Assembly (NCBI GenBank): GCA_003165315.1
Contig: PLSX01000231.1
Span: forward strand, 24,038 to 88,037
Reading direction: 5' to 3'
Origin: Acidobacteriota bacterium
Lineage (GTDB): Bacteria; Acidobacteriota; Terriglobia; UBA7540
DNA length: 64,000 nt
Shown: positions 1-64,000 of the stretch, piece after piece
Layout: every line of letters begins with the position of its first letter
Position numbering within the stretch: the first letter of the stretch is position 1
Made by a program: the position numbers and the translations under genes
The notes under the pieces: generated by a model
The model's input: only the letters and a program-made list of their open reading frames with translations
The model's database searches: none
Told to the model about the DNA's origin: nothing

Positions 1-767
1 TTCGGAATCACGCAGCCGGCCACTTCCCCCGCCTGCATCATCTGTGCGATCTTCGCCGTGGGGACGTAGACGTTGGCGAGTACGGGAATGTGCCCCAAAC
101 CTTCGCGGTCCATGTACTGCTTCAGTTCATAGAGCTTGCGCAGGTTGTATCCCAGTTGGGTGATGATGTACTTGGCCCCCGCGCCGATCTTCAGTTGCAG
201 TTTATAAAACTGCATCATCTGGTCGGCCTCGTGAACCTTGTAAGGGTTCACCACCGCGCCAGCGAAGAAATCGAAAGGCGAGCTATGGACGGTGCGTGGC
301 CCCAGGTTGTACTCAATCCCCTTGCGCATCGCTTCGAGCAGCCAGACGATGAGGACGGAATCCAGGTCGTAAACGGGTTTGGCCTTCCCGGCAAACCCCT
401 CTTTCTGGGCGTCACCCGTCAAAGCGAGGACGTTTTCCACGCCCATGCGCGCCAGGGCATGCAGGCGGCTTTCCAAGGCGGACCGGTTTCCATCCTTGCC
501 GGTGAGGTGCGCGATCGGCGTCAGGCCCTTTTCCCGGATGTTCGCAACAAAAGACTCGGGCGGCAGCGCGGGATTGCCACCCGGCAGGTCGGTAACGCTA
601 ATCACCTTGATGCCATTGGGCTCAGCGGCGGCTTCTTTAACGAAGGTTTCCGCCTCGGTAACATTGTGGTCCCGGCCGAGGACCAGCTCCGCGGTGCAAA
701 AGAACTCTTTCTTCTCCAACGCCTGGCGCAGATGGTTCACTGACTCGGATTGATTGTTCTCTACCAT
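1..767 (-). CDS. metF: Methylenetetrahydrofolate reductase-like protein (3' end beyond window start)
   Basis: Reverse-strand translation from ATG at 767 (MVENNQSESVNHLRQALEKKEFFCTAELVLGRDHNVTEAETFVKEAAAEPNGIKVISVTDLPGGNPALPPESFVANIREKG...ALTGDAQKEGF...) matches the MTHFR TIM-barrel pattern; strong TAAGGAG RBS upstream. Not in the ORF track because it is truncated by the window edge. Confidence 0.85.
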   Translation of the reverse strand, partial: MVENNQSESVNHLRQALEKKEFFCTAELVLGRDHNVTEAETFVKEAAAEPNGIKVISVTDLPGGNPALPPESFVANIREKGLTPIAHLTGKDGNRSALESRLHALARMGVENVLALTGDAQKEGFAGKAKPVYDLDSVLIVWLLEAMRKGIEYNLGPRTVHSSPFDFFAGAVVNPYKVHEADQMMQFYKLQLKIGAGAKYIITQLGYNLRKLYELKQYMDREGLGHIPVLANVYVPTAKIAQMMQAGEVAGCVIP

Positions 768-777
768 CTATTTCTCC

Positions 778-990
778 TTACGAGTGACGAGCGGCAAGTA
801 ACGAGCAGGCGGGGCATCATTCTCTCTGCCAGTGACAAGTGACAAGTGACGAGCAAACGTAACAACCCATTTTCAGTCGAGAGCACCGTAAATGTTGTTT
901 GCTCGTTACTTGTCATTCGTCACTGCTTTTTCCGCTTGCTTGTCACTCATCACTTGTCACTGCTTTTCCGCCTGCATGTCAGGCGTCACT
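778..990. repeat. Degenerate GTGACGAG/AAGTGACAAG word arrays in inverted orientation
   Basis: cgagtgacgagcggcaagtaacgagcag...cagtgacaagtgacaagtgacgagc followed by gctcgttacttgtcattcgtcactg...cttgtcactcatcacttgtcact. Confidence 0.85.
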
Positions 991-1071
991 TAAGGAACCC
1001 TCACCCCGCCTTCGGCGCCCACCTCCCGCCGGGGCGGGAGACGGGACGGGGAGAATGGGGGGGTGCTCGAA

Positions 1072-1131
1072 ACCCACGGCTTACGCCATGGGCTACATTA
1101 TGACGCCCCGATGCATCGGGGCTGACTTCGG
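1072..1131. repeat. Palindromic intergenic element (CCCACGGCTTACGCCATGGGCTACATTATGACGCCCC..GGGG)
   Basis: Two adjacent hairpins; related to sequence at 4074-4180. Confidence 0.6.
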
Positions 1132-1223
1132 CACCCGACTTCCGACTCAAAACACTCGCTTCACGCATGCTCGTCAATCGCTTTTTCCACTTGCTTGTCA
1201 CTTGTCACTTTTCACATGCCACT

Positions 1224-1679
1224 CTAAGCAGCAGGCCGCGATTGGCGATCCTCGTCCCAGGCAACTGAGGAGAGATAGGTCCTCACCAGCCGCTGGCCCA
1301 CCATGGCGGCAAGGTTCCTGAAAAAATTCATCCCACTTCGAGGATCCTCCGCCAAAATTCCCTCCAATTGCTGTTTCGCGATGCGGGTGACTCGCGTATC
1401 TGTCATGCATTCCGCAGAGGCGGTATATGTGGCGTTTCCCACTAGACTGGACCAACCAATGACGTCGCCCACGGAACTGGCCACGTGCGCAAGTAAAAGT
1501 CTTCGGCCGGCACTGAGCCGAATGCGGCCCTGATTGAGAATGTAAAAGTTCGCAGCAGCCTCATTCTCGTGAAATATACATTCACCCGGCCCGTACGATA
1601 ACTCACACCCAAGTTCCAGGATTTTCTTGCGAGTCTCGGCGCTGAGGTCGTGAAAGAGATATTCTGATTCGCCGTACAT
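1224..1679 (-). CDS. Small cyclic nucleotide-binding domain protein (Crp/Fnr-like sensor domain, no HTH)
   Basis: 151 aa; LGCELSYGPGECIFHENEAAANFYILNQGRIRLSAGRRLLLAHVASSVGDVIGWSSLV...TRVTRIAKQQLEGILAEDP is a cNMP-binding fold; ORF ends without a winged helix. Confidence 0.8.
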   Translation of the reverse strand: MYGESEYLFHDLSAETRKKILELGCELSYGPGECIFHENEAAANFYILNQGRIRLSAGRRLLLAHVASSVGDVIGWSSLVGNATYTASAECMTDTRVTRIAKQQLEGILAEDPRSGMNFFRNLAAMVGQRLVRTYLSSVAWDEDRQSRPAA

Positions 1680-1703
1680 TGATTGCTCCTATACAAAAAA
1701 GTA

Positions 1704-1861
1704 GACAAGTGACGAGTGCCAAGTGACGAGCAAGCAAACCATCACTCCAGCTTCCGTCGCCATCCCGTCTCGTGCTATCATATGCAAATCACCCATAACC
1801 GAACCCATGTTCGCTCGTCACTCGCCACTGGATTTACGCTTGCTCGTCACTCGTCACTCTT
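1704..1861. repeat. GTGACGAG-dialect inverted arrays around a ~75 bp core
   Basis: agacaagtgacgagtgccaagtgacgagcaagc ... cgctcgtcactcgccactggatttacgcttgctcgtcactcgtcactc. Confidence 0.8.
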
Positions 1862-3625
1862 CTAGAAAAGTCCGCTGACTTTTCCCGTTTTGACATCCAC
1901 ATCGATCTTGCGAAAACCGGGATTGGAAGAGGTTCCCGGCATCAGGCTTATGGTTCCTGCGCACGGGCAAAGGAACTTAGCCCCTGAGTAGACCAACACA
2001 TCACGAATCGGCAGCACCCATCCCTTGGGAACACCCTTGAGCGTTGGGTCGTGGCTCAAGCTCAAATGCGTCTTCACCATCATCGTGGCGAAATCAGCGA
2101 ACTTAGGATCCGCTTCGAGTTGTTTAGCTTTGGCCTCCGCCTCGGGAGTCCAGGACGCGCCGTCAGCTCCATAAACCTCTTTGGCGATCACTTCCACGCG
2201 GTCGCGCAGTTTCATTTCGGCGGGGTACAAATACTTGAAGTGGACCTCTTCCTTGCAGGCGTCGAGCACCGCGTCGGCCAACTCCAAAGCTCCCTCGCCA
2301 CCTTTGGCCCAGTGCTGGGAAGCCGCGCAGCGCGCTCCCGCGGCTTCAACCGCTCGCTTGATTAACGCAATTTCTTCTTTCGTGTCAGTATGAAACTCGT
2401 TGATGCAAACCACGGGATTGATTCCCGACCGCCGAATGATCCCAAGATGATGCAGCAGGTTGGGGAGGCCTTGCTCCAGTAGTTTCAGGTTCTCTTTAGT
2501 GTACTCTTCGGCGAGGGGTATTCCGGGAGCGACGCGCGGGCCACCTCCGTGCATCTTCAAGGCTCGAATCGTGGTAGTAAGGACAGAGACGTTAGGCTTC
2601 AGGCCACTGCAACGACATTTCACGTTCCAGAATTTCTCAAAGCCGATATCCGCCGCGAAGCCGCTCTCCGTGACGTGATAATCGAACATCTTCAGGCCCA
2701 GGCGGTCTCCGATGATGCTGGATTGCCCCACGGCGATGTTGGCGAACGGCCCGGCATGCACCATGCAGGGCTGATATTCCGCCGTGCTGCACAATGTTGG
2801 GTTGATGGTATTACGCATCCAAGCGGCCATGGCCCCGGCCACTTCCAAGTCACTGGTGGTTAAAGGTTTACCCTGCTTGTCATAGGCAACAGTAATCTCC
2901 CCCAGGCGCTTGCGCAGGTCAGCCAGGTCCGTAACGATGGCCAGAATCGCCATCAGTTCGGAACTCACCGTGATGGCAAACTTCGATTGCATCAGGTAGC
3001 CATCCTGCCAGCCACCGATGCCGATCAAAATATTGCGCATAGCCTGGGCGCAATAATCGATGACCCACCCCATCTCCACGCGAGTGGGGTCAACGTCCAA
3101 ACGCCGCATTTTGCTGAGCTTAGCCAGTTGCTCATCGCCATAATTCCGTTCGTGCTGCATCCGCGCGGTGAGCGCCACCATGGCCAGGTTGTGGGCGTTG
3201 GCGATGTCGTTGATGTCACCGGTGAGGCCTAGTGAAAACTCTGTCATGGGGATCAGCAGTGCATTCCCGCCACCGGCGGCGGTCCCCTTCACATTCATGG
3301 TGGGTCCACCGGAAGGTTGCCGCAGGCAGCCGCCTGCATTTTTGCCCCGCTTGCCCAAACCCTGCATCAAACCCAAAGAGGTTGTGCTTTTTCCCTCACC
3401 TAGGGGGGTGGGGGTTATGGCCGTCACTTCGATATATTTCCCGTCCGGGCGGCTGCTGAGGCGGTCTATGATCTTGAGAAAATCCAGCTTAGCCAGGCGA
3501 CCCATAGGGATAACTTCATCTTGTTGAAGCCCTAATCGGTCCTGCCAATCCCGAGCACTCGGCATGTTTAACTCTGCAGCCTCGGAAATCTGCCAATCCT
3601 GCATCTGGGTTGCGTCGTACGCCAT
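1862..3625 (-). CDS. fhs: Formate--tetrahydrofolate ligase
   Basis: 587 aa; [69 protein letters not shown] is diagnostic of FTHFS. Confidence 0.97.
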
Positions 3626-4073
3626 CGCTCGGTTCCCCCCGATTTCTTGGTACAGTCAAGCTATTAAAGCACTTGCGGTGCCATTCTTGGGAATATGTGC
3701 AAAAAGTCCATTCCCTTTTCAGGATTGAAACTATGCCGCACATGGGCCATGCCCCCGTGTGGCAGAGGACAAGGCATCGCAGTTGCCTTGGCAATGCCGT
3801 AATGGAAAGTAAAGGCGAAAACGGCAAGTGTCAAAGGGAAAATTGGTGGACCCGCCGAAGCTGAGTGAAAGACTCAATAATAACGGTAAGCCCTTAGGGG
3901 GCGCGAGAATTCAGCCCAGGCCAACGGCCTACAAGCGCGAACTAAAGCAGATTGCATTGTCCAAAGCTGCGCAGCGGCAATATATGGTGGCCCATGAGGC
4001 AAGCCGCGGGATTACGCGTCTCAGCGGGTTTTGCGAGTCTCTTGATTGGCGACAGAAAAATCCTGCTCGTTCG

Positions 4074-4245
4074 GTTGCAATGATGTCGCCCCTATCGGGG
4101 TTTGCGCAGTATCCCCCTGTTCGCTCTCCCACGGCTTTCGCCGTGGGCCACATTACGGCGCCCGGTGGGACGGGCTAGTGGGGTCATTTGCTGTGCCATG
4201 GCCATCCTGGCCATGCACGGGCACGGGCAGGACGCCCGTGGCACT
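4074..4245. repeat. Compound palindromic intergenic repeats
   Basis: gatgtcgcccctatcggggtttgcgcag; cccacggctttcgccgtgggccacattacggcgccc; tgccatggccatcctggccatgcacgggcacgggcaggacgcccgtggca. The last unit recurs at 63078-63180. Confidence 0.7.
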
Positions 4246-4583
4246 TCCGGATGATATCGCTACCGGTGCGGGTTGGTCGGATTTTCGGCAACCCAATTGC
4301 AAAACGATTTGTGAGCTGGAACAAAATGACTCAGTTGCCCCAAAGCAGTTTACTTAGCTATTCTAAGTACTTCAGTGGAAGCGCCTCCATCGGTTGCACA
4401 CCTGAAGTAATACGGGGCAGTTTTTGCAGACTTTCCCCTCACAAAAATAGCTGCGCGAAGAAGGGGTTGCTTCCTTCTGACGCAAGGCTTACGCTTCCTA
4501 GAAAAAAGCGTACCTAGAGACCGTAAGCACTTCACCACTTACGGAATTGCCCAGGGATACTTTAAGCGAAGGAATGAATTACT

Positions 4584-5801
4584 ATGAGCCTCAGCCAACT
4601 TGCCAAATCCATTAATGAGTCACCCACACTAAAGCTGAATGAAACCGCCGCCCTGCTGCGAGAGAAGGGCGAGCCCGTAATTCATCTGGGCGGGGGAGAG
4701 CCAAAAAGCAAAGCTCCCATCGATGCCATTATTAATTGCACCTCTTTGTTGAACACTGGCGAAGTGCGCTACACGCCGCCGGACGGAATTCCCGCCTTAA
4801 AGAAGTCGGTGATTCGCTACACGGAAGAGCACTATCACAAGGTCGTCACGGCGGACAACGTTCTCTGCTCGGGCGGCGCCAAGCAGGCGTTAATGGTCTT
4901 GCTCCATGCGATTCTGGACCCCAAGGAAGAAGTGATTTTTCCCGCACCCTATTGGGTGAGTTATCCGGAGATGGTGAAACTTGCGGGCGGCGTACCAGTG
5001 CCGGTGACTGCTGAGGACGGCACGTTCTACCCCTCGGTCAAGGAAATAACGGATGCCGTGGGTTCTTACACCAAGGCGATCATTCTCAACAGCCCCAATA
5101 ATCCCTCCGGCGCCATGTACTCCCGCGATTTCGTGGCGGAGATTGTGGACTTCTGCGAGAAGAAGAGCATTTACCTGATCATGGACGACATTTACAACCG
5201 CCTGGTGTTCGAAGGCAAGAACGCGCCCATCTGTTACGACTTTGCCCGCACGCCGCTGGAGCAATCCAAGCTGGTGGTGATCAACGGAGTCTCCAAAATG
5301 TACGCCATGACGGGATTCCGCATCGGTTGGGCCGTGGCCAACAGTGAATTGACGGAAGCGATGGGGAACATCCAATCGCAGCAAACCTCCGGCCCCGCCG
5401 CGCCATCGCAATGGGCCGCTGTAGGAGCATTAAACGGTGTGCAGTCCTCCGTGGAAGCCTTGCGCATGACGCTGGAGAACAATCGCAACGTCATGCTGGA
5501 ACGCCTCGAAGCTATTCCCGGCGTCAAGGTGACGAAGCCCGAAGGCACATTCTACTGTTTCCCCGATTTCAGCGCCTACATGAAGGATTCGCAAAAGTTG
5601 GCTAATTTCCTGCTTCAGAAAGTGCGTGTGGTGTCGGTACCGGGCAAGGAATTCGGCTTCGAGGGCCATTTGCGCCTCAGCTACTGCGGCACGATGAAGG
5701 ACATTACCGAAGGGCTGGAACGCATTCAGTGGGCGCTGGACCCCAACTCCGCCAACGAGCTTTATTTGGGGGATAGGAAATTGGTGAGGGATTGGCTGTA
5801 A
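4584..5801 (+). CDS. PLP-dependent aminotransferase class I/II (aspartate aminotransferase-like)
   Basis: 405 aa; LNSPNNPSGAMYS, DDIYNRLVFEG, NGVSKMYAMTGFRIGW (PLP lysine region). Confidence 0.93.
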   Translation: MSLSQLAKSINESPTLKLNETAALLREKGEPVIHLGGGEPKSKAPIDAIINCTSLLNTGEVRYTPPDGIPALKKSVIRYTEEHYHKVVTADNVLCSGGAKQALMVLLHAILDPKEEVIFPAPYWVSYPEMVKLAGGVPVPVTAEDGTFYPSVKEITDAVGSYTKAIILNSPNNPSGAMYSRDFVAEIVDFCEKKSIYLIMDDIYNRLVFEGKNAPICYDFARTPLEQSKLVVINGVSKMYAMTGFRIGWAVANSELTEAMGNIQSQQTSGPAAPSQWAAVGALNGVQSSVEALRMTLENNRNVMLERLEAIPGVKVTKPEGTFYCFPDFSAYMKDSQKLANFLLQKVRVVSVPGKEFGFEGHLRLSYCGTMKDITEGLERIQWALDPNSANELYLGDRKLVRDWL

Positions 5802-5808
5802 AGAAAGT

Positions 5809-5838
5809 GGTCAGCTTTCGGCAATCAGCTAAAAGCTG
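5809..5838. repeat. AGCTGAT-dialect word array upstream of the four-helix-bundle gene
   Basis: gtggtcagctttcggcaatcagctaaaagc immediately after the aminotransferase stop codon. Confidence 0.65.
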
Positions 5839-5873
5839 CGCCGTTCGTTTTGGGTTCGCAGTGAGGAAGAATC

Positions 5874-6236
5874 TTGAAAGATTTTAGGGACCTGAATGTC
5901 TGGAAGAAAAGCCGTGCGCTGGTCTTGGCTGTGTACAAAGCTTCACGTGGTTTCACCAAGGAGGAGCTTTTTTCGCTAACCAGCCAGTTTCGCCGAGCGG
6001 TGGCATCAGTGCCGGCCAATATTTCAGAAGGTTGCGGCAGAGCAAGCGACGCGGACTTTGGCCGGTTTCTGCAGATAGCGATGGGATCGGCAAGTGAGAC
6101 CGAATATCATCTGCTGCTTGCCTACGACTTGCATTATTTGAATAACGATGCCTTCGGAGAACTGACGAAAGGCGTAATCGAAGTCAACCGCATGCTTGCT
6201 TCTCTCCTGGGAAGGATCAAGGGGGAAGCTGAGTAA
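5874..6236 (+). CDS. Four-helix bundle protein (S23 / 23S rRNA intervening-sequence protein-like)
   Basis: 120 aa; DLNVWKKSRALVLAVYKASRGFTKEELFSLTSQFRRAVASVPANISEGCGRASDADFGRFLQIAMGSASETEYHLLLAYDL is the family signature; TTG start. Confidence 0.92.
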   Translation: MKDFRDLNVWKKSRALVLAVYKASRGFTKEELFSLTSQFRRAVASVPANISEGCGRASDADFGRFLQIAMGSASETEYHLLLAYDLHYLNNDAFGELTKGVIEVNRMLASLLGRIKGEAE

Positions 6237-6237
6237 A

Positions 6238-6365
6238 GAAAGCTATCAGCGATCAGCGGTCAGCTAGTTACAACCCCATCGGAGCGGGAATGCGGGAACA
6301 ATTCCGGTCTTAGCTGAACGCTGACAGTTGATCGCTTATAGCTGACCGCTGAAAGCTAATTAAGG
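6238..6365. repeat. AGCTGAT-dialect inverted arrays around a ~45 bp core
   Basis: agctatcagcgatcagcggtcagct ... agctgaacgctgacagttgatcgcttatagctgaccgctgaaagct; cagcggtcagct and agctgaccgctg are exact reverse complements. Confidence 0.85.
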
Positions 6366-6372
6366 AATTCAC

Positions 6373-8034
6373 ATGAACATCTACCTCGACATCGTCTCCC
6401 CTGCTTCCAAGGAAGCCGGAATTCTTGCCAGTGATTACGGTTTGCAGAACCACGGTCTGGTGAATCTGCGCCGCGTTTACTGGAACCTCAGCACCGCTGC
6501 CCTCTATGAAGAGATCGTGTTCCGTTCCGAGGGAACTCTAACGCACCTTGGGCCGGTGCTTGTAAACACGGGCAAGCACACGGCGCGAGCGGCGGCTGAC
6601 AAGTTTGTGGTGCGCGAGCAATCGACGGAAGAACGGGTCTGGTGGGGCACGTACAATCGTCCCTTCACCGGCGAAAACTTCAGCTCGCTGCTGACGCGAC
6701 TGCAAGGCTACCTTCAGGGCCGCGACGTCTTTGTGCAGGACTGCTTTGCCGGCGCCGATCCCGAATACTCCATGCCCATTCGCATCATCACCCAAAAGGC
6801 ATGGCACAGCCTGTTTGCGCGCACCATGTTCCTGAAGCATCGGAACCAGGACAATCTGAAGAAGCACGTACCGGAGTTCACCGTGATCTCCGTGCCTGGC
6901 TTCCTCGCTTCACCCATGGTTGACGGCACCCGCTCCGACACTTTCATCATCCTGAATTTCCGCGAACGGCTGGCCATCATTGGCGGATCAAATTACGCCG
7001 GCGAAATCAAAAAGACCATCTTCACCGTGCTTAACTTCCTGCTGCCGCTGGAGGGCGTACTGTCCATGCATTGCTCGGCCAACGTGGGAAACGACGGTGA
7101 CGTGGCCATCTTCTTTGGACTCTCCGGGACCGGCAAAACCACACTTTCCGCCGACCCCAATCGCCACCTGATTGGCGACGATGAGCACGGCTGGAGCGAC
7201 AACGGGGTCTTTAATTTTGAGGATGGTTGCTACGCCAAGGTCATCCGCCTTTCCGAGGAGGCCGAACCGCAGATCCACGCCGTCACCCGCCGCTTTGGCA
7301 CCATATTGGAAAACGTGGCTTACGATCCGGTTTCGCGCCACATCGATTTGAACGACGATAAGGTGACGGAGAATACGCGCGCCGCGTATCCGCTGGAATA
7401 CATTTTCAATCATCTGCCGGAGAAGCATGCGGGACATCCAAAGAATGTCCTTTTCCTCACCTGCGACGCGTCTGGAGTAATGCCGCCCATCTCACGTCTC
7501 ACTCCTGAGCAGGCGATCTACCATTTCATCTCCGGCTACACAAGCAAGATCGCGGGGACGGAAATCGGTCTGGGCACAGAGCCGCAAATCACCTTCAGCA
7601 CATGCTTTGGCGGACCCTTCATGGTGCATCACCCTTACGCCTACGCCGAACTGCTGAAGAAGAAGATTGTGAAGCACCATGCCAATGTTTGGTTGGTGAA
7701 TACCGGATGGACGGGCGGGCCGTTTGGAGTGGGCAAACGCATCAGCATCAGCCACACGCGCGCGCTGCTGAACGCCGCACTCAGCGGGAAGCTGCAAAAC
7801 GTGGAGTTTCACAAGGACCCCGTCTTCGGCTTTGACGTCCCAAAAACCTGCCCTGGCGTGCCCACGGAGATCCTCGATCCGGCCAACACCTGGCCGAGCC
7901 GCGAGGAATATGACAAGAAGTATGACGCGCTGGCCGCACGCTTCATCGAGAACTTTAAATTGATGATGAAAGAGTGCCCCGAACACATACTGGAAGCCGG
8001 ACCCAAGCGAATCACCACTACCCCCGTGCGATGA
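6373..8034 (+). CDS. pckA: Phosphoenolpyruvate carboxykinase (ATP)
   Basis: 553 aa; FFGLSGTGKTTLSADPNRHLIGDDEHGW kinase motif, NTGWTGGPFGVGKRISI. Confidence 0.96.
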   Translation: MNIYLDIVSPASKEAGILASDYGLQNHGLVNLRRVYWNLSTAALYEEIVFRSEGTLTHLGPVLVNTGKHTARAAADKFVVREQSTEERVWWGTYNRPFTGENFSSLLTRLQGYLQGRDVFVQDCFAGADPEYSMPIRIITQKAWHSLFARTMFLKHRNQDNLKKHVPEFTVISVPGFLASPMVDGTRSDTFIILNFRERLAIIGGSNYAGEIKKTIFTVLNFLLPLEGVLSMHCSANVGNDGDVAIFFGLSGTGKTTLSADPNRHLIGDDEHGWSDNGVFNFEDGCYAKVIRLSEEAEPQIHAVTRRFGTILENVAYDPVSRHIDLNDDKVTENTRAAYPLEYIFNHLPEKHAGHPKNVLFLTCDASGVMPPISRLTPEQAIYHFISGYTSKIAGTEIGLGTEPQITFSTCFGGPFMVHHPYAYAELLKKKIVKHHANVWLVNTGWTGGPFGVGKRISISHTRALLNAALSGKLQNVEFHKDPVFGFDVPKTCPGVPTEILDPANTWPSREEYDKKYDALAARFIENFKLMMKECPEHILEAGPKRITTTPVR

Positions 8035-8129
8035 GAAGGAAGCTGACAGCACACGGATGATAGCCGACAGCTAATTCAGATCAGCACATAGTTCTGAACT
8101 CATATCCCACCGCGTTGAGAAATCCCACA

Positions 8130-8159
8130 GGGGCGGTTCGCGAACCGCCCCTTTTCTTT
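8130..8159 (+). terminator. Rho-independent terminator downstream of pckA
   Basis: Perfect 11-bp inverted repeat GGGGCGGTTCG/CGAACCGCCCC followed by TTTTCTTT. Confidence 0.85.
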
Positions 8160-8468
8160 CCCCTGTTTCCAATCTGAAATTAGCTATTTCAATTCCGCCG
8201 CTATGAACCCGCCACCATGAAAATGGAGTTTGGATCTGTAATGCGGAATGTCGAATCCGGATTCTTGAATCCCGAACGGCGTTCGGCCGATTGCATTCCG
8301 TAACGTTCAAGGGTATGTTATGGGCACGGCAAAAAGTCAAAGATAGGAATTCAAAATACGGGCCGCTGAGCAACGTAACCTGGGCAACGGCCACTTCCTT
8401 GCTGAATTCTGGCTATGAAGGTCGGTTTTTGAGACAGCAGCCCGGGAGGGGATGGCGGAGCCAAGACT

Positions 8469-9317
8469 ATGGAAGAGAAGCGAAATACAGAGCGAATGCT
8501 CCTCGCGATTCCCATCCGCGTTACGGCGTTTGGCGGGAGCGAAGGGGGATTTTCGGAAGAAACCTATACGGTGGAGATCAACCGGGATGGAGCCCGCATC
8601 GCGCTCAAGCATCGAGTCGACCCGGACGACACCCTCCGAATTGTCAACCTGGAGAACTTGCGCGAAGCCGATTTCCGGGTCGTGGGGCAGAACCGTCTTG
8701 AGGAGAACGGGATCAGCGATTGGGGCGTGGTCTGCCTGGATGCTGACCGCAACCTTTGGAACATTAAGTTCTCCGCACCGCTTAATGCCCACACGAACGA
8801 GGCAGGAGCCTTGCTGAAATGCGAGGATTGCGGCGCTGAGAGTTTATGCGCTCTTCGCGACTGGGAAGTCAAAAGCCTGGAAGCTGGATCGTTGCAGCGG
8901 TTGTGCGAAAAGTGCGGCGAGCCCACCAACTGGCAGTATGCTGACCGCCACATCGGCATCGAAAACGGCCGCCCACCCGAACCGCCCCCAAAGCCGGATC
9001 CCTCGGCGGCGAAACTTCCACCGGGGACCTGGGCCCACAAGCGTGCCCACAAACGGCTCGCCATGAAACTTCCGATCCTGGTGCGCGACAAGGAAGGGGC
9101 GCATGAGGTTTCAAAAACGGAGTGCCTTTCCAGAGGTGGGCTGGCGGTCAGTTTGGGAATGAAACTGGAAGTGGGCGATATCATCACGGTTTATTGCCCC
9201 TACTGTGAAGGGGGCCAAAACCTCGAGCAAAAAGCCGAAGTTCGCAGCCGCTTGACGTTTTTCCATGGAGAGCGTTGGATTTACGGCCTGTCCTACATCG
9301 CGGCGGAAAAGACTTAG
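8469..9317 (+). CDS. Tandem PilZ-domain protein with central CxxC...CxxC Zn-ribbon-like insert
   Basis: 282 aa; EKRNTERMLLAIPIRV..VEINRDGARIA and HKRAHKRLAMKLPILV..ECLSRGGLAV (PilZ motifs); CEDCG...CEKCGEP between them. Confidence 0.75.
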   Translation: MEEKRNTERMLLAIPIRVTAFGGSEGGFSEETYTVEINRDGARIALKHRVDPDDTLRIVNLENLREADFRVVGQNRLEENGISDWGVVCLDADRNLWNIKFSAPLNAHTNEAGALLKCEDCGAESLCALRDWEVKSLEAGSLQRLCEKCGEPTNWQYADRHIGIENGRPPEPPPKPDPSAAKLPPGTWAHKRAHKRLAMKLPILVRDKEGAHEVSKTECLSRGGLAVSLGMKLEVGDIITVYCPYCEGGQNLEQKAEVRSRLTFFHGERWIYGLSYIAAEKT

Positions 9318-9857
9318 CCCGCCGCTTGACAGCTATCCTAACCTTGGCTGTTATCATGAGATTTTGATACCGCCGCCCCTCCCCGAGCGTGGTGGACGCT
9401 TTTGCATCTTCACCACGAGACAAGTTGCTGTTGCTTGAGGCGCAAATTTCTTATTCCTCGTGGCGAAAATGGCTCACTACGGGTGAGAACCCAGGATCGA
9501 GACCGCGAGCGGTTACCCAAATTCCGCGCGGTTCTGAGTGCAGGTTCTTCTTGTGGAGGGACACCCCGCGAATCCAAAGTATTCGGCAAGAGAAAGGCCC
9601 ACGGTCATAAAAGCGTTGACCGTCCCTAAGCCCGCCGAGCTGCACCTGCCTCTCCGCCCGATGATTCACATCCCGTTCGCAGTTGACTCCGGTCAATTTC
9701 ACGCATAGATTGACCGCTTGCTTATTCGCGTTACCGTGGGGAAAGTGAAGCTCGACCTGTTGGGGAAGCCCGTAGCGAATCCCAGATTAACCATGAAAAG
9801 CCCTGGACCTGCCAAATCAATCCGCGCTTCTCAGGCTGAAAATCGGAAGCAGGTTTT

Positions 9858-11966
9858 ATGACAAGAGACATCACAAGATGTTCCATTCCCGCAGCGCTGA
9901 CAATTGTTGTCCTGGCGCTCCTCATCGCAGGTAACGCCGGAGCCGTCACCGAAACTCCACAGGAATTACATCAGGCGAGGGCATGGACTCACGCGAGTTT
10001 TGCATCCACGGGAGCGCGTAAACACATCCCTCCTTTTTCATTTGTCTACGATGGCAGACCTTCCGCCGACTTGCTCAAACGCTGGAAATTCATCGCCGGA
10101 CCAAGCTCACGCGAAGGCAGCAAACGGCTGCAGAAATTCACCTATCGAGACCCCTCCACAGGCCTTGAACTCACCTGCGACATGACGGCTTACGACAACT
10201 TCCCCGCGGTGGAATGGGTTCTTTCTTTCAAGAACACCAGCGTCAGGCCCACGCCGATTCTGGAGGACGTGCGGGCACTTAATGCAACTCTTGAGGGAAG
10301 TTCGTGGGTGCTGCACCGCGCCTTGGGCAGCAATGCCGCGCCCACCGACTTTTCTCCGGTGGACCAAGTGTTGCCGCCTGGCACGCAGATCGATCTCGCG
10401 CCCACAGCAGGCCGGTCATCCGACACAACTTCGCTGCCGTTCTTCAATGTGACGGCCTCCGGGGAGCAAGGCTGCAATTTGGAGAAGGGGAACGCCCCGC
10501 AACTGGTCTACTGTGGCGGCGTGATGATCGGCCTCGGCTGGAGCGGTCAGTGGTCGGCAAGCTTTCGCGGTGCGCCGGGAGCCTTGCAATTGAAGATGGG
10601 GATGGAGCACACCCATCTGCGCCTGCTTCCCGGTGAAAGCATCCGCACCCCCCGCATGCTGCTGATCTTCTGGCATGGACGGGAACCGATCCGCGCCAAC
10701 AACCTGCTGCGCAGCTTCATTCTGGCCTATCACACTCCCCGGCCGGGCGGAAAGCTGCTGCAAATGCCCGTCGCCCACAACACGTGGTTTCAGTTCAAAT
10801 TCGGCAATGCGGTTACGGAAGAAAACCAGATCGACTTTGCCACTCTGATTCGCCAGAAGAAAATCGCCATCGATACTCTGGTGATCGATGCCGGGTGGTT
10901 TGAGGGCGGATGGCCGCACGGCGTAGGCAACTGGTTTCCCAGGAAGGACGCATTCCCGCGCGGGCTCGGGCCTTTGGGCCAGGCGGTGCATCAGTTGGGC
11001 ATGCGCTTCAGCGTCTGGTTTGAGCCGGAGCGCGTTTCCGAAGGGACATGGCTCTACACCCATCATCACGATTGGCTGCTTGAAGAAAGCAAGCGAACCC
11101 AGTGGCTGGATGGAAAAGACAAACAGGATTTGCTGAACCTCGGCAATCCGGAGGCCCGGCACTGGCTGACCGATATGATATCCGACGCCATCGACCAGGA
11201 TGGGATCGATATCTTCCGGCATGACTTTAATATGGATCCACTGACGTTTTGGCGAAAGGCCGACGCGCCTGACCGCCAGGGAATCAGCGAGATTCGTTAT
11301 GTCGAGGGACTCTACTCCTTTTGGGACGAATTGCTCCGCCGGCATCCCAACCTCCTGATCGACAATTGCTCAAGTGGCGGACGCAGGATTGACCTGGAGA
11401 CTTCTTCACGCAGCGTGCCTCTATGGCGCTCGGATCTATTCGGCAATACGGTTGGTGAACAGGCCCTTGGGCTGGGACTCAACCTCTGGGTTCCACTCAG
11501 CTCGGGCGGGTTGTTCATTCACTCCTACTATCCCCCGGACCTGTATGAGGCTCGCAGCACCATGAGCTCAGGGATCATTTTTCTCTGGAATGTCCGCAAC
11601 TCTGATTTCAAAGCTGAATTGGCGCAGAAAATTGCGAATGAGGCAGAAGCTTTTTCAAAATATTACTATGGCGACGTGTACCCACTCACGCCCATCACCA
11701 CAGACGAAAAAGATTGGCTGAGTTATCAGTGTGATCGGCCCGACCTCGGCGAAGGTATGGTCATGGCTCTCAGGCGCAAGTTGGCTATTGCGGATACCGT
11801 CACCGTTAGGCTGCAAGGGCTTAAACCCGGGAAAACATACGAAGTGGAAGACATCGATAATGGAAGGAAACAATTCGTCACCGGAAAGGAACTGGCAGCC
11901 GGTCTCCGCATCAATTTGGCGAATCCCCAAAGCTCGTCATTGTTGGTCTACCGGGAGGCGAAGTGA
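9858..11966 (+). CDS. Secreted alpha-galactosidase, GH36-like
   Basis: 702 aa with N-terminal signal; HNTWFQFKF, LVIDAGWF, FSVWFEPERVS, DIFRHDFN, LLIDNCSSGGRRIDLE, PLWRSD. Confidence 0.92.
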   Translation: MTRDITRCSIPAALTIVVLALLIAGNAGAVTETPQELHQARAWTHASFASTGARKHIPPFSFVYDGRPSADLLKRWKFIAGPSSREGSKRLQKFTYRDPSTGLELTCDMTAYDNFPAVEWVLSFKNTSVRPTPILEDVRALNATLEGSSWVLHRALGSNAAPTDFSPVDQVLPPGTQIDLAPTAGRSSDTTSLPFFNVTASGEQGCNLEKGNAPQLVYCGGVMIGLGWSGQWSASFRGAPGALQLKMGMEHTHLRLLPGESIRTPRMLLIFWHGREPIRANNLLRSFILAYHTPRPGGKLLQMPVAHNTWFQFKFGNAVTEENQIDFATLIRQKKIAIDTLVIDAGWFEGGWPHGVGNWFPRKDAFPRGLGPLGQAVHQLGMRFSVWFEPERVSEGTWLYTHHHDWLLEESKRTQWLDGKDKQDLLNLGNPEARHWLTDMISDAIDQDGIDIFRHDFNMDPLTFWRKADAPDRQGISEIRYVEGLYSFWDELLRRHPNLLIDNCSSGGRRIDLETSSRSVPLWRSDLFGNTVGEQALGLGLNLWVPLSSGGLFIHSYYPPDLYEARSTMSSGIIFLWNVRNSDFKAELAQKIANEAEAFSKYYYGDVYPLTPITTDEKDWLSYQCDRPDLGEGMVMALRRKLAIADTVTVRLQGLKPGKTYEVEDIDNGRKQFVTGKELAAGLRINLANPQSSSLLVYREAK

Positions 11967-12653
11967 GCATGCCCTGAGAATCGGTGCTGAATTATCCCAA
12001 TCCGAAATTCACTCCCGTGCAATCCATGCTGTTTGGGTGATCAATGGCGAGGTATATGCGCAGCGACAAACGGTAGGAAACCACGAAACCCAGCCCGGTG
12101 GACAATACTGGAAATCAACTGAGAGGACCTCGCACCAAATTGGCGCGGCCGGAGTAGTCCGGCCTCTACTTAGGTTTTGAGAATGTGGACCGCTACAAAA
12201 CTATAACCATCGAATTTCTCGGGGAAGAGAGAACGGAAACCATGACCACGCCGCCCAACGTCGCGCCAGCAAACACCGTAGTTCTGGGGGAACTGTCCGC
12301 CGACGGTGCCGTCTTCAACATGGAGTTTCGCGGCAATACGTTGGTGGGACTCACGCCGCCGCGTGCTACCGGCTCATGGCTTTACCGACCACGCCCTGCT
12401 CAAATAGGCGCGAAAGAAGCACCGATGAAAGAGGTCACGAGGTATGTGACTTCTTTCCAATTGCGATGGTAGGATCTCGTTTGTCCGGTAAGAGAAGAGC
12501 AGCCCCGTTCTGGAGATCCACGTTACACTTGCGCTTCCTTGCTCCGAATCGAAAGTTCCGGGTCGAACTGCGAATTCCTTCCTTCCCCTAATTCCATTTC
12601 CCCTCGCTCCTTTGGAAGTAGCGGATCATGCACGCAGGGCTTGACGCGGGAGG

Positions 12654-13568
12654 TTATTTCGCCTGAGTCAATCGCAACCCCGTGAGTGAGGGTGCAAGAG
12701 AAGATGGCAGATAGGCGACGCCGTATGCAGATACTCCCGGGGCAAAGCCTTCCTGCCGGTGGATGATTTTCGCGGGAGTAAAGATGTTGGCCGAACCGGC
12801 AGAGTAGGGCAAGGCAGCTTCAATGGTGGCGCCCAAGGGATATTCATTACGGGCGAGGAAGCGGAAACCGCCGCGCGATACATTTTCCGTAGTCACGACT
12901 TCATTGCCACCCTTGGGGTTACGGACGCAGGCATCTACTTTCAGTTTGATGCGCGGCGACTTCCGTTCCTGCCTGGTATGGCGGTGGTCGGCAGCCTCTC
13001 GAATGGCCGGAAACAGCTCCTCACTTGCCGCAGCCCGCGTCCACAGGCTGGGTTTGTTGCATTTCTGGCAAGGGCGTGTAAGGCATTCATTGGCTAATAG
13101 GACTTCCAGCTCAAAAACGTCGAGGTGGGCAACCTGCTGCGCGCCACAACTGGTGCACTCAAGGAAAACCCGGGCCGCAGCACTCTCCGAACCATCAAGG
13201 AGAGGGAAATCGACGCCCCAGAAGTTTACTTCCTGATGGATGAAGGCAATGGCATAATGGCAACCATCCTCATCTCCTGTAATAAGGCCCACCACGCGTG
13301 CCCCCGCGTCCATGCCTGTCTTGATGCATCGGATCGCAAGCAATTGCCGCGGTGCCAGCTTCTGATGGGAAAGGATTTTGGCACCCCGACGGCTGATCAC
13401 CAGGGTTTGCGTCGCTTCTGCGAACTTCATGCCCGTCGGATTGGTCCCTGTGATGACAATTGGGAGCTCCAGGTAAATGCGATCACTGCTGCGGGTCATT
13501 TGGCCCACGGTGTCAACCACTTCGGAAGAAGAAGTCGGAATCGTCATAGGTTGGGAACTCAATTTCAA
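12654..13568 (-). CDS. Tandem PilZ-domain protein with central Zn-ribbon-like insert (same architecture as 8469-9317)
   Basis: 304 aa; RSSDRIYLELPIVI..VISRRGAKI, CTSCG...CQKCNKPSLW, RQERKSPRIKLKVDACV..ENVSRGGFRF. Confidence 0.75.
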   Translation of the reverse strand: MKLSSQPMTIPTSSSEVVDTVGQMTRSSDRIYLELPIVITGTNPTGMKFAEATQTLVISRRGAKILSHQKLAPRQLLAIRCIKTGMDAGARVVGLITGDEDGCHYAIAFIHQEVNFWGVDFPLLDGSESAAARVFLECTSCGAQQVAHLDVFELEVLLANECLTRPCQKCNKPSLWTRAAASEELFPAIREAADHRHTRQERKSPRIKLKVDACVRNPKGGNEVVTTENVSRGGFRFLARNEYPLGATIEAALPYSAGSANIFTPAKIIHRQEGFAPGVSAYGVAYLPSSLAPSLTGLRLTQAK

Positions 13569-14253
13569 ACCCTCCTGGGCCGGAGATTGTATGCTGGCCC
13601 ACTAGCTTGGTTCAACATCAAATACCTGTCATTATCGAAAAAAGGGTTATAAAATGGGAAAAACAGTCACTTTCGTCAAGAATATTGAATTTATTACACG
13701 GAATATGGGGAAATGCGATATTCACACAGGCCTCCAGTGGGCTTTGCGTCAGCGAAATCCTACGACAAAATAGTGCGGGAATTCCTCATGAAATCTCTGG
13801 CCATTAAAAGGAAACCGAATGAATTGACCCCGCCGCGGCATTTCCTCCGTTCTCTTGCTTGAAAAATGGAAATGCATATTTAGTATCATACGTTTGCAGA
13901 CTAATCCCTCTAATCCTTGGTGCAACTTGCAAATACCACTTTGTTTGCCAAGTGGCTTGTAATGAATGTTCTGCGGAGAACATCCAGCCGATAGAGGAAG
14001 AAGAAACCTGGGCAGCCTCGGAAAACGCCTAGCATAGGTACCACCCTGCTGATTGTCCCCCCCTCTCGAGCGCGGCCAACGATCCAAGTGACTTGTTGTC
14101 ATGCCATTATAGTCCTTTCAGTCCAAACCGCTGACCCGGCGCATAAATTAATGAAGATAAGCCTTGCAACCCGCCCAAATGGTCAGTAGCCTTATAAGTC
14201 TGGGCTGGTGCCTCGCACTGGTCCATCAAAGCATCAAACGAATTGGAGCGGTC

Positions 14254-14529
14254 ATGAGTAAGGCAAAAGGTGTTGTGATTAATGGAGTTCGGTTCCGTCC
14301 TGGAGAAGTGGATTGGGAAGATGCGCACAGCACCACGCGGGGAAAGTTGCCCGACTTTGAGGCAATGCGTACCGCCAACACTTTTGTGGGCTCCAAGATA
14401 ACCTCAGCCGGCCTTGTCGCCAAAATCGGAAAGTACCTTCTGGTCATCACTGAAAAAGATGAAGCGCTGGAAGAGTTTGACTTCACTTTGATTCCTCTTC
14501 ACGCCAAAATCCAACTTCGGTACCACTAG
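14254..14529 (+). CDS. Small hypothetical protein
   Basis: Internal ATG of ORF 14164-14529 giving MSKAKGVVINGVRFRPGEVDWEDAHSTTRGKLPDFEAMRTANTFVGSKITSAGLVAKIGKYLLVITEKDEALEEFDFTLIP; coding-like composition, family not recognised. Confidence 0.5.
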   Translation: MSKAKGVVINGVRFRPGEVDWEDAHSTTRGKLPDFEAMRTANTFVGSKITSAGLVAKIGKYLLVITEKDEALEEFDFTLIPLHAKIQLRYH

Positions 14530-14780
14530 GGCCGTCGAAGAAGCTAAGGAAGTCGAACGAGTCGAAGGAGTAAAAAACGTTAAGATGGTCGAAGTAGTTT
14601 AGGAAGTTGAATGACTCACCACCAGTTACTTTCTGCCCCTATGAGCTTTTGGACTTCCTCAACTTAATGATCTCTGCATTGAATTGAAACACCCCTTCAT
14701 CTCTTGTCTTTAGCTCTTTGACTTCTTCGACTCGTTCGACTACTTCGACTTCTTTAACTTTTTAACCTTCTTCAACTCAC
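14530..14780. repeat. GTCGAAGAAGTCGAA-dialect inverted word arrays
   Basis: gtcgaagaagctaaggaagtcgaacgagtcgaaggag... and ...gacttcttcgactcgttcgactacttcgacttctttaac; the word gtcgaacgagtcgaag is present in both orientations. Confidence 0.9.
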
Positions 14781-14795
14781 CCCGAGGCCGACTTC

Positions 14796-15152
14796 ATGAC
14801 CAACTCAGCAAACATCAAATCCGCGCTCATTCAGGTGATCCATGACGGCATGGGCGCAGGCGATTCTGAATTGCAGCACGCCTTACTGCGAAAGTATCTG
14901 CTCTTGCTGCAAGAGAATAACACCCTTCCGGGAGCGATCTGTTTCTATACCTCGGGCGTCAAGATGGTGGTGGAGAGCTCGCCCGTGCTTGACGTTTTGC
15001 AATCGCTGGAATCGCAGGGTGTTCGCCTGATCATCTGCAAAACCTGCCTCGAACACTACGGCTTGCTCGAAAAGGTACGCGTAGGCATCGTCGGCGGCAT
15101 GGGAGACATCATCTCGGCCCAGTGGCTGGCGGACAAAGTGATTACGCTATGA
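14796..15152 (+). CDS. DsrE/YedF-like sulfurtransferase-like protein
   Basis: 118 aa; DSELQHALLRKYLLLLQENNTLPGAICFYTSGVKMVVESSPVLDVLQSLESQGVRLIICKTCLEHYGL. Confidence 0.75.
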   Translation: MTNSANIKSALIQVIHDGMGAGDSELQHALLRKYLLLLQENNTLPGAICFYTSGVKMVVESSPVLDVLQSLESQGVRLIICKTCLEHYGLLEKVRVGIVGGMGDIISAQWLADKVITL

Positions 15153-15236
15153 TCGCTGCGCAGGTCAAAAATAGCGACCGTACAATCAACGCCTAAACCA
15201 TGTGCGCCACCAGGCAGGCCGCAAGTAATGATTTCC

Positions 15237-15659
15237 TCAGCCGTCAGTGCAGTCACCGCGTACTTTTGAAAATGCACGGATGACTTCAATCTTGCCCTCG
15301 ATATTCCGATTAAACTCCCCGAGGTCGGCCGCGGGAATCCAGTATTCGCGATGAAGCTTCGCCCCCACCTGCTGAACCTCATAGCGGTTCAAGTACTCAC
15401 GGCGCACTCGAAAGCGTAAGACATAGCCCACGTTGCCAGACCGAACGTCCCTGGTGTTCCAATCACGGGCAATTTGGTTGGCATACTCTTCCTCGAGAAC
15501 CGGGTAAAAGATCGGCTGTTCGGGCAAGCGTGGTGGAAAGGTGGTAAATCCCGCTTGCCGGACCAAATCCAACTCCAGCGCACCCACGGGGCGGAACAGC
15601 GTGATTAATTCGTCGATTTTATCACTCTTCATCAACACCTGGCGTCGCACATCCAGCAA
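15237..15659 (-). CDS. Hypothetical protein resembling proteins annotated 'ADP-ribosylation/crystallin J1'
   Basis: 140 aa; LFRPVGALELDLVRQAGFTTFPPRLPEQPIFYPVLEEEYANQIARDWN...VGYVLRFRV. Confidence 0.6.
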   Translation of the reverse strand: MLDVRRQVLMKSDKIDELITLFRPVGALELDLVRQAGFTTFPPRLPEQPIFYPVLEEEYANQIARDWNTRDVRSGNVGYVLRFRVRREYLNRYEVQQVGAKLHREYWIPAADLGEFNRNIEGKIEVIRAFSKVRGDCTDG

Positions 15660-15662
15660 GCT

Positions 15663-16157
15663 TCAAACTTCAATTGCCCCACCGGTTGTTTTAGACTCAC
15701 GCAAACGGCATAGCAGACGAATTTGGCCCGCGTGGTAGACGTCGTGGAAGGCAACACCAAACAAAAAATTCACCGGAACGCGTTGAGTCTTCCTTTTTAT
15801 GTATTCGACCAATGCTTCACGCAGTTTACGATGCTCGGTCTCCAGCAGAGCGAGGTCAGCCCGCCAGGCATTTTCGCTTAATTCCACCGGACGTTTGAAC
15901 CAATTGCTTCCTTTTAGCACAAAGGATCCACGCTTGTCGCCGCATAAGCGCCGGCGGACGATGTACTTCCAATACGCCGCGTGGAGGGCAATTTCCCAGA
16001 TATTATGCTGTCCCGGCGATGGCCTCCACGCCGCCGCTTCAACCGAAACGCCCCGCAGCGACTGGCGCAGATTGGGCCCATGCCATGCCTTGCTTTTGTA
16101 TCCCTGGTCAAGGATTTCAAGTAGAACATCATCCCGAGGCTCTTGTGAACTTGGCAT
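15663..16157 (-). CDS. DinB-family protein
   Basis: 164 aa; PGQHNIWEIALHAAYWKYIVRRRL and GVAFHDVYHAGQIRLL (DinB metal-site histidines). Confidence 0.8.
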   Translation of the reverse strand: MPSSQEPRDDVLLEILDQGYKSKAWHGPNLRQSLRGVSVEAAAWRPSPGQHNIWEIALHAAYWKYIVRRRLCGDKRGSFVLKGSNWFKRPVELSENAWRADLALLETEHRKLREALVEYIKRKTQRVPVNFLFGVAFHDVYHAGQIRLLCRLRESKTTGGAIEV

Positions 16158-16247
16158 GATCTCCTCCTAGTGTCACCTTCCCGCCTTCACCCTTTAGCCT
16201 TCACTCTTCAGCTATTTTTCAAGTTGTATCTTCTGCCCATTCGATTC

Positions 16248-18500
16248 TCAAAGGCTTTCCTTAAAGAACTCCACAATCCGCTGGTCGACATAGCTCCGTG
16301 GAGCGTCTCCCGTGAACCCATGTTTCTGCCCGGGCTGCAAGTGAAATTCGTACGGCTTGCCGGCATTGATCAGAGCGTTCAGAAAATTGATGGTGTTCTG
16401 CATATGCACGTTGTCATCGGAAGTTCCATGGATGATCAACAGTTTGGACTTCAAATTTGCCGCGGCCTCCAGCGGTGATGAGCTCTTATACCCCGCTGGA
16501 TCTTCCTTGGGCGTGCGCATATACCGTTCCGTATAGATGCTGTCGTAAAATTTCCAATCGGTCACCGGCGCCCCCGCCGAGCCGCACTTGAAAACGTCCG
16601 GTGCATGCGTCAGCGCGTAGAGCGTCATGTAGCCGCCATAAGACCAACCGCGAATACCGATTCGCGAGCCATCCACATAGGGCAGCGACTTCAGATAGTC
16701 GACGCCCGCCAGTTGATCCTCCAATTCATGCTTGCCCATGTTCTGAAAGATGGCGGTTTCCCAGGCGTGGCCGCGCCCCCATGAGCCACGATTATCAAGC
16801 GACCAGATCAAAAAGCCACTTTGGGTCAAAAGCTGTTGGTAGAGAATATGGTCGTCCCACCGATTCTGGATCAACTGCACGTGTGGCCCGCCATATACAT
16901 CCACTATCACGGGATATTTTTTCGCCGGGTCAAAGTCAGCGGGCTTCAGCAATCGGGCATATAAAGTTGACCCATCGGCGGACTTCAATTCCACATCCTG
17001 GCTCTTGCCCCAGGCATAGTCCGCCAGATGATTGACGGGGCCGTCCAGCGTAGCGGCTAGTGTTCCGTTGGAATCGAGGAGGCGGGTCACGGGGGGCTTC
17101 TCGGGAGTGGAGAAACGATCGATCAGGTAGCGGCCGTCGGGAGAGAGGTCAAGCGTGTGCGTTCCCGCCTCCTGAGAGATACGCTCCATGCCGCTACCAT
17201 CCAAATGGATGCGGTAGAGCTGACGCTCGCGCGGATCGGGGTAGGTGGAGGCGAAGTAAAGCCAGTTCTGCTGGGCATCCAATTGGATAAGGGGCGCGTC
17301 CTGAAAGATGGGGTTGTCCAGCATCCACGCGCCGCGGGTAATCTGCCGCTCCAGTTTTCCATCGGCGGTGTAGAGATAGACGTGCTGCCAACCATCTCGC
17401 TCCGAAACCCACAAGAATTCGCGGCCCCCTTTCAAGAATTTCGGCGGCTCGAGCAAATTTACCCAGTAAGGATCGTGCTCGACAAACAGCACGCGATCGG
17501 TCCCAAGCCGCGGCGACCAGCGATGTACAGCGACATCGGTCTGGGCGCGGTTAAGGGCCAGAAAGCAGACAGCTGCACCATCCGGCGTCCACGCAAAAGT
17601 AGGCCCAAAGTACTCCACATGCTTGCGGTCGAGGGCAAATGCGGCAGGCTTTGCCGTGGCATCATCGAGCGCCACCACGTGCATTGATGGCAGTGGATTG
17701 GGGTCGCCCGACTGCGGAAAACGCTCGTGAACCAGCCTGACGTGCGTGGCCAGATAATCAGTGATGGGATATTCGGGAACGGGGCCATCATCGAGCCGCA
17801 AATAGGCAATACACTTGCCGTCCGGCGACCATTCGTAAGCGCGCGCGGTGGAACGATTGGCCAGCTCCTCCTCGTAAACCCAATCCAGCCGGCCGTTGTA
17901 AACCGTGGCGCTGCCGTCGTGAGTCAGTTGCCGCACCACTCCAGTTTTGATCTCCACAATGAGAAGATTGTGATTCTTCACAAAGGCAACGCGGTCGCCC
18001 GATGGAGAGAAAGTGGGAACCTCTTTCAGGACGCCATCGTGGGTGAGCTTTCGAACCGCTGCGGTGCGGGGGTCGAGCAGCCACAGGTCATTCTCCCCTT
18101 CCAGCAAAATCGCGTCACCACGTGGAGACCACTGGTAGGAATTAAGGTCGAGCTTCTCCTTACCAACCACGGTTTGGAAAAGTGAGGTTGTCCCATGAGT
18201 CTCCAGATCGTATTCACAGAGCGTGGACACACCTCGCGGTCCGAGGGTCGGGCAAATTTCCGTCAGCTTCTTTCCACCCGGCCGCCAACTGAAAGCACTG
18301 ATGCTGGGTCCGAGGATGGTGGACGGATGAATGACCTCTTGCAGCGTCAAGGGCTTCTTGCCGTATGGCGTGTATGAGGTTTGTCCCACGCAGGGAACAG
18401 GCGAACAAACAAAAAAGATTCCCAGGATAAAAAGATGGGTGCGTTTCAAAGTTAATCTCCTTCCATCCGAGCTCGACAGCTCTGGCCGTTGATGCCGCAT
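16248..18500 (-). CDS. S9-family prolyl oligopeptidase / dipeptidyl peptidase IV-like
   Basis: ORF 16248-18623; IGIRGWSYGGYMTLYALTHAPDVFKCGSAGAPVTDW (GxSxGG nucleophile) with N-terminal propeller and signal sequence. Start choice uncertain. Confidence 0.93.
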   Translation of the reverse strand: MRHQRPELSSSDGRRLTLKRTHLFILGIFFVCSPVPCVGQTSYTPYGKKPLTLQEVIHPSTILGPSISAFSWRPGGKKLTEICPTLGPRGVSTLCEYDLETHGTTSLFQTVVGKEKLDLNSYQWSPRGDAILLEGENDLWLLDPRTAAVRKLTHDGVLKEVPTFSPSGDRVAFVKNHNLLIVEIKTGVVRQLTHDGSATVYNGRLDWVYEEELANRSTARAYEWSPDGKCIAYLRLDDGPVPEYPITDYLATHVRLVHERFPQSGDPNPLPSMHVVALDDATAKPAAFALDRKHVEYFGPTFAWTPDGAAVCFLALNRAQTDVAVHRWSPRLGTDRVLFVEHDPYWVNLLEPPKFLKGGREFLWVSERDGWQHVYLYTADGKLERQITRGAWMLDNPIFQDAPLIQLDAQQNWLYFASTYPDPRERQLYRIHLDGSGMERISQEAGTHTLDLSPDGRYLIDRFSTPEKPPVTRLLDSNGTLAATLDGPVNHLADYAWGKSQDVELKSADGSTLYARLLKPADFDPAKKYPVIVDVYGGPHVQLIQNRWDDHILYQQLLTQSGFLIWSLDNRGSWGRGHAWETAIFQNMGKHELEDQLAGVDYLKSLPYVDGSRIGIRGWSYGGYMTLYALTHAPDVFKCGSAGAPVTDWKFYDSIYTERYMRTPKEDPAGYKSSSPLEAAANLKSKLLIIHGTSDDNVHMQNTINFLNALINAGKPYEFHLQPGQKHGFTGDAPRSYVDQRIVEFFKESL

Positions 18501-18685
18501 GAGCCCGCTGCCCATTCTAACCGGGATTTCCCACCAAAGATGATCTACATCCGGCCAAAATCGTTGAAAAGTCCAAATCTCCTGTCGGCAGGAAGGAGTC
18601 CTGCGGGTTTTCCGGCCACGCAATTCCCCGACCTTGATTGCGCCCGAAGGGGCCTGGGTATAATGTTGACCGGGGGTGACAACTT

Positions 18686-19813
18686 ATGAAGAAAGCGTTC
18701 CGGCAATTCAGCATTCTCCGGCCAGCGGTCTGTGCGTTTGTTTTTCTATTTTCGCTCAACGCCACGGGAGCGGATGCACCCATCCGCGTCGCCATTGTTG
18801 GACTCGTTCACGGTCACGTGGGGGGATTTCTGCGCGTTCTGCCGGGGAACGAGAGCGCCACGCTGGTAGCCATTGTTGAGCCGCAGGAAGCACTGGCCCG
18901 GCAGTATGCCTCCCGCTTTCACCTCGATTCCAAACTGTTCTACACCGACCTTGAGCAGATGCTCAACGAGCAGCACCCGGACGCTGTTCTGGTCTACACC
19001 ACCATTGCGGACCACCGGAAGGTGATTGAGATTGCCGCACGCCACGGAGTGAATTCCATGGTGGAAAAGCCGCTCTGCACGACCATGGCGGATGCGCTGG
19101 CAATCCGTTCCGCCGCCCGTGAGCATCATGTTCAGGTGCTGGTGAATTATGAAACAACCTGGTATTCAAGCAATCAGGAAGCTTTTGCGGAAGCAGGCCA
19201 AGGCAAGCTGGGCGATATTCGCAAAGTGGTGGTTCACGATGGGCACGAGGGCCCCAAGGAGATCGGCGTGGGGCCGGAATGGCTGCCTTGGCTCACCGAC
19301 CCCGTCCTGAATGGCGCGGGCGCGTTATTTGACTTTGGCTGCTACGGAGCCGATCTGGTGACGGTGTTGATGCATGGACAGGCCCCCATCAGCGTAACCG
19401 CCGTGGCGCAAACCGATAAGCCTGAAATTTATCCCAGGGTGGAGGATGACGCAACTCTGATCTTGCGCTATCCCAAGGCGCAAGCCGTGCTGATGCCTTC
19501 GTGGAACTGGTCGTTTTCACGAAAGGACATGGAAGTCTACGGAAACGGCGGTTACGCCATAACCGTCGGCTCCCATGAACTGCGCGTCCGCTACCGCGGC
19601 CAGGAGACGGAGTTGCAGATTACGGCCCCTCCCTTATCGAAGCCGGAGAGCGATTCGTTGGACTACCTTGCCGCGGTACTTCACGGCAGCATTAATCCAG
19701 CTGGCGACCTCTCTTCTCTCGACACAAACATGGTCGTGATGCAGATCCTTGACGCAGGACTCCGGTCAGCCCAAACGGGGCGAACCGTATCGATAACGCC
19801 GCTACCTCACTAG
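18686..19813 (+). CDS. Gfo/Idh/MocA-family oxidoreductase with signal-like N-terminus
   Basis: 375 aa; IRVAIVGLVHGHVGGFL, MVEKPLCTTMADALAI, VLVNYETTWYSS. Confidence 0.85.
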   Translation: MKKAFRQFSILRPAVCAFVFLFSLNATGADAPIRVAIVGLVHGHVGGFLRVLPGNESATLVAIVEPQEALARQYASRFHLDSKLFYTDLEQMLNEQHPDAVLVYTTIADHRKVIEIAARHGVNSMVEKPLCTTMADALAIRSAAREHHVQVLVNYETTWYSSNQEAFAEAGQGKLGDIRKVVVHDGHEGPKEIGVGPEWLPWLTDPVLNGAGALFDFGCYGADLVTVLMHGQAPISVTAVAQTDKPEIYPRVEDDATLILRYPKAQAVLMPSWNWSFSRKDMEVYGNGGYAITVGSHELRVRYRGQETELQITAPPLSKPESDSLDYLAAVLHGSINPAGDLSSLDTNMVVMQILDAGLRSAQTGRTVSITPLPH

Positions 19814-19842
19814 AACAAATCGGGACGAAAGGGGCATGACCC

Positions 19843-20919
19843 TCACTTCGCCAAAACCGGGCAATTCCCTGCCTCGTCGCGCACCCGCAGCCAGGTGGCG
19901 GGGGGAATTTTGAGGAACAGGTCCACAATGTGCGGGTCAAATTGCCTGCCACTCCAGCGCTGAACTTCCTTCCGGGCGGCTTCAAAACCCGGGCCTTTGC
20001 GATAGCTGCGATCGCTGGTCATGGCGTCCAGCGTATCGGCCACGGTAAACAGGCGCGCCCCCAGAGGAATTTCAGCACCTTTGAGTCCGTCCGGATAGCC
20101 CGTGCCATCGTAGCGTTCGTGGTGGTGCCGAACGACGGCGCTGGCCGGACGCAAAAAGGGAACGCGCTTCAGAATATCGTCGCCAGCCACGGGGTGCCTG
20201 CGCATCTCCATCCATTCATCCGCGGTCAGCTTGGCAGGCTTCAGCAGAATGGCATCGGCAACGGAAATCTTGCCAATATCGTGCAGCAGGGCGCCTTGTT
20301 CGAGGGAGGGCAAAAGCGCCGGGGGAAAGCCCGCCCGCCTCGCAAGGTAGCGCGTGTAGGCGCGGACGCGCAAGGAGTGGGAAAACGTCTCGTGCTCGCG
20401 CGAGTCGAGCGCCGCCACCAGGGCTTCAAGCGTCATCTGGTAGTTGGATTCCAATTCGCTCAGCGCCACCTCCAGTTCGTGGGTGCGGCGCTGAATGCTG
20501 GTTTCCAGCGACCCTTTGTAAGCCCGCGCCTGCCGCAAGCTCAACAGGCGCTCAAATGTGCGGGTCACCGAGCGGGTGATCTCTTCCGCCGTAAGAGGCT
20601 TCAGGAGGAAGTCGGAAGCTTGCAGGCGGAGCGCCAGAATGACCGTCTCGACCTGGATCTCTCCTGTCACCAGGATGAAGCCAACGTCCCACCGGGTTTG
20701 TTGCGCCATGGAAAGAAGGTCCAAGCCGGAGGCGCCGGGCATCCAGACGTCGCAGACAATGATGTCAAAATCGCCGCTCTCAATCGATTCCAATGCTAGG
20801 GCGGCATCGCCCGCCTCGGCCACACGGGCGGCGTTTTCTTTCAGCACCTCGCGGAAGAAGAAACGCACTGCGGCGTCGTCGTCAACCACAAGGACTTTTG
20901 GAAGTGATTGGTTTATCAT
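19843..20919 (-). CDS. Response regulator with HD-GYP domain
   Basis: 358 aa; VLVVDDDAAVR..DIIVCDVWMPGASGLD; HSLRVRAYTRYLARRAG..LLHDIGKISV..HHERYDGTGYPDGLKGAEIPLGARLFTVADTLDAMTSDRSYR. Confidence 0.93.
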   Translation of the reverse strand: MINQSLPKVLVVDDDAAVRFFFREVLKENAARVAEAGDAALALESIESGDFDIIVCDVWMPGASGLDLLSMAQQTRWDVGFILVTGEIQVETVILALRLQASDFLLKPLTAEEITRSVTRTFERLLSLRQARAYKGSLETSIQRRTHELEVALSELESNYQMTLEALVAALDSREHETFSHSLRVRAYTRYLARRAGFPPALLPSLEQGALLHDIGKISVADAILLKPAKLTADEWMEMRRHPVAGDDILKRVPFLRPASAVVRHHHERYDGTGYPDGLKGAEIPLGARLFTVADTLDAMTSDRSYRKGPGFEAARKEVQRWSGRQFDPHIVDLFLKIPPATWLRVRDEAGNCPVLAK

Positions 20920-21235
20920 AATTTTTCCTGGCGCATAGCTCCACCCGACTGGGGTCAGCGCGGTGTCTTTGGCCCCCCGAGAGTCCTAACACTAGGTTCA
21001 ATCGGCCCCCCTTCCAATTATCTTTAGCTACACACTGACTACTGAAAGCTGAGAACGGAAGACATCTTCGTTGAGATTTCCTCATCCTCCGGGCAATTCC
21101 TGCCGAAATAAGGTGTGATTAATGAAGGCGAGACCTTCATGAGAGAGTCGAGACCAGAGCGGGAACCAAATTTCGCCTCTCTATCCTAATGCCAGCAGGG
21201 CCAGACATAGTTTGGTCCACGGAAAAGGTGAGAAG

Positions 21236-21910
21236 ATGCGAGTCCTCATTGCGGAAGATGACAAACCGGTGGCGAGTTTCGTGCAGAAGGGGCTGGAAGC
21301 CGAGCAATACGCCGTGGACATTGCCCAGGACGGTGATGAGGCACAGTTCATGGTGAGCCAATTTGATTATGACGTGGCGGTGCTCGATCTTACCCTGCCG
21401 CGCATCGATGGATTGGATGTGCTCAAGCATATTCGTGAATCCAAACCGGCGATGCCCGTGCTCATTCTAACCGGCCGCAACCGCGTGGAAGACCGGGTGA
21501 AGGGTTTGGACCTGGGGGCCGACGACTACCTGACCAAGCCTTTTTCCTTTACCGAACTTTCCGCCCGGGTTCGGGCCCTCTTGCGGCGCTCATCCATGCC
21601 GGCGGAAGTCATGCTGCGGGTTGCCGACCTGGAATTGAACCGGGTGGAAAGGGTCGTGAAGCGCGCCGGCAATGCCATCGAAATGACCCCAAAGGAGTTC
21701 TCCCTGCTGGAATACCTCATGCGGAACGTCGGCCGTTGTGTAACGCGCGCCATGATCATTGAACACGTCTGGAACCTCTCCTTTGACACCATGACCAACG
21801 TCGTGGATGTCTACATCAACTATGTGCGGAAGAAGGTGGACCAGAATTTTGAGCGCAAACTGATTCACACCATTCGGGGCGTCGGCTATCAAATTGGGGA
21901 AGAGGCCTGA
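21236..21910 (+). CDS. OmpR-family response regulator
   Basis: MRVLIAEDDKPVASFV..DVAVLDLTLPRIDGLDVL..DYLTKPFSFTELSARVRALLRR plus trans_reg_C domain. Confidence 0.93.
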   Translation: MRVLIAEDDKPVASFVQKGLEAEQYAVDIAQDGDEAQFMVSQFDYDVAVLDLTLPRIDGLDVLKHIRESKPAMPVLILTGRNRVEDRVKGLDLGADDYLTKPFSFTELSARVRALLRRSSMPAEVMLRVADLELNRVERVVKRAGNAIEMTPKEFSLLEYLMRNVGRCVTRAMIIEHVWNLSFDTMTNVVDVYINYVRKKVDQNFERKLIHTIRGVGYQIGEEA

Positions 21911-22025
21911 GGGGAACAAGAAGGCAGTAGGCAGAATGTGATTAGCAGCAATCGGTTAATCGGGAGAGCGAGAGATTAGTCGATCGGCTGACGATTCGAT
22001 CACGGCATGGTCGCGGGGTGGAAAA

Positions 22026-22862
22026 ATGGATGAAAGAGAGCAGATTTTGAGTCACCTGAAACCACTTGAGGAAATTCAGTCTGAAGGGGAGTCCGGTTCT
22101 TCCTGCTCACCCGATCGCCAGGCCGCACGAACACTCGAAGCACCAATCTGTTCCCCCGATCACCCCCTTACTCGATTGCCTGGTTCAGAGAAGTGCCGTG
22201 AATGCCTGGCAGCGATGGCTCATCGTCTGGCCCAGCCCATGACTGCGCTGCGCGGCGGCATTGAGTTGGGGCTGATGGGAAAACGCACTTTGGCGGACTA
22301 CCGGACACTGCTGGAACAATCTCTGCAACTTGCCGATGGCATTGTGCAAATGATCGTTTCGCTGCGTGACCTCAGTGAGGCAGGTGCGCCTGGTGGCACA
22401 CCTGAGAGCTTCTCTCTTGAAACCGCGGTCACGAAGGTCCTGGCGGAAATGGAAGTGCTGGCTCAATCCAGGAATCTCCACTTACAACTCGATGCCAGAG
22501 AGGCGGCGAAGGTCTGCACCGACCCCATACGTTTGAGTGAAGCGCTCCAAAGCCTCCTCGCCTGGATCATCCAGAGCAGTGCTGGCGGCGGCGCCATTGC
22601 GTTGAAACTTTCGACAACGGAGGGGATTGCCAGGGTATTCCTCTCACCTCCGCGCTTGGATTTGCAATACCTTCAGATCAAAATGCTTGAGGACATTGCC
22701 ACACCGGGCTTGCTCTTTTCCCATGCCTCGAAGAACGGTGCCCTGGGATGGGCCATCCATCAGCGACTGCTGGACGGATTAGGAGGCAAGTTGGAAATGC
22801 TCACTGAAGGTCCGGACGCCGGGTGCATTTGCATCAGTCTCCCCATGGCGCAAGCGGACTGA
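22026..22862 (+). CDS. Histidine-kinase-like protein with degenerate ATPase domain, no evident sensor domain
   Basis: 278 aa; MAHRLAQPMTALRGGIELGLMGKRTLADYR resembles a HisKA H-box; LQSLLAWIIQSSAGGG at the N-box position lacks the Asn. Confidence 0.6.
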   Translation: MDEREQILSHLKPLEEIQSEGESGSSCSPDRQAARTLEAPICSPDHPLTRLPGSEKCRECLAAMAHRLAQPMTALRGGIELGLMGKRTLADYRTLLEQSLQLADGIVQMIVSLRDLSEAGAPGGTPESFSLETAVTKVLAEMEVLAQSRNLHLQLDAREAAKVCTDPIRLSEALQSLLAWIIQSSAGGGAIALKLSTTEGIARVFLSPPRLDLQYLQIKMLEDIATPGLLFSHASKNGALGWAIHQRLLDGLGGKLEMLTEGPDAGCICISLPMAQAD

Positions 22863-23022
22863 GGTAAGAAAGCTCTCATGAAATTCCTTTTTCAAAGCCG
22901 ATAACTCGGGGAACGGACCCCGATGTTGAATTCTTCTGTCCTTTCAAATTGGAGCAATCTAACCCTGGCTTAATCCCCATTTAAGAACACCGTGACAGAA
23001 ATAGACTCTACCCGACGAGGAA

Positions 23023-24264
23023 ATGATGACCACCAGCACCCTCCATGCCATCCGCAAAACCCACCTTTCCACCATCATCGCCAGCCCCAGCGCCGTTTTT
23101 CGAGAGCAGGTGTTGCAAGAACTCGCCGCGCGCAATTGCTGCGCGGAAGAAGCCTTCGGTGGGGCGGAAGCGCTGGCAATGGTGGAGGAGGGCGATTGCC
23201 GAACCTTGTTGCTTGATCAGTTTCTGCCTGACCTGGATGTGGCGGAACTGGTCGGAATCATCCGTGCCCGCCATCCCCAGGTTGAAATTCAGGTGCTCGA
23301 CTCCCAGGCAGGATACAAAGCCGTTGTGGACTGCAAGGAATTACCATCCGACTCAAGCAAGTTGTTTCACCTGCTACAGAATTCCCGCGAGCCACGCATC
23401 CCCGTGGAACTGGCAGACCCGATGCCGCAGCCAATGCCCGGGCCCCCGGCCTTGTCAGGTGACATCGATCCACTGCCCGGAATGACGGGCTGCAGCGCCT
23501 CCATGCGACGGGTATATCGTCTGGCCCGGCTTGTCGCCCCGCGGCAAACCACCGTCCTGCTGACTGGCGAGACTGGTACCGGCAAGGAACTGGTGGCACG
23601 GGCGTTGCACGTCTTGAGTCCGCGGCGGGAGCACCCCTTCGTGGTCATCAATTGCGCCGCCATCCCAGAACCTCTGCTGGAAGCAGAACTGTTCGGCTAC
23701 AACCGCGGTGCATTCACGGGCGCCTTCCAGTCCCGCATGGGGCGCATTCAGATGGCGAATACCGGTACGGTTCTGCTCGACGAAGTGGGCGACCTTCCCC
23801 TCTCGATGCAAGCCAAGTTCCTGCGTTTCTTGCAGGAAGGCGAGGTGCAGCGGCTGGGTAATTCCGATCCCCTGCGGATCGACGCCCGCGTTATCGCCGC
23901 CACCAACGCCAATCTTCCCCGCATGGTCAAGGAAGGACGCTTCCGCGACGACCTCTATTACCGGCTGGCGGTTTTCCCACTCGAAATCGATCCGTTGCGC
24001 CTGCGACGGGAAGATATCGTCCCCCTGGCTGAGCGCTTCCTCAATATCTTCTCCCAGGAGGCGCACGTGCCCACAAAGACATTTTCGCCGGTGGCCGCTC
24101 GTGCGCTCGAACAGTATCCGTGGCCGGGAAATGTGCGAGAACTACGGCAGGTGATTGAGCGAGCTTTCATCCTGGCGGAAGACGAGCGGGAGCTTCAGGC
24201 CCGGCATTTTCCATGGGGAATGGGAGAGCTTTCTTCTGAGAGAAATTTTAGGACCGCGGGCTAA
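23023..24264 (+). CDS. Sigma-54 interaction (AAA+) regulator with atypical receiver, FleQ/FlrA-like, lacking C-terminal HTH
   Basis: 413 aa; LLTGETGTGKELVARALH, YNRGAFTGAF, LLDEVGDLPLSMQAKFLRFLQEGEVQRLG; ends ~30 aa after the AAA+ region. Confidence 0.88.
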   Translation: MMTTSTLHAIRKTHLSTIIASPSAVFREQVLQELAARNCCAEEAFGGAEALAMVEEGDCRTLLLDQFLPDLDVAELVGIIRARHPQVEIQVLDSQAGYKAVVDCKELPSDSSKLFHLLQNSREPRIPVELADPMPQPMPGPPALSGDIDPLPGMTGCSASMRRVYRLARLVAPRQTTVLLTGETGTGKELVARALHVLSPRREHPFVVINCAAIPEPLLEAELFGYNRGAFTGAFQSRMGRIQMANTGTVLLDEVGDLPLSMQAKFLRFLQEGEVQRLGNSDPLRIDARVIAATNANLPRMVKEGRFRDDLYYRLAVFPLEIDPLRLRREDIVPLAERFLNIFSQEAHVPTKTFSPVAARALEQYPWPGNVRELRQVIERAFILAEDERELQARHFPWGMGELSSERNFRTAG

Positions 24265-24296
24265 AGTTGGCCCCGCCCGTGCTTTCAAGGCTAGTT

Positions 24297-25589
24297 GCCA
24301 TGCAAACATTGCCCGTTGATCGGCAAAAAAAGCTCGCTCCCGCAGCAGGTTCCACCCGCTCGACACGGCGTGCCTTGGCGGCTGCATTTGTTTCCTTTAA
24401 TCAGACCGCCGGAGCGCTCGAGACCACGTACACCAAGCTGCAATCGGAGGTCGGACGGCTGCGGCACGAGCTTGAGGACAAAAATCGAAGCTTGGCACAA
24501 AGTCTGGAAGAAAACCAGCGGGTGCGCACAGATCTGGCCAGAATCGTGGAAGGCTTGCCATGTGGCGTCCTGGTGTTCGATGGGGGAATGAATTTGCGCA
24601 TGATCAACCCGGCTGCGAGTCGTTTGCTCAACTCCAGCGATGAGGAGTCCACCTCTCGGGAAACCTCGACACCTCAATTATTGGGTTCTCTGCTTGCGGC
24701 GATTCCCCGGGAAGATTTCAGCCACGAACAGGAATGGATTGTTGACGGTTCGCGTGGTGAACGAACTTTGGGCGTGACGCGCGCGTGGTTCCAAACCAAA
24801 GAGTCGGGCGGCGACTCCATTCTCATCCTGCGCGATCTGACCGAGGCCAAGCAACTTGAACGCGAGCGTGAAGTGTCGCGCCGATCACAGGCGCTCGCAG
24901 ATGTGGCCACGCTGCTCGCCCACGAAGTTCGAAATCCACTGGGAAGTTTGGAACTTTTTGCCGGTCTTCTGGCAGACGCATTGGCTGACCAGAAGGAGTT
25001 GCAGCCCTGGATCAGTCACGTTCAGGCAGGATTGCGTTCTCTGGCCGCGACAGTGAACAATGTCCTGCAATTTCACAGTCAGCCGTCCCCGCAGCTTCTT
25101 CCCATGGACCTTCGGCGGCTGGTGGGGGAGACGGTGGAATTCCTACATCCGTTGGCGCGCCAAAAAGAGATGCACATTAAGTGGCTGGCCCCGAAGTCCC
25201 CTGTCTGCATCCTTGCCGACCCCTCACGGCTCCAGCAGGCATTCTTCAATCTGGCGCTTAATGCTTTTCGGGCGATGAAGCCCGGCGGCACGCTCTCCGT
25301 CAGCATCATCGCGAGCGAAGAAGATTCATCTCCCACGATAGCCATGGCTTTTGCGGATCAGGGAACGGGAATCCGGGCAGAGAACCTGGAGAGGATCTTT
25401 GAGCCAGGGTTCACCACGCAAAGCAGCAGCCCGGGGTTAGGCTTGGCAGTCGCGCGCAAGGTGATCGAACAACATGGCGGCACGGTTCTGGTTGAAAGCC
25501 AGGAGGGAAGAGGAACGACATTTACATTGACCCTTCCCCTGGCTAAGCAAGGAATGATGGGGGGATCCGGCGGTCGATTGAGCGGGTGA
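24297..25589 (+). CDS. PAS sensor histidine kinase (FlrB/FleS-like)
   Basis: LADVATLLAHEVRNPLGSLELFAGLL (H-box), FFNLALNAFRAM, FADQGTGIRAENLERIFEPGFTT, GLGLAVARKVIEQHGG. Confidence 0.9.
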   Translation, partial: AMQTLPVDRQKKLAPAAGSTRSTRRALAAAFVSFNQTAGALETTYTKLQSEVGRLRHELEDKNRSLAQSLEENQRVRTDLARIVEGLPCGVLVFDGGMNLRMINPAASRLLNSSDEESTSRETSTPQLLGSLLAAIPREDFSHEQEWIVDGSRGERTLGVTRAWFQTKESGGDSILILRDLTEAKQLEREREVSRRSQALADVATLLAHEVRNPLGSLELFAGLLADALADQKELQPWISHVQAGLRSLAATVNNVLQFHSQPSPQLLPMDLRRLVGETVEFLHPLARQKEMHIKWLAPKSPVCILADPSRLQQAFFNLALNAFRAMKPGGTLSVSIIASEEDSSPTIAMAFADQGTGIRAENLERIFEPGFTTQSSSPGLGLAVARKVIEQHGGTVLVESQEGRGTTFTLTLPLAKQGMMGGSGGRLSG

Positions 25590-25669
25590 ACAAAAGGCAA
25601 TTCCCACTGGGGTGAGCTGTTGTTTGACCGATTGCCGACCAACCGGCCACAGGATCGAAAGGTGGAAGG

Positions 25670-26998
25670 ATGAATCAGGTTCTGGTTGTGGACGATGAAA
25701 TCGCTATGCGGGTTGCGCTGGAGGCAAATTTTCGCCGGCAGGGGTGGAAAGTGACGACAGCCTCGGGAACAAGTGAAGCACTGGAACGCTTCCGTCAATT
25801 CCCATGTCCGCTGGTGGTCACCGACATGCGGATGCCGGATGGCGACGGGCTACGCGTCATGCAGGGAGTGCGCGCCCTAGCGCCGGAGACCGCGGTGATC
25901 TTTCTTACCGCCTTTGCTAACGTGCCGGAGGCTGTAAATGCCATGCGGCAGGGCGCATGCGATTACCTGATTAAACCCATCTCCTTTGAGCAATTGAAGG
26001 AAGCCGCCGCCCGCATCATGGGTTCGGGTATCAATAAAATCCCAATGGCGGATTATGGGGATTTTATCGGCAGTTCCACCGTGACCCAGCGGCTGATTGA
26101 CCGCGCCCGTCAAGTCGCCCGCACCGACGCGGATATTCTCATGGAGGCGGAGAGCGGCACGGGTAAGGAGTTGCTTGCCCGGCTGGTGCACCGATGCAGC
26201 CCTCGCAGTCAGCGTCCCTTTGTTGCGGTCAATTGCGCAGGTTTTCCTGACACCCTGCTGGAGAGCGAATTGTTCGGCCACATGCGTGGCGCCTTTACCG
26301 GAGCAATGGCTTCCAAGGCGGGAAAATTCGAGCTGGCCCACACCGGCACGCTTCTGCTCGACGAAATCGGCGAGATGCCACTCACCCTGCAGCCGAAGCT
26401 GCTGCGGGTTTTGCAAGAACGGGAGATCGACAGGCTGGGTGACACTCGCCCACTCCACATCGATGTAAGGGTGATCGCCACCACCAATCGACCTCTGGCG
26501 GCAATGGTGGCAGAGGGCAAATTTCGAGCCGACTTATTCTTCCGGCTTAATGTAATTCCCCTCACGCTTCCGCCCCTGCGGGAACGGCGCGATGACATTC
26601 CGGATCTGGTGAACCACTTCGTACGCAAATACGCTCCGGCCTCGCGCTCGAATGTCGTGCGATTTTCACCGGAGCTACTGGAGCGTCTAAGAGCTTATGA
26701 ATGGCCGGGGAACGTACGCGAGTTGGAAAACTTTGTACGCCGCGCTCTGGTGCTTATTCCTGGACCTGTGGTGGGATTGGAACTGCTTCCTGATGCTGGA
26801 TTTCAGAACGTAGACTCCGCAGCGGGGGAGATTGAACCGGGACTGACCTTGCGCGAACTGGAGCGCACCCTTCTGGAAAAAACGCTGGACGCAACCGGAG
26901 GCAATCGTACGCGCGCGGCGGGAATGCTGGGCGTCAGCCTGCGCACCGTGCGCAATAAGATTCGTGAATTCGGATTGCCTCCACGGAGGGCGTTATGA
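25670..26998 (+). CDS. Sigma-54 dependent response regulator (FlrC/FleR-like)
   Basis: 442 aa; VLVVDDEIAMR..VVTDMRMPDGDG; MRGAFTGAMASKAG; C-terminal Fis-type HTH GGNRTRAAGMLGVSLRTVRNKI. Confidence 0.92.
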   Translation: MNQVLVVDDEIAMRVALEANFRRQGWKVTTASGTSEALERFRQFPCPLVVTDMRMPDGDGLRVMQGVRALAPETAVIFLTAFANVPEAVNAMRQGACDYLIKPISFEQLKEAAARIMGSGINKIPMADYGDFIGSSTVTQRLIDRARQVARTDADILMEAESGTGKELLARLVHRCSPRSQRPFVAVNCAGFPDTLLESELFGHMRGAFTGAMASKAGKFELAHTGTLLLDEIGEMPLTLQPKLLRVLQEREIDRLGDTRPLHIDVRVIATTNRPLAAMVAEGKFRADLFFRLNVIPLTLPPLRERRDDIPDLVNHFVRKYAPASRSNVVRFSPELLERLRAYEWPGNVRELENFVRRALVLIPGPVVGLELLPDAGFQNVDSAAGEIEPGLTLRELERTLLEKTLDATGGNRTRAAGMLGVSLRTVRNKIREFGLPPRRAL

Positions 26999-27351
26999 AT
27001 TGGATTGAAACTCCCACCATGCAGCGTGTCGAGCGCTATTTGGATCTGGTGACTTTTCGTCATGAACTGGTTTCCAGCAACCTTGCCAACGTCGATACCC
27101 CGGGGTATCACACCCAGGACGTTGATTTCGATGCTGAGGTCCGGCGGGCCGAGCAGAGGCTGGAGGGCGTGCCAGTGTCCCCCCATGTGCAGGAAGTGAA
27201 GGGACTCATCGAACGCCCGGATGGCAACAACGTGAGCCTGGAGCGAGAGACCATGGCCCTGGCACAGGTCCAGCTTCAGTACCACGCCGGCGTAGAACTA
27301 CTTCGTAATGAACTCCATATGGTCCAATCGGCCATCAACGAAGGGAAATAA
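26995..27351 (+). CDS. flgB: Flagellar basal-body rod protein FlgB
   Basis: 118 aa; LVSSNLANVDTPGYHTQDVDFDAEV; 4-bp overlap with upstream gene. Confidence 0.93.
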   Translation: MNWIETPTMQRVERYLDLVTFRHELVSSNLANVDTPGYHTQDVDFDAEVRRAEQRLEGVPVSPHVQEVKGLIERPDGNNVSLERETMALAQVQLQYHAGVELLRNELHMVQSAINEGK

Positions 27352-27355
27352 CAAA

Positions 27356-27796
27356 ATGAATCTATTTAATGTCCTTGATATCAATTCATCCGCACTGACG
27401 GCCGAGCGGGAGCGAGCTGAGGTGACGGCCAGCAACATGGCAAACACTGAGACCACAAGCACCGCTGGCGGCGGCCCTTACAAGAAACAACTGGTTGTTT
27501 TTGGAACGGAGCAGCCGGGTCAGGGCAGGTTCGCGCTGACAATGTCGCGGTTTGGCGATCTACACGCGCGCGGAGTAAAAGTTGAACAGGTAGTGCAGGA
27601 CAACGCCCCCCCTATCCGTCGCTATGAACCAGGACATCCGGATGCCGATGCCGATGGCTACGTTTCATTCCCAGACATCAATCCGGTGGAAGAGATGGTC
27701 GACTTGATGGGAGCCGCGCAGGCGTACCAGTTGAACGTGTCCGCGGTGCAGGCCACCAAAGCCATGATCTCGGAGACGATTCAGATTTTGACGTAG
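27356..27796 (+). CDS. flgC: Flagellar basal-body rod protein FlgC
   Basis: SSALTAERERAEVTASNMANTETTSTAGGGPYKKQ ... GYVSFPDINPVEEMVDLMGAAQAYQLNVSAVQATKAM. Confidence 0.95.
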   Translation: MNLFNVLDINSSALTAERERAEVTASNMANTETTSTAGGGPYKKQLVVFGTEQPGQGRFALTMSRFGDLHARGVKVEQVVQDNAPPIRRYEPGHPDADADGYVSFPDINPVEEMVDLMGAAQAYQLNVSAVQATKAMISETIQILT

Positions 27797-27797
27797 T

Positions 27798-27915
27798 GCT
27801 GGAGTCAGGAGTTAGAAGCCAGCGTACGAATTGAATAGACATTGAGACAGCGCTCGTCTGACTTCTGTCTCCTGACCATTGGCTCCTATCTTCCGACTCC
27901 TGAAACTGCCGGAGG
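27798..27915. repeat. GGAGTCAGGAGT-dialect inverted word arrays inside the flagellar operon
   Basis: ctggagtcaggagttagaagccag ... ctgacttctgtctcctgaccattggctcctatcttccgactcctgaa. Confidence 0.85.
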
Positions 27916-27924
27916 GACACGACT

Positions 27925-28224
27925 GTGGGCAATACGATTTCAGGTCTACCACAAATCGACTGGGGAAAAGTCCAACTGGATATCCGCCAGCCTTCCACGG
28001 GCCGCTCGGAATTCTTTCAAACGTTAGAAGGCGCCATGGATAAGGTTCAGGAGATGCAATCCGGGGCGGATCAGCAAGTTGCGAGTGTGCTGCAAGGTAA
28101 TGGGCAGGATCTGCATTCCGCCATGGTGGCGGTGGAGAAAGCGGATCTTTCGTTTCAAATGATGATGCAGGTACGCAACAAGATTGTGCAGGCGTACCAG
28201 ACAATTTCCCAGATGCAGTTTTGA
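27925..28224 (+). CDS. fliE: Flagellar hook-basal body complex protein FliE
   Basis: 99 aa; VASVLQGNGQDLHSAMVAVEKADLSFQMMMQVRNKIVQAYQTISQMQF; GTG start. Confidence 0.93.
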   Translation: MGNTISGLPQIDWGKVQLDIRQPSTGRSEFFQTLEGAMDKVQEMQSGADQQVASVLQGNGQDLHSAMVAVEKADLSFQMMMQVRNKIVQAYQTISQMQF

Positions 28225-28225
28225 C

Positions 28226-28322
28226 TTTCGGCGCTCAGCATTCAACAACAGCCGAGCGGCATAAATATATGCCGGAAACTGACGGTTGAAAGCTGACATC
28301 CGCGAGCTAAGGGCTGAGAGCT
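28226..28322. repeat. AGCTGAC-dialect inverted word arrays between fliE and fliF
   Basis: ctttcggcgctcagcattcaac ... gcggcataaatatatgccgg ... ggttgaaagctgacatccgcgagctaagggctgagagct. Confidence 0.7.
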
Positions 28323-28326
28323 TTAG

Positions 28327-29994
28327 ATGGCCTTGAACGCCGATCAAGTAACCAATCAAGTCGCCGCTTTCGTGCGAGGACTGACCCTTCGCCAGAAGAT
28401 TACTGTTGGTGTGGGCGCCGCCGCCATCGCCATAACGATCTGGGCATTTGTCGCAATGATCGAAAGGGCTGATTACAAGACGCTTTATTCCGGATTGTCA
28501 TCAAGCGACGCGCAGTCCATGTCGCAGAGGCTTTCGGCAAAGAACATTCCTTTTCAGTTGTCGAGCGACGGGGCCAGCATTCTGGTTCCCGCTGACCAAC
28601 TGGACAAAGCACGCCTGGATATTGCAGCAGACGGTTCACCGCAGACCGGCAGGATGGGGTTTGAGCTTTTTGACAAACCGAATTGGGCAGGAAGCGATTT
28701 TGCCGAAAAGGTTAACTATCAGCGGGCGCTGGAGGGCGAGTTGGAGCGGACGGTTCAAACCATGGATGGGATTGATGCCGTGCGGGTCCACCTGGTGTTG
28801 CCACAGGAGTCGCTGTTCACAGAGCAGGAACGCGAGGCCAAAGCCTCAGTGGTCATCAAGCTAAAAAGTGGGCGGCTGGATGACGATGCGCAGGAAGCCA
28901 TCACTCATCTGGTGGCCAGTGCAGTGGACAACTTAAGGCACGAGAATGTGACGTTGATTAATGCTGATGGGGGAATGCCAATTCTGGCACATGCGGGGGG
29001 AACTGAAAATCGTCCAAGAGCCTGGGTGGAATTTGAAACCGCCCTCGCACAAAAGGTTGTCGCAACGCTGGAACCCGTTGTGGGACTGGGAAAAGCCCGT
29101 GCGAACGTGACCGTGGAATACGACCTGGCAACCAGCGACAGTACGCAGGAAACGTACGATCCCAATGGGGCGGTGGTCTTGACCTCACAGATTTCTGAGG
29201 AGCGGGTGGGCGAAACCGGGGCCCAAGGCACCCCTGGAACAACATCCAATATTCCCGGGAAGCAACCCGCGACGCCCACGAAACCTCCTGCCGCCGCCGA
29301 TTCCGAGTCGCAAGGCCTTCACACAGAAAGCAAGACATTTGCTGTAAGCAAGATGGTCCGCCACTCAGTGCAGCCCGCGGGAACCCTTAAACGCATTAAT
29401 GCCGCCGTACTGGTGGATGACGCAACGGAATTCAGCGATAGTCGTGGCCAGAAAGTGACAACGCGCCGGAAGAGAACCCCGGAAGAGATGAAGCAGATTG
29501 AGGATTTGGTGGCAGCAGCGATTGGAATTGATGCCACACGGGGAGATAAAGTGGCGGTGGAAAATCTCTCATTTCAAATTCTGCCGCTGGAAACGCCCGC
29601 TCCTCCAACCCTATCCGAGCGTATTGTACCCATCGTTGATAAGTGGATCAACGTCATCCGTTATGGGGCGTTGATCCTTCTGTTCCTTCTGATCTATATG
29701 TTGGTTCTGCGTCCCATCAAACACCAGATTGTGACCACATTCCAGGAACTGCCCAAACAATTAGGAATGGCTAGGATATCGCGGGAGGCTTTACCGGGGA
29801 GTGCACATAGCGTCCCTGCCACGAAGGCGGACGATACAGCCACCCTTGAGGCTTCGCTTTCACAGTTGGGGGATTCTCCCTTGGAAGCTAAGCAAGCTAT
29901 CCTTCTGAAGAAGAACCTGCTGGAAAAGGTCAAAAAGGAACCCGCGGGAGCCAGCCGGTTAATTCAGAATTGGATGCGGCAGGAGGGTAAATGA
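28327..29994 (+). CDS. fliF: Flagellar M-ring protein FliF
   Basis: 555 aa; YKTLYSGLSSSDAQSMSQRLSAKNIPFQLS..VNYQRALEGELERTVQTMDGIDAVRVHLVLPQ. Confidence 0.97.
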   Translation: MALNADQVTNQVAAFVRGLTLRQKITVGVGAAAIAITIWAFVAMIERADYKTLYSGLSSSDAQSMSQRLSAKNIPFQLSSDGASILVPADQLDKARLDIAADGSPQTGRMGFELFDKPNWAGSDFAEKVNYQRALEGELERTVQTMDGIDAVRVHLVLPQESLFTEQEREAKASVVIKLKSGRLDDDAQEAITHLVASAVDNLRHENVTLINADGGMPILAHAGGTENRPRAWVEFETALAQKVVATLEPVVGLGKARANVTVEYDLATSDSTQETYDPNGAVVLTSQISEERVGETGAQGTPGTTSNIPGKQPATPTKPPAAADSESQGLHTESKTFAVSKMVRHSVQPAGTLKRINAAVLVDDATEFSDSRGQKVTTRRKRTPEEMKQIEDLVAAAIGIDATRGDKVAVENLSFQILPLETPAPPTLSERIVPIVDKWINVIRYGALILLFLLIYMLVLRPIKHQIVTTFQELPKQLGMARISREALPGSAHSVPATKADDTATLEASLSQLGDSPLEAKQAILLKKNLLEKVKKEPAGASRLIQNWMRQEGK

Positions 29995-31034
29995 CGAGCG
30001 CCGCGGAAACAGCAAAAACGTCACCGGGCCAAAACCTGACTGGCATCCGTAAAGCAGCTATTCTACTTGTCCTGCTGGGCGACGAGGCTGCCAGCCTGGT
30101 TTATAGGAACTTGCCCGAAGAAGACCTGCAAATGCTGACTGAGGAGATATCCGAGCTGGATTACATATCTCCTGAAACTGCCTCTCAAATCCTCCAGGAA
30201 TATTACCGCTTAACCGTTACCGAGGAATATCTTGCGCAAGGCGGGGCTGATTACGCCAAAGCGCTTCTGGTGAAGGCCTTCGGGGAGGATGGTGCAAAAA
30301 CATTACTCAAACAGGTTGAGAGCTATCAGGAAGCCCGCGCCACCAACCTGGACTCTCTGCAAAGGGCCGATCCTCAGCAGCTTGTGATGTTCGTAGAAGG
30401 CGAACACCCGCAAACCGTTGCCCTGGTTTTGGCGCATTTGGGGCTGAAGTCGGCATCGGAAGTCATTTTACTTCTACCGGAAAAAACGCGCGCAGAAGTG
30501 GTACGCCGACTCGCCGAAATGCATCAATTTTCGCCGGAAATGGTCCAAAAGATCGCATTGGTGCTCAACAAGAAACTCAAAGCCTTGGGCGAACAGAACC
30601 GGCGGGCCTATGGCGGCATTAAAGCCGTCTCTGAAATGCTGAATCGGGTCGAGCCCAACAGTGTTAAAACCATCCTTGAAACGATTGAACAGGATGATCC
30701 GAAACTTGCCCTGAGTATCCGCAATCTGATGTTCACTTTTGAGGATTTCCTCTCTGTTCCGGAAAGCAGCATGCGTGAACTCTTAAGCCATTTGGACAAA
30801 AAGACACTGGCAGTTGCTCTCAAGGGGTCGTCCGAAGACATGAAAAATCACGTCTTCAAAACAATGTCTTCCCGCGCTTCGCAGATGTTGAAAGAGGACA
30901 TGGAAGCGCTCGGCCCTGTGCGCTCCCGCGAAGTGGCCACAGCCCAGCAAGACATTGTGCAACAGGCACGCAAGCTCGAAGCGGATGGAAAGTTGACTCT
31001 GAAGAGCTTTGGGGATGACGCTTATGTTGTCTGA
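29991..31034 (+). CDS. fliG: Flagellar motor switch protein FliG
   Basis: 347 aa; GIRKAAILLVLLGDEAASLVYRNL..EHPQTVALVLAHL..FTFEDFLSVPESSMRELL. Confidence 0.97.
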   Translation: MTSAAETAKTSPGQNLTGIRKAAILLVLLGDEAASLVYRNLPEEDLQMLTEEISELDYISPETASQILQEYYRLTVTEEYLAQGGADYAKALLVKAFGEDGAKTLLKQVESYQEARATNLDSLQRADPQQLVMFVEGEHPQTVALVLAHLGLKSASEVILLLPEKTRAEVVRRLAEMHQFSPEMVQKIALVLNKKLKALGEQNRRAYGGIKAVSEMLNRVEPNSVKTILETIEQDDPKLALSIRNLMFTFEDFLSVPESSMRELLSHLDKKTLAVALKGSSEDMKNHVFKTMSSRASQMLKEDMEALGPVRSREVATAQQDIVQQARKLEADGKLTLKSFGDDAYVV

Positions 31035-31740
31035 TTCTAATCTTCCAACCCACGAGGCGGACCCGCAAGCGGCTGCGTATGTGTACCCACCACCCCTGGT
31101 TCCCGGCGCTGTGGGCAAGCCACCTTCCTCAGGGGGCAGCCCATCCACTCTGGAACGCCTTTGGACTGCGGAAACCAAGGCATCAGCTCCATCCAGTTCA
31201 CCGCCCATAAGTGAAGAACAGATTCGAGCCCGAGAAGCCCGTGCTCGAAAAGAGGGGCGGGATGAGGGTGTGGCGCAAGGACTAGCTGAATTTGAGAAAA
31301 GGGTTTTAGCCGAGAAGCAATTGCTGGCTGAGGCAATTGGGGGATTCGCTCGCGAGCGGGCAACTTACTTTCAGCGGGTGGAAGCTGAAGTGGTGGCATT
31401 GGCTGTGGCGATTGCGCGCAAGATCCTGCACCGGGAAGCCCAGGTTGACCCTCTGCTCCTTGCCGGGGTCGTGCGCGTTGGGCTCGACAACGTCGCTGCC
31501 GGCACGCATGTCCGGTTGCACGTTCACCCAAAGCAGGTCCAAGCCTGGAAGGATTTCTTCTCCCAGCAGAACGACATGCAATCGGCTCCCGAGTTGATGG
31601 GAGACCCTACGCTCGGGCTGGGACACTGCATGTTGGAAACCGAATTGGGCTCCACTGACTTGACACTGGAATCCCAACTCAAGGAGATCGAGCAAGGCTT
31701 TTTTGACTTACTGGCCCAGCGCCCCCAGAAACACTCATGA
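31024..31740 (+). CDS. fliH: Flagellar assembly protein FliH
   Basis: ATG at 31024 overlapping fliG; EEQIRAREARARKEGRDEGVAQGLAEFEKRVLAEKQ..VVALAVAIARKILHREA; positional context. Confidence 0.85.
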   Translation: MLSDSNLPTHEADPQAAAYVYPPPLVPGAVGKPPSSGGSPSTLERLWTAETKASAPSSSPPISEEQIRAREARARKEGRDEGVAQGLAEFEKRVLAEKQLLAEAIGGFARERATYFQRVEAEVVALAVAIARKILHREAQVDPLLLAGVVRVGLDNVAAGTHVRLHVHPKQVQAWKDFFSQQNDMQSAPELMGDPTLGLGHCMLETELGSTDLTLESQLKEIEQGFFDLLAQRPQKHS

Positions 31741-33050
31741 ACAACCCTTCCTTGCTGGCTCCTTACTTCCGGCGCCTCGAAAGTCTCTCCACGACGCGCT
31801 GGTATGGCCGGGTCACTAAAGCAGTGGGACATATCGTGGAATCAGAAGGACCGTTCTGCTCCCTTGGTGAGTGTTGTGAGGTTGTTGGCCCCGGCGGCGA
31901 GCCCCACGCGGGAGAAGTGGTAGGCTTCCGGGGAAGCACGGTTCTCTCCATGCCTCTGGAAAGGCTCAACGGCATCCGCTATGGAGACAGTATTGCAACT
32001 TGGGGCGCTAAGGCTACTTTACGCGTTGGGGATGAACTGCTCGGGCGCGTGATTGATGGCAGCGGCAAGCCCCTGGATTCGCGGCCAGACTATGTTGCGC
32101 GTGACTCGTGGCCGCTGCACGCGCTTGGCCCCTTGCCACTTGACCGCCTCTCGATTCGAGAGCCGCTCGGCTGCGGGGTACGCGCCATCGACGCATTCCT
32201 GACTTGCGGACGCGGACAGAGAGTGGGAGTTTTTGGAGGCAGCGGTGTCGGCAAAAGCACTTTGCTGGGGCTGATGGCCCGGGGCAGCTCTGCGGACGTA
32301 ACGGTGATGGCGCTGGTGGGTGAACGCGGGCGCGAGGTACGTGAGTTTCTGGAAGGAACACTGGGAGACGAAGGCAGAAAGCGCTCCGTTGTCGTTGTCT
32401 CCACGTCGGATCAGTCTCCTCTGCTAAGGATCCGGGCCGCTCTGGTTGCCACCACCGTTTCCGAATACTTCGCCATGAATGGAAAGAACGTCCTGCTGGT
32501 CGTCGACTCTTTGACACGCTTTGCCATGGCCCAACGTGAGATCGGACTGGCGGCGGGTGAACCTCCGACTGCCAAGGGTTACACTCCTTCCGTCTTCACC
32601 ATGCTGGCGCAACTCATCGAGCGTGCAGGCCACTTCAACAGGGGCAGCATCACCGCCTTTTACACGGTGCTTATGGAAGGGGATGACCAGCAGGACCCCC
32701 TGGTGGACGCGGTTCGAGCCTTGCTGGACGGCCACATTGTGCTTGATCGGCGCCTCGGCTCCCAGGGACACTATCCCGCAATATCGATACTGGATAGCCT
32801 GAGCCGGTTAATGCCCGCAATTTGCCGCCCTGACCACCTGGAGAAAGCACGCAGGCTGCGCAGGTTGCTGGCCGTCTATACCGCCTCAGAAGATTTGATT
32901 CGAGTGGGCGCCTACCAGAAGGGTCTTGACCCTATTCTTGATCAGGCAATTGACGTGATGCCTGCCCTCAACAAATTTCTTCAGCAGAAAGGGGACGAAA
33001 AAGCACCGCTGCCGAATACTTTGGCAGCCCTCCAGGCGCTGAAGGGATGA
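31737..33050 (+). CDS. fliI: Flagellum-specific ATP synthase FliI
   Basis: 437 aa; VGVFGGSGVGKSTLLGLMARG, LLVVDSLTRFAMAQREIGLAAGEPPTAKGYTPSVF. Confidence 0.97.
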   Translation: MNNPSLLAPYFRRLESLSTTRWYGRVTKAVGHIVESEGPFCSLGECCEVVGPGGEPHAGEVVGFRGSTVLSMPLERLNGIRYGDSIATWGAKATLRVGDELLGRVIDGSGKPLDSRPDYVARDSWPLHALGPLPLDRLSIREPLGCGVRAIDAFLTCGRGQRVGVFGGSGVGKSTLLGLMARGSSADVTVMALVGERGREVREFLEGTLGDEGRKRSVVVVSTSDQSPLLRIRAALVATTVSEYFAMNGKNVLLVVDSLTRFAMAQREIGLAAGEPPTAKGYTPSVFTMLAQLIERAGHFNRGSITAFYTVLMEGDDQQDPLVDAVRALLDGHIVLDRRLGSQGHYPAISILDSLSRLMPAICRPDHLEKARRLRRLLAVYTASEDLIRVGAYQKGLDPILDQAIDVMPALNKFLQQKGDEKAPLPNTLAALQALKG

Positions 33051-33219
33051 GCAACTGCGATTTCTGGATTCGGGCTTAAATTTCAAATCTGAAATTAGGG
33101 GTCCAGTCCTAAACTTCGAATCCCGTTAATGGCCGAGAAGAGCAGCAGGGAGCCACCAATAGGCGTCGCGAAGTGAAAAACCGCTTTGCTATATTCCTAG
33201 TCCAAAATCAGAAGATCCC

Positions 33220-33669
33220 ATGCCCTTCCGTTTCTCCCTACAAGCCGTGCTCCGTTGTCGCGAGAGTTTTGAGCGGCGAGAGCGGCAACGACTCCAGATG
33301 ATCGCGCGCGAGGTGGTGAAGGCGCAGCAGCAAAGGGAACAGGCAAAGGTTGAACGGGGCAGCGCCTTGGCCGAGTTTCAAAAAAAACTCCGCGAGGGTA
33401 TGAATACGATGGAAATGCGGTTTGAGTTGGCCGGTGACCACGCCCGCAGGCGACGAATCGCCTTATTAACCGAACATTCTATCAAGCTGGAGGATTTGCG
33501 CCGCCGTCAACTTGAAGTGTTTCGCAAAGCCCAGCAACAGCGGAAAATCCTGGAGAATCTGCGCGAGCGCCAGCTATCCGCCTACCAATTGATTCAGGCT
33601 CGCCGCGAGCAGCAGGAGATGGACGATAGATTTCTTATTACGCACGCCAGACAATTCATGAGTTCGTAG
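33220..33669 (+). CDS. fliJ: Flagellar export protein FliJ
   Basis: 149 aa coiled-coil; MPFRFSLQAVLRCRESFERRERQRLQMIAREV; follows fliI. Confidence 0.85.
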   Translation: MPFRFSLQAVLRCRESFERRERQRLQMIAREVVKAQQQREQAKVERGSALAEFQKKLREGMNTMEMRFELAGDHARRRRIALLTEHSIKLEDLRRRQLEVFRKAQQQRKILENLRERQLSAYQLIQARREQQEMDDRFLITHARQFMSS

Positions 33670-33737
33670 TTGCCTCAAACTCCCAGGCGGGCAAGACCGA
33701 CAAGGCTGGCTGGCGCAAAGATGTGCCATCAACGGAA

Positions 33738-33771
33738 AGGGCCTTGCCCGTCGAATGACGAACAAGGCCCT
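33738..33771. terminator. Hairpin between convergent fliJ and the Ig-repeat gene
   Basis: agggccttg...caaggccct, 9-bp stem, 16-nt loop. Confidence 0.6.
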
Positions 33772-33791
33772 CTTGCCTTGGAGTCAACTGC

Positions 33792-36700
33792 TTATTGCTT
33801 GATAATCTGAATGATGGGGAAAGCCTGTGTCGCATTGTCGATATTCACTACCTTGGTGGTGGAGATCATGATGGCATTGATCCCCGTGTAGCTAGAGTTG
33901 GTGGTGAAGGTGCCATTGGAATTCACCGTTCCAAGTGTGGTACTCGTGGTCTGATCGGCGTCCTGGGTCACTGCGGATCCGACGGCACTAATGTAGTCGC
34001 CGATAATATCGACGTCGCCGCTGGCGCTAAACGTTCGCACTTCTACGTCTATCATATCGTCGGCTGCGGTTCCTTCGCCGACCACTTCACTATCGCCATC
34101 GTAGAAAGTGCCAGAGATAGAAGTGGCGGAGAAGCCGCCGCTTGGGGCCACCTGCGATTCAAACTGACCAGCATAAACACCCAGTCCCGTTCCGAGCATA
34201 ACACCGGTGTTCGGGCCGTTGAGGTAGAGCACCGGAGGGTACATTTTCGAATAGGTCGTAAGATACATGGTACAAGTGGCTCCACTGGTTACGACCCGGC
34301 CATAGGTATCGGTTTGATAAGTACATGCCGGGCTTTGAGGAGGTTCCGCACTGCCATCCACATCCTCGTAGTAGTTGGCAGTATAGCCTGAGGATCCGGT
34401 GACGTTGATGATTCCAAGCTCGGCGCTCTGCGTCCCTGTCACATAATAGACGAGATTGCTGCCCGTGGTTAGCGATAGGGAACCGCTCTGGAGTTTCGCC
34501 CCCCCGACGAGAATTGCGGTGCTGCTGGAGAGAGCATCCGTCGACATTTCCAGGAATTCCGAACTGGACACCAGGTAGGCCACGTGGTTGGCGGTTATGC
34601 CGTTCAGCGACGTGGCGTCAGTAAACCGGCCGGTCGTTGGGTTTGGGGCCGAATAGGTGCCGGTAATGCCTGAGTAAGGTGTGGAGAGACCATTGCCACC
34701 ATTTATGACACCCTCCACGTTGATATCATATTCGCCGTTCGTAACGGTACCGCCGCTCGTACCAGCCTTGGTTGTTATCATCCCTACCACGCCGGTACGA
34801 TATTGGCTTGTTCCGTAGACGCCAGTGTATAGGTAAGCATAGCTGCCACTGGGAACACTTGTTGGAATGCTCTGTAGCCGGATTTGACCCACCGCGCTTA
34901 TGTAGGTGGCGTCGGTGGCATTATCCCATTCGACTAAGCGGCCTGCTGTCGCCACGTTTGAGGTTACGCCACCGATGGAAAGCCTTGTGGTGAAGGTGCC
35001 CGAACTGGTTGCGATAGTAGCGCAGCCGAGGTGGTTCGAACCCACCGAGTAAGAGCTTTGAGTAGGATCGATGGTCGCGCCAGATTGGACGAGGGTGCCA
35101 TTGCTATCGAGTGTTCCCGCCGTGATCTTACCGGTGCCATCGGCCGTAAAGGAACCGATCACAGCCAGGAAGCCCGACTCAGTATATCCGCTCAGGCCGA
35201 AGGCGTATTGCCCCTTGAGGAGCGACTCGCTGCCCGAATCCGAGCAAGCGGCTGTCGCATTGACCGTGATGCTGAGCGACTGCGTGGCAGTAAGACTCGT
35301 AGTTGTATCCAACACCTGCACGGTGAATTTAAACGTACCAGTAGCTGTGGGGGTACCTGAAATGAGCCCGGACGAGGACAGTGTTGAAAACCCTGTGGGA
35401 AGACTACCCGAAGTGAGGCTCCAAGTATAGTTCCCACTGCCGCCCGTCGCCGTGAGCTGGTAGCCGCTGGTGTCGTAAACCTGATTCTCGACACCGCTGG
35501 GCAACGAGGTGGTGGTGATACCCAGGATTGAGATGCTAAACGACTGGGTTTGACTCTGGGCTGGTAGCGGCACACTTGAATCCGTCACCTTCACGCTGAA
35601 GTTAGAGGTTCCTCCCGCCGAGGGTGTACCTGTAATGGCTCCCGTCGAAGTGTTCAGATTCAACCCTGCGGGTAGGGAGCCGGAGGTAACACTGTAGGTC
35701 AAAGGCGCCGTCCCCCCCGTGGGGGTTGGGAGCGAGGTGGTGTAAGCTGTCCCCACCGCCCCACCGGGCAACGTCGCCGTGGTGAAGCCCAGCGCGGTGG
35801 TTATCAAGATGCTGAGAGGCTGCGTTGCGGTCTTCGAGGTGGTTGTATCCATCACCTGGACAGTGAAGTTATACGTTCCTGTCGCGGTAGGTGTCCCCGA
35901 AATAAGCCCCGACGTGGGCAGTGGTAAGAACCCTGCAGGCAGAGTACCTGCCGTGATGCTCCAGGAATAGTTCCCGCTGCCACCCGCCGCACCGAGCTGC
36001 TGGCTGTAGAGCGTCCCCTGAAAACCATAGGGCAATGACGTGACAGTGACGGTCAGCCCGGCGTAAATGGAGGAGGACAGGGTATAGGACTGGGTTTGCG
36101 GCGGCACGCTTGAATCCGCCAGTTTCACTGTGAAGCCAAAAGCTCCTGTCGTTGTGGGCGTTCCCGCAAGAGTCGAACTGAGGGTTGTCGAGGGCGTCGC
36201 GGCCAACCATGTCGGCAGTCCTGTGTAGCTCCAAGAGTAAGGAGCCAACCCACCGCTCGCGGTAAGAGTGGTCGTATAGGCCTGATTCACCGTCGCCGAG
36301 GGTAGCGTCGGCTGGGCAAAACTCAACACGGTGGTGATCGTTATGCTAAGAGGCTGCTGCCTGGTCACGTTGTTTGCATCAACAATCTGGATGGTGAAGG
36401 GATATGTTCCTGCCACTGTGGGTGTACCGGATATGATGTAATTCAGCCCCGTTGGGGAGGGGGTGGGAGGCAACAGCCCTGGCGGCAGTGATCCCGAAAC
36501 AATGGTCCAAGTGTAAGCCCCCAGTCCTCCCACCGCCGTTATCGTATAGGTGGTGTTGGCATGCCCAACGAAACCGGTGTTGAGGGAGGTCGTGGTGATG
36601 GCGAGTCCCGCATATACCGTGGTGCTCAGGTTCCAAGTTTGGGTCTGCGGAGGCACGCTCGAATCCGCCAGTTTCACTGTGAAGCCAAAAGTTCCTGTCG

Positions 36701-38712
36701 TTGTGGGTGTGCCCGCCAGAGTCGAACTAAGCGTTGTCGAGGGCGTCGCGGCCAACCATGTCGGCAGCCCTGTGTAGCTCCAGGTGTAGGGTGCCAACCC
36801 GCCGCTCGCGGTGAGAGTGGTAGTGTAAGCCTGGTTCACATCCCCAGAGGGCAACGTCGGCTGGGCAAAACTCAGCACGGTGGTGATCGTTATGCTAAGA
36901 GGCTGCTGCCTGGTCACGTTGTTTGCATCAACTATCTGGATGGTAAAGGGGTAAGTTCCTGACGTGGTGGGGGTTCCCGAAATGACATAACTCAGCCCTG
37001 TCGGGGAGGGGGTGGGCGAGAACAGCCCTGGCGGCAGCGATCCCGAAACGATGCTCCACGAGTAAGGCCCCAAACCTCCCACTGCCGTTATCGTATAGGT
37101 CGTGCTGACATGGCCAACGAAACCAGTGCTGAGTGAGGTTGTGATGATCGCCACGCCATTATAGATGATGAGGGTCGGCGTGAAGGTCTGAGTTTGTTGG
37201 GGCGTTCCAGAGTCTTTCACCGTTAGGGTAAGGGGGTACGATTGTCCCGCCGTGGCTCCCGTGCCCGTCGCCGGGATACCGCTTATCACATTACCGGCCA
37301 GCGCCAAATTCGACGGCAGCGTTCCCGAGGTGAGGGTCCACGTGTAAGGTCCCATGCCGCCCGTGGCATTGAGGGTGGCGCTATAGGTCGACCCCACAGA
37401 ACCCGCCGGCAGCGAAGCCGTGGTAATACTCAATTGCGGGATAATGGTGATAGTCAGGCTGGCGCTCTGTGTCTCAGGCGTCGGCGAAGTCTGGTCAGTC
37501 ACCGTGACCTTGAAGGGGAACGTACCCGCAGTTGTCGGAGTGCCGGAAATGACTCCGGTAGAACTGTTTAAAGTAAGGCCAGGGGGTAGCACATTGGGAG
37601 GAACACTCCACGCGTAGGGCTGTGCCCCACCAAAGGCGGAAACCGTGGCGCTATAGGGTGCATTCGCCACTCCGTTCGCCAGGGTGGTGGTGGATATGGT
37701 CAACAGGACGGGGGTCGTGGTGACGGTGACATAGGAAATGGCGAATTTGGTGGGATCCTCCTGGCTCACTACATAGATCGGTATGGGATTCAAAGCTCCG
37801 GCAGGAACCGTTGTCGGCGCCGTATAGAGCCCAGTCGGAGTGATGTATCCGTATTTGGCAATTCCGGAATTCCCCGGTGATTTTACCCCCCAGGTGACGG
37901 CCGAGGAAAACGGCAGATTGCCGGTGGTCGTGATCGTATCGGCAAGTTGCACGGTGCCGTTTGTTTGCAGGTCCAGGGCCGTGGGATTCACTGCCACGTT
38001 GAGAGGTGGGGGCAACACGGTAACCGCGATGGAACCTGAAACGGAAGTATACGCGGCACTGGTGGCTGTTACCGTCACCGTACTGGGGGAAGGAGGAACC
38101 TGGGGGGCCGTGTAAAGGCCCGCACCCGAGATTGTCCCCACAGCAGAATTACCGCCCGCGGTCCCATTCACGGTCCATGTAACGCCCGTGTTGGCGGTTC
38201 CCGTAATCGTCGCCGTGAACTGCTGCGTCTCAGTCACCAGAACCGATGCCGAATTCTCATTCAGGGTGAACGAAATATTGATGGTGACGGGCGCCGAAGC
38301 CGACACCGAAGTATCCGCCTGACTTGTGGCGCTGACGCTGACGCTTGCCGGAGAGGGCACCAGCGATGGTGCGGTGTAAAGTCCCGAAGTCGTTATCGTA
38401 CCAACCGTGGAATTGCCACCGGTGGTTCCATTCACGGCCCACGTCACGGCGGTGTTGGTGGAGTTGGAAACCGTAGCCGAGAATTGATAGGTTTGCCCCA
38501 CGGTCATGGATGAGGGCGCCGTCCCCAAAGTAACCGTAACCGCAGGGGTCACAGGCGTAGGGGTTGTCTTCCCGCCTCCACCGCAACCCACCACTGCCAT
38601 CACTACCAGCAAGCTCAAACTGATCGCCCAAACACAAACTGGATGACGCAGTCCTGGGGTCATGGATCCAATTTCCGTGAAACCTGATTTTCTCTTGAGT
38701 TCGTTTGACATC
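33792..38712 (-). CDS. Giant secreted lipoprotein with many Ig-like (He_PIG-type) repeats
   Basis: ORF 33792-38828; likely ATG at 38712, LVVMAVVGCGGGG lipobox-like; repeated 'GGLGPYSWSIVSGSLPPGL...ISGTPTTSGTYPFTIQIVDA' units. Confidence 0.88.
36098..37153 (-). repeat. In-frame 549-bp tandem duplication within the Ig-repeat gene
   Basis: agtttcactg at 36121 and 36670; gtggtgatcgttatgctaagaggctgctgc at 36331 and 36880; both offsets are exactly 549 bp (183 codons). Confidence 0.9.
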
Positions 38713-38945
38713 GGGGTCTCCTCGGGATGAAGAATAAAATGACAATCATTCGAATCGCGCCTTGGGAAAGCGCCACGATCAATTGCCAATCTGCCGATTT
38801 CTTTTTTCACTTCAACCAGACAGCGCAAAACCGTGGGGGAATGCCTCAGAATTCTTTTTTAAGGGGCGCAAATTGCTGATAGAAAAGGCCTGTCTAATTA
38901 ATGTAAAAACTGGGAGAAAAGTGGTAGGCTGGCGGTGGAAGAGGT

Positions 38946-39557
38946 TTGGGGGTGGCGCGCCCGGAGGTCATTGTGGAGTCAGCCAAGGGAGAAATCACCT
39001 TACTATTGGCAAAGTGGAAGGACGGCGACCCTTCAGCCTTTGAGGATCTGATGCCGCTTGTCTATCCACATCTGCGGCATGTGGCTGCGGCTTATATTCG
39101 CCGGGAGCGCAACCCTGACGTTCTTCAGGCAACGGCTCTGGTCCACGAACTATACCTCCGGCTATTGAATCAAAAGAAGGCCGCGTGGGGTGATCGCAGG
39201 CATTTCTACACCTTCGCCGCCAAGGTAATGCGCATGATCCTGATTGATCACGCACGCGAAAGCCAGGCACAGATGCGTGGCGGCGGGCGGGAACGCGTCC
39301 CTCTCAGCGACGACCTCTTGTGGGTCAATATCGACAGCCCGGAAATGCTGGACTTGAACCAGGCATTGGACGAATTGGGCACGCTGGATGCCTACAAGGT
39401 CCAACTCGTCGAGTTACGCTACTTTCTCGGGTGCACTGCCGAGGAAACAGCTTCCCTGATGCAGGTATCCAAGGCAACCGTCGATCGCGATCTGAAATTC
39501 ACCAAGAGCTGGCTATTCCGGCGCCTCCATCCGGGCGTCGTCGAGGATGCCGCGTGA
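38946..39557 (+). CDS. ECF-type RNA polymerase sigma factor (TIGR02999-like)
   Basis: 203 aa; LVYPHLRHVAAAYIRRERNPDVLQATALVHELYLRLLNQ..WGDRRHFYTFAAKVMRMILIDHARE..VELRYFLGCTAEETASLMQVSKATVDRDLKFTKSWLFRRL. Confidence 0.92.
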   Translation: MGVARPEVIVESAKGEITLLLAKWKDGDPSAFEDLMPLVYPHLRHVAAAYIRRERNPDVLQATALVHELYLRLLNQKKAAWGDRRHFYTFAAKVMRMILIDHARESQAQMRGGGRERVPLSDDLLWVNIDSPEMLDLNQALDELGTLDAYKVQLVELRYFLGCTAEETASLMQVSKATVDRDLKFTKSWLFRRLHPGVVEDAA

Positions 39558-39728
39558 TGCAGGATCCAAGCTCACCCACGAACGCCACCAGAGATTCCCT
39601 AAATTCTCGCTCTACAGGGTCATCCCCCAGCCATGGTCGAGGATGAAATGAGACGATGATTCAGGTTGTCTCCTATTTCCGCAGTCTGATATTGAGGGTC
39701 ACAAGCCACTAACGGGGTTGGCACTCCA

Positions 39729-42482
39729 ATGGAGCAAACGACTGAGCGGTTTCTGCGGATTGAGGCCATCTTCCACCAAGCTCTCGCCGCTCCCGACGAC
39801 ACACGGGAGGCTTTGATTCAGACCCAATGCCAGCAGGACGGGTCGCTCGCAAGCGAGGTGCGCTCGCTGCTAGAGGCCTGTAAAGAGGAAGAGCAACTGA
39901 GTGCATCCCGGCAGGTGGAGGCCGACGCCGGCCGGGATGGTGTGCCGGCGGGTAAGCGAGTTGGACCGTACGAGATTGACCGTCTGCTGGGTCGTGGAGG
40001 CATGGGTGCCGTTTATCTGGCGCATCGTGCCGACGGGCAATTCGAGCAAAAGGTCGCGATCAAACTCATCGACCTGCCCCTGGCCACTGACCTGTTTCGG
40101 GAAAGATTCCGCCAGGAACGCCAAATCCTCGCCGAGCTGCAGCATCCATTTATTGCCCGCCTGCTTGATGGCGGTGTCACCGCCGAGGGCGACCTGTTTC
40201 TGGTGATGGAGTATGTGGAAGGAGTTCCCATCCATCGCTTTTGTGAAAATCAACGTCTTCCTTTGCCGCAGCGAATCGCCTTGTTCATGCGCGTTTGCGA
40301 AGCCGTCCAGTTTGCCCATCAGCATTTTGTCGTTCATCGCGATTTGAAACCAGATAACATCCTGGTGGCGGAAGATGGTACTCCGCGGCTGTTGGATTTT
40401 GGAACTGCCAAACTCTTGCATCCTTCTCTTGCTGCCCCCGGGAGCCAAATCACACGCGAGGGATACCAGTCCTTCACGCCGCAATACGCCAGTCCGGAAC
40501 AGATACTCAGCAATACCATCACCACGGCGTCGGACACCTACTCGCTCGGCGTTCTGTTGTATCTCCTGCTCACGGGGACGCTGCCCTACGAACTCAAGGA
40601 GCTCACTACTGCAGAGTTGTTGCGGGTGATTTGCGAAGAACCTCCTCGCAGGCCCACTTTCGTAAATGAGTCCAACAAGCGGTTCGATCCCGATCTGGAG
40701 GCGATCCTGCTAAAGGCCCTGCGCAAGGAACCCCAGACGCGCTACCTCACCGTCGAACAACTCACCGCCGATCTTCGCGCCTACCTTAATGGACTGCCAG
40801 TTGCCGCACGCCGTGGCACGCTTCAGTATCGAGCCAGTAAGTTCATCCGTCGCAACCGGCTCCACCTGGCAGGTGCGGCGCTACTAGCCGCTTCCCTGGT
40901 TGCAGGAGTTGTGGGCGTGCTGTGGCAGGCGCATGTGGCAAACCAGGAGCGCCGCAAAGCCGAGGCACGTTCAGCAGACTTGCGACAACTTAGCAACAGC
41001 CTGCTGTCTGAGCTGGATGAAGCCATCAAGCAGCTTCCCGGCTCGACGGGTGTGCAAAAGCTGCTGGTCACGCGCGTGCTCGAACATCTGGACCGCATGG
41101 CCCGGGACGCACAAGGTGATCGCCAGACACAACTCGATCTGGTGGATGCCTATACACGGCTGGGAAATATTCAAGGAAATGCCTACGATCAAAATCTGGG
41201 GGATCCCACCGGAGCATTTGTCAGCCTCGGCAAGGCTCTCGCCATCGCCAGGCCACTGGCGTCCTCCGACTCGAGGGACCACGAACCGATGCGGGCCCTT
41301 GCCTTGGTGGAACAGTCGCAGAGCGAAATTCTGTGGCAAACTGGCAAGACTCCGGAAGCGGTTGCCGTCATGCGCGAAGCTGTAAATGGCTTTGACTCGT
41401 TGGCGGCAGACCCACATGCATCCGCCGCGCTGATTAATGAGGCGGCATCCGCCTACAACACCCTTGGCGACGAACTGGGACAAAGCGGCACAGCCAGTCT
41501 CGCGGATTCCGCCGCGGCTGTCACCGCCTATCGACAGTCTTTGGCGCTGAATGATCGCGCCCTCCGAATCGATCCGGGTTCCCTGCGCGCCAAGCGGGGT
41601 CTCTCAATCCAACGGATGAAGATCGGCAACGTGGAAATGACAACTGATCCATCGGCAGCGCTCAAGGAGTTTCAAGATGCCTTGCAGAACGCCGATGCCC
41701 TTTCCAAAACAGACCAGGGTGGACTTTCCACGGTGCGGCTACGCATCATGTTGTTGCGTAAGCAGGCAAACGCCCTGATTCAATTGGGTGAATACTCCAA
41801 AGCAAACGCACTCTTTGCTGAAATTGTCCCAATGTATCAGCACCTTGTAGCGGCAGACCCCCATGATTTGCGTGCTCTTGCAGACCTGGAAGTTGTCTTG
41901 GACGACGAGGCACTAGGCTTTGAAAATGCCGCGAACCCCACTTTAGGAGCCTCTCCTGATGATCGGCGCCGGAATCTTGTTGAAGCAGGGAAGCTTTTGG
42001 TTCAGATGGTCGCTATCATGGAAGAGATGCTGAAACAAGATCCCGCCAACCAAAACTGGAAGGCGCTTCTGGCCGATGCCCAAGTGCGCCTCGGGGCCAT
42101 TCAGTCAATCCTCAATACCCCTGGAGATACCGGAGTCCTCGGGAAGAAAGGCATTTCCGCTCTTAGAGTTTTGGCAGTTAAGGGCGGGGTTTCACCCATG
42201 ATTCTCGATCAGGCAGCGAATGACTTTCTGAAAGCGGAGCCAGCTTCGCTCCAAGATCCCGAATTCGCTGTTTCATGCGCCCAGCGCGAGATTGCCCTGA
42301 GCCATGGAAAGACGCCTTCCATGATGCTGACCATGGCCCAAGCCTATCGGGCCTCAGGCCAGTTGGAGAAGAGCCGTGCTACTGCAGCCGAAGGCCTGGC
42401 ACTATTGCCGGCCCTGCCGCCGGGTGGTGCGAAACCCAATATCCGCAAACTGCTTGAATGCGAAATCAAAAGTCACTTCTGA
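39729..42482 (+). CDS. Membrane Ser/Thr protein kinase with C-terminal TPR-like region
   Basis: 917 aa; GRGGMGAVYLAHRADGQFEQKVAIKLI, HRDLKPDNILVAEDGTPRLLDFGTAKLL; TM segment LAGAALLAASLVAGVVGVLW. Confidence 0.94.
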   Translation: MEQTTERFLRIEAIFHQALAAPDDTREALIQTQCQQDGSLASEVRSLLEACKEEEQLSASRQVEADAGRDGVPAGKRVGPYEIDRLLGRGGMGAVYLAHRADGQFEQKVAIKLIDLPLATDLFRERFRQERQILAELQHPFIARLLDGGVTAEGDLFLVMEYVEGVPIHRFCENQRLPLPQRIALFMRVCEAVQFAHQHFVVHRDLKPDNILVAEDGTPRLLDFGTAKLLHPSLAAPGSQITREGYQSFTPQYASPEQILSNTITTASDTYSLGVLLYLLLTGTLPYELKELTTAELLRVICEEPPRRPTFVNESNKRFDPDLEAILLKALRKEPQTRYLTVEQLTADLRAYLNGLPVAARRGTLQYRASKFIRRNRLHLAGAALLAASLVAGVVGVLWQAHVANQERRKAEARSADLRQLSNSLLSELDEAIKQLPGSTGVQKLLVTRVLEHLDRMARDAQGDRQTQLDLVDAYTRLGNIQGNAYDQNLGDPTGAFVSLGKALAIARPLASSDSRDHEPMRALALVEQSQSEILWQTGKTPEAVAVMREAVNGFDSLAADPHASAALINEAASAYNTLGDELGQSGTASLADSAAAVTAYRQSLALNDRALRIDPGSLRAKRGLSIQRMKIGNVEMTTDPSAALKEFQDALQNADALSKTDQGGLSTVRLRIMLLRKQANALIQLGEYSKANALFAEIVPMYQHLVAADPHDLRALADLEVVLDDEALGFENAANPTLGASPDDRRRNLVEAGKLLVQMVAIMEEMLKQDPANQNWKALLADAQVRLGAIQSILNTPGDTGVLGKKGISALRVLAVKGGVSPMILDQAANDFLKAEPASLQDPEFAVSCAQREIALSHGKTPSMMLTMAQAYRASGQLEKSRATAAEGLALLPALPPGGAKPNIRKLLECEIKSHF

Positions 42483-42680
42483 ACATTGATTGTCATTCCT
42501 GCTCTGAAGCGAACCACCCCGCTGCCCTTTTCATTGCCTGCAATTGAAAGGGCGTGATTTCGACTTTTAGGACCGCACATTGAACCCTCGCCTGGCAAGA
42601 TTCAAGAGGAGGTAAAATTCCGATCCTTGATGTAAGCTCAAAATGCAACGGAATTTCCAATCGGGAATGGAGATACGCTT

Positions 42681-44177
42681 ATGCAGGGCATTGAGGCAAA
42701 TCATGAGAATCTTTCCCGCCAAGTCTGGATTCTCGCCCTTTCAAGTCTGAGCATCATCATTTTGGCAGGCGGAGTGACTTGCCAAGGCGCGGGTGCTGAC
42801 CCGCCAGCCCATGCGACAGCCTCTGGAATATTGGAAGCGGACCAACACGCTGGGAGTTTGATCGGCCTGCAATACGAATCGTTCTTTACACCGCACAACG
42901 TCGGCAGCTACGAAACGGCCGAGGCCACTCCGATCCTGGGCAAGTACAGTTCCTATGACGTCAGAGTGATTCGCAAGCATGAAGAGTGGTTTGAGGATCT
43001 GGGCATCGACTGGCTTTTGCTCGACTGGAGCAATATGCTTTGGATGCATCCGGAATGGGAAAAGCACGAAAGCAGCACTGGGGAGATTGAAGCCACCACC
43101 GCCCTGCTCTTCCAAACTTATCGTCAATTGGAAAAGGAGGGCAGGCATCCACCCAAGCTGGTGATCATGCTGGGCCTCCAGAACGGCAAACTAGTCCCGA
43201 ACGGCGTCCAGCGGATGAATAACGTCATCGCGTGGACGAAAGCGAACTTTCTCGACAACCCCGAATACAAGAACCTCTGGCTTTACTATCATGGCAAACC
43301 ACTGTTGGCCATCCTCTATCACGTGAGGCTTACCTGTCCTGAAATCAAGGTGGGGACTAGCGGGATCGTCGCGCCGGATTGGACCGTGCGCTATTTGGGT
43401 TCACAACTCCAGGACACGCATGTGAATGATTGCGGCCTTTGGTCGTGGATGGATGGCCCCATTCGGCAAGCGGTGACGCGCCGCGACGGAATCGCCGAGG
43501 AGACCGTCGTCACACCTTCAAGCTTCCCCATGCCGGGCGGTTGGCTTCATCCGCAAGCCGTCGGCCGCGACCACGGATCACCCTATCTGGAGAGCTGGGA
43601 AGTCGCCTTTGAGAACCATCCGAAGTTCGTTCAAATCCACCAGTGGAACGAATTTGTTGGCCAGGCCGAAGGCATGGGTTTTGGCCCCGCCCATGACATC
43701 TACGGCGATGAGTACAATCTTGAGTTCAGCGACGACATTGAGCCCACCCAAATGGACCAATGCGCCTACCGGGGCTGCGGGGGCTGGGGGTATTACTATA
43801 TGAACCTCACGAAGGCAATTCTCTCCCTCTACCGGAATGAGACGCCGGATATCACCGTGATGACTCTATCAGCCCCCTTCGAGACCGTCGTGAAAGACAA
43901 CAAGCTCCCATTAAATTGGAGAACGCTGGGCAAATTCCCAAAATCCTACACCCTGGAATTAGACGGGCATGTTGTTGCCGACAAGTTGATGGAAGATAGT
44001 TATACGCTGTTACTTTCAACAATTCCGCCGGGAAAGCATCACGTCACGCTTACCGCGCACGGTGTGCACACTTACTTTGATCTATCGCCATCCAAACTTA
44101 CGACACGGTCCCTCCAACCGCTGCCGGTGTCATCTGAAGTCGAGTTCACTTATTCCCCCGCCACAGCGGATAGATAG
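42681..44177 (+). CDS. Secreted putative glycoside hydrolase (GH99/GH71-like TIM barrel)
   Basis: 498 aa; signal; LQYESFFTPHNVGSYETAEATPILGKYSSYDVRVIRKHEEWFEDLGIDWLLLDWSN..; PKFVQIHQWNEFVGQ. Family assignment tentative. Confidence 0.5.
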   Translation: MQGIEANHENLSRQVWILALSSLSIIILAGGVTCQGAGADPPAHATASGILEADQHAGSLIGLQYESFFTPHNVGSYETAEATPILGKYSSYDVRVIRKHEEWFEDLGIDWLLLDWSNMLWMHPEWEKHESSTGEIEATTALLFQTYRQLEKEGRHPPKLVIMLGLQNGKLVPNGVQRMNNVIAWTKANFLDNPEYKNLWLYYHGKPLLAILYHVRLTCPEIKVGTSGIVAPDWTVRYLGSQLQDTHVNDCGLWSWMDGPIRQAVTRRDGIAEETVVTPSSFPMPGGWLHPQAVGRDHGSPYLESWEVAFENHPKFVQIHQWNEFVGQAEGMGFGPAHDIYGDEYNLEFSDDIEPTQMDQCAYRGCGGWGYYYMNLTKAILSLYRNETPDITVMTLSAPFETVVKDNKLPLNWRTLGKFPKSYTLELDGHVVADKLMEDSYTLLLSTIPPGKHHVTLTAHGVHTYFDLSPSKLTTRSLQPLPVSSEVEFTYSPATADR

Positions 44178-44357
44178 AACCAACTGTGGGCGAAAACGTG
44201 AATTTAATGTGCCCGGTGCAATGTGCCCTGAGGCACGCGGCTGCGGTAGCACAAACCACCTTCCGCTCACGCCACGGTAATCACCCGTTTCAACTCCAGT
44301 CACGGAAAGGCGCTGGCTGCTGCGACCGCATTCAAGGCGCTTACGGGGCAGATCAAA

Positions 44358-47237
44358 TCAATCGTGATCATGATCCTGAATATCACGGCGTATAAGATTG
44401 GGGTCGTCCAGCGGCGTGCCCTGATGCGCCTTTACGTCCAATCCCGTCTCGCGAACCTTGGCGGGATCAAAGATGCGCAGATCGCTGGGCAGCGCATCGT
44501 AGGGCGTGAAGTCCGGCTGATCCGTGAAGAAGTCCGTAAGGTCGGTGGCGGCGGCATCAAACTGATTCAGGTAGGGCAATCCAAGGGTCAGATCAAATGT
44601 CTTCAGGATGCTGGCAATGCTGGTATGGGCGTGCGAAACATAATCGCGCCGCGCGTAGGGACTGATGACCATCAAAACGCTGCGATGCGCATCAACATGA
44701 TCCCTGCCGTCCTGCGCGTCGTCCTCCGTCACAAAAATTGCCATGTCGCTCCAAAACGGGTTGTGGGAAAGCAGTTGCACCAGTTTGCCCAGCGCCAGAT
44801 CGTTATCCGCCACATAGGAGGCGCGGTAAGGGTAGCCATCATCCGGCCGCGGGTCAGCCGTGTGATCGTTCGGTAGCCAGATATAAATGAATTGCGGCAG
44901 CGGCTCCTTGCCACTGGCATAACGGATTTGAAACTCGCGCTCAAACTGGCCGTAGCGGTACTGGTCGGAAATATTGGTGTTGAACGTGGCGTAATCGCGC
45001 GAGGTGTTTTCAAAAAGGGCCTCGGACATCGGCATGTTGGTGGCCTCGCGAATCCCCGTGGGCTGGTCTCCAACTCCCTCGTCATATCCGGCAATTTCCA
45101 ACCCCTCGCCATAGTTGCGAAAGGTGATCTTCTTGCGCGAAAGCTGCTCCCACAGCGAACCGGCTTCCAGAAAGGTCTCCGGAAAAGGATGCGTGGACCC
45201 GATGGCGAGCCGGCCGGGCACATCATCGTCCGCATCGAAGCTGAAGTGCCCGCCGTAACCTGCAGGCACGGCGGTTTCCAAAACCTCGTTAGGATAGTTT
45301 CCCACCAGCCAGTGATGGCCATCCACAGAGACGTCGGACTCAACGTAAAAGTTGTCACTGATCCCAAACCGCCGCGCCAGGGCATGGTGGTTGGGTGTGA
45401 CGTGGCCATCTTCCACGGTGGGTTGATCTTTGTCCTTCACCTCAGCGGTCTCACCCCAGCGGGCGAGCGAAAGAAGACCGGCAAAGGAAGCATCATCCGG
45501 ATGCAGGTCGCCGAACATTTCGTCGAAAGTGCGGTTTTCTTTCACGATGAAGACGACGTGCTTGATGGCTCCGCCCAGCGGGGGAGGGGGAATCTGAATC
45601 CAATCGAAGAAGTCCCTACAACCTTGGAAAAAGTGGCACCCCGAGTGCTTTTTTACATATTCAGCGGTGCTCCTCACACTGCCTTCATAATCCTCGTATT
45701 GCGGGAAGGTTGAAGCAGAAAGTGGGAGGAAGCCATTTTCACGCATCACCTGAAAGGATTTGGTGTCCCATTGGTCATCTGTACCTAACGGGATGATCGA
45801 AACCGTCCCCTTCATGATGTCCCCGATATAAGATCCTTCCGGCCCGGGGTGATAATCCGGCCCTCCGTTGGGTCCTGCCCCAAATCCCTTGGCATTGGCA
45901 ACGTAAAGAGTTTGGTTGTCGGCGCTCAGGGCCACGCGAGCCGGGAACCATGCGGTGGGCAGATATCCTAGAACCTTACCCCTATGAGCATCCAGCACAG
46001 CCACAGCGTTAATGCCGCTGCACGCCACATAAAGCCGTTTTTTATCTGGGCTGAGCGCCATACCGAAGGGCAGCACTCCACGCAGGCCTCTTACAGAATG
46101 GTCGGGTTCCAACACGATCGTCTTCTTCACATGATTCGTTCGCGCATCGAGCACGCTGATGCTATCCTGCGCGGCGTTCGAGACGAAAATCTCCTTCCTG
46201 CCCGCCACCACGGCTCCGGGGCTCGAGCCGCCCACCGATTTATCGCCCACAGGAATTCCGGTGCGAACTTTCGCCACCACGTTGGGTTTTGCCGGGTCGC
46301 GAATATCAATGACGAAAACAGAGTTCGAATCCGGAAGATTGGGGTCGCCCAGTCCGGCAATCTTCTTGCCCTCCACGGTGGCGCCTTCCTCCGCTTCTTT
46401 CGAAGGAAATCCGAACGCGGGAAATTCCAACCCGGTGTGCCGCGGGTCTTTGGGATCGTAGCCGGGCACCAGCGAATACTGGAACATGCCCACGTTCGAA
46501 ACGTAGGCGCGCTTCCCGTCTGGTGACAGCGCCAATCCAAAGGGCATGCGGCCCACCGGAAGGCTGGCAAGGATCTGCTTCGCCCGCACATCCACGACAA
46601 CCATGCGAAAATGCGCGAGGTCGAGCACAAACAGGCGGCGGCCGTCGCGCGACAGCTCCAAAGTGCCCGTCAGGCTGTGCTCAAAAGTCTTGCCTTGGAT
46701 CGTTCCATCAAGGCTGAGTGAGTCAAGCCGCTGATGCGTCACCAGGTCAAACACTCCAATCTTTCCGTTGTCGCCCTCGGAGACATAGAGCGTGCGATTG
46801 TCCGGGGCGATGGCCGCGCCCAGAAAAACGCTTTGAGGATCATCATCGTTGGAATTCAGCGTGGGCGGAATCTGTGCCACTTGGGGTTGAGAACTGTCGA
46901 GCCCCGTGATGATCGACACGGAGAAAGGCATGATGCCGCTGTTGACCGTCACCAGAGTCTTACCGTCGGGGCTCAGAGCCAGACCATAAGGGTGCGGCGC
47001 GACTCTAACCTGCTTGCCGAGGGGAGTAATCAGTCTTCCACTGGGCAGAACAGTTTCTCCGGCAGGATCGATCTTGGTTGGCCGGTTTCCCGCAGGCGCC
47101 GACAATGAAGACCTGGAAGCGCCCTGCGGATCGGCAGTCTGCGCGGAAACGGTCTGGCTTAGAAAAATCAAAAACACAGTGAGCACTGAAATGATGCTGG
47201 CTCGCATGACACGGTCTCCCGGTTTAAGGTCGCACAA
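44358..47237 (-). CDS. Secreted YVTN-type beta-propeller fused to phosphoesterase (phospholipase C-like) domain
   Basis: 959 aa; HPYGLALSPDGKTLVTVNSG, MPFGLALSPDGKRAYVSN; IKHVVFIVKENRTFDEMFGDL, NFYVESDVSVDGHHWLVGNYPNEV, FVTEDDAQDGRDHVDAHRSVLMVISPYARR. Confidence 0.88.
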   Translation of the reverse strand: MCDLKPGDRVMRASIISVLTVFLIFLSQTVSAQTADPQGASRSSLSAPAGNRPTKIDPAGETVLPSGRLITPLGKQVRVAPHPYGLALSPDGKTLVTVNSGIMPFSVSIITGLDSSQPQVAQIPPTLNSNDDDPQSVFLGAAIAPDNRTLYVSEGDNGKIGVFDLVTHQRLDSLSLDGTIQGKTFEHSLTGTLELSRDGRRLFVLDLAHFRMVVVDVRAKQILASLPVGRMPFGLALSPDGKRAYVSNVGMFQYSLVPGYDPKDPRHTGLEFPAFGFPSKEAEEGATVEGKKIAGLGDPNLPDSNSVFVIDIRDPAKPNVVAKVRTGIPVGDKSVGGSSPGAVVAGRKEIFVSNAAQDSISVLDARTNHVKKTIVLEPDHSVRGLRGVLPFGMALSPDKKRLYVACSGINAVAVLDAHRGKVLGYLPTAWFPARVALSADNQTLYVANAKGFGAGPNGGPDYHPGPEGSYIGDIMKGTVSIIPLGTDDQWDTKSFQVMRENGFLPLSASTFPQYEDYEGSVRSTAEYVKKHSGCHFFQGCRDFFDWIQIPPPPLGGAIKHVVFIVKENRTFDEMFGDLHPDDASFAGLLSLARWGETAEVKDKDQPTVEDGHVTPNHHALARRFGISDNFYVESDVSVDGHHWLVGNYPNEVLETAVPAGYGGHFSFDADDDVPGRLAIGSTHPFPETFLEAGSLWEQLSRKKITFRNYGEGLEIAGYDEGVGDQPTGIREATNMPMSEALFENTSRDYATFNTNISDQYRYGQFEREFQIRYASGKEPLPQFIYIWLPNDHTADPRPDDGYPYRASYVADNDLALGKLVQLLSHNPFWSDMAIFVTEDDAQDGRDHVDAHRSVLMVISPYARRDYVSHAHTSIASILKTFDLTLGLPYLNQFDAAATDLTDFFTDQPDFTPYDALPSDLRIFDPAKVRETGLDVKAHQGTPLDDPNLIRRDIQDHDHD

Positions 47238-47519
47238 GCCACGAATCGTAGCACGTGTAAATTTCCGATGTGTGAAACAAGTATTTGGATCGAACGTAAG
47301 AACTCGGATGTAAGAGTTCCTGCTTGTGGAAAACCGCGAAGAAATTTCGGAATAATTGTCTTATCCGGCTGCCCATTTGCCGCCTTTTCCGACCCCGTGG
47401 AATGCCTCGTGCTAGCCTATTAACGCGACCAACGCCCCAGGGTGGAATGACGCACCTCTGCTGGCAGACAACTTCAGGGTACCGGGAATGGGGAAAAAGC
47501 CCGCCAACAACTCGAGGCC

Positions 47520-47774
47520 AGCCATTATGTTTATCAAACAAAATAGGTTAGCTGCTTTCAGCGAAAAATGCTAAGACTGCATACTATTGAAAATAAATAA
47601 CTTAGAAAAATTACTGACGGCAGGCCATAAAAACGCGTGGGGGCAAAAAATGAAGGCTTCAGCCATTATGTTATTGAAAATAAAGGAAGGCAAAGGTCGA
47701 TTTTGGACGTAGCCATTATGTTGTTGAAAACAAAAGCCAAAAAATTCGACCCCTTATGTTCATGAAAATAAAGG
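47520..47774 (+). repeat. Cluster of ~24-bp dyad-symmetric elements, CCATTATGTTnnTGAAAATAAAGG
   Basis: Copies at 47520-47547, 47661-47686, 47711-47736, 47751-47774 and a degenerate one near 47577-47600. Confidence 0.85.
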
Positions 47775-47828
47775 TAGAGTAGAATTCAGTTCAGTTTCTA
47801 TTAGGCACAGCCCATACACTGAATTAAC

Positions 47829-48809
47829 ATGCCTGCAAACCTTACCCCAATTTACCTGGAAGCGGAGCGACGGTTCAAGACCGCCAAGACGACGGAGGAA
47901 AAGATCGCGGCCCTGGAAGAAATGATGGCCACAATTCCGCGCCACAAGGGCACGGAAAAGATGCAGGCCGAACTGAAACGCCGGCTTTCCAAGTTGCGGG
48001 CTGAGGCATCACGGCGGCCCCCCAGCCGCGCTGGACTGATCCACCGTGTTGATAAAGAGGGCATCGGGCAGGTGGCCCTGGTAGGGCCGCCCAACAGCGG
48101 CAAGTCGCTTCTGGTGCGCAAGCTCACGCACGCGCAGCCCGAAGTGGCGGATTATCCCTTCACCACGCGAGTGCCGCTGCCCGGCATGATGCCGTTTGAA
48201 GATGTGCAAGTCCAACTGGTGGACCTGCCTCCGGTCCATCCGGACTTCCCTGAGTCGTGGCTCTACCAGATCATCCGCAATGCCGACGCTGTCCTGCTGG
48301 TGGTGGACCTGAGCGACCCCGACCTGTTGGAGGATCTTGAGACAACGCTTGGCCAGGTGGCAAACGCCAAGGTGCAACTCAATTTGGGCGAAGTACCGAA
48401 CACGCCCGGATGGATGCGCAAACGCACTCTGCTGGTGGCTAACAAGATCGACATAAGCGGCACCCCGGAGGATCTCCAAATCCTCCGTGACTTGTACGGC
48501 GAGCGATTTGAGCTGACCCGGGTTTCCGCAGAAACTGGTGAGGGGCTTGAAGGACTGCGGCAGACAGTGTTCGAAATGTTGGATGTCATTCGCGTCTACA
48601 CCAAGGCGCCGGGAAAAAAGTTGGAGTTGGTTGCACCCTACGTCCTGAAGCGCGGCTCACATTTGATCGACCTTGCAGCCCACGTCCACCACGATTTTTT
48701 GGCCCAGCTCAAGTATGCCCGTCTTTGGCGCGAAGGCCGATTCGAAGGCCAGATGGTAAACCGCGATCATGTGCTGGAAGATAAGGACGTGGTGGAGTTA
48801 CACCGCTGA
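47829..48809 (+). CDS. Obg/DRG-like GTPase with TGS domain
   Basis: 326 aa; VALVGPPNSGKSLLVRKLTHAQPEVADYPFTTRVPLPGMMPFEDVQVQLVDLPP; C-terminal LKRGSHLIDLAAHVHHDFLAQLKYARLW. Confidence 0.88.
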   Translation: MPANLTPIYLEAERRFKTAKTTEEKIAALEEMMATIPRHKGTEKMQAELKRRLSKLRAEASRRPPSRAGLIHRVDKEGIGQVALVGPPNSGKSLLVRKLTHAQPEVADYPFTTRVPLPGMMPFEDVQVQLVDLPPVHPDFPESWLYQIIRNADAVLLVVDLSDPDLLEDLETTLGQVANAKVQLNLGEVPNTPGWMRKRTLLVANKIDISGTPEDLQILRDLYGERFELTRVSAETGEGLEGLRQTVFEMLDVIRVYTKAPGKKLELVAPYVLKRGSHLIDLAAHVHHDFLAQLKYARLWREGRFEGQMVNRDHVLEDKDVVELHR

Positions 48810-48973
48810 CAAGACAGCTCCCCAGGCATGGACACCGGTGCGAACGACTGGCGGCAGCAGCGCAGTTCGCCCTCCGGTCGAGGCAAAGGGGATACAATGG
48901 GATGGTTGGCCCAAGAGTGAAAGGGCATCGTTCCAATTCTTAATTAACTAAGACCACCGAAGAAGGAGAATTC

Positions 48974-49357
48974 ATGCAATCAAAAGAAACCGATAAAGGC
49001 GGCACGCCTCTTGTGATCGAGTACTACTACAAGGTGGCGCCAGGCGCCGGCGCCGAATGGCTGGCGCTCTATAAAAAAAACCACAATCCCGTTCTACAAC
49101 AACTCATGAAAGAAGGCATCCTGCAGAGCGAAAAACTCTATGAACGGCGCTTCCACTCGGAGACGCCAGCATGGGATTTTAAAATCGTGATGGTTTGGCG
49201 TGACTGGGCGGCGTTGGAAGAAGCCCATTATCGCGACCCGCAGATCAAACTCGAACTCTATCCTGACCAGGAAGAATTGGCCCGGCAGGAAAAGCGACGC
49301 TGGGAAATTACCACCGGCCACTGGGACGATGTGCTGAAGGAAGTGCCGCTGGAGTAG
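48974..49357 (+). CDS. Hypothetical protein (possible dimeric alpha/beta-barrel-like)
   Basis: 127 aa; RBS aaggaga upstream; IEYYYKVAPGAGAEWLALYKKNHNPVLQQLMKEGILQSEKLYERRFHSETPAWDFKIVMVWRDW. Confidence 0.65.
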   Translation: MQSKETDKGGTPLVIEYYYKVAPGAGAEWLALYKKNHNPVLQQLMKEGILQSEKLYERRFHSETPAWDFKIVMVWRDWAALEEAHYRDPQIKLELYPDQEELARQEKRRWEITTGHWDDVLKEVPLE

Positions 49358-49365
49358 GGCCTTGA

Positions 49366-50364
49366 TTAAGCGTGTGTAAGTTCCTCGATGTTAACTTTGC
49401 GCAGTTCCTCCGCCGCGCGCTCGGGCAGCACCGAGTTGTAATAAACCTCTTTGAGAAAGTAGGATCGCGCGGTGGAGAGGCGCACCGGAACGAGTTCAAA
49501 GTGCCAATGGAAATCGTCACGCAAGGTGCGCCAAAGGTCGGAACGTTCGAATTTGGCCGTTGAATTGGGCGTGGTGTGCAAAACAAGGTGATAGTCCTGG
49601 GCCACGGTTTCCAGCCGCAACAAGACGGACTTAAGGAAGCGCGCAAAATGCAACTGACGCTCCCAGGTGATCATATCCTCTTCAAAGGCGCAACCGTGGT
49701 TAACGGGGAGAATCCACATTTCATAGGGTACGCGTGAGGCAAACGGGCAGTAGGCCACAAACTCATCGTCCCACTCAACGGTGCGCTCCTGCTTGGCAAT
49801 TTCCTGTTGGGCAATGTCGCAAATCAGGCAGCGCTCCTTCACGGAAAAGTAACGTTGCAGCGAACGAAGTTCATACACGATCCGGCGTGGAATAAAGGGA
49901 GTTGCGGTAATTTGAGAATGCGGATGGTCAGGGTCCTGCCCTGCTAGCTTGCCCTGATTGCGGAACACGCTGACGTAGCGAAATCGGCGGTCCTTCTTAA
50001 GGTCCACTATGCGGGAAACGAAGGCCCGCACGACCTGCGCGATGTTTTCATCGCTGAGATGCGAAAGGCGCAGCCGGTGGTCAGGGTTTTCGATCACCAC
50101 TTCATGCGCCCCCAGGTTGCGCATCCTGTCGTAAACACCCTCGCCGCTCCTCTGCACATCGCCTTCAATGCGATAGAGCGGGCGCAAGTGAGGAGTAACC
50201 CGAACGTCCCACCCGCCAAGGGCGCCGGTGTGGGAATAGATCGTTTGCGGGGTCAAAGCTTCCTGGCCCGGGCAATACGGACATCCTTTGAGATTCGGCC
50301 AGGTGGTCTCGCCATCTTCCTGGATGACCCAATTCAAGGATATGGGATCTTTCCTGATCTGCAT
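49366..50364 (-). CDS. galT: Galactose-1-phosphate uridylyltransferase-like protein
   Basis: 332 aa; VFRNQGKLAGQDPDHPHSQITATPFIPRRI, CPFASRVPYEMWILPVNHGCAFE. Confidence 0.82.
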   Translation of the reverse strand: MQIRKDPISLNWVIQEDGETTWPNLKGCPYCPGQEALTPQTIYSHTGALGGWDVRVTPHLRPLYRIEGDVQRSGEGVYDRMRNLGAHEVVIENPDHRLRLSHLSDENIAQVVRAFVSRIVDLKKDRRFRYVSVFRNQGKLAGQDPDHPHSQITATPFIPRRIVYELRSLQRYFSVKERCLICDIAQQEIAKQERTVEWDDEFVAYCPFASRVPYEMWILPVNHGCAFEEDMITWERQLHFARFLKSVLLRLETVAQDYHLVLHTTPNSTAKFERSDLWRTLRDDFHWHFELVPVRLSTARSYFLKEVYYNSVLPERAAEELRKVNIEELTHA

Positions 50365-50919
50365 CGATCCTCCAGCCCGCTGCCGGCCGCCATTTGGCCT
50401 GCGTCAGGTTGATAACAGTGATTCCAAGCATACAATTCCGGAAATGCTACCGGACAGCGGAACACCTCCAATGGATTCATCGGCGGGTCCCGCTATCCAC
50501 TTTACTATGGGGTGCGAATGGGGCTAATGAGAAGGGACCAATAATGCCTTCCGACCTTGCTCGCGCTACCCGGCGAAAAAACCGCCTTATTGGACGGCCC
50601 AAACAACTTGACGGCCGTCAAATTCACCATCGCCGCTTATTAAACGCTGGTGGACCCTTTGTGTCAAGCCTTCATCGTTCTGCTGGTACGAAAGTGCAGT
50701 CGCGGTGAAGAAGAGCCAGGAGTCGAGTTTGGCATGAAATTGGCACTGCCAGTTCCCAACAAGCGTCGGCAGCAGTTGGACGCACCTCTCCGGACGCGTA
50801 TAATGGCTCAAAGCCTAACCTTTGGTGCGGGTTGCATGTTGACGTCAAAGGAAAGAGTGCCGTTTTCGCCCATGGGAGACGGAAACATCAACGGTTAACC
50901 TTTGCCAGGAGAGTGCGGT

Positions 50920-53220
50920 ATGGTCGTCTTCTGTAAACGCTGCGGCACCCCGGTAAAGCTCGATAACGCACGGTTGGCAGACCTGGCATACGAGCCCAAG
51001 TGCCAGCAATGCAAAAGACCGGTGGCAATGGAGACGGTGCGGCCAGGCACACGCAGCTCCGGCCCTGCTCGCGGGGCCGCGGCAATGCCCGCGGGATCAC
51101 CCATAGTGGGAAAGACAGACAGCGTTGCGGCACGTGCTGCGGAGGAGCGGGCGCAGGCTCTCGACAAAACCCACTACTTGCAGAAGATCCGCCTGTTCAG
51201 CGGCCTTCCCTACGAAGAGTGCATGCTGATCGAAAGCCGATTGCGCCCCTGGGAATTTGCCCCGCAGCAAACCATTGTCAAAGAAGGCGGACCTGGCGAC
51301 GCCATGTTTTTCATCACGGCCGGCAGGGTGGAAGTCCGCAAAAAAGACCCTAATACCGGCATCGACTTTCTGCTCAGCGAATTGAGAACAGGCATGTCTT
51401 TCGGGGAGATGGCGCTGCTGACGGGAAAACCGCGTGTGGCGACCGTGGTGGCAGTGGAGCCGACTACCTGCTCGGTGCTGGAGCAGGCCACCTTTGACGA
51501 AGTGCTGCTGACAAGTTCCAAAGTGGCTCTTTCCATGAGCCGCGTGCTTGCCGAACGTCTTGAGGACGCCTATCAGCAAACAGGAATTGAATACCTCAAT
51601 CTCGCCAAGCTGCAATTTGATCCGCGGGTGATCAGACTCCTGCCGAGTCAGATGATACAGCAGCACCGCATCCTACCCATTGCGTTTTCCAACAACCGAC
51701 TGACGCTGGCGATGGTGAACCCTAACAACCTTGCAGCGCTCGATGACGTGCATCGTATCATCAAAGGAGTGATTATCGAGCCGGCAGTCACCTCGGAAGA
51801 CGACTTTAAGCGCTTCATGAGCACTAGCTATGCTGAACTCGTGCGCAAGGGAGAGGAAAGTGAAGCGCGCGATCAGACCTCGACGGCAGCCAGGAGCAAC
51901 TCAGCGGTTAAGATCCTGGAAAACGAATCGCAGACCATGCGGTCAGATTCGACGGAGAGTATCCTAAAATCCTTGCAATCCGATGCGCAGAAGTCCCTGG
52001 AAGTGGTGCAGGGATCCCAATCGCCTGAAAGCGTCACTGACCTCTCTCCCACTGCTGACGACGAGCCCGTAATCCGCTTGGCGAACAAGATTCTGGCGCT
52101 GGCCATCAAGAAGGGCGCCAGCGATATTCACGTCGAGCCGCAGGAAGAAGATCTCACCATCCGCTTCCGCATTGACGGCGCACTGCAAGTGGTCCAGGTG
52201 CTGCCCAAAGGCGTCCAAATGGGATTGATCTCCCGCCTTAAGATGATTGCCAGGCTCGACACCGAAGAAAAGCGGCTTCCACAGGACGGCCGATTCAGCG
52301 TAAGGCTGGAAGATCGCCCCATTGACTTTCGTGTCTCCACTATTCCTTCCAAATGGGGCGAAAAGATCTGCCTCCGCATTCTCGACAAATCAAGCACCCT
52401 GCTGGGGCTCGACAAACTCATCCTGCATCCGGAAGTGCTGGAAGTGGTACGCGAGATGATTGCGCAACCTTACGGCGCCACTTACGTAACGGGGCCGGCG
52501 GGCGCGGGAAAGACCACCACACTTTATAGCGCCCTGGCGGAGCTCAATGATCCCGACGTCAATATCTCAACGGCAGAGGACCCTATTGAGTACGACCTGC
52601 CCCGCGTCAATCAGGTGCAAGCGCAGAAAGACATTGGTCTCGACTTAGCCTCCATTCTGCGCTCCTTTCTGCTTCAGGATCCTGACGTCATCCTGGTGGG
52701 CGAAACCCGCGACAAGGAAACCGCCAACCTTATCGTAGAGACCGCGCTGACCGGCCATCTGGTGTTCACCACCCTTCGAACCATCGATGCCGCCAGTGTC
52801 TTTGCCCGCCTGGAGGAAATGAAGATTGACCCCTTTCTGATGTCCAGTTCCACCCTCGGCATCATCGCCCAGCGCCTGGCGCGCCGTTTGTGCCAAGCCT
52901 GCAAGGAAAGTTATACTCCGGATGATATTTCGCTCAAATATCTGGGTCTTGACCCCGGGCGGCAATTCACCTTCTACCGCAATCTTGGGTGCGACCAGTG
53001 TTCGGGGACGGGTTATCGCGGGCGCGTGGGTGTGTACGAAGTTCTGCGTATGAATCCTGACTTGCGAAGGCTGGTGGCGGCCGGAGGCACTTCCGACGCA
53101 ATCTCCGTCCTGGCAATTAACAATGGAATGAAAACGCTGAAGGATTATTCCGTCTGGCTGCTCGAAAGCGGTTGGACCACGATGGATGAAGTTCTGCACG
53201 TCATCTCCGTGCAGGAGTAA
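50920..53220 (+). CDS. PilB/GspE-type secretion ATPase with N-terminal Zn-ribbon and cNMP-binding domain
   Basis: ORF 50902-53220; MVVFCKRCGTPVKL..CQQCKRP; EGGPGDAMFFITAGRVEVRKK..GMSFGEMALLTGKPRVATVVA; GPAGAGKTTTLYSALAELNDPDVNISTAEDPIEYDLPRVNQVQ; CQACKE..CDQCSGTGYRGRVGVYEVL. Confidence 0.93.
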   Translation: MVVFCKRCGTPVKLDNARLADLAYEPKCQQCKRPVAMETVRPGTRSSGPARGAAAMPAGSPIVGKTDSVAARAAEERAQALDKTHYLQKIRLFSGLPYEECMLIESRLRPWEFAPQQTIVKEGGPGDAMFFITAGRVEVRKKDPNTGIDFLLSELRTGMSFGEMALLTGKPRVATVVAVEPTTCSVLEQATFDEVLLTSSKVALSMSRVLAERLEDAYQQTGIEYLNLAKLQFDPRVIRLLPSQMIQQHRILPIAFSNNRLTLAMVNPNNLAALDDVHRIIKGVIIEPAVTSEDDFKRFMSTSYAELVRKGEESEARDQTSTAARSNSAVKILENESQTMRSDSTESILKSLQSDAQKSLEVVQGSQSPESVTDLSPTADDEPVIRLANKILALAIKKGASDIHVEPQEEDLTIRFRIDGALQVVQVLPKGVQMGLISRLKMIARLDTEEKRLPQDGRFSVRLEDRPIDFRVSTIPSKWGEKICLRILDKSSTLLGLDKLILHPEVLEVVREMIAQPYGATYVTGPAGAGKTTTLYSALAELNDPDVNISTAEDPIEYDLPRVNQVQAQKDIGLDLASILRSFLLQDPDVILVGETRDKETANLIVETALTGHLVFTTLRTIDAASVFARLEEMKIDPFLMSSSTLGIIAQRLARRLCQACKESYTPDDISLKYLGLDPGRQFTFYRNLGCDQCSGTGYRGRVGVYEVLRMNPDLRRLVAAGGTSDAISVLAINNGMKTLKDYSVWLLESGWTTMDEVLHVISVQE

Positions 53221-53281
53221 ACTCTGACCTTTCAGCCCGTGTCTAATATCCGGACTAAAAGCTGGTGGCTGATCGCTTTAT

Positions 53282-54221
53282 GGCTTGCTTTCTCGGAATC
53301 GATGGCGGTGGCACGCGCACTACAGCGTGGCTGGCAGATGGTGACGGCAACCCATTGGGGTGCGCCGAAGCAGGGCCATCCAATCCCATTAAAGTGGGCT
53401 TTCGGGTGGCTGAACGGGAATTGCTGAAAGCCTTTCACGCCTGTTTGCGTGAGGCAGGATTCCCGATGGCCGTAGCGCGCAAGGCGCATCCACCTTTGTT
53501 GGAAGCAGTCGGCGCAGGCATCTCAGGAATCGACCGCCGGGCCGCACACCGCACACTCATCAAATGGATGCGACAGCATATTCCCGCCCGCCGCCATCTG
53601 CTAACCACTGATGCAGCCATTGCCCTTGCGGCGGCAGTACGGGACGCTCCTGGTATCATTGTCATTGCCGGAACGGGTTCCATTGCCTTCGCGCGCGATG
53701 AGCAAGGCAAATTGATGCGCGCCGGGGGCTGGGGAATTCCCTTTGACGATGGCGGCTCGGGCTACGACGTGGGCCGCAAGGCGGTGGCGGCCGCGATCCA
53801 AGCTTCCGACGGACGCGGGCCGAACACTTTGCTGCAAGAAAGAATTTGCCGTCATCTTCGCCTACGTATCATCACCGACGTCGTTACAGCGCAACTTGAA
53901 CAACAGGAAGTGGCAGCGCTCTTTCCGCTGGTGATGGAGGCGGCCCGCGAAGGCGACCTGGTGGCGCGCCATCTTTGCGACGACGCGGGACGCGACCTTG
54001 CTGAACTTGCCGTTGCATTGCTCAAGCGGGCGGGCTGGACACGCAGCATGACACATGTGGTGACCTCCGGCGGGGTGTTCAAGTCGAGCAAGCTGATCCG
54101 CGATTCGTTTATACGCCACCTTCGCCGCTTCGCTCCGCAAGCGCGCGTGGAAATGCTTGAACACTCACCCGTGCAAGGCGCGCTTTGGCTCGCCCGCCAT
54201 TTGGGCAAGAAGAAATCCTGA
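53282..54221 (+). CDS. BadF/BadG/BcrA/BcrD-type ATPase (N-acetylglucosamine kinase-like)
   Basis: ORF 53265-54221; FLGIDGGGTRTTAWLADGDGNPLG, GIIVIAGTGSIAFARDEQG..GGWGIPFDDGGSGYDVGRKAV; exact start uncertain. Confidence 0.9.
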
Positions 54222-54249
54222 GGAAAGAACCAACGGAAGGAAATAAAAC

Positions 54250-54714
54250 ATGTCCCTGAAACACCCACTAGTAAATGCTCTGATCTTTGCGGTATTCGCC
54301 AGCATCGTGGTCATGGCCGCAGAAAACCAACACGCGATAACGCCCTCTGACTTGATATCTCCAGCACAACTGAACAGCCAACTGGCTGTGGTGAAATCGG
54401 GAAACATCGTACTGATCCATGTTGGCTTCCGCACGATGTACGAGATGGCACACATCCCCGGATCAAAATACGTCGGGGCTGCTTCCCAAGCGGATGGGCT
54501 TGCGGCCTTGCAGAAGCTCGTTGCCAAGCTTCCCCGCAATCAGCAGATCGTCATCTATTGCGGTTGCTGCCCGTGGAGCCATTGCCCCAACATCCGTCCC
54601 GCACTTCAAACGCTGAAGGAGATGGGATTCACCAATCTCAAAGCCCTCGACATTCCTCAACGTTTTGGCGACGACTGGACGGCGAAGGGGTATCCCGTTG
54701 TCGATGGCGATTGA
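54250..54714 (+). CDS. Rhodanese-like domain protein, exported
   Basis: 154 aa; VLIHVGFRTMYEMAHIPGSKYVG..IVIYCGCCPWSHCPNIRPALQTLKEMGFTNLKAL. Confidence 0.85.
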   Translation: MSLKHPLVNALIFAVFASIVVMAAENQHAITPSDLISPAQLNSQLAVVKSGNIVLIHVGFRTMYEMAHIPGSKYVGAASQADGLAALQKLVAKLPRNQQIVIYCGCCPWSHCPNIRPALQTLKEMGFTNLKALDIPQRFGDDWTAKGYPVVDGD

Positions 54715-54865
54715 GACAATTTTGGATTTTGGATTTGCGATTTTGGATTGGGGCATCGAGCACTGGCCATTGACGAGTGCGGATTACCGTTATTCAACCG
54801 TTACAAACCGGAGACCTGTCGCTCAGGCCGCCCTAAGATTACGCTGTTCCTTAATCCAAAATCGC
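54715..54865. repeat. GGATTTTGGATTT-dialect inverted words between convergent genes
   Basis: ttttggattttggatttgcgattttggatt; gcgattttggatt (54737-54749) and its exact reverse complement aatccaaaatcgc (54853-54865). Confidence 0.85.
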
Positions 54866-54866
54866 C

Positions 54867-57287
54867 TTACGCCATGACCTTCTCATACTTGCAGGTTTCG
54901 ACGATGCAGTGGCGGGTAGTCTCGCCGCTCTTCTTGTCAAACTTATCCGCCAGGATGGGCGAACCGCAATTAGGGCAGGGTTCAGCAATGGGCTTATCCC
55001 ATGAAGTGAATTTGCAGTCAGGGTAGCGGCTGCAACCGTAAAACGTCTTCTTAAATCGCGTGCGGCGCACCACCAGTTCACCCGAGCAGCCTTTTTCCGG
55101 ACAGGGAATTCCCAGCGTTTCGCGCTTCACGTATTTGCAGGTGGGGTAATTGCTGCACGCAGTGAATTGCCCAAAGCGGCCATGCTTGATCACCAGATTA
55201 TTACCGCAGTCGGGACACTTGTCCTCCAGCGGTTGGTCGCCCACGGCCGTGGCAAGACCTTCCTTCATAATAATCTTCTTGGTGCTTTTACATTCCGGAT
55301 AACCGGTGCAGGCCACAAAGTAGCCGAAGCGGCCACGCTTTACCAGCATGGGCTTGCCGCACTTCTCGCAATTTTCCGCCGCCACTTCCGGTGCCGGCGG
55401 CCCGGCGCTGGCGTACTTGGCGGCAAGGTCGGGAGGCAGATCGCTGGTGCCGTCGCATTCCGGGTAACCGGTGCAGGCCATAAATTGCCCGTTGCGGCCC
55501 AGTCGAATCACCATGGGCTTTCCGCATTTCTCACAGATGACGTCGGTGGGAATGCCTTCACCCTTGATGTCCACCATGTCGCGTTCGGCCACGCGGAGGT
55601 CCTTGGTGAATTTCGTGTAGAATTCGCCCAGCGCATCCGTCCAGGAGAGTTTACCGTCCTCGACGTCGTCCAGCTCTTCTTCCATCCGCGCCGTGTAAGC
55701 GACATCAAAAATATCGCTGAAGTTTTTCACCAGCATGTCGTTCACCAGCATGCCGAGTTCGGTGGGGTAGAACCGTCCCTGGTTCTTCTCCACATACTCC
55801 CGGTTCTGGATGACGGAAAGGATGCTGGCGTAAGTGGAAGGCCGTCCGATGCCCTTCTCTTCCAACATCTTCACCAGGGTCGCTTCGTTAAAGCGCGGCG
55901 GCGGCTCGGTAAAGTGCTGTTCCGGCAGAAGCTTGTGCAGAGTCAAGGGCTCGCCCTCGGTCACTTGTGGAAGACGGAGTTTCAGCTCCTCGTCCTCTTC
56001 CATCTCGGCTTTTTCGTCCTTGCCCTCTTCGTAAACTTTACGGAAGCCGCTGAATTTCTCCACGGAGCCGGTGGCGCGCAGGGTGTAATCACCCGCCGCG
56101 ATATCAATGGTCGTCTGGTCAAATACCGCAGGAGTCATTTGCGATGCCACAAAGCGCTGCCAGATTAGCTTGTAGAGCTTCAGTTCATCAGGACCCAAAA
56201 CCTTGCGCAGAGAGTCGGGAGTCCGCAAAACATCCGTAGGCCGGATGGCTTCGTGCGCATCCTGTGCACCCTTTTTGCTGCGGTAATGGATGGCTTCCGC
56301 AGGCAGATAATCGTTTCCGTATGTCTTCTGGATATACTCGCGGGCGGCGGTTAGGGCGCCTTCGGAGACCCGAGTGGAATCCGTACGCATATAAGTAATG
56401 AGTCCGACGGCGCCTTCAGCTCCAATCTCAATGCCCTCATAGAGATGCTGCGCCACCATCATGGTCTTCTTGGCCCAGAAGCGTAATTTGCGCGAAGCTT
56501 CCTGCTGGAGCTTGCTGGTGATGAACGGCGGCACGGGGAATTTACGCTTCTCTTTGGTGGTAACCGACTGCACGACGAGGTTGGAAGCCTTAATGGCGGC
56601 CGTCACCATGTCTGCCGTCGACTGGTCAGGAATTTCAATGTCTTTGCCCAGGTACTTGGCCAGACGTGCTTCAAACACGGGAGGCTTTTTGCCTTCCACG
56701 TTGGCAGTGATGGTCCAGTATTCGTGCTTCTGGAAGGCCTGGATCTCCCGCTCGCGCTCCACAATCAGACGCAGGGCCACGGTTTGCACGCGTCCGGCGG
56801 AAATACCGCGCCGGACTTTATCCCAAAGCAACGGACTGACCTGATAGCCCACCAGGCGGTCAAGAATGCGGCGCGCCTGTTGCGCATCCACAAGGTGCGC
56901 ATCGATCTCGCGCGGGTGCTCAAAGGCCTCGCGCACGGCGTCGCGGGTGATTTCGTTAAAGAGCACGCGATAGAACTTGGTCTTGCTGGAGTTCAGCAGT
57001 TCGTGTAGGTGCTGGCAGATCGCCTCACCTTCACGATCAGGGTCAGCAGCCAGGTAGATGGCGTCGGCCTTTTTCGCTGCCGACTTCAATTCGGTAATGA
57101 CTTCCTTGCGCGAGGGAATGTTGATGTATGTCGGCCGGAAGCCGTGTTCGACATCGACCCCCAGCTCCTTCTTGGGAAGATCCATGATGTGTCCCATGGA
57201 CGCCTTCACCAGAAAGTCCGATCCGAGATATTTATTAATAGTCTTCGCCTTGGCAGGCGACTCCACGATAACCAGCGATTTACCCAT
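54867..57287 (-). CDS. topA: DNA topoisomerase I
   Basis: 806 aa; MGKSLVIVESPAKAKTINKYLG, DPDREGEAI, RTDSTRVS, DAHEAIRPT, plus four C-terminal zinc-ribbon repeats. Confidence 0.98.
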   Translation of the reverse strand: MGKSLVIVESPAKAKTINKYLGSDFLVKASMGHIMDLPKKELGVDVEHGFRPTYINIPSRKEVITELKSAAKKADAIYLAADPDREGEAICQHLHELLNSSKTKFYRVLFNEITRDAVREAFEHPREIDAHLVDAQQARRILDRLVGYQVSPLLWDKVRRGISAGRVQTVALRLIVEREREIQAFQKHEYWTITANVEGKKPPVFEARLAKYLGKDIEIPDQSTADMVTAAIKASNLVVQSVTTKEKRKFPVPPFITSKLQQEASRKLRFWAKKTMMVAQHLYEGIEIGAEGAVGLITYMRTDSTRVSEGALTAAREYIQKTYGNDYLPAEAIHYRSKKGAQDAHEAIRPTDVLRTPDSLRKVLGPDELKLYKLIWQRFVASQMTPAVFDQTTIDIAAGDYTLRATGSVEKFSGFRKVYEEGKDEKAEMEEDEELKLRLPQVTEGEPLTLHKLLPEQHFTEPPPRFNEATLVKMLEEKGIGRPSTYASILSVIQNREYVEKNQGRFYPTELGMLVNDMLVKNFSDIFDVAYTARMEEELDDVEDGKLSWTDALGEFYTKFTKDLRVAERDMVDIKGEGIPTDVICEKCGKPMVIRLGRNGQFMACTGYPECDGTSDLPPDLAAKYASAGPPAPEVAAENCEKCGKPMLVKRGRFGYFVACTGYPECKSTKKIIMKEGLATAVGDQPLEDKCPDCGNNLVIKHGRFGQFTACSNYPTCKYVKRETLGIPCPEKGCSGELVVRRTRFKKTFYGCSRYPDCKFTSWDKPIAEPCPNCGSPILADKFDKKSGETTRHCIVETCKYEKVMA

Positions 57288-57433
57288 AAGTCCGTATGAA
57301 AAGCATCCAGCTACCGATTTCCAGCTATCAGCTTCGATCCTTTCGAGGAGGCAATCTCAATTCCTATCCATGTCACGCTGTATCCTTGATAGCGTGAATT
57401 TGATTCCATAACTTGTCACGTTGATTCCCTGCC

Positions 57434-58567
57434 CTACAGTTTACGGATAAAATTCTTTCCCGGCAACTGCCGGATCAATCCGTTCATCTCCAATGCGAGC
57501 AGTGCGGCCAAAACTTTCGGGTGCGCAATCTTCGCTGCGCCCACAATATCATCCACAAAGGATGTCTGATCGGCCCGTAAAGTTTCAAACACCGCCTTCT
57601 GGTCCGGCGTAAGCGATGCCTCAAATAGTGTGGCCGATTGCGCCCCTATGGGTTCTCCTTCTGACGCCTCAAGGGGCGGCAAAAGTTGCATGCGAACTTC
57701 GGCAGGGAATTCCTCAATCACGTCCATCCACTGGTCCACCAGCTTCGCCCCCTGTTTTATTAGATGATTGGGACCGAAGCTTTGGGCGGAAGTTATATTT
57801 CCCGGCACAGCAAAGACTTCGCGGTTCTGTTCCAACGCCAGGCGGGCGGTAATCAGCGAGCCGCTATATTCCGCCGCTTCCACCACTACCACTCCGAGCG
57901 AAAGTCCGCTGATAATACGATTGCGGATGGGAAAGTTTTCCGGGGTTGGCCCGGTGCCCAGGGGAAATTCGGAAATCACGGCTCCGGACTTGGCAACCTC
58001 ATCCGCCAGCTTCTTATTCTCGCGCGGGTACATCACATCAATGCCGGAACCCATGACAGCTACGGTTTTGCCCTTGGCCTCCAGCGCTCCCCGGTGCGAG
58101 GCGGAATCCACTCCACGGGCAAGTCCACTCACCACCACCAGTTGCCGCTGAGCCAAATCGTGCGCCAGCCGATGCGCTACGGAACTGCCATAAGCGCTGG
58201 GCCGCCGCGAACCCACCACCGCCACGGCATACTGCGAGAGGACTTTGACGTCCCCGCGCACGTAAAGCAACAGCGGCGCGTCCGGGATCTGCTTCAGCAG
58301 CGGAGGATATTCCTCGCTGTCGTAGACAATCAGCTCACAATCGGCTTTGTAGATCTCCTGGATTTCTCTTTCAGCCTCTTTTAGAGCCGCTTGAGCAAAA
58401 ATTGCCTGAGCCACTCGGGCCGGAACGCCACAACTCTCCAGTTCAGTGAGCGACGCCATGTAGGCGGCTTGGGGCGAGCCAAAATGCTCAATGAGCTTGT
58501 GACAACCGCGAACTCCCAGCCCCTCAATTCGCGTAAGTGCCAGCCAGAATGGTGTAGTCTCCGTCAT
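57434..58567 (-). CDS. dprA: DNA-processing protein DprA
   Basis: 377 aa; VAVVGSRRPSAYGSSVAHRLAHDLAQRQLVVVSGLARGVDSASHRGALEAKGKTVAVMGSGIDVMYPRENKKL; C-terminal winged-helix-like. Confidence 0.97.
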   Translation of the reverse strand: MTETTPFWLALTRIEGLGVRGCHKLIEHFGSPQAAYMASLTELESCGVPARVAQAIFAQAALKEAEREIQEIYKADCELIVYDSEEYPPLLKQIPDAPLLLYVRGDVKVLSQYAVAVVGSRRPSAYGSSVAHRLAHDLAQRQLVVVSGLARGVDSASHRGALEAKGKTVAVMGSGIDVMYPRENKKLADEVAKSGAVISEFPLGTGPTPENFPIRNRIISGLSLGVVVVEAAEYSGSLITARLALEQNREVFAVPGNITSAQSFGPNHLIKQGAKLVDQWMDVIEEFPAEVRMQLLPPLEASEGEPIGAQSATLFEASLTPDQKAVFETLRADQTSFVDDIVGAAKIAHPKVLAALLALEMNGLIRQLPGKNFIRKL

Positions 58568-58838
58568 TTCGCTTCCTTTGGAAGAATCACTTCAAGAAGT
58601 TCAACCGCAGGTTCATTCCTTCCGAAACCAAGTTGCGGCCGGGTGGGGCATTATATGGCTACCCGAACGCCCGGGCTCATTTATTCGTAGCCCCATGACA
58701 TAATGACCCAGCATGCTTCGCCATGACGCTCGTAACCTCTGCGATCCCGAATCGGGCGGGGGCTGATTGAATGCCCCAGATGCAAAAGTGGGAAGCGATA
58801 ATTTGAGAATTTATAGGTCGCGGCGCCCAACTTTCTCT

Positions 58839-59110
58839 CTTCTTTTCAAACACATATTGGGTTCCAATCGATAAGCGCCTTATTTTTCAGCTGTTTATTG
58901 GGTTATCCCAAAACGGAGAAATTTCGGTCTTTTATTTTCATCAACTTATCGGGTTATCCCTTCATTTTGCCTTCTGCTTCTCTCCTCTTTGATAGCCTAT
59001 AATTTGGATAGATAACCGGCTTGATTTCAATACTTTGGCTTTTATGGCAGCCATCTCAGTTCCAAAAAGTTCTCGCCAAGTTACTGTATTTTCAACAACA
59101 TCATGGGTTC
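58839..59110 (-). repeat. Second cluster of the ~24-bp dyad element, opposite orientation
   Basis: cttcttttcaaacacatattgggtt (58839), ccttatttttcagctgtttattgggttatccc (58878), tcttttattttcatcaacttatcgggttatccc (58928), tactgtattttcaacaacatcatgggttc (59082). Confidence 0.75.
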
Positions 59111-59574
59111 GCAGGTTTCCTTCAGGGCTTCACCCGCGCTGGTTGAAGGGAAATGAGCCGGCACTGCCAAGGTACAAAGGCATCCAGTTCATATCTCTCC
59201 GGCTTCGATAGTGAGCTTTGACAATTGAGGCCAGGAACCATGCCCATCCCTACCCCACCCTTCCTCCCAGATTCTTCCTCCCGGTATCTTTTTCTCTCGT
59301 GGTGGGAAGGTCCCGGAAGAGCGAGGAGCCGACAGGACGCCATATTACATATTAATATTAACCTATCTTGCAACAATGTCAAGATTTTTCCGGGCTTACT
59401 CCTCGCAAATTACGGGGAAAGCAACCAGGCATATGGTTCCAGTGGAATCGCCCAGCCCAAATCCAGCCAAAATGTCGATTTGTGACCCAGTTTTCCCTTC
59501 GTTTGCGCTATCTCGTTAGGAGGAACAAATCGAGTTCGCAATCTTCGAAAAAACCACTGACCAGGAGGTATTCC

Positions 59575-60171
59575 ATGCGTAACATGGTTTTCAGCAGCGT
59601 CACGGCGTTTTGCCCCAGTGGAGCTTGCAGGTTACTCGCAAGCTTTCTGTTTGCGTTCATTGCAATGGCCTTTCTCTTCACCGGGTCCATCTCCGTTGCA
59701 CAGGACTCCAAGACACCCGCCGTACTGCCCGCGCCATCCAGCGGCAAAGCCATCGTTTGTATCTACCGCACGTACAGATTTACCGGCTCGTCCTCACACG
59801 ACGAGCTTTATATCAACGGCACCCACCTCGCCAAACTCCTCAGCAGCGAATACGCATTCATGGAGGTGGCGCCGGGTACTGTGGTGATCTCCGGATTGCC
59901 CAAGGAGTACTACGGAAGCGTCGTCATGTCCGCTATGGCGGCCGCCAATCAAGCCAGGCAAAAAGAACACGAGCGAGCGCGCTTTGAGGCGGAGGCGGGC
60001 AAAACCTATTTCTACAAATGGACCGCCGGAGCCGCTGCAACCGGGATCAAGGTCACGCCTGTGGATCCCGATAAGGGAGCCAAAGAGATACTCAAACTCC
60101 ATCTCTCCAAGCCAGTTGACGACAAGGAAGAAGCGAAACCTGCCGAGCAAGGGGCCGCCCCCGCTCATTAA
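59575..60171 (+). CDS. Exported DUF2846-like protein
   Basis: ATG at 59575 with ggaggt RBS; AIVCIYRTYRFTGSSSHDELYINGTHLAKLLSSEYAFMEVAPGTVVISG..FEAEAGKTYFYKW. Confidence 0.75.
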   Translation: MRNMVFSSVTAFCPSGACRLLASFLFAFIAMAFLFTGSISVAQDSKTPAVLPAPSSGKAIVCIYRTYRFTGSSSHDELYINGTHLAKLLSSEYAFMEVAPGTVVISGLPKEYYGSVVMSAMAAANQARQKEHERARFEAEAGKTYFYKWTAGAAATGIKVTPVDPDKGAKEILKLHLSKPVDDKEEAKPAEQGAAPAH

Positions 60172-60589
60172 GCATGGTCGTAGTTTTGCAACGCGCTATG
60201 GGTGGCAAGGCGGGCCTGCACAAGCTGGGCAATGCGTGCGTCGCTTTTTGTAGCGCAGTGCCGGCAGAAGCCCGCCTCCACAGCCGCTCCCGCTGTCAAA
60301 CTAACGCGGCAAATCCCGCCGACGCATGAAGTCAACTTCTTCAGTCAAGACGCGAGTCCATCGAAGCGGACACTATGTCCGTCTGCTTGATAATTCAAAA
60401 AACATTACGTTAGGGCCATTGAAATTCTCACCCCAACGGTGAAACAATGCCGCCAGCTGATCTCCTGGCGGACTTGTCGCTGCCAGGTGAGTGCAAAAGT
60501 TTCAGGTTCCAACCCTCAACTGCCGATGGTCATTAGGAGATATAGAATTGTCAGAGCATGGATTGGATCCTGGCAGAGGTTGATACGGG

Positions 60590-61690
60590 ATGGGCCTTAG
60601 CCTCAAAGATCAAGTGCGGGCCGGTGCGGTTCTTTTTCTCTTCCTCATGCTGGCGGGAATGGCAGGCAGGGCGGCGCAGAAACCTGTTCGGCAAATCGGC
60701 AAACCCGAATCCAGCTCGACTGGCAACGGCCGACCGCAAATTATTAACGCCGACACCAACCCCACGCTTCGTTTTCCCATCGCCCGAATGGGCCACATGA
60801 ACGCCACCATTTCATTCGGTTGGCTTGACATCTCACGTACCTCGATTCGTTACCATGTAGAGCACCCTCCGGAAAAGTCGCAGGACTCGTTTGAAGTTTC
60901 CCCGCAGCAAATTCGCAAGCTCGATTTTCAAGGCCTCTTCCTGGCATTTTCCAATCCCAAGATACAGAGGATCTTCTATCTCCCTCCCAATGAGTGGGAA
61001 TCGCTGGGGAGCGGCATGAGCATTGTTTCTGCTGCCGAAGGCGGAGTGGAAGCGACACGCGAGATTGAACAGGCGATCCGAAATTTCGATCTTGCGCTGT
61101 CGTTGGCTAGGCCTCCCGCACCTGCGCCTGTCGAGGTGGCGCAGCGCCCCGTGGCCCCGCCCCCACAGCCCGAACCTGTATTACATGCGGCCGCGCCCGG
61201 CATGGTTTTGGCGTCCCCCGCTGTGACTGACGGCAAACAGACCGTGGAAGTGGATGCTTCACCGCTGGTGATTCGCGGGGCAGTGATGGATTCAAGCGGC
61301 ATCCCTGTGGTGACGGTCAACGGGCTACCTGCAAACATCCGTCCGCTAAACAACCAAGCCGTCGAATTTTGGTCAGATCCGCTGCCCCTTCATCCGGGAG
61401 CCAATCCCATCCTACTGTCAGCCGCCAACTCATCTCATGCGGAAACAAGGATGATTCTTACGATCAATTACATCCCAAAGGCAACGCTGGTGAATCCGCG
61501 GGCCCTGGATAAAGAGGCACTCATTTCGCTGCTGGCTGGCTCTGTCCCCCCCTCGCGGGTGGCCCAAATCGTCAAAGAGCGGGGTCTCAAGTTCACACCC
61601 ACATCTGACGATTTGAATGAAATTCGCGCCGCTGGAGGAAATGAAGAACTGATCCAAGCGATCCAAAAGGCCACCGTGCCACCCAAGTAA
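60590..61690 (+). CDS. Secreted hypothetical protein, paralog A
   Basis: 366 aa; PTLRFPIARMGHMNATISFGWLDISRTSIRYHVEHP; Ig-like middle; C-term LISLLAGSVPPSRVAQIVKERGLKFTPTSDDLNEIRAAGGNEELIQAIQKA. Confidence 0.8.
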   Translation: MGLSLKDQVRAGAVLFLFLMLAGMAGRAAQKPVRQIGKPESSSTGNGRPQIINADTNPTLRFPIARMGHMNATISFGWLDISRTSIRYHVEHPPEKSQDSFEVSPQQIRKLDFQGLFLAFSNPKIQRIFYLPPNEWESLGSGMSIVSAAEGGVEATREIEQAIRNFDLALSLARPPAPAPVEVAQRPVAPPPQPEPVLHAAAPGMVLASPAVTDGKQTVEVDASPLVIRGAVMDSSGIPVVTVNGLPANIRPLNNQAVEFWSDPLPLHPGANPILLSAANSSHAETRMILTINYIPKATLVNPRALDKEALISLLAGSVPPSRVAQIVKERGLKFTPTSDDLNEIRAAGGNEELIQAIQKATVPPK

Positions 61691-61864
61691 AAGTCGCCGG
61701 TAGGGGCAAACGTGAAAAGCCAGGAGGGCCGGGCCCAATTCGTAAGAGTGTGCAAGAGTATTGGCATTGTGGCGACAAGCGGATTAGAATTCAAATTTGC
61801 ATCATCAACGCTTCATCAGGAAGCGTCTGATTCGAATCATAAGTAGGCAGCATATTGGGAAGGG

Positions 61865-62971
61865 TTGTTTCTAATGATATTGAATCCTGCAAGCTGGAGT
61901 GGGCGGCGGAGAGCACTCCTCTTGATCTTTCTTTTCAGCGTCCCTGGTTTGGGATTGGCGTCGAGCAGGGGCAAGACCAAGGGGGGAGATTTTGACCTCA
62001 GCGGCATCGTTCTTCCTGCGCTGGTGAATGCCCCGGGCGATCCCACATTGCGCTTTCCCGTGATGCCAACGGGAGGATCGATATTCGGCGTCACCTATGG
62101 TTGGTTGGACATCAGCAACAGCACGATACGTTACACGGAGGTGCAACCCACGAGTAAGTCCGGCCACTCCTTTGAAGCTTCCAGGCTGGGCGTTACGGAC
62201 ATCCGGCTTGTCAATGGATGGCTCTCGTTCAGGAGTGATAAAAAGCGCGAAATGATGACCTATCTGCCCCAGGATCGTTGGGGAACCGTGCACACAGGGC
62301 CCGGCATGAGCGCGGCCGCCAATCGCGAAAGTTTGGGAACGTCTTCAATTTACAAGACATTATTGAACTTCGATCGGGTGATGGCGATGGTGAATCCCCC
62401 CGCCCCTCCGCCCCCGCCCGTCGTGGTGCAACAGCCCGTAACGCCCGCGCCAGCTCCGAAGACTGCTCCACCCTCTCCTCCTGCCATCGTCTTGTCTTCC
62501 CCTCCCGGCGCGGGAGAGAGTCTGCCTCTTGAGTGGCAGGATTCCACCGTGGTCATTCGCGGCGTCGCCATGGATAGCACCGGCATTCCGGTGGTCATGA
62601 TCAACGGTTCGCCGGCCAATATGCGTCCGCAAACCACGCAAGCGGCGGAATTCTGGTCAGACCCGCTGCCTCTCAAAGCGGGGAGTAACACGGTTCAGAT
62701 TGTTGCTGCCAACTCCGCTCAGGTGGAGGCTAAGCTCGTCCTGACGGTCAATTACAAACCCAAGACGGCCCCCGTCAACGCCAAGGGACTGGACAAGCAG
62801 GATATCGTCGGCTTGCTTCAGGGTGGAGTTCCCCCGGCGCGCCTCATAGACCTCATCAAGGACCGCGGAATCAAGTTTTCACCCAGTGCCGACGATCTGA
62901 ATGAAATCCGTGCCGCCGGTGGAACAGATGACCTGATCCAGGCCATTCAGCAAGCGGCTCCACAGCCTTAG
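61865..62971 (+). CDS. Secreted hypothetical protein, paralog B
   Basis: 368 aa; PTLRFPVMPTGGSIFGVTYGWLDISNSTIRYTEVQP; C-term IVGLLQGGVPPARLIDLIKDRGIKFSPSADDLNEIRAAGGTDDLIQAIQQA; ATG-like start at or near 61865/61873. Confidence 0.8.
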   Translation: MFLMILNPASWSGRRRALLLIFLFSVPGLGLASSRGKTKGGDFDLSGIVLPALVNAPGDPTLRFPVMPTGGSIFGVTYGWLDISNSTIRYTEVQPTSKSGHSFEASRLGVTDIRLVNGWLSFRSDKKREMMTYLPQDRWGTVHTGPGMSAAANRESLGTSSIYKTLLNFDRVMAMVNPPAPPPPPVVVQQPVTPAPAPKTAPPSPPAIVLSSPPGAGESLPLEWQDSTVVIRGVAMDSTGIPVVMINGSPANMRPQTTQAAEFWSDPLPLKAGSNTVQIVAANSAQVEAKLVLTVNYKPKTAPVNAKGLDKQDIVGLLQGGVPPARLIDLIKDRGIKFSPSADDLNEIRAAGGTDDLIQAIQQAAPQP

Positions 62972-63077
62972 GCCCAATACTGTTCACTCCGGTGTCGCGA
63001 TAGGTTGGAAAACCCAACTGCATGAGAAGCCGGCCTTAGAGTGCGGTGGCGGCGTCAAGCCGTCTCCACCTCAATCT

Positions 63078-63180
63078 GTGCCATGGCCATCCTGGCCATG
63101 CTCGAGCACGGGCGGTGACGCCCCATTCCTGGCGCGGGCGGGGCCCCGATAGTTTAGGGCAGGCTGCCCGTGGCATTTCC
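63078..63180. repeat. Second copy of the CCATGGCCATCCTGGCCATG...GGGC..GCCCGTGGCA repeat
   Basis: gtgccatggccatcctggccatgctcgagcacgggc...ggcaggctgcccgtggcatttcc, cf. 4193-4250. Confidence 0.75.
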
Positions 63181-63246
63181 AAATGACACCCCTCCCTGAA
63201 TTTGACACCCAGCATGGGTAAGCTAGAATAATCACTCAGAAAGTTC

Positions 63247-64000
63247 ATGAAGACCATGCCAGCCTTGCGCCTTTCGGTCGTTCAGTACCTCAACACGGTC
63301 CCCCTGATTTGGGGCATGCTTCACGGCATGCAGAAGGACAAGTTTGATTTGAATTTGACCGTCCCCAGCGGCTGCGCCGATGCCATCGCCGGGGGCCGGG
63401 CCGATGTGGGCATTGTCCCTTCCATCGAATTCCAACGCATTGAAAACGTTGAGATTATCCCCGGCATGTCCATCGCCTCCAAGTTCGAGGTGAAGAGCGT
63501 CGTGCTGCTCAGCAAAATGCCTCTGTCCGAAGTCAGGACGGTGGTGCTGGACCAATCTTCCCGCACCTCGGCGGCTCTGGTCCAAATCCTGCTGACGAAA
63601 TTTTATTCGCGTCAGGTCAGTTTCCTGCCCGCCGCGCCTGATCCCGGCGAGATGCTGAAACGGGCGGACGCCGCGCTGCTGATCGGCGACCCCGCACTCA
63701 CTTACAAGGGACCGCGAGCGGAAGTCTACGATCTGGCGCGCGAGTGGAGAAAATTTACCGGGCTGCCTTTCGTTTTCGCCGTGTGGATGGGCCGCTCCGG
63801 CGCCCATCTCTCCCACAGCCGCGCCGACTTTCTGGCTTCCCGCGATTTCGGCCTTGCCCACGTTGATGACATCGCCGCTGAATATGCTTCCCTGCTGGGC
63901 CTGACACCTTCCTTTGTGAGGGTTTACTTGACCCGGAATATCGACTATTCTTTGGATGAAGAGAATTTGCAGGGGCTGAAGCTCTTTTACAAGCTCGCGC
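63247..64000 (+). CDS. mqnA: Menaquinone biosynthesis protein MqnA (chorismate dehydratase), 3' truncated by window
   Basis: MKTMPALRLSVVQYLNTVPLIWGML..VPSGCADAIAGGRADVGIVPSIEFQRI..LLIGDPALTYKGPRAEVYDLAREWRKFTGLPFVFAVW. Confidence 0.93.
   Translation, partial: MKTMPALRLSVVQYLNTVPLIWGMLHGMQKDKFDLNLTVPSGCADAIAGGRADVGIVPSIEFQRIENVEIIPGMSIASKFEVKSVVLLSKMPLSEVRTVVLDQSSRTSAALVQILLTKFYSRQVSFLPAAPDPGEMLKRADAALLIGDPALTYKGPRAEVYDLAREWRKFTGLPFVFAVWMGRSGAHLSHSRADFLASRDFGLAHVDDIAAEYASLLGLTPSFVRVYLTRNIDYSLDEENLQGLKLFYKLA

Follow-up and report, generated by a model that had tools for sequence, protein, structure and literature searches.

A dispersed family of box arrays in Acidobacteriota that probably forms the 3' end of a mobile genetic element

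The array of short repeats upstream of a GTPase gene in the window, i.e., the whole stretch of 64,000 nucleotides analysed here, is probably one end, the 3' end, of a mobile genetic element that occurs in dispersed copies; this end would be bound by the element's own protein, and ORF-less copies would be moved in trans. The real partner of such arrays is an uncharacterised ORF family found directly 5' of the intact ones. A full copy contains, from 5' to 3', a sigma70-like promoter, an ORF of 320-420 aa and an array of 4-8 direct boxes of ~24 bp, whose spacing is fixed and roughly helically phased. The element is scattered dozens of times in a family of uncultured Acidobacteria, usually directly 5' of genes, and no published description of it was found in the open-access literature. 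The window lies on contig C65 of the host genome G000 (6.19 Mb in 285 contigs), and all compared genomes are fragmented assemblies.

The window array consists of five boxes in one direction, on the forward strand. Box 1 (CCATTATGTTTATCAAACAAAATA, 47522-47545) was identified by the repeat search and by comparison of arrays, while box 3 (CCATTATGTTATTGAAAATAAAGG, 47663-47686), box 4 (CCATTATGTTGTTGAAAACAAAAG, 47713-47736) and box 5 (CCCTTATGTTCATGAAAATAAAGG, 47751-47774), the 3' end of the element, come from the repeat search and an alignment of CATT arrays. Box 2 (47576-47599) is degenerate, with the right half TATTGAAAATAAAT kept, and it sits at the +55 position conserved elsewhere. Directly 5' of box 3 there is a conserved inter-box block (47628-47662, forward strand), with an A-run, a G-run and AAAAAATGAAGGCTTCAGCC, seen in the alignment of 12 CATT arrays. 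The start-to-start distances are 54, 87, 50 and 38. An earlier note on this DNA, made from the sequence alone, had described clustered repeats within ~255 bp; this observation of five copies holds and is larger than described. The motif has six matches in the window with at most three mismatches and none in 100 dinucleotide shuffles. The spacings of 141 and 50 in the note are also correct, but the third, given as 40, is really 38, and the position of the degenerate copy is between copies one and two of the note.

Two of the six matches belong to a second, diverged array, overlooked in the note, at 58.8-59.1 kb (58837-59106, minus strand), with boxes starting at about 59106, 58952, 58901 and 58860, i.e., with spacings of 154, 51 and 41. 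This array is located upstream of a DprA-like gene (57434-58567, minus strand), and the minus-strand sequence upstream of the array contains the -35-like TTGACA of this element's 5' end (59377-59382). The idea that the two arrays are the ends of one large composite element was rejected, as their codes and spacings differ and the intervening genes are ordinary chromosomal genes. For the first array, TGCTAGCCTATT (47410-47421, forward strand) is a probable remnant of the 5' (promoter) end, weakly suggested by the recurrence of its first ten bases: among the fetched G000 regions, TGCTAGCCTA occurs 5' of the window array and of the CATT arrays L065 and L074 only.

The GTPase gene directly downstream of the window array (326 aa, 47829-48809, forward strand) is a host gene outside the element. 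No array lies upstream of its orthologues in G001, G003, G006, G010 and G015, which are 73-86% identical, and two of these genomes, G001 and G010, also share the neighbouring gene with the window. The native promoter of the gene in the relatives ends in TAATAG-like hexamers; by-eye alignment with TAATAG in G001, G003, G006 and G010 places the native -10-like hexamer of the window gene at TATTAG (47799-47804, forward strand), ~25 bp past the last box, so that the array is immediately upstream of it. The possibility by which the earlier note would have been refuted, that the motif is unique to this locus and conserved as the promoter of the GTPase, can be rejected: the motif is genome-wide, and the array is missing upstream of the orthologue in five relatives.

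In the G000 genome, a 20-mer core of the box has 60 + 64 = 124 matches (at most three mismatches), compared with a single match for the reversed pattern used as control. A two-box spacing pattern has 38 matches in G000, and its reversed control has none across all 39 genomes of the taxonomic family; by this pattern, 12 of the 39 genomes are array-positive and 27 array-negative. A weight-matrix scan of the window and 56 fetched regions gave 51 array calls, or ~50 arrays, since L090 (+) is another call read in reverse. The matrix was trained on the G000 arrays themselves, so its scores are only descriptive.

Within any array, every box has the same direction and the spacing is near-constant. From 5' to 3' it is 126 (54 + 72) repeated zero to two times, then 55, 86-90, 50-51 and 38-41; in a variant, 152-156 replaces 55 + 87. 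The box consensus is asymmetric, with a left part of ~8 bases followed by GTTNNTGAAAANAAAGG and a trailing TTA. The left part is common within an array and differs between arrays (CCATTATG, CCACGATG, CCAAGATG, CCCAATATG and others), giving left-end codes such as CATT, CACG, CAAG and CAAT, while the right half GAAAANAAAGG is constant. Therefore, the box is an asymmetric bipartite site. The dyad symmetry proposed earlier exists in some copies, and the one at 47751 indeed pairs with its reverse complement at 10 of 12 positions, but it does not extend to others, as the left-half letters vary by array. This variation also speaks against a simple dimeric operator, as does the fact that the copies are non-orthologous insertions. 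The spacers are unique only in part: among arrays of one type, they share conserved blocks. Ten long CACG arrays have an invariant TTCCACGAT at each of five boxes, and their spacers have diverged. CRISPR was correctly excluded, given the uneven but conserved spacings and the diverged boxes. The description of multi-copy, protein-type sites agrees with our analysis, and it is very likely that they are served in trans and have a link to DNA mobility.

Around some arrays the homology extends over long stretches, and these revealed repeats headed by a promoter. The promoter, a strong TTGACA-N17-TAGGCT, has 25 copies in G000 and none at three mismatches in 40 relatives. In several copies it drives a short ORF starting MSLRKxPTMTPxRIEANRRNAQKSTGPRT, and the N-terminus of the ORF family resembles MSLxKxxxxTEKxIAANRxNxxxSxGPxTxEGRxRxRxAxxRHGFY. 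Three G000 contigs (C115, C60 and C267) carry related full-length ORFs of ~350-370 aa directly 5' of same-strand arrays; in C149 the ORF is interrupted and in C282 it is a fragment. The box code differs among these loci, i.e., CACG with five boxes in C115, CACG with seven or eight in C60 and C282, CATT in C267 and CAAT in C149. The same order of ORF and array is found in G001, G003, G005, G007, G008, G018, G022 and others, and at the ORF loci of both G000 and the relatives the boxes are on the ORF strand, with nearly none on the opposite strand.

Searches of Pfam, NCBIfam, PHROGs and PDB sequences gave no match to the ORF family, and no catalytic motif or known fold was found in it. It is a real protein under purifying selection, as dN/dS is about 0.31, 0.14, 0.37 and 0.27 in four codon-level comparisons. 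The more two ORFs differ, the more the left halves of their boxes tend to differ (Mantel r 0.43, p 0.0026, 15 ORF-array pairs), and the family is present in 12/12 array-positive and 19/27 array-negative genomes (one-sided hypergeometric p ~0.04).

Some ORF-family copies deviate from this layout. One in C102 (L176) has no box, and one in C34 (L180) has a single GGCG-type box within the 3' end of the reading frame. G042 has 25 ORF-family matches and only three matches to the two-box pattern, and its arrays may use other box sequences. The leaders between promoter and ORF (L051, L177, L186) carry variable tandem inverted repeats, e.g., GGTGTTAGG...CCTGACACC. A viral origin was considered and rejected: no relative of the ORF was found in viral contigs, and the one weak plasmid match came from a planctomycete.

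Most copies, including both in the window, lack the ORF, and for 46 of the 51 array calls in G000 no remnant of it could be detected in the 2.6 kb upstream. The best explanation is that the ORF was lost by internal deletion while the ends were kept. Many of the ORF-less copies still have a 5' end with its promoter: TTGACAA is found in 17 upstream and 2 downstream flanks of the G000 arrays; in the upstream flanks it is often preceded by GTAGCCTC and then followed by ATG and a few codons. In relatives, fusions join ORF residues ~1-36 to ~280-330. In G012, from a sister genus, an element of ~430 bp is present in ~15 copies, which are mostly 82-90% identical, start near a TTGACA promoter and finish in a box array and CACTTA. 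Their 3' ends are sharp, and the internal deletions are ragged and varied. Further, a stretch of 52 bp that surrounds their first box is 88-94% identical to what follows directly 3' of an intact ORF of the family in G012. Taken together, the promoter start, the box-array end, the varied deletions and the 52-bp match point to a coding element with internally deleted derivatives.

The exact 5' terminus of the element was not found. No convincing target-site duplication flanks the G012 copies, whose 5' terminus is not fixed; by-eye inspection showed ACTGAGGC / GCCTCAGT in the outer flanks of only some of these copies, and they possibly belong to a neighbouring repeat. No inverted partner array exists within ~6 kb of the examined arrays, and the 5' end is a promoter instead. 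A separate palindromic repeat of ~90 bp follows directly after the 3' end in about half of the G012 copies (L242, L243, L247, L249, L251-L253), as if this repeat targeted that end.

The insertions are oriented. In gaps between tandem genes, the element runs with the genes in 19 cases and against them in 2 in G000, and in 5 and 1, respectively, in G012. Pooled, 24 of 27 point the same way as the next gene (24:3, two-sided binomial p ~5e-5), where the gene calls come from our own codon-usage caller and single cases may be wrong. Arrays are found 40-600 bp upstream of housekeeping genes, such as gyrA, glmS, glnA, cysS and a purB-like gene. At gyrA, the insertion occupies one common position in three species: G000 has an intact ORF and an array, G007 the C-terminal part of the ORF, with a stop, and an array, and G005 an internal deletion with the N-terminus and one box. 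Due to the shared position, this insertion must predate the three species. Between G000 and G007, its boxes are 79% identical and its spacers and flanks 47%, which suggests that some copies are under selection and kept for a host function after an old insertion.

We suggest the following mechanism. The protein of the element, alone or with a host or other transposase, would bind the boxes by contacting both the left half, specific to the array, and the constant right half, and the bound boxes would form a multi-site end complex, similar to the ends of the Tn7 and Mu transposons. Copies with and without the ORF could then be moved in trans and would settle upstream of genes, in the direction of the gene. 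It can also be speculated, tentatively and with more doubt than confidence, that this protein family, not recognised before, itself acts as the mobility enzyme of a new class of bacterial mobile elements, one that reads direct boxes of fixed geometry with a tunable left-half code and directs same-orientation insertion upstream of genes.

The main rival to a mobile element is a dispersed regulatory module, in which the ORFs are regulators and the multi-site upstream sequences their cognate sites, duplicated and kept to control the downstream genes. The agreement in direction with the downstream gene (19/21 tandem-gap elements in G000, 5/6 in G012), the housekeeping genes behind the arrays and the gyrA copy common to G000, G005 and G007, with its better conserved boxes, would all fit. 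However, the downstream genes have no common function, five relatives have no insertion at the GTPase site, the gyrA copy of G005 is down to one box, and array-only copies with ragged internal deletions and kept ends are typical of non-autonomous transposons. The orientation bias is also explained by an insertion preference or by selection against antisense copies. We consider this module unlikely. The end arrays of TnsB and MuA are multi-site, asymmetric and run in one direction. The resemblance of our arrays to such ends, and an ORF without a recognisable catalytic domain, would agree with non-autonomous elements that depend for their movement on an ordinary transposase (e.g., Tn7/Tn5053-type DDE) with its gene elsewhere, the ORF being cargo or accessory. 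This too is improbable, as Mu-transpos_C (TnsB/TniA/MuA; PF09299) is absent in G000 and G012, the array-richest genomes, and present in only 2/12 array-positive genomes, and as ORF divergence tracks the box code.

Two further readings have very little to recommend them. RNAalifold on 12 CATT arrays gave 7 pairs at -2.4 kcal/mol with a covariation term of -0.01, and Rfam has no match at the array; a structured noncoding RNA family or riboswitch-like leader is thus highly improbable, even though the direction agrees with the downstream gene and promoters lie 5' of the long copies. The tyrosine-recombinase core sites proposed in the earlier note, or invertible or cassette sites, would explain why CATT boxes have imperfect ~11-bp arms and a 2-bp centre. 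However, they can hardly be reconciled with boxes that always come in unidirectional arrays of 4-8 at fixed spacing, nor with the loss of the dyad in CACG and CAAG arrays, and no linked recombinase was found: one integrase-like fragment was noticed near one array and none recurs.

The mobile element that we favour partly resembles several known systems. REPIN-RAYT systems (PMC3116915, PMC8266576) are also high-copy noncoding intergenic elements, long-lived and served by a partner protein. However, REPINs are palindromic REP pairs and not direct arrays of 4-8 boxes with fixed spacing, the fold test on aligned arrays found almost no pairing and thus no palindromic REP hairpins, and RAYTs are Y1 HUH enzymes while the partner ORF has no HUH signature in Pfam. 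The ends of Tn7, Mu and CRISPR-associated transposons (PMC8649781, PMC10201428) likewise have several asymmetric sites of 20-30 bp with set spacing at one end, but G000 and G012 lack TnsB/MuA, and our element has no second inverted end array and is only ~0.4-1.8 kb with one unrelated ORF. Insertion-sequence MITEs, such as MITEAba12 (PMC6382973), are ORF-less internal-deletion derivatives that keep both ends. The copies described here also share both ends with a coding element, the 3' end by the 52-bp identity and the 5' end by promoter and N-terminal remnants; unlike MITEs, they have no IS transposase and no proven terminal inverted repeat or target-site duplication. BOX and RUP of Streptococcus pneumoniae (PMC3049150) are similar in their modular boxes of variable number in intergenic regions near genes. 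Their sequences are unrelated to the boxes here. To our knowledge, BOX elements are not linked to any coding partner ORF.

The family is a widespread, gene-proximal repeat of an abundant soil phylum whose partner protein is in no major family library. If the protein moves the element, it would be a new mobility enzyme with co-varying protein-DNA specificity and many natural pairs; if it regulates, this would be a dispersing promoter system settled before core genes, e.g., gyrA and glmS. Under either reading, the family accounts for a group of repeats and small hypothetical proteins of these genomes.

The boxes can be read as ...MKVHPAxxMKTKE... in small, probably spurious ORFs (the upstream ORF of L090; L180), and small hypothetical proteins annotated with such a sequence in these genomes may be box repeats. 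Five G000 loci (L058, L060, L066, L081 and L085) are mostly noncoding relatives of the element, 1-2 kb long, with tandem units of ~155-168 bp, each of which carries a GGCGAT.../CGAGAAG... version of the box. Elsewhere in the window, an Acido-Lenti-1 RNA is found at 1073-1123 (forward strand), with 38.6 bits, which exceeds the gathering score of the family.
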